From Actinomycetota bacterium (lineage in GTDB: Bacteria > Actinomycetota > Acidimicrobiia > Acidimicrobiales > Ilumatobacteraceae): DNA of 32,880 bases. The DNA lies in assembly GCA_030685215.1 (NCBI GenBank), contig JAUXQB010000258.1:1-32880 (forward strand), read 5' to 3'. The position numbers and the translations under genes are program-made. Shown here piece after piece: positions 1 through 32,880 of the stretch (position 1 is its first letter; the number at the start of each line of letters is the position of its first letter). The notes under the pieces are model-generated. The model ran no database searches and was not told the DNA's origin. It saw only the letters and a list, made by a program, of their open reading frames with translations.

Positions 1-35
1 TCGCGTTTCGTCTCCGTGTGCGAGACGAAACGCGA
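1..35. terminator. Perfect 14-bp inverted repeat, probable transcription terminator
   Basis: Bases 1-14 and 22-35 are perfect reverse complements (arm TCGCGTTTCGTCTC) around a 7-base loop. No T-run follows on the plus strand. The left flank is outside the window, so a T-run for the opposite strand cannot be judged. A stem of this strength just before a gene start fits a terminator of the gene to the left, or a bidirectional one. Confidence 0.55.
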
Positions 36-88
36 CCGAAGCAGCTGTGTGACGGGTTCGCCCAGCCGCCGACCGGGTAGAGGTGGCC

Positions 89-1153
89 ATGCCCGACGCA
101 ACGAGTACCGTGCCGCGCCCGCTCGAGAAGGCGGCTGCGTACTCGTGGCGACTGATCGTGATCGGCGTGGTCGTGGTGGCCGGCCTGTGGTTGCTGCAAC
201 GAGCCGCCATCGTGGTCATCCCGATCGTGATCGCGCTCTTCCTCACTCGCATCCTCTCGCCGGTGTCGGGCTGGTTGTGCCGGCATCGCTGGCGACCGGG
301 AGTCGCTGCCCTCGCCAGCCTGCTCGTGTTCATGGTGGTCATCGGCTCGCTGCTCACGGTGGTGGTGCGATCGGTCGCGGGCGAGGCGGACTCGATCGGG
401 CCGACCCTCACCGAAGCCACCGACGAGATCGAGGACTGGCTGGTCGACGACAGCCCGTTCGAGATCTCCCGCGCCACCATCGATCGCATCCGTGACGACG
501 CCGCAGTCGAGTTCGACTCATTGCTGCAGTCCTCCGACGGCAGCATCAAGGATCGGGCCACGCTCGTGGCGGAGCTCTTCGCGGGCTCGGTCCTCGCGCT
601 GATCCTCACCTTCTTCCTCCTGCGCGACGGTCGCCGACTGGCCGAGTGGTCGGTGCGCCGCGCCCGCAACGGCCGACGATCGCAGCTCCGGCGCTCGCTC
701 GACGCGGCATGGTCGGCGCTCGCCGGCTATCTGCGCGGCGCCTCACTGCTCGGCGTGGTGGAAGCGGTGGCCATCGGCATCACCCTGTGGCTCGTCGGCG
801 CCGACCTGATCGCGCCGATGATGGTGCTGACGTTCCTCGGCGCGTTCGTACCGCTCGTCGGAGCAGTACTGGCCGGGGTGATCGCGGTCATGGTCGCGCT
901 GGTGACCGCGGGCACGAGCGCCGCCATCATCGTGGCCGTGGTCGCGCTGGTCGTGCAGCAGCTCGACAACGACCTGCTCGCACCCGTCATCTACGGCCGC
1001 GCGCTGCGACTGCACCCGGCCGTCGTGCTGCTCAGCGTCGTGGGCGGTGGCGCGCTGTTCGGCCTCGCGGGCACGGTGCTCGCGGTCCCGATCGTCGCAG
1101 TCGCGTCGCACGCGATCCGCGCCTACCGTGAAGGAGGCGAGCCGGTCGACTGA
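89..1153 (+). CDS. AI-2E family transporter (permease-like membrane protein)
   Basis: A protein of about 354 residues, the usual size for the AI-2E/YdiK/PerM family (PF01594). Two hydrophobic segments lie near the N-terminus (roughly residues 20-65), followed by a polar loop rich in Asp/Glu. A second hydrophobic block fills the C-terminal half, with Gly-rich stretches such as FLGAFVPLVGAVLAG and the family-typical QQLDNDLLAPVIYGRALRLHP. It acts in the inner membrane. Characterised relatives include transporters of signalling molecules and Na+/H+ antiporters, so the substrate here is unknown. ATG at 89 is preferred over GTG at 83 because an AGAGG lies five bases upstream of it. The 3' end overlaps the convergent nitroreductase gene by 31 bp. 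Confidence 0.85.
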   Translation: MPDATSTVPRPLEKAAAYSWRLIVIGVVVVAGLWLLQRAAIVVIPIVIALFLTRILSPVSGWLCRHRWRPGVAALASLLVFMVVIGSLLTVVVRSVAGEADSIGPTLTEATDEIEDWLVDDSPFEISRATIDRIRDDAAVEFDSLLQSSDGSIKDRATLVAELFAGSVLALILTFFLLRDGRRLAEWSVRRARNGRRSQLRRSLDAAWSALAGYLRGASLLGVVEAVAIGITLWLVGADLIAPMMVLTFLGAFVPLVGAVLAGVIAVMVALVTAGTSAAIIVAVVALVVQQLDNDLLAPVIYGRALRLHPAVVLLSVVGGGALFGLAGTVLAVPIVAVASHAIRAYREGGEPVD

Positions 1154-1602
1154 CGAGGTTCGAACACCACCACAGCCGTCTCACACGGGCGCCGCGCGGC
1201 GTATGCGTCGAGATCCTTGTCGATCTCACGCCATCGCGACCACAGGCGTGCGCGTTCCTCACCCTGCGCGGCGCGACCGGTGACCGCGCGCTTGCCGTCG
1301 CGAAGGTCGAGCATCGCGTCGGGGTGAGCCTGCAGGTTCAGCCACCATGCGGGCTCCTCCGGACCCCAGCCGTTCATGGCCATCGTGACCACGTTGGGGC
1401 CGTCGTCGACGTAGCCGATGATCACACTGCGCTCGAGTCCGGATCGTCGACCGACGGTGGTGAGGCGCGCCGCGCCCCACCCCTTCCCCGTCTGCTTCGG
1501 TCGCCACAGACCCACCCGTCCGCGGGTGAGGCGGAACACTCCGCGGTGCGCGAACCAGAACGACCGGATGAACCAGCGAGGGGGAAGCCGCGGCTCGGAC
1601 AT
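1123..1602 (-). CDS. Deazaflavin (F420)-dependent nitroreductase family protein
   Basis: A 159-residue protein resembling the Ddn-like deazaflavin-dependent nitroreductase family (PF04075), small split-barrel proteins that bind F420 and reduce quinones or nitro compounds. Visible family features are LTTVGRRSGLERSVIIGY, then the segment around AMNGWGPEEPAWWLNLQAHP, then a C-terminal barrel strand ending VVVFEPR. ATG at 1602 is chosen because AGGAG (minus strand, 1613-1609) lies six bases upstream. The ATG at 1608 would abut it. An open frame continues far upstream but antisense to the kinase gene, so it is not coding. It is divergent from the sensor kinase, with an inverted-repeat-rich gap between them. 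The exact substrate is unknown. Confidence 0.85.
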   Translation of the reverse strand: MSEPRLPPRWFIRSFWFAHRGVFRLTRGRVGLWRPKQTGKGWGAARLTTVGRRSGLERSVIIGYVDDGPNVVTMAMNGWGPEEPAWWLNLQAHPDAMLDLRDGKRAVTGRAAQGEERARLWSRWREIDKDLDAYAARRPCETAVVVFEPRQSTGSPPSR

Positions 1603-1621
1603 CTGCATCTCCTGACGTCTC

Positions 1622-1681
1622 CACCTCGATTGTACCGCTGCCTGCGCACCGCCTCCGCGGCCGTGCGCAGACGCCGAGGTG
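1622..1681. promoter_or_regulatory. Nested inverted repeats between divergent nitroreductase and sensor kinase genes
   Basis: An inner pair CTGCGCAC (1642-1649) and GTGCGCAG (1663-1670) lies inside an outer pair CACCTCG (1622-1628) and CGAGGTG (1675-1681). The structure occupies most of the 109-bp divergent gap, so it could be an operator or a folded leader. The protein that would bind it is unknown. Confidence 0.35.
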
Positions 1682-1711
1682 ACGGACGGCGGCCGGTGAA
1701 CCACGGATAGC

Positions 1712-3589
<1,878 letters not shown>

Positions 3590-3628
3590 CTGACCACTTC
3601 ATCGCGCCCCTGTGGCAGCATCGGACGG

Positions 3629-4471
3629 ATGAGGTTCGGACTTTTCGGTATCAACAACGGGCCGCTCGCCGATCCCGACGCGGCGGTGCAGGTCGCGCAG
3701 GCGGCGGAAGCGGCCGGGTTCGATTCGGTGTGGACCGGTGAACACGTGGTGCTGCCCGACCCGCAGGAGCCACCGTCGCCGGCGCCGCCGAAGATGCCGA
3801 TGCTCGATCCCGCCGTGGCGCTCGCCTACGTGGCCGCGCACACCACCACCATCGCCCTCGCGACGGGCATCATCATCCTCCCGCAACGGAACCCGCTGGT
3901 GCTGGCGAAGGAGCTGGCCAGTGTCGACGTCGTGTCGAAGGGACGACTGTGGTTCGGCTATGCGGCGGGCTACCTGCACCAGGAATTCGCCGCGCTGGGC
4001 ATTCCCTTCGACGACCGCGGCGCGCGCTGCGACGAGTACCTCGACGCGATGCTCGAGCTGTGGGACAGCGAGTCGCCGACCTTCACCGGCGAGACGGTGC
4101 GCTTCGGTGGCATCGACGCGCACCCTCGGCCGGTGCAGCGTCCGCACCCGAAGCTGGTCGCAGGTGGGCACAGCCCGCCGGCCTTCCGCCGCGCCGTGCA
4201 CCGCGCCAATGGTTGGTACGGGTTCGCCCTCGCCCCAGAGGCGGTCGCGCGTTGCGTCACCGGCCTCGAACGGGCCGCCAACGACACCGATCGTGCACCG
4301 ACGCTCGGCCCGCTCGAGATCATCGTCACGCCGCCGCCCGGCACGGTCGACGCCGACACGGTCGATCAGTACCGCCAGCTGGGCGTCACCCGACTGGTCA
4401 TGCTGCCGCGCGCCCGCTCCGCGGAGGGCATCGTCGAGCTCGTCGCGGAGACCGCCGACGCCCACCTCTGA
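3629..4471 (+). CDS. LLM class F420-dependent oxidoreductase
   Basis: A 280-residue TIM-barrel protein of the luciferase-like monooxygenase family (PF00296), in the subgroup usually annotated F420-dependent. It has the N-terminal strand MRFGLFG, GFDSVWTGEHV around residues 30-41, LATGIIILPQRNPLVLAKELASVDVVSKGR typical of the cofactor-binding core, and GAxxLH-like YAAGYLHQEF. The C-terminal QYRQLGVTRLVML is also family-typical. It probably transfers hydride between F420 and an unknown substrate in the cytoplasm. It lies 39 bp after the kinase stop and may be co-transcribed with it, and it is convergent with the TetR gene. Confidence 0.85.
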   Translation: MRFGLFGINNGPLADPDAAVQVAQAAEAAGFDSVWTGEHVVLPDPQEPPSPAPPKMPMLDPAVALAYVAAHTTTIALATGIIILPQRNPLVLAKELASVDVVSKGRLWFGYAAGYLHQEFAALGIPFDDRGARCDEYLDAMLELWDSESPTFTGETVRFGGIDAHPRPVQRPHPKLVAGGHSPPAFRRAVHRANGWYGFALAPEAVARCVTGLERAANDTDRAPTLGPLEIIVTPPPGTVDADTVDQYRQLGVTRLVMLPRARSAEGIVELVAETADAHL

Positions 4472-4495
4472 AGCCCGATCACCCGACGGCGCGGG

Positions 4496-5047
4496 TCAGC
4501 TCGCTCGCGGTGCAGCCGCGATGATGCGCCGTGCCGCTCGGTTGGCCACGGTGGGACCGGCGAGCTGACGGAGGAGGAGCAGGCCGTCGAGGATGGCGAT
4601 GGCCACTTCCGCCTCGGCGCGCCGGCGAGCGCGTGTGCCGCGGATGAACTCGGCGGTCCAGTCGATCCAGTCTTCGACCAGCTGCGGGACGAGGCTCCGG
4701 TACGGTTCGAGGCCGGTGGCGGCGAGGCCGCCGGCCTCGAAGAAGAGCGCGAAGACAGGGTCCGCTGCGGGGCGAGCGAGGATGGGCCACGCCGTGCGGA
4801 GGAGCTCGCGGTGGTCGGCCGCCGGCGTGGTGAAGGTGGGTGCGAGGGTCTCCTGGAGCTCGGTGCCCATCGCGTAGAGCACCTCACCGATCAGGTCGTC
4901 CTTCGTGGGGAAGTAGTACACGACTATCCGGTCGCTGATCCCGAGTCGCTTGGCGATGCGCCCGAAGGTGAGCTGGCTCAGCCCCTCCTCGAACGCGGCC
5001 GCGAGGGCCCCGTCGAGAATCTCCGCCTTGGTGTGCTTGTGACCCAT
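4496..5047 (-). CDS. TetR family transcriptional regulator
   Basis: A 183-residue repressor of normal TetR length. The N-terminal helix-turn-helix is clear: AEILDGALAAAFEEGLSQLTFGRIAKRLGISDRIVVYYFPTKDDLIGEV at about residues 8-55. The C-terminal two thirds form the helical ligand-binding and dimerisation domain. It is divergent from the alpha/beta hydrolase across a 75-bp gap that carries a strong palindrome. Local control of the hydrolase and autorepression are therefore the simplest reading. The ligand is unknown. Confidence 0.9.
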   Translation of the reverse strand: MGHKHTKAEILDGALAAAFEEGLSQLTFGRIAKRLGISDRIVVYYFPTKDDLIGEVLYAMGTELQETLAPTFTTPAADHRELLRTAWPILARPAADPVFALFFEAGGLAATGLEPYRSLVPQLVEDWIDWTAEFIRGTRARRRAEAEVAIAILDGLLLLRQLAGPTVANRAARRIIAAAPRAS

Positions 5048-5056
5048 CGCACTTGA

Positions 5057-5098
5057 TTGTAGTGATCGCTGCGACTACGGTTTCGTAGTGATCACTAC
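5057..5098. promoter_or_regulatory. Repeated palindromic operator for the divergent TetR regulator
   Basis: GTAGTGATCACTAC at 5085-5098 is a perfect 14-bp palindrome. The half sequence GTAGTGATC recurs at 5059-5067, exactly 26 bp away, followed by ACTAC at 5074-5078. This gives one perfect and one degenerate site on the gap between TetR (start 5047) and the hydrolase (start 5123). Confidence 0.75.
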
Positions 5099-5122
5099 AA
5101 ACGTCCAGGAGGCGTCGACCAC

Positions 5123-6001
5123 ATGAGCATCTCCCCGCAGGAGGCGTCCGACCTGTTCCGTCGCCCACCCGACAGGTTCCTCGACGTCGGAGCCGGTGAA
5201 GTCGCTCACCGTGTGATCGGAAGCGGGCCGGACGTGCTGTTCGTGCACGGCTGGCCGGTGACAGGAGCCACCTACCGCACGCTGCTCCCCCACCTGGTCG
5301 ACCACGTCACGTGCCACGTCATCGACCTGCCCGGAGCCGGGTCCAGCCGGTTCACCTCCGAGACGCCGCTGTCGGTCCAGAACCACATCCACAGCGTCCG
5401 TCGCACGCTCGACCTGCTCGACCTGAACGATGTCGCCGTGGTCGGACACGACAGCGGCGGGTTGATCGCTCGCCACGCCCTCGCCAGCGACCCTCGCCTG
5501 CGGGCGATGGGGTTGATCGACACCGAGCAGTCGACGGGGCTCAGCTGGAAGTTCAAGTCGTTCCTCGCGGGTCGGCGAATCCCCGGGTTCGGCTCCGCGC
5601 TGGGCTGGCTCGCCGGCAAGCCACGCCTGCGGCGGAACCCACTGGTGCTCGGCGACGCGTTCGCCGACTCGGCACTGCTCGACGGCGAGTTCGACGAGTT
5701 CTTCCTGCAACCGCTCCACCGGTCGAGCGAGCATCGCCGAGCTGCCATCCGGCTGCTCCGCAGCTTCGACCACCAGCTCGTCCGCGACCTCGCCGCGCTG
5801 CACGCCCGCATCGATGTCCCCGTGCAACTGGTGTGGGGCGAGCTCGACCGCTTCTTCCCGGTGAAGTGGGCCGAGGAGATGGTGCCCAGCTTCCCCGATG
5901 CTCGCCTCGAGGTCATCGAGGGCGCTGGGCTGTTCTCCCACGAGGAACGACCCGCCGAGGTGGCCCAAGCGCTGCTCCCGGTGCTGACCGCATCCCGGTA
6001 G
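5123..6001 (+). CDS. Alpha/beta hydrolase with aspartate nucleophile (dehalogenase/epoxide hydrolase type)
   Basis: A 292-residue alpha/beta hydrolase. The oxyanion motif HGWP is at residues 42-45. The nucleophile elbow reads GHDSGG, putting Asp110 at the nucleophile position as in haloalkane or fluoroacetate dehalogenases and epoxide hydrolases, not the Ser of esterases. The acid is probably Asp242 (GELDRFF) and the base His273 (GLFSHEERP). The lid domain spans about residues 135-225. ATG at 5123 is supported by AGGAGG at 5107-5112. Position opposite a TetR gene with shared operator sites suggests induction by a substrate-like compound. Which bond it cuts cannot be told from the sequence. 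Confidence 0.85.
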   Translation: MSISPQEASDLFRRPPDRFLDVGAGEVAHRVIGSGPDVLFVHGWPVTGATYRTLLPHLVDHVTCHVIDLPGAGSSRFTSETPLSVQNHIHSVRRTLDLLDLNDVAVVGHDSGGLIARHALASDPRLRAMGLIDTEQSTGLSWKFKSFLAGRRIPGFGSALGWLAGKPRLRRNPLVLGDAFADSALLDGEFDEFFLQPLHRSSEHRRAAIRLLRSFDHQLVRDLAALHARIDVPVQLVWGELDRFFPVKWAEEMVPSFPDARLEVIEGAGLFSHEERPAEVAQALLPVLTASR

Positions 6002-6010
6002 CCGCGCCCG

Positions 6011-6163
6011 TCACCGTGCGGCGACCAACCGATCCGCCGTGAGCGTCTGCTCGCCGCTCCATCGGTATGCAGTGAGGGGACCACCGAGCACGGCGCTGTG
6101 ATCCACGCAGGCCGCGCGATCGCTCACGTCGGGCTCACCCCACTGGTTTCCCGACTCACGACG
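6011..6163 (-). pseudogene. C-terminal remnant of a probable metallophosphoesterase
   Basis: About 50 codons with strongly G/C third positions and no usable start end at a TGA at 6011. The reading includes RAACVDHSAVLGGPLTAYR and WSGEQTLTADRL. This resembles the last part of calcineurin-like phosphoesterases, after the final GHxW-type motif (here GNQWGEP). The frame is closed by a TAG at 6164, only 10 bp from the palindrome at 6176. The remainder of the gene is not seen elsewhere in the window. The identification is by recall of the family and is uncertain; a short independent gene starting at an internal GTG is the alternative. Confidence 0.4.
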
Positions 6164-6175
6164 CTACGCGATGAG

Positions 6176-6193
6176 GCGGTTCAGCTGAACCGC
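6176..6193. repeat. Left copy of palindrome flanking the HNH gene
   Basis: GCGGTTCAGCTGAACCGC is a perfect 18-bp palindrome. Seventeen of its bases (6177-6193) recur exactly at 7603-7619 on the other side of the DUF222/HNH gene. No T-run follows on either strand, so it is not a textbook intrinsic terminator. Confidence 0.7.
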
Positions 6194-6211
6194 TTCCGGG
6201 TTCATGGAACC

Positions 6212-6240
6212 TTGTGACACCCTTTGCGTACGGTCGGTTC
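6212..6240 (+). promoter_or_regulatory. Promoter of the HNH gene: TTGTGACAC-N8-TACGGT, leaderless
   Basis: TTGTGACAC (6212-6220), eight bases, then TACGGT (6229-6234) and six bases to ATG 6241. This places transcription start at or next to the start codon. The layout equals the mycobacterial RecA-NDp/PafBC DNA-damage promoter (TTGTCRGTG-N8-TANNNT) in spacing and partly in bases. The same layout occurs at 28039-28067. DNA-damage control is inference. Confidence 0.5.
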
Positions 6241-7614
6241 ATGGACACCATCACCACTGCTGCGACCGTTGCTGATGATCTCGCTGAGCTGCCGTTGGAG
6301 CGGTTGGAGGCCGAGCTGTGCACCTGGTCCGCGAACCTCGCCGCCGCCGAGTACCGCTGGTTCACACTGCTCGCCGAGTTCGACCGACGCCACGGCTGGC
6401 ACCAATGGGAATGCCACTCCTGCATCGCCTGGATGCGCTGGCAGTTGAGCCTCGACCACCGCACCGCCCGCGAGAAACTCCGCGTCGCCCACGCACTGGG
6501 CCGCTCGCCGCTGATCGCCGAACAGATGCGACTCGGACGCCTCTCCTACTCCAAAGTCCGAGCGATCACCCGCATCGCCGAACCCGCCAACGAAGCCAGC
6601 CTCGTCGCCATCGCACTCGCCGGCACCACCGCCCAGGTGGAACGCACCGTCGCCGCCTACCGACGAGCGCTGCCACCCGATCACGACGCCAGCGACGAGA
6701 CCCAGTTCGCCACGCGCGGGCTGCACGTCCGACACCACGACGATCGCACCAGCACCATCACCATCACCCTCCCCACCACACTCGCGATGGAAGTCCTCGC
6801 CGCCATCGACCACTTCGTCGTGCCCGCCACCACCGGCGACCACGGTGAACGACCCACACCCGCCGCCCGCCGCGCCGATGCCCTCGTCGCAGTCGCCGGC
6901 GCCGCCCTCGCAGCCACCGACGACCAACTCGCATCAGGACGACCCCGCTACCTCGTCCACCTCCACGCCGGCCACGAACAGCAGCACGCACACCCAGAAG
7001 GAGCCGACGACGACACTGCGGTCGGGGTCAGCGACGCCACCCGCGAACGCCTGTGCTGCGACGCCGACCACGACACGATCACCCACACCACCACCAACGA
7101 CAGCGACAACGACAGCGGCGACAGCGGCGAAAGCGGCGAGGTCGTCGCCGTGTCAGCACGCAGCAGCACCATCCGCGGCAGGCTCCGACGCCTCGTCCTG
7201 CACCGCGACCGAACCTGCCGAGTGCCCGGCTGCACCCACCGCGCCCGCAAGGAGATCCATCACCTCCACCACCGCGGTCGAGGCGGCACCAACCACCCCG
7301 ACAACCTCCTGCTCGTGTGCGCCTACCACCACCACCGGCTCCACGAAGGCGGCTGGCACGCCACCCGCCTCCCCGACGGCACCCTCCAATTCACCCTGCC
7401 CAACGGCCGCATCATCCCCACAGCACCATCGCAGATCGATGGCGATCCCGACCCCGTCCACGCACTCGCCCGCGAAGCCGCCGACGGCCGCTGCCAATGG
7501 CAAGGCGACCACCTCGACCTCGACTGGACCCTCATGACCCTCTTCTCACAAACCCCATGGCACGACCCCTGGCACCCAGCCTGGAACCCCGACATCCCAC
7601 ACCGGTTCAGCTGA
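6241..7614 (+). CDS. DUF222 domain-containing HNH endonuclease (13E12 repeat family type)
   Basis: A 457-residue protein. The N-terminal two thirds match the DUF222 type seen in mycobacterial 13E12 repeat proteins (WSANLAAAEYRWFTLLAEFDRR, then WQLSLDHRTAREKLRVAHAL). An acidic Ser/Asp/Gly linker at about residues 285-305 leads to a complete HNH nuclease: CRVPGC, the EIHHLHHRGRGG histidines, then NPDNLLLVC-like HPDNLLLVCAYHHH. All metal-binding residues look intact. ATG 6241 is preferred over GTG 6214 because a -10-like TACGGT ends seven bases before it. The gene sits between two copies of the same palindrome, the second overlapping its own stop codon. DUF222/HNH genes are multi-copy in actinobacteria and may behave as selfish units; the cellular role is not established. 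Confidence 0.88.
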   Translation: MDTITTAATVADDLAELPLERLEAELCTWSANLAAAEYRWFTLLAEFDRRHGWHQWECHSCIAWMRWQLSLDHRTAREKLRVAHALGRSPLIAEQMRLGRLSYSKVRAITRIAEPANEASLVAIALAGTTAQVERTVAAYRRALPPDHDASDETQFATRGLHVRHHDDRTSTITITLPTTLAMEVLAAIDHFVVPATTGDHGERPTPAARRADALVAVAGAALAATDDQLASGRPRYLVHLHAGHEQQHAHPEGADDDTAVGVSDATRERLCCDADHDTITHTTTNDSDNDSGDSGESGEVVAVSARSSTIRGRLRRLVLHRDRTCRVPGCTHRARKEIHHLHHRGRGGTNHPDNLLLVCAYHHHRLHEGGWHATRLPDGTLQFTLPNGRIIPTAPSQIDGDPDPVHALAREAADGRCQWQGDHLDLDWTLMTLFSQTPWHDPWHPAWNPDIPHRFS

Positions 7615-7619
7615 ACCGC
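7603..7619. repeat. Right copy of palindrome flanking the HNH gene
   Basis: CGGTTCAGCTGAACCGC repeats bases 6177-6193 exactly. Its inner 16 bases are palindromic, and the stop codon of the HNH gene (TGA 7612-7614) lies inside it. The following 38 bp lead into the 3' end of the convergent lamin-tail gene. Confidence 0.7.
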
Positions 7620-7657
7620 CCGCCAGTCAGGTCTGGTCTGGTCGGGACGGAGCCGCC

Positions 7658-10600
7658 TCAGGGGCAGGTGAGGAAGGCGCGCCGGAGGCTGTTGCCGCCG
7701 GTGTCGCTGTCGTCGCTGAAGAAGACGGGGCGGACGCCGGCCGTGCACTCGGCGAGTGGGGTGATGACGAACCCTTCGTTGTTCAGGTTCGGCATGTCGA
7801 CCGGGCGGTTGTGGCTGACGGTGACGGCGAACGCACCGGTGGCGTCGATTCGCAGCACCGACGAGCGGCCCTGACACGTGTCGTCGCACGCTGCCCACAG
7901 GTTGCCCAGCTCTGCGTCGAACTCGAGCGCCATCACGCCCGGGAAGCCGCTGACGATGGTGGCGAGCCGAGTGAACGTGCCGTCGCTGTGGTCGAGCTCG
8001 TAGGCGTAGATGCCTCCGGTGGCCTCGACGGCCACGAGGAACAAGCCATCACCATGATCCGGGTACGCCGCCGGGTCGTAGGCCGCACCGGTGGTCTGGT
8101 CGACGAAACCGCTCGCCACGAGGAATGAGTCGGGCACCCAGCTGACTGCTTCGATCCCGGTGTTCGCCCCGGTGACCGGCAGGTCGGCGGTGAGGTTCCA
8201 CTCGCGCATGGCGGTGAGGCTCGAACCGCCCGACGTGGTGTCGAACTGCAGCACGGCATTGCGGCTGATGCTGCTGGCGGCGTTGTTGCGCTCGGACCCC
8301 ACGTACACGGTGCCGGGGCCACCGGCGAGGGTGACGCCTTCACTGTCCACGTCGCCGGTGCCGTCCGGGTAGCGCAGCGAGGCGCCGGCTCCCCAACCGC
8401 TGGAGGCGTCGGGCACCCACGCGGTGCCATTCCAGGTGAGGCGGTACAGCGTGCCGGGCCCGTTCTGCACCGCCCACAGGGTGCCGGGCGCGGCGCTCCC
8501 CGACGGCTGGTAGTCGAGCCCGCTGAGGTTGGTGGTGAACGTCGCCATGTCGTCGACGGTGGCGACCGTTGCGCCGCCCGGCCACGGTCCGAAGAAGGGG
8601 ATGCCGGCACAGTGGTTCTGGCTGCCCTTGGTCGCAGCGACGGTGGTCTCGAAGGCGCCCGCGCCGTCGGGGCAGCGCCCGTAGGTGGACGTGGCATGAG
8701 CGGTCCAGCTGTACGACGAGACCACCGTCGTGCCGTCGGAACCGAACAGGCGAGCACTGTCGGCCGAGCCCAGCCCGAAGCCGAACGTCGCCTCGTCGAG
8801 CACCAGGAACCCCAGCGCGGGCACCGTGGTGCCGGCGGGGAGCACGTAGCCCGCAGCGTCGTTGCTGTCGCGCAACGTGAAGCCCGAGATGTCGGCTGCG
8901 GTGCCGGACGGGTTGTAGAGCTCCACCCAGTCGCCGGGCGTGCCGCCGCTCGACTCGACTTCGTTGATCACCACCGGCGACCCGCATGCGTTGGCCGCTC
9001 CCTTGGTGGACGCGGTGGTGTCGGCGAAGGCGCCGGTTCCGTCCGGGCAGCGACCCCACGATACGAGGGCATGCCCGGTCCACGAGTGACTGACGACCGG
9101 TGCACCGGCATCGGCGAAGTTGGCCGAGTCGGCCGAACCGAGACCGAACCCGAACTGCGCCTCCTCGACCAGGAAGTAGCCGCCGGGCGCGATCACGGAG
9201 CCGGCGGGGAAGGTGTAGGGGGTGTGGGTCGGGTCGCCGTCCACGAACGTCCAGCCGCTGATGTCGAGCGCCGATGTGCCCGTGTTCTTCAACTCCACCC
9301 AGTCACCGGGCGTGCCGCCGTTGGACTCGACTTCGTTGATCACGACGGTCGGCGTGGCGACCACGCAGTCGTTGGCGGCACCCTTGGTCACCGTGTTGGT
9401 GGTGGCGAACGAGCCCGACCCGTCCGGGCAGCGGCCATACGAAGTGGTGGCGTGGCTGGTCCAGGCGTACTCGTCGGCAATGCCGGCGTCGGCGCGGATC
9501 AGTCGAGCCGAGTCGGCAGAACCGAGACCGAACCCGAACTGCGCCTCGTCGAGCACGAGGAGCCCTCCGGCGGCGATCGAGGTGCCGACAGGGAACGAGT
9601 ACGGCGTGTGCGTCGGGTCGTTGTCGACGAACTGCCAGGCCGTCAGATCGACCGCGGTGGAGCCGGTGTTGATCAGTTCCACCCAGTCGCCGGGCGTGCC
9701 ACCGCTGGACTCGACCTCGTTGATCTTGACCGTGGTCACCGGTGCCGCACAACTGTTGGCAGCACCCTTCGTCACCGCGAACGTCGCGCCCATGGCACCG
9801 ATCGCATTCGGGCAGCGGCCGTAGGTCACTGCCGCATGCGAGGTCCAGGTGTACGAGTCGTGGAGCGCGCCGTCGGCCCGGAACAGGCGAGCGCTGTCGG
9901 CACCACCGAGACCGAAACCGAACTGCGCTTCGTCGAGCACCAGGTAGCCGCCCGACGGCACCACCGTGCCGGCGGGGATGGCGTACGCGGAGGCGTCGTT
10001 GCTGTCGCGCAGCACCCAGCCCGACACGTCGCTCGCGCTCGGGCCGGGGTTGTACAGCTCCACCCAGTCGCCCGGGGTGCCACCACTCGACTCGATCTCG
10101 TTCAGCACCACCAGCGGCTCACAGTTGTTGGCAGCACCCTTGGTACCGGCGCTCGTCACACCGAAGTTGCCCGCACCATCGGGGCAGCGACCCCATGTCG
10201 ACGCCGCGTGCCCCGGCCAGGTCGTGCTGTCGAGCAAGGTCACGCCGTCACGGGCGAAGAATCGCGCCTGATCGTTGCCACCCAGGCCGTACCCCAGCAC
10301 CGACTCGTCGATCGCCAAGTAGCCATTGGCGGGGATCACCGAGCCTGCGGGAATGGTGCCGATGTGCGTGTCGTCGTCGTCCTTGAGCACGTAGCCGGAC
10401 ACGTCGAGCGCGATGCCCGACCGGTTGACGAGCTCGACCCAGTCGCCGGGTGTGCCGCCCTGCGACTCGACCTCGTTGATCTCGACGTGCGTCACCGGGC
10501 TGGGTGCGAACGGCACGCGCTCGTAGGTGAAGCCCGAAGGAGCGGACTCGTCGACGGAGATTTTCAACCACTCATCGACGCCGGTCGACCCCTCGACGGT

Positions 10601-11521
10601 GATGCGAGTGAGGTTCGACACCGCCTTGCGAACGCCGTAGAACGACAGCCACTTCGAACCGCTGGCGAGCGGGTTGTCGACCACGAAGCCGTGGCTGTCG
10701 CCGTCGAGCAGCAGCACCTTGCCCGAGAAGGCGGCTGCCTCCTGAGCGATCAGCTTCACGATCGGTTGGAAGGCCGAGTAGTCGGCGAAGACCGGGTTCA
10801 CCACCGTGGGGTCGAACATGTCGGCCTGGATCATCAGCACGACCAGCGGATCACGCTCGAGCTTGGCCTGGAGGAAGGCCGTCTTGATCAGTGCGAGGTC
10901 GGCGACGCTGCGCACCGTCACCTCGACGGCCTGTTGGAAGGTGGGCGCCGTCTTGCCGGTCCACGGCGCGAGACCGTTGTTGCTGCCGACGACGTGAGCG
11001 GCTGCGTACACGGCGTCGCGGTCGCTGAAGCGCACGTTCTCCTCCAGCCCGATTCGCCACTGGGAGTCCACCCGCATCGGGTTCTGTCCGAGCGTGCGAT
11101 CGCGCACCGGGAAGAACACCTCCCGAACCGCGTCGAGGCGCTCCAGCGGGTCGTACGCACCGTTGTTGGTGCGGTGACAATCGGTCCACTCGTTGTCGCC
11201 CGGCGTGTACACCAGCGGGTCGACGAAGCGGTCGAACTGCGAGCGGACAGTGGCGAAGTAGTCGTCGCTGCACACCGACGAGCCCGACTTGATGTCGCCG
11301 AGGTGTGCGACCCAATCGACGTCCGGGTCGGCGTTGATCTGGTCGACCACGTACGGGAAGTTCGCGAGTTGGAGTGAGCTGTACGGCGTGTCGCCGATGA
11401 CTGCGAACGTGGTGACCACGGGCGCCGGCGCCGGCACCTGGTCGGCTGCGACCGTGACCACCGGCGTCAGGCCGGTGAGAGCCGCGACGAGAGGAACGAG
11501 AACCTGAACACTGGTGCGCAT
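7658..11521 (-). CDS. Exported metallophosphoesterase with five lamin-tail domains and propeller-like C-terminus
   Basis: A 1287-residue secreted protein. A signal peptide covers residues 1-26 (hydrophobic core LVPLVAALTGL, cleavage after VAA). A calcineurin-like phosphoesterase domain follows (IGDTPYS Asp44, HLGDIKSG Asp76, TPGDNEW Asn110, later DGDSHGF). Five lamin-tail domains span about residues 344-971, each starting INE(V/I)ES.GGTPGDWVEL and ending in YGRCP and KGAANxC-like segments. The C-terminal 315 residues are rich in short beta repeats (SEGVTLAGGPGTVYVGSERNN, NNEGFVITP) like esterase-like phytase or SdiA-regulated-type propellers. ATG 11521 begins the signal peptide; the frame is open further upstream but lacks coding character. 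It probably acts at the cell surface or outside on a phosphate ester or nucleic acid; the substrate is unknown. No LPxTG or C-terminal anchor is visible. Confidence 0.85.
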   Translation of the reverse strand: MRTSVQVLVPLVAALTGLTPVVTVAADQVPAPAPVVTTFAVIGDTPYSSLQLANFPYVVDQINADPDVDWVAHLGDIKSGSSVCSDDYFATVRSQFDRFVDPLVYTPGDNEWTDCHRTNNGAYDPLERLDAVREVFFPVRDRTLGQNPMRVDSQWRIGLEENVRFSDRDAVYAAAHVVGSNNGLAPWTGKTAPTFQQAVEVTVRSVADLALIKTAFLQAKLERDPLVVLMIQADMFDPTVVNPVFADYSAFQPIVKLIAQEAAAFSGKVLLLDGDSHGFVVDNPLASGSKWLSFYGVRKAVSNLTRITVEGSTGVDEWLKISVDESAPSGFTYERVPFAPSPVTHVEINEVESQGGTPGDWVELVNRSGIALDVSGYVLKDDDDTHIGTIPAGSVIPANGYLAIDESVLGYGLGGNDQARFFARDGVTLLDSTTWPGHAASTWGRCPDGAGNFGVTSAGTKGAANNCEPLVVLNEIESSGGTPGDWVELYNPGPSASDVSGWVLRDSNDASAYAIPAGTVVPSGGYLVLDEAQFGFGLGGADSARLFRADGALHDSYTWTSHAAVTYGRCPNAIGAMGATFAVTKGAANSCAAPVTTVKINEVESSGGTPGDWVELINTGSTAVDLTAWQFVDNDPTHTPYSFPVGTSIAAGGLLVLDEAQFGFGLGSADSARLIRADAGIADEYAWTSHATTSYGRCPDGSGSFATTNTVTKGAANDCVVATPTVVINEVESNGGTPGDWVELKNTGTSALDISGWTFVDGDPTHTPYTFPAGSVIAPGGYFLVEEAQFGFGLGSADSANFADAGAPVVSHSWTGHALVSWGRCPDGTGAFADTTASTKGAANACGSPVVINEVESSGGTPGDWVELYNPSGTAADISGFTLRDSNDAAGYVLPAGTTVPALGFLVLDEATFGFGLGSADSARLFGSDGTTVVSSYSWTAHATSTYGRCPDGAGAFETTVAATKGSQNHCAGIPFFGPWPGGATVATVDDMATFTTNLSGLDYQPSGSAAPGTLWAVQNGPGTLYRLTWNGTAWVPDASSGWGAGASLRYPDGTGDVDSEGVTLAGGPGTVYVGSERNNAASSISRNAVLQFDTTSGGSSLTAMREWNLTADLPVTGANTGIEAVSWVPDSFLVASGFVDQTTGAAYDPAAYPDHGDGLFLVAVEATGGIYAYELDHSDGTFTRLATIVSGFPGVMALEFDAELGNLWAACDDTCQGRSSVLRIDATGAFAVTVSHNRPVDMPNLNNEGFVITPLAECTAGVRPVFFSDDSDTGGNSLRRAFLTCP
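8609..10492 (-). repeat. Five tandem lamin-tail domain repeats inside the exported protein gene
   Basis: The DNA for the GTPGDWVEL segment recurs at about 8923, 9295, 9679, 10060 and 10435, intervals of 372, 384, 381 and 375 bp, all multiples of three. Near-identical stretches (the FGFGLG.ADSA segment and the YGRCP segment) suggest recent domain duplication or continuing recombination. Confidence 0.85.
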
Positions 11522-11540
11522 GGTCCGTGAGGTTGACTCA

Positions 11541-11555
11541 CCGGGTTGAACCCGG
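11541..11555. promoter_or_regulatory. Short palindrome upstream of the exported protein gene
   Basis: CCGGGTT-G-AACCCGG forms a 15-bp inverted repeat 19 bp upstream of the start at 11521, in the 148-bp gap shared with the divergent VOC gene. It could be an operator or a leader hairpin; no regulator for it is identifiable here. Confidence 0.35.
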
Positions 11556-11669
11556 CCTGCCCTCGACGCCAACGAGCGCTGAACGACCCATGAACATCTG
11601 GCGAGCGAGCGGCCTCCGCACAACGCTGCGGCGCCGGCCCTCGGCCGAGAGCTCGGGTAGCGTCGCGAC

Positions 11670-12029
11670 ATGAGCCTCGAGTGGGAGCAGATCGTCCTCG
11701 ACGCTCGCGATCCGGTGGCGCTCGGCCGCTGGTGGCGCGAGGCGCTCGGATGGGTGGTGGTGAACGACCATCCCGACGAGTTCGAGATCCGGCCGGCGAC
11801 GGACCGTCTGCCGGGCATCATCTTCGAACCGGGCGCGGCTCACAAGCTGGGCAAGAACCGGCTGCATCTCGACCTCCGTCCCGACGATCACCACGCCGAG
11901 GTCGAGCGACTGCTCGGCCTCGGTGCATCGCGCGTCGACATCGGGCAGGGCGACGTGTCATGGGTGGTCATGGCCGACCCCGAGGGCAACGAGTTCTGCG
12001 TGCTGCGCGACCGCCGCAGCGCGCCCTGA
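11670..12029 (+). CDS. VOC family protein (glyoxalase-like domain)
   Basis: A 119-residue single-domain protein of the vicinal oxygen chelate fold, glyoxalase-like subgroup. Typical segments are LDARDPVALGRWWREALGWVVV at the N-terminus, KNRLHLDLRPDDHHAEVERLLGLGA in the middle and VVMADPEGNEFCVL at the C-terminus. The His in LHLDL and the Glu in GNEFCVL sit at the usual metal-ligand positions. Many such actinobacterial proteins have no known substrate (candidates are drug resistance or isomerase/dioxygenase activities). It is convergent with the MmcQ/YjbR gene, one base apart. Confidence 0.85.
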   Translation: MSLEWEQIVLDARDPVALGRWWREALGWVVVNDHPDEFEIRPATDRLPGIIFEPGAAHKLGKNRLHLDLRPDDHHAEVERLLGLGASRVDIGQGDVSWVVMADPEGNEFCVLRDRRSAP

Positions 12030-12030
12030 C

Positions 12031-12432
12031 CTACGGGCGCGTGGGGCGCTCGACGAGCGCGATCAGCTTCTTGGGAGCCAGCACGCAGAAGCTCTCCGTC
12101 ACCAGTTCGCGCACCTCCTCCCAGTCGGTGGTCTCGTCGAGCACCATGCCCATCGCATCACGCCCCCACCCGAGGACGAAGAACGGATGACCCGCGTGGC
12201 GCAGCACCTCCAGCTCCTCGCCTGCCGAGCGGAACGAGAGCACGACCACGGGTGCAGCCTCGCCGACCTCCACACCGAGCACGTGGGCGAACGTCCGCTT
12301 GCGGACCATCCACCGGGTGCCCACCCAGGCCCGCTCCTCGTACGCGTCGGGCAGCTCGAGGCACAGCTCGCGCAGCCGAATCTCGACCTCGTCCGGTACG
12401 CCGTCGGTGTAGCGGCGCGGTGCGTCGGCCAT
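12031..12432 (-). CDS. MmcQ/YjbR family protein
   Basis: A 133-residue protein with the compact MmcQ/YjbR fold (PF04237; CyaY-like, suspected DNA-binding). It shows LCLELPDAYEERAWVGTRWMVRKRTFAHV at the N-terminal half, HPFFVLGWGRDAMGMVLDETTDWEEVRELVTESFCVLAPKKL at the C-terminal half. The length is normal. The function of the family is not established. ATG at 12432 gives the family-typical N-terminus; the frame is open upstream but not coding-like. Confidence 0.8.
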   Translation of the reverse strand: MADAPRRYTDGVPDEVEIRLRELCLELPDAYEERAWVGTRWMVRKRTFAHVLGVEVGEAAPVVVLSFRSAGEELEVLRHAGHPFFVLGWGRDAMGMVLDETTDWEEVRELVTESFCVLAPKKLIALVERPTRP

Positions 12433-12555
12433 CGACGAAGCCTAGGTCGGCAACGATCCCAGCAGCGTCCGGTGCAGCCTCCATGTTTCAAGTCCTCACG
12501 GATCCGGGCACAGGTCGGGGTACCGTCGAGCGACGGATCGAGAAGGGAGCCGATC

Positions 12556-12750
12556 GTGCACAAGATTCTCGAGTTTGCGCAGCTGGTCCCCGGCTCTCGC
12601 GCGCGCGACTCGCTTGCTCGACGCACGGTCTCGGCCCGTCACGACCTTGGGGTGCGAGTGATGGCCTTCTGGTCGGAGCTCGGCCAGTTCGGCGACGACA
12701 TCTTCGAGTTCGACGACGAGCAGTTCACTTCGGATCTCAGCCGCTGCTGA
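12556..12750 (+). CDS. Small hypothetical protein, 64 residues
   Basis: GTG at 12556 is preceded by GGGAG at 12545-12549 with a six-base spacer, a good ribosome binding site. The frame runs 64 codons to TGA. The product starts with a basic, amphipathic half (HKILEFAQLVPGSRARDSLARR) and ends with a strongly acidic tail (FGDDIFEFDDEQFTSDLSRC) carrying a terminal Cys. I do not recognise it. A -10-like TACCGT lies at 12521-12526. It ends 20 bp from the convergent P-loop kinase. The opposite charges of the two halves suggest a small adaptor or self-associating peptide, which is only a guess. Confidence 0.55.
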   Translation: MHKILEFAQLVPGSRARDSLARRTVSARHDLGVRVMAFWSELGQFGDDIFEFDDEQFTSDLSRC

Positions 12751-12770
12751 GCCGACCCGACGCGCCCCGG

Positions 12771-13313
12771 CTACACCACGATCGCCTCGTCCGCCCGTCG
12801 CAGGATCTCGTCGACGCTCTCCTCGGGTGACTGCTCCGACGTGTCCAACCACAGCCCCAGGTCTCGCCGTGTGCCGGCCACGTGGAGGTCGTTGATCGCC
12901 GGCGTGAAACCGCCGCGATACGCCACCTTGCCACGCGTGCGTTGACGTTCCGCATCGCGCGCCGTCACTGCTTCGACGCTCGGGCGCAGCACCACCAGAT
13001 GCGTCGGCGTCGCCTCGATCCGCGCCAACCAGCGTTCGACGTCGGGGCCGTAGATGTTGTCCTGCACGACCGCGGTGAAGCCGGCCGCCGCATAACGATC
13101 GGCCGCGGCGGCCGACAGCTCGTAGCGAAGATCGAGGTGCCGTCGCACCTCGGCCTCGTCCTCGTCGCCGACGTGCACCCACCCTCGCACCGCCCAGCGA
13201 TAGAACTGCCCACCCTGCACGTGGACGCCACGCTCGAAGCGACGGGCGAGCGCGTCGGCGATCGTCGTCTTCCCCGATGCCTGTGCTCCCGTGATCAACC
13301 ACACGCCTGCCAT
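12771..13313 (-). CDS. P-loop kinase-like ATP-binding protein
   Basis: A 180-residue P-loop NTPase of the small kinase/phosphotransferase type. The Walker A motif GAQASGKTT lies at residues 8-16, directly after a hydrophobic strand (VWLIT), as in nucleoside and aminoglycoside-phosphotransferase-like kinases. A central VVQDNIYG resembles a Walker B-like strand, and Arg-rich ERQRTRGKVAYR resembles a lid. ATG 13313 is chosen because it puts the P-loop at the usual distance; the open frame upstream looks non-coding. It is divergent from the glycosyltransferase operon across 120 bp. The substrate is unknown, though small-molecule phosphorylation is likely. Confidence 0.75.
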   Translation of the reverse strand: MAGVWLITGAQASGKTTIADALARRFERGVHVQGGQFYRWAVRGWVHVGDEDEAEVRRHLDLRYELSAAAADRYAAAGFTAVVQDNIYGPDVERWLARIEATPTHLVVLRPSVEAVTARDAERQRTRGKVAYRGGFTPAINDLHVAGTRRDLGLWLDTSEQSPEESVDEILRRADEAIVV

Positions 13314-13433
13314 GTCGCCAGTGTGCCCGCCGGCCCGACACGCGATCGAACGAGTTCCGCACGCAGCTCCGGCGCATGTTTGCGCCTGTCCGAACGAGGG
13401 CACATCAGGTTCCGATCCGCGAACGGGAGCACA

Positions 13434-14177
13434 GTGAACGAGCGCACACAACCCAGATTTGCCGTCGGTGTACCGGCTCGCGACGAGGAGCTGCTGGTCG
13501 GTGAGTCGATCGAGTCACTGCTCGCCGCGGCGGACGCGTTGGACGATCCGGCGTCGGCTCACATCGTGATCGCGTGCGACACGTGCACCGACGCGACACC
13601 AGGAATCGCGAACGCGTTCGCTCGCCGAGACGCGCGCGTCACGGTCGTCGAAGGCACGTGGAGGAGTGCGGGTGCGTGCCGCGCCGCGGCCATCGACCGG
13701 GCGCTCACCCAGGCTCGGGTGCACGGAAACCTCGACGACCTCTGGGTGGCCACCACCGACTCCGACACCGTGGTGCCGACCGACTGGCTCACATCGCAGG
13801 CACTGTTCTGGTCGAGCGGAGATCATGCGGTCGCCGGAATCGTCGACCTGCTCGACGCCGATCACGACGTCCGCTCCGCCTTCGGTCGCCACTACCTCCT
13901 CGGCCACGACTCTCACGGCCACGTCCACGGCGCCAACCTCGGCATCCGAGCCGACGCGTACGTGTCGGTCGGCGGCTTCCCGCCGGTCCCCACCGCCGAG
14001 GATCATGCGCTGTGGCACGAGCTGCGCCGAGCCGGGTTCATCTGCCGGTCGTCGGTGGCGCTGCGAGTGGCGACCAGTCCGCGCCTCATCGGTCGCGCGG
14101 TCGCCGGGTTCGCCGACCACATGCACCAGCTGGTGACGCTGTCGCTCACGGGCACCGATGCGGCGGCAACAGCGTGA
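13434..14177 (+). CDS. Family 2-type glycosyltransferase
   Basis: A 247-residue GT-A fold glycosyltransferase. The N-terminus FAVGVPARDEELLVGESIESLLAA is the usual nucleotide-sugar-binding start, the DSD motif is at residues 109-111 (ATTDSDTVVP), and GANLGIRADAYVSVGGF followed by TAED (residues 187-190) gives the acceptor-site Glu-Asp. No transmembrane helices are seen, so the enzyme is cytosolic or membrane-associated. GTG 13434 has GGGAG four bases upstream. It is the first gene of a coupled operon: its TGA overlaps the GTG of the PIG-L gene. Context suggests that it attaches a sugar that the next enzyme deacetylates. Donor and acceptor are unknown. Confidence 0.85.
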   Translation: MNERTQPRFAVGVPARDEELLVGESIESLLAAADALDDPASAHIVIACDTCTDATPGIANAFARRDARVTVVEGTWRSAGACRAAAIDRALTQARVHGNLDDLWVATTDSDTVVPTDWLTSQALFWSSGDHAVAGIVDLLDADHDVRSAFGRHYLLGHDSHGHVHGANLGIRADAYVSVGGFPPVPTAEDHALWHELRRAGFICRSSVALRVATSPRLIGRAVAGFADHMHQLVTLSLTGTDAAATA

Positions 14178-14881
14178 GCCCCGTCCTCGACCACACCGTG
14201 AGCGGACCCACCGAGGCCCAGTGGGACGACGCGTTGCGCGACCTGCCGACGTTCGCGTGGCCGGACTGCCGACGGCTGGTCGTCGTCAGCCCGCATCCCG
14301 ACGACGAGTCGCTGGGCGCTGGCGGCATCATCACCCTCGCGCTCCTCCGCGGGCTACCCGTCCTCGTGCTGTCGGTCACCGACGGCGAAGCGGCGTCACC
14401 CGACCCGAACCTCGGCGACATCCGGCGAGCAGAGCTGGCACGCGCGCTGGAGTGCCTCGATCCGAGCGGATGCATCACCGCCGTGCGGCTGGGCTTTCCC
14501 GACTTCCACGTCGCGTCGGCGACGGAGGCGCTGACAGCGGCGATCGCGGCGCACCTTCGGCCGGGCGACCTCGTGCTCTGCCCGCTGAGCGACGACGGGC
14601 ATCCCGATCACAACGCGGCGTCGTGTGCCGCAACCGCCGCGGGCGAGGCCGCGGGCCTGGCGGTCCGCTGGTATCCCGTCTGGGCGTGGCACTGCCACGA
14701 CCCGGAGCACTCGGTGATCGCGCAGGGGGAACGGCTGTCGTTCCCCGACAAGGTGCTCGCCCGCAAGCGGCATGCGGTGGCGTGCTACCCGTCGCAGACC
14801 AGTGGCGATGATCCGGTGGTGCCGCCGGCGATGCTCGTCCGGCTGCTGAGGCCGTTCGAGATCCTGGTGCGACCGCGGTGA
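14174..14881 (+). CDS. PIG-L family N-deacetylase
   Basis: A 235-residue zinc hydrolase of the PIG-L/LmbE family (PF02585), the family of MshB and BshB that deacetylate GlcNAc-containing thiol precursors. Metal-binding motifs are HPDDES (residues 41-46) and HPDH (143-146), both intact. The GTG start overlaps the glycosyltransferase stop by four bases (GTGA), and its own stop overlaps the methyltransferase start in the same way. Tight coupling suggests that it acts on the product of the glycosyltransferase. The usual MshB gene context (mshA, mshC or mshD) is absent, so mycothiol synthesis itself is not indicated. Confidence 0.9.
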   Translation: MSPVLDHTVSGPTEAQWDDALRDLPTFAWPDCRRLVVVSPHPDDESLGAGGIITLALLRGLPVLVLSVTDGEAASPDPNLGDIRRAELARALECLDPSGCITAVRLGFPDFHVASATEALTAAIAAHLRPGDLVLCPLSDDGHPDHNAASCAATAAGEAAGLAVRWYPVWAWHCHDPEHSVIAQGERLSFPDKVLARKRHAVACYPSQTSGDDPVVPPAMLVRLLRPFEILVRPR

Positions 14882-15471
14882 GAACCGACCCAGCGAGCTT
14901 CGAGCCGATGTACCGGGGCACCGACGACCCGTGGGGCTTCACCAGCGCTCCCTACGAGCTCGCGAAGTACGACGCCACCGTCGCCGCGCTCGGCGCGGCG
15001 AACTACAGCCGCTGCTTCGAGCCGGCGTGCTCCATCGGCGCGCTGACGCAGCGACTCGCGACGCGGGCTGCCACCGTGGTCGCATGCGACGTCTCGCCCA
15101 CCGCCATCGAGCGCGCTCGTGCCCGGCTGGCAGGCGTCGACAGTCGAGTCGAGCTGGTGACCGCCACTATTCCTGAATGGTGGCCGAGCGGCACCTTCGA
15201 TCTGATCGTGCTCTCCGAGCTGGGCTACTACTGGGATCTCGCCGGCTGGCGCGACGTCGTCCAACGCTGCCGCCGCTCGCTGCGCGACGAGAGTGAGGTG
15301 ATCGCCGTCCACTGGCTCGGGTCGTCCTCCGAACACATCCTCGACGGCGCGACGGTGCACGGCGAGCTGTCGGATCAGCTCGGTCCGTCGGACCTCCACC
15401 TCGAACACTCCGTCGACGCGGCGTCCGTCGGCTTCGTGTTGGACCGGTGGACCGGACTGCGCCATGGCTGA
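14878..15471 (+). CDS. SAM-dependent methyltransferase (NodS-like)
   Basis: A 197-residue class I methyltransferase. It begins FEPMYRGTDDPWGFTSAPYELAKYDATVAAL, the N-terminal signature of NodS-like enzymes (PF05401); NodS N-methylates a deacetylated chitooligosaccharide. Motif I is CFEPACSIGALT (residues 46-57), the acidic loop is ACDVSPTAIERAR, and motif II is DLIVLSELGYYW. The pairing with a deacetylase recalls NodB-NodS chemistry, in which a freed amine is methylated. GTG at 14878 overlaps the preceding TGA (GTGA), and its own end overlaps the next ATG by eight bases. The role in this operon is inference. Confidence 0.88.
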   Translation: MRTDPASFEPMYRGTDDPWGFTSAPYELAKYDATVAALGAANYSRCFEPACSIGALTQRLATRAATVVACDVSPTAIERARARLAGVDSRVELVTATIPEWWPSGTFDLIVLSELGYYWDLAGWRDVVQRCRRSLRDESEVIAVHWLGSSSEHILDGATVHGELSDQLGPSDLHLEHSVDAASVGFVLDRWTGLRHG

Positions 15472-16417
15472 GCACGAGCGCGACGAGCTCTCCCCGCTGC
15501 GCGATCCGTCCGATCCGGTGTTCCGTCCGCTGCCCGTGCCGGGTGCCGGTGGCACCGCCAAGCGCTTCGAGGCGTTGTGGAACATCGCACGCTGCTCGCC
15601 TGCACTCGGCCGCCTCGCCGAAGCCCACCACGATGCCGTCGCGATCCTGCACGAAGCCGGCAGGTCAGACGTCGCACCCGGCCTCCACGGGGTGTGGGCC
15701 GCGGGTGGACCCGATCCGCTGCGGCTCCTGCGCGACGGCGGTGGATGGCGGCTGCGCGGCAGCAAGCACTGGTGCAGCGGGGCCACGCTGGCCAGCCGCG
15801 CGCTCGTCACGGCCGAACTGCCGAACGGGCTCGGGGCGCTGGTGCTCGTCGACCTCGCCGCCAACGGCGTGCGGCCCGCGGCACCGAACTGGGAGTCGCC
15901 TGCGCTGCGCGCGGTCGACACGCGGAGCGTGCACTTCGATCTCGCCGTCGACGCGGACATCATCGTCGGCGTCGACGACTGGTACCTGCGCCGGCCGGGG
16001 TTCTGGCACGGCGCAGTGGGTGTGGCCGCGTGCTGGGCCGGATGCGTCGACGGCATCGTCGGCCGGCTGCAGCCACGCTGGCGCGCCGACCCTCACGCGG
16101 TCGCGCACCTGGGTGCGATCGATGCACTGATGTGGAGCCTGCGCACTCTCGTCGCGGCGACTGGCGATGCGATCGACGCAGAGCCGATCGGCGAGGAACC
16201 GGTGCGGCAGCAACGCGCGATGCGCATCCGTCACGTCGTCGCCGAAGCGGTCGACGAGATCATCGATCGCATTCCACGGGCGCTCGGCCCCGGCCCGCTG
16301 GCGCTCGACCCGAACGTGCACCGCCACCTCGCGGAGACCGACCTGTACCGGCGCCAGTCGCAGGCCGAGCGCGACCTCGAGTCGCTGGGCGAACTGTCAC
16401 GCACCATCGGGCGCTGA
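15464..16417 (+). CDS. Acyl-CoA dehydrogenase-like flavoprotein
   Basis: A 317-residue protein with acyl-CoA dehydrogenase features, shorter than the usual 380-400. The N-terminal helical domain is partly reduced. The middle beta domain is clear (LRDGGGWRLRGSKHWCSGATLASRALVTAEL), and the C-terminal helices end in HRHLAETDLYRRQSQAERDLESLG. The canonical catalytic Glu of fatty-acid dehydrogenases is not evident, so it may be a monooxygenase or dehydrogenase on an unusual substrate. It overlaps the methyltransferase by eight bases (ATGGCTGA), so all four operon genes are translationally coupled. The 3' end overlaps the convergent JmjC gene by 21 bp. Confidence 0.8.
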   Translation: MAEHERDELSPLRDPSDPVFRPLPVPGAGGTAKRFEALWNIARCSPALGRLAEAHHDAVAILHEAGRSDVAPGLHGVWAAGGPDPLRLLRDGGGWRLRGSKHWCSGATLASRALVTAELPNGLGALVLVDLAANGVRPAAPNWESPALRAVDTRSVHFDLAVDADIIVGVDDWYLRRPGFWHGAVGVAACWAGCVDGIVGRLQPRWRADPHAVAHLGAIDALMWSLRTLVAATGDAIDAEPIGEEPVRQQRAMRIRHVVAEAVDEIIDRIPRALGPGPLALDPNVHRHLAETDLYRRQSQAERDLESLGELSRTIGR

Positions 16418-17572
16418 CGCCGGCTCGTTCGCGTGCTCGACCCCGCCCTCACGCAGCAGACGACGAGCGAGCACCAGCCGGCTGGCAGCATCGAGCCCCA
16501 CCAGATCGCGGATCGCCAGGGTCTCCTCGCTGACGAGCGCCTCGAGGGCCCGGGCAGCGGCGACCGGCATCCGCAACTCGCAGTCACCGAACGCGAACAC
16601 GACCACGTCGCCGATGGTGGTGACGGTCGCTCCGGCTCGCACGCGGATCATCGTGGCGTCGGTGAGGCCGACGAGTGCCAGCTCACGGCGCAGCCCACCA
16701 GATCGATCGGCACGGCGCCGCACTCGCTCCTGCTCCGCCCGGGCGACGTCCATGAGGTCCCGCGAGAGGAGCTGGGAGGCCGCGCGGGAGATCGCATCGC
16801 CGATCGCGACGGCGAGTTCCACACCTTGTGACTCGGCGGCGAACCCGAGCGGCAGCGCTCGGTCGAAGCCGTGCTCGAGCGAGTCGACAGCACGCCGGAT
16901 CACTGAGCCGTAGGTCACCGAGAGCACGCCGATCGTGAGGTGCAGGCTGTGGCGGTCGTTCGTCGAGGCGGAGTGCTCACACCCTCGCGGGATGTAGAGG
17001 ACGTCGCCCTCGACGAGCTCGAGCGGACCGAGCCCTTCGACGTCCCACGACTTCGAGCCCTCCAGCTGCACGACGAACACGTCGTGGCGGTCGGAGTGCC
17101 GAGCGAGCGCCGAGGCGCCCGGGGGGCTCAGGTATGCGTTGGTCTGCACCGGGTGGCTGATCTCTGCTTCCATGGCGGACGCGAGCTCGCGGAGCGGCGG
17201 GTGGATGCGTTCGAGGCTCTGCAGCACCAGCGTCGCGCCGGCCGCGAACTCGCGGCCGATGCGTTCGACGTCTGCGACGTCGTCGGTCATCACCCCGCCG
17301 ATGCGCACCGACCGGGTGTACTCCTGCGCCGGCAACGTCGCTCCGTCGCGGACCATCCGCAGGTGCGGCCGGCGAACGGCCCGCTCGAGCAGGTCGCTGA
17401 TGGCATCGCCGGACAGCAGGTCGCCGAACGTCTCCGACGAGTGGAACACGACGGGTCGCACGCTCCAACAGCTCTCCGCGAACGAGTCCGTGTCGCCGAC
17501 CAACGACGCCAGCACCGGCCTCGCAGATGCAATCGATGAGCTGATTCCCTGAGCGTGTTTCGCGGCGTCCAT
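16397..17572 (-). CDS. JmjC/cupin-4 domain oxygenase-like protein
   Basis: A 391-residue protein of the JmjC cupin-4 type (ribosomal oxygenase-like, PF08007). The Fe(II)-binding motif is HSD (His159, Asp161) within ARHSDRHDVFVVQLEGSKSWDV, and the distal His is His211 in SLHLTIGV. The segment GDVLYIPRGCEHSA is the typical second half of the barrel. The C-terminal 180 residues hold a helical dimerisation region and a winged-helix-like end (ELRMPVAAARALEALVS). Such enzymes hydroxylate proteins, or act on peptides in biosynthetic pathways, using 2-oxoglutarate. It is divergent from a small acidic repeat protein with only 20 bp between starts. That neighbour is therefore an attractive partner, but this is inference. 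Confidence 0.82.
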   Translation of the reverse strand: MDAAKHAQGISSSIASARPVLASLVGDTDSFAESCWSVRPVVFHSSETFGDLLSGDAISDLLERAVRRPHLRMVRDGATLPAQEYTRSVRIGGVMTDDVADVERIGREFAAGATLVLQSLERIHPPLRELASAMEAEISHPVQTNAYLSPPGASALARHSDRHDVFVVQLEGSKSWDVEGLGPLELVEGDVLYIPRGCEHSASTNDRHSLHLTIGVLSVTYGSVIRRAVDSLEHGFDRALPLGFAAESQGVELAVAIGDAISRAASQLLSRDLMDVARAEQERVRRRADRSGGLRRELALVGLTDATMIRVRAGATVTTIGDVVVFAFGDCELRMPVAAARALEALVSEETLAIRDLVGLDAASRLVLARRLLREGGVEHANEPASAPDGA

Positions 17573-17577
17573 ACCTG

Positions 17578-17589
17578 GGCACTAGTGCC
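17578..17589. promoter_or_regulatory. Palindrome in the 20-bp gap between divergent JmjC and acidic-repeat genes
   Basis: GGCACTAGTGCC is a perfect 12-bp palindrome centred between start codons at 17572 and 17593. There is no room for separate leaders, so it must overlap both translation initiation regions or symmetric -10 elements. This makes it a candidate shared operator or bidirectional promoter. Confidence 0.5.
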
Positions 17590-17592
17590 AAC

Positions 17593-17772
17593 ATGAGCAA
17601 CGATTCAAACCTCAACGACGACCAGATCCAGTCCAACAAGCCGACCGAGGCCGACCAGAACCTCGATGCCGGCGGCGAAGGACCTCGCGACACGGGCGAC
17701 GAGCCCACTGAAGCCGACGACGACCGCGACGCAGGCGGCGAAGGGGCCGCCGACACCGGCGACGAGAGCTGA
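17593..17772 (+). CDS. Small acidic protein with two tandem 21-residue repeats
   Basis: A 59-codon frame starts at ATG 17593 and ends at TGA 17772. After a 16-residue Asn/Asp/Gln-rich head come two 21-residue repeats (residues 17-37 and 38-58; DNA 17641-17703 and 17704-17766). They share PTEAD, DAGGEG and DTGDE at identical spacing and differ at only 5 positions. The protein is very acidic with no hydrophobic core, so it is probably disordered. I do not recognise a family. No strong ribosome binding site is visible, and the transcript may be leaderless. Because it lies head to head with a JmjC oxygenase, it could be a substrate or partner of that enzyme; this is inference. Confidence 0.65.
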   Translation: MSNDSNLNDDQIQSNKPTEADQNLDAGGEGPRDTGDEPTEADDDRDAGGEGAADTGDES

Positions 17773-17799
17773 CCCACGCTCGATCGCGCTGAGGGCGGA

Positions 17800-18882
17800 T
17801 CAGTTCGTGCGGCCGGGTTCCAGGTACCAGCCGTACGGCGACGGTGTGTCGTCGGCTGCGTGGCGCGGGCCGTAGTGCTCGAAGAACACGGCCGCGACGA
17901 GCTCCTGGCGGCTGCGAACCTCGAACTTGGCGAAGATCGCCTTCAGATGGTCCTGCACCGTCCACTCCGAGATGAACAGCGCCCGACCGATCTCCCGGGT
18001 CGATGCGCCTCGCGCCACCCACTCCACCACTTCGCGTTCGCGAGGAGTCAGGCCGCGCGCACGCACGATGAGCTCTGCCAGCCGATGCGACCGCACCTGC
18101 TCGACGATCACCACCTCGCGATCGCCCATTCGCGTGGCGTGGAAGGCCAGCCAGCGCCCGTCTCGAGTGGCCAACGCCGCTTCGGCACGCACGCCCGCCG
18201 CCAGCTGGGCGCGCAGCGCGGCCACCACCTGTGGCACCTCGCCCGTGCCCAGTTGCTCGACGAGCCGACTCGCTTCGTCGGTCATCTCCGGCGCCGTGCC
18301 GCGTGGCCCGCACACGATCAAACCGGGAGGTACGTCGAGGGAGTCCGGGCGACGAACAGCGGCGCCGAGCAACGACCTGCGCAGCGTGACCGCGAACGAG
18401 GAGGAGATGGAACCGACCGCGTTCATCTCCTCGACGGTGAACGAACCCCCCGAGCGGAGCAAGCAGATGGCGCCCCAGGGCGTCTCGCCGTCGACCAGCA
18501 GGACCCTCAGCTCGTCGGTCACCCCGATGGGGCGGTAGATGTCGTCGAGACGTGCGCTGCCCGCCTCGTGGAGTCGGCTCGCATCGCGGAGGATGCCGCT
18601 GTGTCCTGGCGTGCGGAGCAGGTCGGTGAGTCCGAGCAGGTCGCCGCCGAGGTACTCGTTGTGGAACACCTGCTCCTCGAGGTCCGCGTCGCGGTCCATG
18701 CCGAGCAGCAGGCAGTGGGTCCACATCACGGTCGTCGGGTCGACCGTGGCCATCACGGCGACGTCGAAGCCGAGGTGACGACGCAGCACGTCGGCTGCAG
18801 CACGGCGCAGGTCCACGTGATCGACCACGTCACGGTCGAGGCGGTCGAACGCCCGCCGCAAGCGGTCCGCTGTGGCGCTCAA
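17800..18882 (-). CDS. LuxR family regulator with N-terminal GAF-like domain
   Basis: A 360-residue regulator. The C-terminal LuxR helix-turn-helix is clear at about residues 275-330 (LTPREREVVEWVARGASTREIGRALFISEWTVQDHLKAIFAKF). The N-terminal part (LRRAAADVLRRHLGFDVAVMATVD onward, then WGAICLLRSGGSFTVEEMNAVGSISSSFAVTLRR) has the layout of a GAF sensor domain. No phospho-acceptor domain is present. TTG at 18882 is chosen because GGAGG (minus strand, 18892-18888) lies five bases before it and no ATG or GTG occurs until well inside the GAF domain. It is divergent from a cupin gene. The ligand is unknown. Confidence 0.85.
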   Translation of the reverse strand: MSATADRLRRAFDRLDRDVVDHVDLRRAAADVLRRHLGFDVAVMATVDPTTVMWTHCLLLGMDRDADLEEQVFHNEYLGGDLLGLTDLLRTPGHSGILRDASRLHEAGSARLDDIYRPIGVTDELRVLLVDGETPWGAICLLRSGGSFTVEEMNAVGSISSSFAVTLRRSLLGAAVRRPDSLDVPPGLIVCGPRGTAPEMTDEASRLVEQLGTGEVPQVVAALRAQLAAGVRAEAALATRDGRWLAFHATRMGDREVVIVEQVRSHRLAELIVRARGLTPREREVVEWVARGASTREIGRALFISEWTVQDHLKAIFAKFEVRSRQELVAAVFFEHYGPRHAADDTPSPYGWYLEPGRTN

Positions 18883-18898
18883 CTGAGCCTCCGCGAAC

Positions 18899-18912
18899 CC
18901 CAGGATCCTGGG
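18899..18912. promoter_or_regulatory. Palindrome between the divergent LuxR regulator and cupin genes
   Basis: CCCAGGATCCTGGG is a perfect 14-bp palindrome, just upstream of the LuxR ribosome binding site. A -10-like TACCGT for the cupin direction lies at 18937-18942. It could be the LuxR binding site or a site for another factor. Confidence 0.45.
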
Positions 18913-18996
18913 ATGGCCGGTGCACGACGACGCTCGTACCGTGATCGGCGCTGCCGGCAACGCGCCGGAACGAGCAGATTCACGAGAGGAACCGCC

Positions 18997-19422
18997 ATGT
19001 TCACAACCTACCGACCGCATCCCGTCGCCGAGTTCTCCATGCGGGGCATCTCGATCAGTCCACTGGCTGCAGCCGGCGACTCGTGGGAGGCGATCCACCA
19101 GCGGGTCGCTCCCGGAGGTGGCTCTCCGCTCCACACACTCGCCGCCGACAAGCTGTTCGTAGTGCTCGCCGGCGCACCGACGCTCGTCATCGACGGCGTC
19201 GAACACGTCGGCCACCCTGGCGCGTCGGCCACCGTCACGGCCGGCGTGCCTCACCGCTTCGAGAACCGCTCGTCCCTCGACGCCGAGTTGCTCGTCGTCA
19301 CGAGTGGCGGCGACCACGTCGACTTCCTCCGCGGCATGGCCGCGCTCGGCACCGACGGGGCTCCGACCGCCGAGGTGTTGCGTGCACACGCGGCCGCGCA
19401 TCACGTCGAACTGCTGGTGTGA
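18997..19422 (+). CDS. Cupin domain protein
   Basis: A 141-residue single cupin. It shows GGGSPLHTLAADKLFVVLAGAPTLVIDG (conserved His followed by Lys in place of the common Glu) and the second motif GASATVTAGVPHRFENRS with the metal-type His. ATG 18997 has AGAGGA at 18985-18990, six bases upstream. The remaining residues form the short helix after the barrel (FLRGMAALG). Many stand-alone actinobacterial cupins have unknown roles, such as isomerases or sensors of small molecules. It is divergent from a GAF-LuxR regulator, which probably controls it. Confidence 0.82.
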   Translation: MFTTYRPHPVAEFSMRGISISPLAAAGDSWEAIHQRVAPGGGSPLHTLAADKLFVVLAGAPTLVIDGVEHVGHPGASATVTAGVPHRFENRSSLDAELLVVTSGGDHVDFLRGMAALGTDGAPTAEVLRAHAAAHHVELLV

Positions 19423-19462
19423 GCTGATGCCCAGCCCGCGGATCTGATAGGCACGCGCTTCG

Positions 19463-20128
19463 ATGAGCAACGAGCTGCACGATCGAGGGTTCGCCGCGTT
19501 CCTGTTCGACATGGACGGCACCGTCATCGACAGCATCGCAGCGGCAAATCGCATCTGGGCGCGGTGGGCAACACGCCACGGCCTCGATCCGGCCGAGGTG
19601 CTGGCGGCGATCCACGGGGTGCGCGCCGTCGACACCATCCGCCGGTTCGCGCCACCGGGCACCGATGTCGAGCTCGAGGCCGAACAGCTCACACAGGCGG
19701 AGATCGACGACGTCGAGGGCGTGGTCGAGGTGCCCGGCGCTCGCCGGTTCCTCGACTCGCTGCCCCCTGATCGATGGGCCATCGTCACCTCCGCGCCACG
19801 CGACCTCGCTCGGCGCCGGATGTCGGCCGCGGGCGTACCGATGCCCGCCGTGCTCGTCACCGCAGCCGATGTGCAGCGCGGCAAGCCGTTCCCCGACGGC
19901 TTCGTCGCCGCGGCCGCCGCGCTCGGGGTACCGGTGGCGGACTGCCTGATCTGGGAGGACTCGCCCGCCGGCATCGCCGCCGCCGAGGCATCGGGCGGTT
20001 CGGTGGTCGTCGTGAGCGCCACTCACGCCGAACCGACCCTCACCCGTCACCCGACCATCGAGGATTACGAGTCACTCGTGGTCGACGTCGATCCCGACGG
20101 ACAGCTCCGAGTCCGGCGCCTGAGCTGA
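19463..20128 (+). CDS. HAD family phosphatase (sugar-phosphatase type)
   Basis: A 221-residue HAD subfamily IA hydrolase. Motif I is FDMDGT (nucleophile Asp16, Asp18), motif II is the Ser/Thr in IVTSAPRD, motif III is the Lys in RGKPFPDGF, and motif IV is WEDSPAG. A helical C1 cap follows motif I. This arrangement matches beta-phosphoglucomutase-like and glycerol-3-phosphate or sugar phosphatases. The substrate cannot be told. It lies 40 bp after the cupin and probably shares its transcript. The gene ends in a hairpin that also terminates the convergent oxidoreductase. Confidence 0.88.
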   Translation: MSNELHDRGFAAFLFDMDGTVIDSIAAANRIWARWATRHGLDPAEVLAAIHGVRAVDTIRRFAPPGTDVELEAEQLTQAEIDDVEGVVEVPGARRFLDSLPPDRWAIVTSAPRDLARRRMSAAGVPMPAVLVTAADVQRGKPFPDGFVAAAAALGVPVADCLIWEDSPAGIAAAEASGGSVVVVSATHAEPTLTRHPTIEDYESLVVDVDPDGQLRVRRLS

Positions 20129-20153
20129 TCCGCGCGGCGTCGATGCGCGGATC
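20127..20153. terminator. Bidirectional terminator hairpin
   Basis: GATCCGCGC (20127-20135), nine bases, GCGCGGATC (20145-20153): a perfect 9-bp stem overlapping the HAD stop codon and 17 bp from the stop of the convergent oxidoreductase. There is no clear U-tract, as is common in GC-rich actinobacteria. Confidence 0.65.
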
Positions 20154-20169
20154 GAGCAGACGGCTGACG

Positions 20170-21576
20170 TCAGCGGGCAGTGGGACGTTTCGTGCGGCGC
20201 TTCACTGCGGCCAGCTCCACCCGTTCGGGGCGCTCCTTGTAGAACGGGTCGAGCGGGTAGCAGCCGGAGACGAGACCGGCGCGCGGCGCCGTCGTGCAGT
20301 CGCTGAACGTGCGGCACAGCTGCCGGCGGCGCAACGGTCGGCCGGCCAGCACGTCGGCCGGCAGGTCTGGGTACGACAATGCCATTCGGCCGATGCCGAT
20401 CATCGACGCCTGCCCGGCGGCGACCACGGCCTGGCCGACGTGCGGTAGCCACTCCTGTAGGTACGAGTACCCCGAACCGATGACCACCATCTCCGGCGCG
20501 GCCTGCGCCAGCGCCGCAGTGGCCGCGACCTGGCGGGCGACGCCGGCCAGCGGGTCCTCCGGTGGCAGGTAGCCGTCGGACGGCGGGAAGAAGGCAGGCC
20601 GCTGCACATGAGGGCAGTAGTAGGGGCTACCGGCGGTGGTGCAGAGCAGGCCGACCCCGAGCGACCGCAGCATGCTCACGAGCGCGAGCGGCTCGTGCAG
20701 GTCGACGCCGCGCCCGTACTCGTCCGCGCCGAAGGCGTACGGGTATCGGGCCTCGGTGGCCGGCATGCCGCGACCGTCGGGCCCGGGCACGAACGGCACC
20801 GAGTCGAACACCGAGAAGCGCACGCCGATCGCCAAGCCGGGTGCTGCGGCGCGGATGCCCTCGATGGTGGTGCGCATGAACCGCGTGCGATTGGCGAAGT
20901 CGCCGCCGTAGCGGCCGGGCCGTTCGAACGCGGTGAGCAGTTCGTGGCCGAGGTAGCCGTGGCATGCCTTCACGTCGACGAAGTCGAATCCCGCGTCACC
21001 CGCCAGCACGGCGCGGTCGACGAACAGTGCCACCAGATCGTCGAGCTCGCCATCACTGAGCAGCGAAGTGTCAGTCGCGCCGCTGGGCCCGTCGAGGATC
21101 GGGTGCCGATAGACGGTGCGCGGCGCCGGCGCGCCGTCGGGCCGTGAGTAGCGGCCTGAGTGGGTGAGCTGCAGCCCGACCACCTGGCCGTCGGTGAACA
21201 GCCGGCGCAGTGACGCCAACGCTCCCACCGTCGTCTCGTCGAGGAGCAGCTGGTGCGGGTTGGCACGACCGTCGTGACGAACCGCCGTGGCCTCGGCCCA
21301 CACAAGGCCCGCGCCGCCATCGGCGAAGCGCTGCCAGCGGCGCTGCACCAGCTCCGTCGGACGGCCGTCGGCAGTGCCGTCCCACCCCTCCATCGGCAGG
21401 ATCGCGAACCGGTTCGCGACGCTCAGTTCGCCTGCCGAGCCGTCGCTGATCGTGACCGGCCGTGCGAGCGCGCCGTCGTGAGCAACCGTCTCATCGACGG
21501 GCAGATCGACACCGAGCGCGGCGAGGTGGGCCGTGAACGCGGCATGCGTGTCGAGCGTGCGGAGTTGCGGGATCAT
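20170..21576 (-). CDS. NADH:flavin oxidoreductase (Old Yellow Enzyme family)
   Basis: A 468-residue FMN TIM-barrel enzyme (PF00724). Recognisable segments are NRFAILPMEGWDGTADGRPTELVQRRW, VGLQLTHSGRYSRPDG, DAGFDFVDVKACHGYLGHELLTAFERPGRYGG (the DVKxCHGYL active-site His-x-x-Tyr/His region), and late in the protein ASMIGIGRMALSYPDLP with a Cys-rich end (CRTFSDCTT, SGCYPLDPFYK). It probably reduces an enone or a dienoyl-like intermediate. ATG 21576 is chosen over ATG 21582 because it gives the classic ATGA overlap with the upstream dihydrodipicolinate-synthase-family gene and has GGAG at a normal distance. The two genes form one transcript away from the LacI operator. Confidence 0.88.
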   Translation of the reverse strand: MIPQLRTLDTHAAFTAHLAALGVDLPVDETVAHDGALARPVTISDGSAGELSVANRFAILPMEGWDGTADGRPTELVQRRWQRFADGGAGLVWAEATAVRHDGRANPHQLLLDETTVGALASLRRLFTDGQVVGLQLTHSGRYSRPDGAPAPRTVYRHPILDGPSGATDTSLLSDGELDDLVALFVDRAVLAGDAGFDFVDVKACHGYLGHELLTAFERPGRYGGDFANRTRFMRTTIEGIRAAAPGLAIGVRFSVFDSVPFVPGPDGRGMPATEARYPYAFGADEYGRGVDLHEPLALVSMLRSLGVGLLCTTAGSPYYCPHVQRPAFFPPSDGYLPPEDPLAGVARQVAATAALAQAAPEMVVIGSGYSYLQEWLPHVGQAVVAAGQASMIGIGRMALSYPDLPADVLAGRPLRRRQLCRTFSDCTTAPRAGLVSGCYPLDPFYKERPERVELAAVKRRTKRPTAR

Positions 21577-22511
21577 GCCCATGTCTCCAAGCGGCGGAGG
21601 ATGTCGGCGAGCACGTCACGGTCGCTCTCCGGACGGCGAGCCACACCGATGGGAGTGGCGCCGCCGGTGGCCCACCCGCGCAGATGGAACCACATCGCTG
21701 CGTCGTGGCGGTACGCCGGCACCGGCGGGCGAAAGGTGAACTGGCCGAGGTACTGCAGCAGATCGTCGAGCTCGTGGAATGCCGGGTCGCCGGCCAGCCA
21801 CAGTCGGTCGCGCATCGCGAACTCGGCCGGCGCGAACGTGGACAGGCCGAGCAGGTAGTCGCTCCCCCACATCACCATGTCGATCGCAAGGTCGTTCCCG
21901 GTGAGCACCATGAAGTCCGGGCGCACCTCGTCGCGCACTCGCAGCCGATCCCACTCCAGCTGACGAGACAGCGAGGAGTGCTTCGCTCCGATGCACTGCG
22001 GGATCTCCATCAGGGCCTGGTACGTCTGGAGGCCGACGATGCGACCGTAGGGCACGAACATCGCGCCGAGCTCGAAGCCGATGAAGCTGCCGATCTCGCG
22101 ACCGACGGTTGCATGCGCCGCCACCCAGTCCGCCTCGCTCAGCGCCCCGAGGCCGTGCGACGGGAACACCACCGGCGTGCCACCACGTTCGGCGATCGCG
22201 TGAGCGGCGCGCAGCAGCGCGAGCTCATCGTGGCGATCGCCCGGGGAGTCGGCCACGAACGCGCCGGCCACGAATCGACCGCCGGTGAGTGCCGACGTTC
22301 GATCGAGCACCCCCGTCGCCGTCGCAGCATCGAGCAGCTGCACGTAGCCGGTGTCCATGTTGACTGCGGGAGTCAGCCCCGCGTCGTGCGTCCGCACCAC
22401 GTGCGCCTCGAACGCGGCCCAGTCCACCGAACCGTCGGCGAGGAACGGCAGCAGGATCGCCGACATCCCGGTGATGCGCCGACGGGGGCGGAGGTCGGGC
22501 GTGTGGTTCAT
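21573..22511 (-). CDS. Dihydrodipicolinate synthase family (DapA-like) aldolase or dehydratase
   Basis: A 312-residue TIM-barrel Schiff-base enzyme. The Lys is Lys177 in CIGAKHSSLSR, and Tyr155 in VPYGRI sits near the usual catalytic Tyr. The classic GGTTGE loop is replaced by MDTGYV (residues 52-57), so it is not lysine biosynthesis; sugar-acid aldolases or dehydratases of this family are the better comparison. The length is normal. The gene is the first of the minus-strand arm of a divergent catabolic locus, overlapping the oxidoreductase by four bases. Start codon 22511 lies 37 bp from the LacI operator, so repression by the adjacent LacI protein is likely. The substrate is unknown. Confidence 0.85.
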   Translation of the reverse strand: MNHTPDLRPRRRITGMSAILLPFLADGSVDWAAFEAHVVRTHDAGLTPAVNMDTGYVQLLDAATATGVLDRTSALTGGRFVAGAFVADSPGDRHDELALLRAAHAIAERGGTPVVFPSHGLGALSEADWVAAHATVGREIGSFIGFELGAMFVPYGRIVGLQTYQALMEIPQCIGAKHSSLSRQLEWDRLRVRDEVRPDFMVLTGNDLAIDMVMWGSDYLLGLSTFAPAEFAMRDRLWLAGDPAFHELDDLLQYLGQFTFRPPVPAYRHDAAMWFHLRGWATGGATPIGVARRPESDRDVLADILRRLETWA

Positions 22512-22547
22512 CGCGTCACTCGGGTCCTCTCACTCGTGCACGTCGAT

Positions 22548-22567
22548 TCGTGCAAGCGTTTGCACGA
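22548..22567. promoter_or_regulatory. LacI-family operator
   Basis: TCGTGCAA (22548-22555), GCGT, TTGCACGA (22560-22567): 8-bp arms around a central CG, the LacI/PurR-type operator shape (TGCAA-n-CG-n-TTGCA core). It lies between divergent start codons at 22511 and 22637. A further short CGTGCACG is at 22535-22542. Confidence 0.82.
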
Positions 22568-22636
22568 CGGTCGATCGTATCGTAGGCTCACCCGGCCGGC
22601 TCGTCCACCTTCGTCCCGAGGCGGTGCAGGAGCTCG

Positions 22637-23650
22637 GTGTCAGGTCAGGCCGTCACACTCGCCGACGTGGCCCTCGCCGCGGGCGTGCACCCCAGCACCG
22701 TCTCGCGCGTCCTGAGCCGGCCGCAGTTGATCGGCGAGCCCACGCGCACCGCGGTGCACGAGGCGGTGGCACGCCTCGGTTACGTGCCCAACCGGGCAGC
22801 TCGACAGTTGGCCGGCGGGCGTGTCGGCAGCATCGGCGTGCTCGTGCCCGACATCACCAACCCGTTCTTCGCGCAGATCGTGCGCGCTGTGCAGCAGGGT
22901 TGCCGCGACGCCGGCCAGACGATGCTGCTGGCCGACACCGACCAGCGCGCCGACGAGGAACTGTCCGGGGCCCGCGCGTTGGCGGGCAGCGTCGACGGCT
23001 TCGTGGTCTGCAGCCCGGTCGCCGACATGAAGGGGTGGCGCAGCGTCGTGGGCGACACGCCGCTCGTTCTCGTCAACCGCCGAGCGAACGGCATCTCGTC
23101 GGTGGCACTCGACCAGCGGGCGATCGTCGAGCTCGGCGTGCAGCACCTCCGCGATCTCGGCCACCGAACGATCGGGGTCGTGCGCGGCCCCACCGCGTAC
23201 TGGTCGTCGAGGGAACGCGATCGGGTGATCCGAACACTCGACGGCATCACCGTCCTCGGCCCCGTGGCGCCCGACTTCCAGGCGGGCATCGCGCTCGCCG
23301 CCGAGCTGATGGCGTCGAGCGTCACCGGCGTGCTCGCATTCAACGACGTACAGGCACTGGGCATCATGGCGGGCTACCGCGCGGCGGGGCGATCGGTGCC
23401 GCACGATCTCTCGGTCGTCGGCTCGGACGACATCGCGGCCGGAGCGATGAGCGACCCCCCGTTGACCACCGTCACCGCACCGGTGCAGCAACTCGGCGTG
23501 ACCGCGCTGCAACTGATCGAGCAGCTCATCGCCGGCGGTGGCGCCACCGACGAGGTGTCGCTGCCGGTCTCGCTCACCATCCGACGCACCACCAAGGCGG
23601 CCGCCCGCGGCGCCGGAACACATCTCGCACGAAGAGGGGAACCGCAATGA
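22637..23650 (+). CDS. LacI family transcriptional regulator
   Basis: A 337-residue repressor. The N-terminal helix-turn-helix is VTLADVALAAGVHPSTVSRVLSRP, followed by the hinge helix RAARQLAGGR. The periplasmic-binding-like sensor domain begins SIGVLVPDITNPFFAQIV and ends with LSVVGSDDIAAGAMSDPPLTTV, all family standard. GTG 22637 follows GGAG at 22629-22632. It is the first gene of a four-gene overlapping operon (LacI, lipoprotein, two MocA-type dehydrogenases) and faces its own operator 70 bp upstream. It probably represses both arms of the locus until a sugar-like inducer appears. Confidence 0.92.
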   Translation: MSGQAVTLADVALAAGVHPSTVSRVLSRPQLIGEPTRTAVHEAVARLGYVPNRAARQLAGGRVGSIGVLVPDITNPFFAQIVRAVQQGCRDAGQTMLLADTDQRADEELSGARALAGSVDGFVVCSPVADMKGWRSVVGDTPLVLVNRRANGISSVALDQRAIVELGVQHLRDLGHRTIGVVRGPTAYWSSRERDRVIRTLDGITVLGPVAPDFQAGIALAAELMASSVTGVLAFNDVQALGIMAGYRAAGRSVPHDLSVVGSDDIAAGAMSDPPLTTVTAPVQQLGVTALQLIEQLIAGGGATDEVSLPVSLTIRRTTKAAARGAGTHLARRGEPQ

Positions 23651-25914
23651 GGAAGTCTTTCGGCCGACGCCAGTTCTTGAAGGTCTCGACGGGCGCGCTC
23701 GCCATCGGGGTGGTGGCGTGCAGCGACGACGGCGGGTCGGGCGACACGACACCCGACCCGACCGGCAGCGACCCGACCGCCGCACCCGACACCACCGCGG
23801 TCGCGGAGACGACCACCACCGTCGCAGCGGCGATCACGGCCGCGACCGTGCTGGCCGCCCCCGGCAGCCCCGGTCTCATCGACGAGGCCGTCTACCAGCA
23901 ACGCGCCACGGAGTATCTGCAGTTCGCCACTCAGACCCCGAAGGTGGGCAGCGCGGTCGGGGTGGCTGCCCACCTGGCTCGCGCAGCTCGCGAGACCGAC
24001 TTCGAGTGGGCCATCGACGACATCACCGTCGACTCGTTCGCCAACACGTTCACCAAGATCGACGAGTGGCGAGACACACGCGACTTCGACCTGATGTACC
24101 TCCACTGGGTGCTCGCACTCGGGCAGGGCGAGACGCCGTCCACGCAGCTCGCGCCAGAGGTGATCGAGGCCATTCGCGAGCGCATCGTCAACAACCGATA
24201 CCGCTACGACGATCCTCTGCCCGACGGGCGACTCGACAACCTCTGGTTCTGGTCCGAGAACCACATCATCATCAACCGCGTCATCGAGTACCTCGGCGGC
24301 ATGAGGTACCCGGACGACACGTTCACCGTCACCGGCCTCACCGGCGCCGAGCACATGGCCCGCGCCAAGCCCGACATCCTCGAGTGGGTGCACGAGCGCG
24401 GCCAGCTCGGCTTCTTCGAGTGGCACAGCAACGTCTACATGCTGAAGAACATCACGCCGCTGCACCTGCTGGCCGAGCAGGCCGACGACCCCGAGCTGGT
24501 GCAGGCCGCGGCGATGGCGCTCGACCTGTGCGTGCTCGACATGGCGGCGCACACGCAGGCCGGCTGCTACACGGCACCGCGAGGCCGCACGTACAAGAAG
24601 GACAAGCTGTCGTCGCTCGACGAGGACACGTTCGGTTCTGCCAAGTTCCTGTTCGACGACACCACCGCCGAGTACACGTCCGAGACCGACGGTGGCGCCA
24701 CGTTCCTCGCCGCTGGTGTGCGCTACCGCCCGCCGCAGTTGCTGGTCGACATCGCCATCGACGATCAGGAGAGCGTGGTGCGCGAGCGGCACGGCGTGTT
24801 CCTCGACACCGATGCCCCGCTGGAGGACGCTCCCGCCGCGCCGTACGGCAAGGACTTCGCCGACCGCGCCAACCTCTCGTTCTGGTGGAGCCTGGGCGGC
24901 CTCGGTCTGTGGCAGATGACCCGCACCGGTCTGCAGGAAGCCACCGACCACAAGCTGTGGGACACCGAACTGTTCGCGCAGGTGAAGCTCATCGCGGCCA
25001 TCAACGACAACGATCCCGAGCGTGTGCGCGAGTGGCTCCACCGGTTCGACGCCATCGTCAACTTCGGCTTCCTGGGCGAGGCCAACACCTACGCCTATCG
25101 CCACCGCAAGGTCAGCCTGGCCAGCGTGCTCGACCATCGCTTCGGCGAGATGCGCGACCAGGTGCATGTATGGCAGGCCGCCATCGACGAGGACGCGATG
25201 GTGTTCACGTCGCACCCCCTCACCGCGCCGAAGGTGACCGACGACTGGAACGACGACGACTCGCCCGGGTACTGGACCGGTGAGGCCTCTCTGCCGCGCA
25301 GCGCACAGCACCGCCGCACGGCGGTGCACATCTACCAGCCGGCGTGGAGCGAGGCGACCGATGCGACGCTGTGGTCGGTGTTCCCGTACCGCATGTTCAC
25401 GCACGCGTTCGTGCCGCAGGATCGCTTCGACGAGGTGCGCCAGGTGGGCAACTGGACCTTCGCCACGAAGGAGGGCGGCTACATCGCGCTGTGGTCGTGG
25501 CGAACCCCCACGTTCAAGGCCAACGACCCGGGTGTACCTGCCCGCACGTTCACCAAGCCGTACGACCTGGTCGCCGAGGGCGGCCCCGACAACGTGTGGA
25601 TCGTGGAGGTCGGCAACGACGAGGACGACGGCGACTTCGAAGCGTTCATCGCGGCGATCACCGCCACCGAGCCCGTCGTCGGGCAGACGGCCGACGGCTT
25701 CGATGTCGCATGGACCTCGCCATCGTCGGGGACCGTCGAGTTCTCGTCCACCGGTGCGTTCGTCGTGGCCGGCGAGGAGCAAGCGCTCGACGGGCACCCG
25801 CGCCACGACGGGCCGTGGGGCACCATCGAGCACGAGTCGTTGGTGCACGAGCTCGACAACGGTGCCAACAGCTGGGCACTCGACTTCGACGCCGCGACCC
25901 GAGTCGTGACGTGA
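23647..25914 (+). CDS. Tat-type exported lipoprotein with predicted helical-toroid domain
   Basis: A 755-residue exported protein. The N-terminus MRKSFGRRQFLKVSTGALA has the twin-arginine motif (Arg7, Arg8), and a lipobox ends VVAC with Cys25. A Thr/Asp-rich linker fills residues 26-65. Residues about 75-560 contain many helices with aromatic signatures (WFWSENHIIINRV, LGFFEWHSNVYMLKN, MALDLCVLDMAAH), like (alpha/alpha)6 toroids of lyases and glycoside hydrolases. The last 190 residues look like a beta domain (GYIALWSWRTPTF, FSSTGAFVVAG). I cannot name the family. The ATG overlaps the LacI stop (ATGA), and GAGGGGA lies upstream. Context suggests an extracytoplasmic enzyme on the carbohydrate sensed by LacI; no transporter gene is present. 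Confidence 0.78.
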   Translation: MRKSFGRRQFLKVSTGALAIGVVACSDDGGSGDTTPDPTGSDPTAAPDTTAVAETTTTVAAAITAATVLAAPGSPGLIDEAVYQQRATEYLQFATQTPKVGSAVGVAAHLARAARETDFEWAIDDITVDSFANTFTKIDEWRDTRDFDLMYLHWVLALGQGETPSTQLAPEVIEAIRERIVNNRYRYDDPLPDGRLDNLWFWSENHIIINRVIEYLGGMRYPDDTFTVTGLTGAEHMARAKPDILEWVHERGQLGFFEWHSNVYMLKNITPLHLLAEQADDPELVQAAAMALDLCVLDMAAHTQAGCYTAPRGRTYKKDKLSSLDEDTFGSAKFLFDDTTAEYTSETDGGATFLAAGVRYRPPQLLVDIAIDDQESVVRERHGVFLDTDAPLEDAPAAPYGKDFADRANLSFWWSLGGLGLWQMTRTGLQEATDHKLWDTELFAQVKLIAAINDNDPERVREWLHRFDAIVNFGFLGEANTYAYRHRKVSLASVLDHRFGEMRDQVHVWQAAIDEDAMVFTSHPLTAPKVTDDWNDDDSPGYWTGEASLPRSAQHRRTAVHIYQPAWSEATDATLWSVFPYRMFTHAFVPQDRFDEVRQVGNWTFATKEGGYIALWSWRTPTFKANDPGVPARTFTKPYDLVAEGGPDNVWIVEVGNDEDDGDFEAFIAAITATEPVVGQTADGFDVAWTSPSSGTVEFSSTGAFVVAGEEQALDGHPRHDGPWGTIEHESLVHELDNGANSWALDFDAATRVVT

Positions 25915-26933
25915 ACGTTCGTTTCGCGGTCATCGGTGCCGATCACCTGCACCTGTTCCAGATGGTCGATCGGCTGGTGGCAGCCGGCGCAACGCCGGTG
26001 GCGCACGCCCCCAATGGTGGGCTGGTGGCGAGGTACGCGGGGTGGCGCAAGGACTCCGAGGAGCGCAGCGTCGACGAGATCCTGGCCGACGACTCCATCG
26101 CTCTCGTCGTCGTCGCCGGGGTGCCGTCGGAGCGGGCCGAGGTCGCGCTGGCCGCGATCAGCGCGGGCAAGCACGTCCTCAGCGACAAGCCGGGCGTCAC
26201 CACCCTGGCTCAACTCGACGAGCTGCGCGCTGCGCTCCACGATCGTCCTGGCCGGCCGTGGACGGTGCTGTTCTCCGAACGGTTCGAGAATCGCGCCATC
26301 GGCGAGGCAGTCGCCATGGCCCGGGCGGGCGCCGTGGGCACGGTCGTGCACGTGGTCGGTGCTGGCCCGCACCTGCTGAGCGAGAAGCACCGGCCGGACT
26401 GGTTCTGGAGCTCCTCGGCGACGGGCGGCATCCTCGTCGACATCGGGTCACACCAGGCCGACCAGTTCCTTGCGGTCGCGGTGGGCGCCGACGGGCCGAC
26501 GGCAACCGCCCACGTGCGACTCGCCGCGGTCGGCAACGCCGCATGCCCGGATCATCCCGACATGCAGGACATCGGGTCGATGACCCTGGTCGCCAACGGC
26601 ATCGTCGGCGACCACCGCCTCGACTACCTCACCGCCGACGGACTGGGTACATGGGGCGACGTGCGGCTCTCCATCGTCGGCACGCGCGGCGTCATCGAAG
26701 CACGCGCCAACGTCGATGTTGCCGGAGCGGACGGCGCCGAGCACCTGATCGTCGTCGACGCCGAGGGCACGAGACGCGTCGACGTGTCGCAGCGGCCGGT
26801 CGACTGGGCCGAGCAGTTCCTGGCCGATCTCGCCGACGACGGAGAGCGGCTGATGTCGCAGGCGCACGTCGTGGCAGTGTGCGATCTGGTCCTGCGTGCG
26901 CAGCAGGCAGCAACGAAGTGGGGTGACGCGTGA
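25911..26933 (+). CDS. Gfo/Idh/MocA family oxidoreductase, first of pair
   Basis: A 340-residue NAD(P)-binding oxidoreductase. The N-terminal fold is recognisable (FAVIGADHLHLFQMVDRL), but the glycine loop reads GADHLH in place of GxGxxG. This differs from its neighbour and may change cofactor binding. It has GVPSERAEVALAAISAGKHVLSDKPGVTT (the EKP motif is DKP), GGILVDIGSHQADQFLAV and a C-terminal alpha/beta domain. GTG 25911 overlaps the lipoprotein stop (GTGA). It probably oxidises a sugar or polyol derivative together with the next gene. The odd glycine loop is seen directly; its consequence is inference. Confidence 0.85.
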   Translation: MNVRFAVIGADHLHLFQMVDRLVAAGATPVAHAPNGGLVARYAGWRKDSEERSVDEILADDSIALVVVAGVPSERAEVALAAISAGKHVLSDKPGVTTLAQLDELRAALHDRPGRPWTVLFSERFENRAIGEAVAMARAGAVGTVVHVVGAGPHLLSEKHRPDWFWSSSATGGILVDIGSHQADQFLAVAVGADGPTATAHVRLAAVGNAACPDHPDMQDIGSMTLVANGIVGDHRLDYLTADGLGTWGDVRLSIVGTRGVIEARANVDVAGADGAEHLIVVDAEGTRRVDVSQRPVDWAEQFLADLADDGERLMSQAHVVAVCDLVLRAQQAATKWGDA

Positions 26934-28009
26934 GCGATCTGCGAGTCGGCGTGGTCGGCCTGGGCATCGGCCAGATGCACCTGCTCAGCTGGCTGGGAGT
27001 GGAGGGCGCAGCCGTCGCGATGATCGCCGACGTCGACGAGCAACGCCGCTTGCGTGCCGAGCAGGACTGGAAGGTGCCCACCGTCGACTCGCTCGACGCG
27101 CTGCTCGCCGCCGGTGTCGATGTGGTCGACCTGTGCACTCCTCCGTCGATGCACGAGGCTCAGATCGAGCAGTGCCTGGCTGCGGGCGTGCACGTGATCT
27201 GCGAGAAGCCGCTCGTCGACTCGGTCGCGGCCTGCGACCGGTTGCGCATCGCCACCGAGACCGCACTGGCCACGTCGGGTGCGCGGCTGATGCCCATCCT
27301 GCAGTACCGCTTCGGCGACGGCGCGCTCCGCGCTCGCGCGCTGGTCGACGCCGGGCTCACCGGGCGGCTGTACACCGCCTCGGCCTCCACCTGGTGGCGC
27401 CGCGGTCGCGGCTACTACAGCGAGGCACCGTGGCGCGGCACGTGGCAGGGCGAGCGTGGCGGTTCGGTGCTCACGCACTCCATCCACATCCACGATCTGC
27501 TCACCTGGATCGGTGGCCCGCTGGTCGAGGTGCGCGCGCTCACCGCCACTCGTGTGAACGAGATCGAGACCGAGGACTGCGCGGTGGCCATCGGTCGCAC
27601 CGTCGACGGTGGACTGGTGTCGATGAACGTCAACCTCGGCGCGGCCACCGAATCGAGTCGGTTGGTGTGGTGCTTCGAGCATGTCACCATCGAGTCGTCC
27701 ACCTCGCCGTACGACCCGGCCGCTGGGCCGTGGACGTTCGACTTCAAGAAACCCGCCCTCGCCGAGGCTGCGGCTCCGGTGCTCGACGCGGTAGCGCCCA
27801 CCAAGCCACTGTTCACCGGGCAGTTCCAGCGGTTCGTGGATGCACTCCGAGACGGCGGCACCTTCCCGATCACGCTCACCGACGCACAGGCCACGCTCGA
27901 GCTGGTCACCGCCTGGTACCGCAGCGCACGAACCGGTTCCGTCGAGACGCTGCCGCTCCCGGCCGACCACCCCGACCGCGACTCGTGGCGACCCGAGGGC
28001 CATCGCTGA
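26930..28009 (+). CDS. Gfo/Idh/MocA family oxidoreductase, second of pair
   Basis: A 359-residue dehydrogenase of the same superfamily as its neighbour but more orthodox. It has VGVVGLGIGQMHLLSWL, the catalytic-Lys motif HVICEKPLVDSV (about residues 85-96), and GGSVLTHSIHIHDLLTWIGG with the catalytic His. The two paralogues are clearly diverged rather than a fresh duplication. GTG 26930 overlaps the preceding stop by four bases (GTGA). As the last gene of the LacI-led operon, it probably catalyses one redox step of the pathway, with the DapA-like and OYE-like enzymes acting on later intermediates. Confidence 0.88.
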   Translation: MSDLRVGVVGLGIGQMHLLSWLGVEGAAVAMIADVDEQRRLRAEQDWKVPTVDSLDALLAAGVDVVDLCTPPSMHEAQIEQCLAAGVHVICEKPLVDSVAACDRLRIATETALATSGARLMPILQYRFGDGALRARALVDAGLTGRLYTASASTWWRRGRGYYSEAPWRGTWQGERGGSVLTHSIHIHDLLTWIGGPLVEVRALTATRVNEIETEDCAVAIGRTVDGGLVSMNVNLGAATESSRLVWCFEHVTIESSTSPYDPAAGPWTFDFKKPALAEAAAPVLDAVAPTKPLFTGQFQRFVDALRDGGTFPITLTDAQATLELVTAWYRSARTGSVETLPLPADHPDRDSWRPEGHR

Positions 28010-28038
28010 GCAGCGCCCTGCGATGGGCTCCGGAAAGT

Positions 28039-28067
28039 CTGTGACACCCTTCGTGCACGATGCCGAC
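28039..28067 (+). promoter_or_regulatory. Promoter of the DUF4262 gene, same layout as the HNH gene promoter
   Basis: CTGTGACAC (28039-28047), eight bases, CACGAT (28056-28061), six bases to ATG 28068. The 12 bases TGTGACACCCTT are identical to 6213-6224 and lie exactly 16 bases before the start codon in both places, so transcription is probably leaderless. Confidence 0.5.
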
Positions 28068-28574
28068 ATGTGTCTCCAATGTGATGGTTACTCCCACGAA
28101 GCAGTGATGCAGGCGCTCGACCTGCAGGTCAAGATCCACGGGTGGGCCGTCGTCCAGGTCAGCGACGACCACGATGTCTTCAGCTACACCCTCGGGCTGG
28201 TCGAGAACTTCGGCCATCCCGAGCTCATCATCGTCGACGTCGAGCCCAGCCTCCAGCAGGGTTTGCTCAACGAGATCGCCAAGGGCGTCGCCGCACGTGG
28301 ACGCCCTGCCCTCAATGGGCCGGCCACCCGAGGGGTGCGCTGCGTCGAGGTCCACCAGAACCACCTCCACGGCAACTACTTCGGCACGTGGGCCAACCGT
28401 TACGGCATGCTCCCCACGCCCGGCCAGGTGCTGCAGGTACTCCTGCCCTCCAGCGCATACTGCAAGTGCCACGCTCACGCCGTGCGTCGCCTCGATCGAC
28501 CCGACTCCACCCCGGCCGGCCCACCACGCCTCGACAGGGCTCAGCGGCGCCGCCGACCCGGGCGCGCAGCCTGA
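28068..28574 (+). CDS. DUF4262 domain-containing protein
   Basis: A 168-residue protein. The DUF4262 core is recognisable: HGWAVVQVSDDHDVFSYTLGLVENFGHPELIIVDVEP, then RCVEVHQNHLHGNYFG. The N-terminus MCLQCDGYSHE carries a CxxC pair, and the C-terminal third has CKCHAH, so four Cys and nearby His could form a metal site. The last 35 residues are Arg/Pro-rich and probably disordered. ATG 28068 is supported by the leaderless promoter. The function of DUF4262 is not known. It has its own promoter and is not part of the upstream dehydrogenase operon by spacing (58 bp). Confidence 0.82.
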   Translation: MCLQCDGYSHEAVMQALDLQVKIHGWAVVQVSDDHDVFSYTLGLVENFGHPELIIVDVEPSLQQGLLNEIAKGVAARGRPALNGPATRGVRCVEVHQNHLHGNYFGTWANRYGMLPTPGQVLQVLLPSSAYCKCHAHAVRRLDRPDSTPAGPPRLDRAQRRRRPGRAA

Positions 28575-28659
28575 ACTCGCAGGAACCAGTGGACACGGCT
28601 CATTGACAGGCGGACTTGAACCCGAGTTCAGGCCGGCTTGGTCCCCCGTTTCAGCCGGC
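28571..28659. terminator. Overlapping inverted repeats between convergent DUF4262 and B3/4 genes
   Basis: CTGAACTCG (28571-28579) pairs with CGAGTTCAG (28623-28631), and GCCGGCT (28632-28638) pairs with AGCCGGC (28653-28659). Both sit at the converging 3' ends and could act as a bidirectional terminator. Loops are long (43 and 14 bases), so this is a weak call. Confidence 0.35.
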
Positions 28660-29349
28660 GGTGTTGTCGATGATGCGCAGCACCGGATCCGGCAGCAGCC
28701 CGGCGAGCTGCTCGGCTGCGAGCGCGGCTCCGCGATGGTCGGGGGCGTCGAGCGAATCGATGATGAACCCGACCCGATCGGTGCCGGCGTGGATCGCGGT
28801 TCGCGAGGTCTGGCGCCAGTTCCAGCGCCGGCAGGTGATGCCGGCGTCGTCGATCCACACTGGCTCACCGACGTCGGCGTGATCGACGACCGCAACCCCG
28901 TCGGCCGTGGTGTCGAACGGCTCAGTCCCAGTTGACAGGGTCAGGCGGGCGGGGCCTTCGTAGCGGTCGAGGTCTTCGCCGCCGATCGGGACGCGGTGCA
29001 GGATCGAGATCGCGTTGTACAGATCGACGAGCGCGTTGATGCGAGGCAAGCCGTTGTCGGAGGCGGCTCGTCGAACAAGAGCGTCGACGCTCGGTCGCGC
29101 GAGACGGGGCTTGATGCCGAAGTCGCGGTAGGCGGCGTGCCAGCGCAGGGTGTGCGGGTCGGGCTCGGCCGCCCCGGCGGCGCGGACGACTTCGTGCGCG
29201 TCACCGTGCAACCGCTCCGCCACCTGGGCCAGTTGACGAGGGTCGACCCGCTCGGCGGCGATGAGCACGAGCCGGTAGTCGGGCCAGCGTTCGAAGATCG
29301 CGGGATCGACGGTCGATCCGTTGATCCAGTCGTGCACGGCGATGCTCAT
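28651..29349 (-). CDS. B3/4 domain protein (PheT-like)
   Basis: A 232-residue protein matching stand-alone B3/4 domain proteins (PF03483), related to the editing domain of phenylalanyl-tRNA synthetase beta. Typical segments are WHAAYRDFGIKPRLARPSVDALVRR, LPRINALVDLYNAISILHRVPIGGEDLDRYEG and DHADVGEPVWIDDAGITCRRWNWRQTSRT. The role of stand-alone copies is unproven, perhaps clearing misacylated tRNA or an amino-acid derivative. ATG 29349 has GGAGG seven bases upstream. It follows the XRE-cupin regulator by 58 bp on the same strand, a pairing often seen, so the regulator probably controls it. Confidence 0.88.
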   Translation of the reverse strand: MSIAVHDWINGSTVDPAIFERWPDYRLVLIAAERVDPRQLAQVAERLHGDAHEVVRAAGAAEPDPHTLRWHAAYRDFGIKPRLARPSVDALVRRAASDNGLPRINALVDLYNAISILHRVPIGGEDLDRYEGPARLTLSTGTEPFDTTADGVAVVDHADVGEPVWIDDAGITCRRWNWRQTSRTAIHAGTDRVGFIIDSLDAPDHRGAALAAEQLAGLLPDPVLRIIDNTAG

Positions 29350-29407
29350 CGGGCGACCTCCGGAGGGTTGTCAGCATTGCGCCGGGCCGGCGATGACGAG
29401 CACGCCA

Positions 29408-29986
29408 TCACGGCACGCCACCGCTGGGCTCGTGGACCGCGAGCACGAACGTGGCCGCAGACCTGCCGTCGTTGCGATACGTGTGCGGCTCGTCGGAACG
29501 GAACAGCGCAGACTGTCCCCGCTTGACCACGACCGGATCGCCCGAACCTACGGTCAACGTGACCGCACCTGCGGTGACGAGGAGCACCTCACGTGCGTTC
29601 GGTCGATGCCCGTCGGAAGAACGCACGTCGCCGGGCGCCAACGACCAGTGCCAGAGCTCGAGCGGATCGGATCCCACGAGCAATCGGGCCTCGCCTCCGT
29701 GCTCGCCGGTCCACAACACCGGCGCCGACGCGTTGTCGGCCTGCAGGGTGATCGATGGCTTGTCGTCACCGGCGAGCAGGTCCACCAGCGAGATGTCGAA
29801 ACCGACGGCGATCGACAACAGCGTCGACAGTGACGGGTTCGCCTGGCCTGCCTCCAGTTGGGCCAGCAGGCGCCGGCTGACGCCGAGCCGACCCGCGGCG
29901 GCGTCGAGTGTCCAGCCGTGTTCCTGGCGCCGACGCCGCACTTCCGCGGCCACGTGCTCCGCCTGGGTGTTCGCAGCGTTCGTCAC
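29408..29986 (-). CDS. XRE family regulator with C-terminal cupin domain
   Basis: A protein of about 192 residues. The N-terminal helix-turn-helix is VRRRRQEHGWTLDAAAGRLGVSRRLLAQLEAGQANPSLSTLLSIA. The C-terminal cupin runs from WHWSLAPGDVRSSDGHRPNAREVLLVTAGAVTLTVG to GQSALFRSDEPHTYRN and probably senses a small molecule. The start is placed at GTG 29986 because a -10-like TATAGT (minus strand, 29999-29994) ends seven bases before it, giving a leaderless transcript. GTG 29995 would overlap that element and is the alternative. It is autoregulated if the inverted repeat at its promoter is the binding site. Confidence 0.87.
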   Translation of the reverse strand: MTNAANTQAEHVAAEVRRRRQEHGWTLDAAAGRLGVSRRLLAQLEAGQANPSLSTLLSIAVGFDISLVDLLAGDDKPSITLQADNASAPVLWTGEHGGEARLLVGSDPLELWHWSLAPGDVRSSDGHRPNAREVLLVTAGAVTLTVGSGDPVVVKRGQSALFRSDEPHTYRNDGRSAATFVLAVHEPSGGVP

Positions 29987-29990
29987 GAAG

Positions 29991-30016
29991 TGCACTATAT
30001 CGCACCAATTAGTGCA
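29991..30016. promoter_or_regulatory. Promoter and probable operator of the XRE-cupin gene
   Basis: TGCACTA (29991-29997) and TAGTGCA (30010-30016) form an inverted repeat with a 12-base spacer and cover the -10-like TATAGT read on the minus strand. Binding here would block transcription of the regulator and the B3/4 gene. Confidence 0.6.
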
Positions 30017-30040
30017 TCAGTTTGCCCAGCCGCAGTCCGT

Positions 30041-30572
30041 TCAGTGGGCGAGGAACCCCAGCGCCACCGGCACGAACTGCTCGTGGTACTGGAAGATGCC
30101 GCCGCGGCCGGAGTCGGGGTACATCACCAGCTCGGAGTTGGGAATGCGACGGTGCAGATCCTCCGACAGCACCGACGGCACCATCCGATCATTGTCGCCG
30201 TTGGCGCTCAGCGTCGGCTGAGTGATCGCGGACAGGTCGGCGGCGCTGAACGCGCCCACCGCTTGATCGCCCTCAGATGAGTGAGGAACGCCTTCACGGA
30301 GACCTTCTTGTCGCGATCCAGCGTGCGTCCCGCGAGACGGCCGACGAAGGCCTCGGCCGCCGGCTCGCCGACCGCGTTGCAGTTGAAGAACAGGAACTCC
30401 TTCGGGTCCTTGCGGGTCACCGCGGCGCGCAGGAGTTCGCCGAAGGTGACGCCGGCGACCTTCGTCCATGTCCTTGCCACCCGCCGGGCCGGTGCCCCTG
30501 AGGATCAGCTTGCGGACCAATTGCGGATGGGCGACCACCAGCGCCTGGGCGAAGGCTGGCCGCACGCCTCGC
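30041..30572 (-). pseudogene. Decayed alpha/beta hydrolase, frameshifted twice and 5'-truncated
   Basis: Hydrolase-like sequence is spread over two frames. Frame A gives FAQALVVAHPQLVRKLILRG. Frame B then gives KVAGVTFGELLRAAVTRKDP through LRAIKRWARSAP. Frame A resumes with ADLSAITQPTLSANGDNDRMVP to the end HEQFVPVALGFLAH. The shifts fall near 30463 and 30240. The 5' half, including the HGxx strand and nucleophile elbow, is missing. The catalytic His expected in YPDSGHGG is Arg (codon at 30104-30106, a single CAC-to-CGC change). All these point to a dead gene. Sequencing error could explain one frameshift but not the truncation and lost His together. Confidence 0.78.
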
Positions 30573-30998
30573 TCAGACCCATTGCGAGGTGTGCCACTCC
30601 TCGGGCGGGAACGAGCGAAACAGTCGCTCCCTCTCGAATGCCTGCAGATCCAACCGATCGAGCGCATCGAGGAAGTTGCGGTACCGCCTGTATCGGCCGC
30701 CAAAGTTCGCCGCATGCCCGTCGCCGAGACGGTAGTGGTAGGCGTACGCGTGGCCACCGTCATCGAGGTTCAGGTAGCGCCGAGTGTCGACGTGCTTGTA
30801 CAGGTGGATTCGCACCTGCGAGCGAGCGGCGTGCAACGTCGCCATGTACATGAACTCACCCGGATGGAACTGCGGCAGATCGGGCGACTGCCGCACCACC
30901 CGAGCGACGGCTTCGAGGGGCGCCCAATCGGGGCCGGTCTCGAGATCAAGGGTGGTGGTGAACGAGCTCCCCATGTAGAGCGCTGACCGAACAGGCAT
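30573..30998 (-). CDS. Hypothetical protein, 141 residues
   Basis: ATG 30998 has GGAGG (minus strand, 31008-31004) five bases upstream, one of the best ribosome binding sites in the window. The protein is mixed alpha/beta with many aromatics (GEFMYMATLHAARSQVRIHLYKHVDTRRYLNLDDGGHAYAYHY) and an Arg-rich middle (GGRYRRYRNFLDAL). I do not recognise a family. Its stop lies at the truncated end of the decayed hydrolase, so a rearrangement may have joined them. Upstream is a GGAACCC/GGGTTCC inverted repeat (31030-31036 and 31043-31049) that may regulate it. Confidence 0.65.
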   Translation of the reverse strand: MPVRSALYMGSSFTTTLDLETGPDWAPLEAVARVVRQSPDLPQFHPGEFMYMATLHAARSQVRIHLYKHVDTRRYLNLDDGGHAYAYHYRLGDGHAANFGGRYRRYRNFLDALDRLDLQAFERERLFRSFPPEEWHTSQWV

Positions 30999-31182
30999 CG
31001 TGGCCTCCGTGCATCGTGCGAACGAGCGAGGAACCCGACCGGGGGTTCCATCTGGAAGCGACTGCTTCGATCAACTGCTGCGCCGCAAACTACTGACCGT
31101 CCGACCCGATCCCACCCGGCAAGTCCATCGGCAGATCGCGACGATGCCTCGTCGCCGAGTACCCGGTCTACCATCGGCCGCG

Positions 31183-32412
31183 ATGAGCACGTTGGCCGAC
31201 GCCGTCCTCCCCCTCGTTCGCACGCGCACCGACGTGTCCCGATGGAGCTCGGCGAATCAGCACGGCTCGCAGATGCATCAGGCCATCGAGCTGATCGAAG
31301 CGGCCCTTCCCTCCACGCCGCCAGCCGATGTGTACTCGGTTGTGCACGCCGCAGTAGCCAGCGCGGTGAAGGTGATCGCTCGCGCCGACGACTCCAGCGG
31401 CATCATCGGCGACGCCTGCCACCGACTGCTGGAGTTGCACCCACAGGTCGCAGCCGCCGCCGGGGTGGCACCCGGCAAGTTGGTGGACTGGATGATCAAG
31501 TTCCAGTTCGAGGGCGACGTCGATTACTTCAACATCGATCCTGTCGCCTACGCGCCCGCCCTCGGCGAAGTGGGCATGACGGCCTACCGGCAGCGCCTTG
31601 CGGAGGTCCGCACCCTGATCGGGCCGGAGCCCTCGCTCGATGAGCGGTTCGCGAAACCCCATGGCCGGGAGAACTGGGTACTGGAGTGGAACGCCAAACG
31701 GCTCGCCGTGTTCGACCACGACGTCGACGCCATCATCCGCACCCACCTTCGCGACGGGAGGGTGGCAGCGTGGTTTCAGGACACCGCCGAGGCGTTCGAG
31801 GAGATCGGTGAGATCGACCTCGCCGTCGACTGGGCACGCAAGGCCTCCGATCACGACAGTGGGCACCAGGCACTGAAGGCCGCCGACTACTGGTGCATAC
31901 TGCTGGCGCAGCATCGCCCGGGCGAACACCTCGCTGCCCGAGCCGATGTCTTCAATCGCTGGCCGTCGTCGAGCACCGCAGCAGCGCTGCATCGCGCTGC
32001 CGGAACCGCCTGGCCAGAGTTCGAGGAGGACGTGACGGCCAGGCTGGCAGCGCGACCCGACCAGGCCGTGCTCTTCTCGCTGACCACCCTGAAGGACCCA
32101 CGCCGGGCTTGGGAGCAAGCGAACAGCCTTCACCTCACCGATGCCCACGTGTGGATGGAACTGGTGGCGGCGTACGAACGGATCGACCCGCTCGCGACCC
32201 TGCCCGTCCACCAGTGCCTGGTGGAGCGCGAGCTTGAGGCCACCGACGCCAAGCACTACAAGCTGGCCGCGAGGCGCCTGGCCACGATGCGCACGTTGGC
32301 CGCCGACTCGGAGCAAGAGATCGAAGTCGACGCCTTCATCGCCGCCCTACGCGAGACCCACCGCCGCCGCCCCAGGCTGCAGCAAGAGTTCGACCGCGCC
32401 CGCCTGCCCTGA
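31183..32412 (+). CDS. DUF6880-like, helical-repeat protein of unknown function
   Basis: A 409-residue, mostly helical protein. The N-terminal half has LADAVLPLVRTRTDVSRWSSANQHGSQMHQAIELIEAAL, then HRLLELHPQVAAAAGVAPGKLVDWMIKFQFEGDVDYFNIDPVAYAPALGEVGMTAYRQRL. This resembles DUF6880 proteins and the tails of some SWIM zinc-finger proteins. The second half consists of repeated helix pairs with TPR-like spacing (LAVDWARKASDHDSGHQALKAADYWCILLAQ). No catalytic motif is seen. ATG 31183 is preferred over upstream in-frame codons because TACCAT at 31169-31174 is a plausible -10 for a leaderless or short-leader transcript. The family assignment is tentative. Confidence 0.65.
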   Translation: MSTLADAVLPLVRTRTDVSRWSSANQHGSQMHQAIELIEAALPSTPPADVYSVVHAAVASAVKVIARADDSSGIIGDACHRLLELHPQVAAAAGVAPGKLVDWMIKFQFEGDVDYFNIDPVAYAPALGEVGMTAYRQRLAEVRTLIGPEPSLDERFAKPHGRENWVLEWNAKRLAVFDHDVDAIIRTHLRDGRVAAWFQDTAEAFEEIGEIDLAVDWARKASDHDSGHQALKAADYWCILLAQHRPGEHLAARADVFNRWPSSSTAAALHRAAGTAWPEFEEDVTARLAARPDQAVLFSLTTLKDPRRAWEQANSLHLTDAHVWMELVAAYERIDPLATLPVHQCLVERELEATDAKHYKLAARRLATMRTLAADSEQEIEVDAFIAALRETHRRRPRLQQEFDRARLP

Positions 32413-32492
32413 ACGGCAGCAGCAACGCCGCGGGCTGGTGTCGAACGCGACGGCCCGTTCGCGCGAAGGTGACACAGATCAGCGTGGCGCTG

Positions 32493-32512
32493 CCCCACGA
32501 CCGAGTGTGGGG
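32493..32512. terminator. Hairpin between convergent 3' ends
   Basis: CCCCAC (32493-32498), eight bases, GTGGGG (32507-32512), located between the stops at 32412 and 32560. A 6-bp stem without a U-tract, so only a tentative terminator. Confidence 0.35.
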
Positions 32513-32559
32513 AGACGGCGCCGCGGACGCGTGGGCGACTGCGTCGGCAACGAGTCAGA

Positions 32560-32880
32560 TCAGCAATCGGCTGCCGTCGTGAACGAGGCGTAGCCCTCGG
32601 ACTTCTCCGGATCGACCGTGGCATCGCGACCGTAGCGAAGTTCCACCTGCACACCCGCTGAAATCCCTCCCACGGGGCCTGGGCCGTCCAGCCCACTTCG
32701 AAAGAGACCGGCGTACACCCACTGTCCCACACCCGTCACGCGGTACCAGGTGTGGTAACCGACCGGGTCTTGCAGGTACTGCGTAGCGACGATCGCGGCC
32801 CGCCAGCCCTGCCCGGGGGCCGGGCAATCGAAGCTGAATGTTGGTGGTGCATCGACAGGCACAACAGCAGTCGTCGACGT
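32560..32880 (-). CDS. C-terminal part of a probable secreted protein, start beyond right edge
   Basis: A frame closed by a stop at 32560 runs open through the window end, so at least 106 residues are seen. The visible beginning (TSTTAVVPVDAPPTFSFDCPAPGQGW) looks like the Thr/Pro-rich linker that follows a signal peptide in actinobacterial exported proteins. A mature part rich in aromatic residues and Gly follows (YLQDPVGYHTWYRVTGVGQWVYAGLF). GTG at 32862 is possible as a start but lies inside the linker. I do not recognise the family. One Cys near each end could form a disulphide. Confidence 0.6.
   Translation of the reverse strand, partial: TSTTAVVPVDAPPTFSFDCPAPGQGWRAAIVATQYLQDPVGYHTWYRVTGVGQWVYAGLFRSGLDGPGPVGGISAGVQVELRYGRDATVDPEKSEGYASFTTAADC

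Follow-up and report, generated by a model that had tools for sequence, protein, structure and literature searches.

A four-enzyme gene set shared across bacterial phyla, and often found among stress genes, may make an N-methylated, oxidised amino-sugar glycoside

The window analysed here is a stretch of 32,880 nucleotides (contig JAUXQB010000258.1) from a member of the Actinomycetota assigned to the Ilumatobacteraceae. Between positions 13434 and 16417, it carries four genes on the + strand, which encode a GT2 glycosyltransferase, a PIG-L deacetylase, a NodS-like methyltransferase and a shortened ACAD-fold flavoprotein, preceded by a candidate promoter:

13378-13402, + strand: candidate sigma-F/sigma-B-type promoter, GTTT-N16-GGGCA, 56 bp upstream of the glycosyltransferase start codon
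13434-14177, + strand: GT2 glycosyltransferase (GT), 247 aa, GTG start, PF00535
14174-14881, + strand: PIG-L/LmbE-type N-deacetylase, 235 aa, GTG start, PF02585
14878-15471, + strand: NodS-like SAM methyltransferase, 197 aa, GTG start, Methyltransf_25/NodS
15464-16417, + strand: ACAD-fold flavoprotein, putative oxidase/monooxygenase, 317 aa, with a shortened N-terminal domain and without the canonical catalytic Glu

The gene overlaps of 4, 4 and 8 bp given in the initial annotation, as well as its coordinates, were obtained again on re-measurement. Overlap is also the rule in related loci: among 185 pairs of neighbouring genes on one strand, 142 overlap when the start codon nearest to the aligned start is chosen, and gene coupling exceeds chance. 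The divergent P-loop kinase reported beside the operon is present (12771-13307, - strand), but a relative occurs in only one of the 90 loci searched (a number that includes five contigs present twice), so the kinase apparently lies outside the set and was dropped as a partner. A JmjC/cupin neighbour, with relatives in only three of these 90 loci, was dropped as well.

The glycosyltransferase matches PF00535 (Pfam, E 6.7e-12, 46.1 bits versus a cut-off of 23.3). Its DxD residues D109 and D111 do not vary across 49 aligned sequences, in which E189 and D190 are conserved to at least 90%, and its model (pLDDT 94.1) shows a single domain of GT2 fold; it thus has the GT-A fold, the DxD motif and the catalytic ED pair expected of a GT2 enzyme. 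Its Foldseek matches, with TM-scores of ~0.6, are spread over many GT2 enzymes of differing donors and single out none of these. The deacetylase matches PF02585 (E 5.1e-21, 76 bits versus a cut-off of 28.2), and the metal motif described earlier as an intact HPDD...HPDH holds across the family, HPDDE and HxDH being invariant in 43 aligned sequences, as is expected of the PIG-L superfamily. The methyltransferase is recognized by Methyltransf_25 (E 6.8e-13) and NodS (E 5.7e-12) in Pfam, and by 4isc_A (E 1.1e-26) and NodS 3ofj (E 3.2e-9) in the PDB; NodS is also its best named NCBIfam (NF041650), with 56.8 bits, below the cut-off of 300.

In the ACAD-like protein, PF02770 is found at E 8.8e-8 with 32.7 bits, slightly below the Pfam cut-off of 33.3, PF02771 is not matched, and the window protein has no complete N-terminal alpha domain; in the model (pLDDT 94.8), two main helices (31-44 and 46-64) stand ahead of the beta domain. 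Among 68 sequences, E53, H55, D57, A58, Y174, R177, R256 and Q298 are invariant. The observation that the canonical Glu is not evident proved true for the whole family: no sequence (0/68) has Glu at the MCAD-type position 299, where 64 have S, H or C, and the IYEG-type loop with catalytic Glu that marks an acyl-CoA dehydrogenase is thus found in none. Since hhalign ended before this loop, position 299 was placed by extending the alignment to 2dvl by hand over the last residues. Position 176, which we take from LCAD/IVD to be the alternative base site, is D or E in 30 of the 68 sequences and carries no conserved acid. The top Foldseek matches are a mixture of DszC, nitrososynthases and ACADs, and the score against the SfnB family is 23.9 bits, far below the cut-off of 430.9. 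The oxidation proposed earlier as the last step stays plausible, more probably as a flavin-monooxygenase reaction than as ordinary acyl-CoA dehydrogenation; the ACAD-fold protein is most likely a putative flavin-dependent monooxygenase. Family scores for a monooxygenase are weak, and the fold matches also take in dehydrogenases.

The recurrence of the set in unrelated bacteria, mentioned in the initial annotation, was borne out by a gene-neighbourhood search. From this search 80 loci were kept, of which 65 were well-flanked, and all four genes are present in 52 of the latter, spread over four phyla, so the co-occurrence is not confined to close relatives. At least one gene is missing in the other 13 (in one of them, L066, the ACAD gene stands alone), and seven of nine relatives of the window have all four. 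Gene order or strand changed at least nine times on the ACAD tree (46 complete rows). Neighbour clustering revealed no fifth gene common to more than seven of 46 genus groups, a statement that is approximate because members of the ACAD family were themselves divided over several clusters. The set is also plasmid-borne, with 30 plasmid records, of which 12 were inspected (nine of those annotated); three A. baumannii "plasmids" among the records are of chromosome size. The genomes show that the four enzymes stay together from phylum to phylum while their order varies, and that the set often lies among stress genes.

Variation in the set bears on the order of its chemistry. The PIG-L deacetylase and the methyltransferase form one fused protein in 21 of 77 loci. 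A group of 39 matches yielded 30 loci, of which 13 were of the main type, 16 were variants and one (L144) was set aside; in L144, the ACAD gene is in broken pieces and no other gene lies within 1.5 kb. All 16 variant loci have a polysaccharide deacetylase beside the ACAD gene, in the place of PIG-L, for which nothing matched within 1.5 kb. In L184, the only variant tested, the best NCBIfam is NodB for the deacetylase and NodS for the methyltransferase (69.3 bits), and the ACAD protein carries the Pfam N-terminal ACAD domain; for the full-length variant ACAD, SfnB and DszC give the highest scores. A gene resembling ferredoxin-NAD(+) reductase, a name assigned in L184 only, occurs in 15 of the 16 variant modules. 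Both the fusions and the substitution of one deacetylase type by another support deacetylation followed by N-methylation, so the earlier proposal that the freed amine is methylated gains ground in this part, and its reading of the pathway as a whole is partly supported.

The candidate promoter was evaluated with a wide motif, GTTT-N15-17-GGG[TCA]A, looked for in the 200 bp ahead of each module. It is present in eight of 57 actinobacterial modules, the window's among them, in comparison to eight of 522 other gene starts (Fisher P = 4e-5) or eight of 357 with a gap of at least 60 bp (P = 4e-4), and absent from the remaining 49 modules. Three motif widths were tried, giving 5, 8 and 12 of 57, and the middle one was adopted after the window's copy had been seen; the C in GGG[TCA]A was permitted only once that copy was known. 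The window carries the weaker GGGCA form, missed by the strict GGG[TA]A pattern, for which the enrichment is modest (5/57 modules versus 7/522, P = 0.004, or 7/357, P = 0.015). The motif had 38 genome matches versus 12 with a reversed control. The expectation of 0.24 for whole loci underestimates the background, since coding DNA is counted in it, and the gene-start control is the fairer one. None of 27 non-actinobacterial loci has the motif, as expected for an actinobacterial consensus. Two further matches lie in the window at 12485-12510 and 17557-17581. Taken as a candidate sigma-F/sigma-B promoter, the window's copy would place the operon under general-stress control.

The stress context of the set, formed by catalase genes, trehalose/sucrose genes and the sigma-F-like motif, is new relative to the initial annotation. 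Neighbours within 12 kb were surveyed in a subset of 50 loci (from the 80) without short contigs or close relatives. Catalase genes were found in only 12 of these 50 genomes, with heme catalase in nine (0.47 expected) and Mn-catalase in four (0.13 expected), versus none for the control pyruvate kinase (0.27 expected). Topoisomerase IB lies near the set only in Mycobacterium (four cases). OtsA, counted once per genome, was found within 12 kb in none of the 50 genomes and was dropped as a constant partner; the trehalose link is thus lineage-specific. Within the window itself, the 30 frames scanned include no catalase or trehalose gene. Several Pseudomonadota have genes for trehalose or sucrose next to the set. 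Two Comamonas plasmids have the arrangement otsA-[ACAD-PIG-L-MT-GT]-otsB (MT, methyltransferase), with overlaps in one of them (L156) of 4 bp between otsA and ACAD and 17 bp between GT and otsB. In one Pseudomonas the order is malQ-treY-glgX-[set], with glgX and ACAD overlapping by 4 bp. Sucrose-phosphate synthase lies inside the gene run in Marinobacter, OtsB and a GH65 gene are near the set in Legionella lytica, and otsA adjoins it in two Acinetobacter plasmids.

A transcriptional observation comes from A. baumannii, in which the operon ACICU_02432-02435, with the same four products, is down 31-62 fold, and otsA, otsB and a catalase fall alongside it (PMC5660220, Table 2). In the section consulted, the operon appears only as a down-regulated one in LPS-defective, colistin-dependent mutants, with no function assigned to it. 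Going by the four product names and their order, it would correspond to our A. baumannii locus L153.

Taken together, it seems rather probable that the four genes constitute a biosynthetic operon complete in itself, probably stress-controlled, making an N-methylated, oxidised amino-sugar glycoside as a small stress metabolite. The GT2 enzyme would transfer an N-acetylhexosamine, probably from UDP-GlcNAc, onto a soluble acceptor, PIG-L would take off the acetyl group, and the NodS-like enzyme would methylate the freed amine. The flavoprotein, which has no acyl-CoA dehydrogenase base, would then oxidise the glycoside, with a flavin-dependent monooxygenase reaction as the most likely mode. The product, a methylated amino-sugar compound, may protect against osmotic stress, desiccation or oxidants and be produced alongside trehalose and catalase; it would probably serve the cell during drying, salt stress or oxidative stress.

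Several known systems resemble this scheme in part. The likeness to mycothiol, bacillithiol and Nod-factor synthesis pointed out earlier holds for the logic of the reactions and not for family identity. With NodC (GT2), NodB and NodS, the operon shares the order of the chemistry, its methyltransferase being nearest to NodS and the L184 deacetylase to NodB; it differs in having a 247-aa single-domain GT2 and an extra flavoprotein, and in scores far under the cut-offs. MshA and BshA are GT4 enzymes, and the operon has a GT2 instead. Its PIG-L shares fold and metal motif with MshB and BshB1/2, and a GlcNAc-glycoside substrate is probable; none of the thiol deacetylase models is passed (BshB1, 56.3 bits versus a cut-off of 182.5; BshB2, 36.6 versus 195.25; MshB, 30.5 versus 224.35). 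It is highly improbable that the set represents a piece of a thiol-cofactor or Nod-factor pathway: the logic of GlcNAc transfer, deacetylation and N-methylation is shared, and BshB1/MshB and NodS are the nearest named families, but every curated cut-off is widely missed and the clustering, in which MshA/MshC, BshA/BshC, NodA and NodC were not queried by name, shows no widely shared fifth gene. In these sequence comparisons, the operon does not qualify for either kind of pathway, and the finding that it serves a known pathway, which would have spoken against the earlier reading, has so far not been made. DszC, MsuC and the nitrososynthases DnmZ and KijD3 are among the top Foldseek or profile matches of the ACAD-like protein, a likeness that extends to the lack of the ACAD-type Glu in the operon family; identity in these matches is ~14-20%, the N-domain of the operon protein is shortened, and its oxygenase activity is predicted only.

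Other products can be proposed for the same enzymes. An unlikely one is built on a compatible disaccharide, trehalose, sucrose or the phosphate, as acceptor, giving an N-methylglucosaminyl derivative; it would account for otsA and otsB flanking and overlapping the set in Comamonas, for treY and glgX directly upstream in Pseudomonas, and for the Legionella, Acinetobacter and Marinobacter arrangements. The same co-location can arise from common stress regulation without a substrate in common, and OtsA was absent from the surveyed neighbourhoods. GT2 enzymes often function in surface glycan synthesis, and TarP, TarS, RmlT and WrtF, which are wall or surface-glycan enzymes, are among the nearest GT2 structures. 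Decoration of the cell wall or surface, with GlcNAc added to a polymer or lipid-linked glycan and then deacetylated, methylated and oxidised, is nevertheless quite unlikely, considering that neither a membrane carrier nor an exporter widely accompanies the set and that it is common to Gram-negatives, actinobacteria and acidobacteria, whose envelopes are very different. Genuine acyl dehydrogenase activity of the ACAD-like protein, with an acylated glycolipid as the product, is improbable: the fold, the Acyl-CoA_dh_M match, the N-terminal domain of L184 and the acids at position 176 in some sequences agree with it, but the canonical Glu is missing throughout, position 176 holds no conserved acid, the N-terminal domain of the window protein is shortened, and no acyltransferase is widely shared.

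The stress-metabolite reading favoured here likens the set to members of sigma-F/sigma-B stress islands (KatE, Mn-catalase, topoisomerase IB and trehalose genes), given its neighbourhood and promoter motif. In the literature searched, neither a name for such a metabolite nor a description of the set as a stress-island member with its own product was found, although the queries mostly required all terms together and are weak evidence of absence. As a bolder and doubtful version, the product could be a widely shared stress metabolite in which an N-methyl amino sugar is linked to trehalose or sucrose and N-oxygenated by the ACAD-fold enzyme, giving a hydroxylamine or nitrone. If true, it would be a recyclable radical-scavenging osmolyte, which would explain the placement of the set with catalases and disaccharide synthesis genes.

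The presence of so compact a four-enzyme set in several phyla and on plasmids, often near catalase, trehalose or sucrose genes, suggests a common bacterial stress metabolite. Identification of its product would give a function to 4isc, a solved methyltransferase structure that has only a generic name, and, with the locus correspondence proposed above, to the operon reported in the Acinetobacter transcriptome (PMC5660220).

The window is a contig of a 4.3 Mb draft genome that, judged by its relatives, probably belongs to the Acidimicrobiia, and the initial annotation had described in it four plus-strand genes that overlap by 4, 4 and 8 bases, which is how the coordinates read:

13378-13402, upstream of the set: sigma-F-like motif (match to the wide pattern described below)
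13434-14177, plus strand: GT2 glycosyltransferase (GT), overlapping the PIG-L gene by 4 bp
14174-14881, plus strand: PIG-L deacetylase, overlapping the methyltransferase gene by 4 bp
14878-15471, plus strand: NodS-like methyltransferase, overlapping the ACAD-like gene by 8 bp
15464-16417, plus strand: ACAD-like protein, the last of the four overlapping genes

All four families are named by Pfam and NCBIfam, but none is assigned to a characterised subfamily: the NCBIfam models for BshB1 (PIG-L; 56.3 bits, cut-off 182.5), NodS (methyltransferase; 56.8 bits, cut-off 300) and SfnB (ACAD-like protein; 23.9 bits, cut-off 430.9) all score below cut-off. Elsewhere in the window, a minus-strand open frame of 1387 aa (7658-11821) carries five lamin-tail domain stretches with metallophosphatase-like and phytase-like regions, and the long plus-strand frame overlapping it is probably spurious. 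A JmjC_2/cupin-type protein (16397-17572, minus strand) is convergent with the operon, and its relatives lie near the set in three other actinobacterial loci (L035, L039, L081).

The observation of a four-gene set holds up; the genes form a real, mobile unit. With the window ACAD-like protein as query, strong matches (E < 1e-20) were found in 10 of 100 genomes, its own counted, and in none of 14 genomes of the same genus, two of which gave weak matches (5.3e-4 and 7.5e-4). Seven of nine relatives had all four genes within the fetched stretch, sometimes with the GT on the opposite strand; one of the others was without the GT and another without PIG-L and methyltransferase. Scanning two peptide patterns against genome contigs turned up 182 related loci, and the best 80 were retained. 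Among the 65 of these with flanks longer than 3 kb at either end, four genes lay within 4 kb in 52, three in 7, two in 5 and the ACAD alone in 1; the other 15 loci were cut, and 7 of them had all four. Writing A for ACAD, P for PIG-L, M for methyltransferase and G for GT, the commonest orders in the best 80 of 182 loci were APMG (28), PMGA (15) and GAPM (11), and 142 of 185 adjacent same-strand gene pairs overlapped. On an ACAD tree of 66 rows built by a quick method, at least nine changes of order or strand were required over the 46 rows in which the set is complete, and the phylum labels needed seven changes against a possible minimum of four. Thus, the set was kept together while its order was reshuffled, and it was likely transferred between phyla, in line with the claimed recurrence of the four families in unrelated bacteria. 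No fifth gene was common to more than 7 of 46 genus groups, versus 35 for the GT (neighbour clustering, 90 loci), a count that is approximate as the clustering split the ACAD family. An ACAD match occurred in 30 of 72,556 plasmid records, three of the 30 being A. baumannii records of chromosome size. In Mycobacterium szulgai (L066), a fully flanked ACAD-like gene has no match to the other three nearby, a possible loss of the set.

The proposed order of deacetylation followed by amine methylation is likely. PIG-L and methyltransferase form a single open frame in 21 of the 77 loci with a PIG-L match, all 21 presumably in Micrococcales. In addition, a phylum sample of 296 genomes (36 with a match) gave 30 loci: 13 belong to the main type and 16 to a variant seen in two actinobacterial families (15 loci in one, 1 in the other), while the last was set aside. 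A polysaccharide deacetylase and a methyltransferase adjoin the ACAD in all 16 variant loci, and no PIG-L match lies within 1.5 kb in any of them. That an unrelated deacetylase occupies the PIG-L slot speaks strongly for N-deacetylation at this step. The deacetylase and METHYLTRANSFERASE likely act together, deacetylation preceding N-methylation. Fifteen variant loci also carry a pyridine-nucleotide oxidoreductase, the contig of the sixteenth ending at that point, and a GT2 related to that of the window occurs in five variant loci extended to 11 kb. In the variant locus L184, the best scores were NodB for the deacetylase (113 bits, cut-off 240), NodS for the methyltransferase (69.3 bits), SfnB (62.8) and DszC (48.1) for the ACAD, and ferredoxin-NAD(+) reductases of oxygenases for the oxidoreductase. 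A reductase relative adjoins the main-type set in two window relatives, L047 and L041, the family being common and L041 containing the ACAD gene end only. Modules with polysaccharide deacetylase, ACAD, NodS-like methyltransferase and ferredoxin-reductase-like gene are L183-L187, L135-L143 and L145-L151. Another PIG-L gene of the window's genome (G000:C205:13629-15378) is divergent from an acyl-CoA dehydrogenase gene close by, and the sigma-F-like motif is matched twice farther along the contig.

As for the suggested likeness to Nod-factor and thiol-cofactor pathways, the set works like NodB/NodS chemistry, yet in the tests made it fell short of both the Nod and the thiol systems, the methyltransferase scoring below the NodS cut-off and the deacetylase below that of BshB1.

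The ACAD-like protein was modelled confidently (pLDDT 94.8), and it lacks the helices with which the ACAD N-terminal domain normally begins. The near-top Foldseek matches mix DszC, ColB1, the nitrososynthases DnmZ and KijD3, and acyl-CoA dehydrogenases, so that the fold by itself does not tell an oxygenase from a dehydrogenase. When the printed 2dvl alignment is extended by means of a true ACAD from the window's genome, the catalytic Glu falls at position 299. None of 68 sequences has Glu there, and 64 have S, H or C, as the remark that the canonical Glu was not evident had anticipated. The adjoining Q298 is invariant, as are E53, H55, D57, Y174, R177 and R256; position 176, which we take to be the alternative base site of LCAD/IVD, carries an acid (D or E) in 30 of the 68 and is thus not conserved. 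The proposed oxidation is plausible as a flavoenzyme reaction; we infer a redox flavoenzyme that does not act as an acyl-CoA dehydrogenase and is most likely a monooxygenase.

The wide sigma-F-like motif, GTTT-N15-17-GGG[TCA]A, in which C was permitted after the window's copy was seen, occurs in the 200 bp before the set in 8 of 57 actinobacterial loci, the window among them, and in none of 27 non-actinobacterial ones. The same loci have it at 8 of 522 other gene starts (Fisher p 4e-5), or 8 of 357 when a gap of 60 bp or more is required (p 4e-4); at least one of these starts is that of an island-borne topoisomerase IB gene (L068). For the strict GGG[TA]A form, which the window's copy does not match, 5/57 modules compare with 7/522 (p 0.004) and 7/357 (p 0.015) controls. 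The M. smegmatis SigF regulon consensus is given with GGGTA and GGGCA forms (PMC4694148). The window holds two more matches, a total of three being reached by 1 of 100 shuffles, and its genome has 38, compared with 12 when the motif is reversed as a control. Two short contigs, L225 (G000:C90) and L226 (G000:C139), carry 14 of the 38. Ten frames scanned there included a sigma factor containing regions 2-4, two SpoIIE-type phosphatases, a topoisomerase IB and two AI-2E transporters. This content would fit a general-stress sigma system, and both contigs are likely part of a general-stress regulon.

Stress genes were surveyed within 12 kb of the ACAD in 50 set-carrying genomes (50 of the best 80 loci). 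Heme catalase was near in 9 (0.47 expected), Mn-catalase in 4 (0.13) and topoisomerase IB in 4, all Mycobacterium (0.19), with Poisson P of 2e-9, 1e-5 and 5e-5, values that are too strong because some genomes are related; any catalase was near in 12, and OtsA (0.22 expected) and the pyruvate-kinase control (0.27) in none of the 50. Among Pseudomonadota, the set is associated with sugar-osmolyte genes: two Comamonas have otsA-set-otsB, otsA adjoins the set on two Acinetobacter plasmids (otsB and catalase being present too on one of them), Legionella lytica has OtsB-GH65-set and one Pseudomonas malQ-treY-glgX-set. Cupriavidus basilensis combines maltokinase and maltosyltransferase genes, catalase and topoisomerase IB, its detached PIG-L adjoining the catalase, and Marinobacter has sucrose-phosphate synthase within the run. 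In Marinobacter L084, L088 and L091, sucrose-phosphate synthase/phosphatase, a GT28-like protein and a different GT2 stand in one run with the genes for the methyltransferase and the ACAD-like protein, and PIG-L lies ahead of that run in L088 and L091. Two Pandoraea stretches (with CsbD) and a Kitasatospora stretch (with ferritin-like and PRC-barrel genes) have no annotated trehalose or catalase gene, and neither was found among 30 scanned window frames or seven scanned neighbours of the A. baumannii locus L153.

By names and order, the L153 set appears to be ACICU_02432-02435, reported as one operon of glycosyltransferase, SAM methyltransferase, LmbE and acyl-CoA dehydrogenase-related genes, down 31-62 fold in two colistin-dependent mutants versus their parents, alongside otsA, otsB and a catalase; the section with that table gives it no function (PMC5660220, Table 2). 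A search of open-licence PMC papers found none on the module itself. In many of its carriers, if not in all, the set is linked to stress genes.
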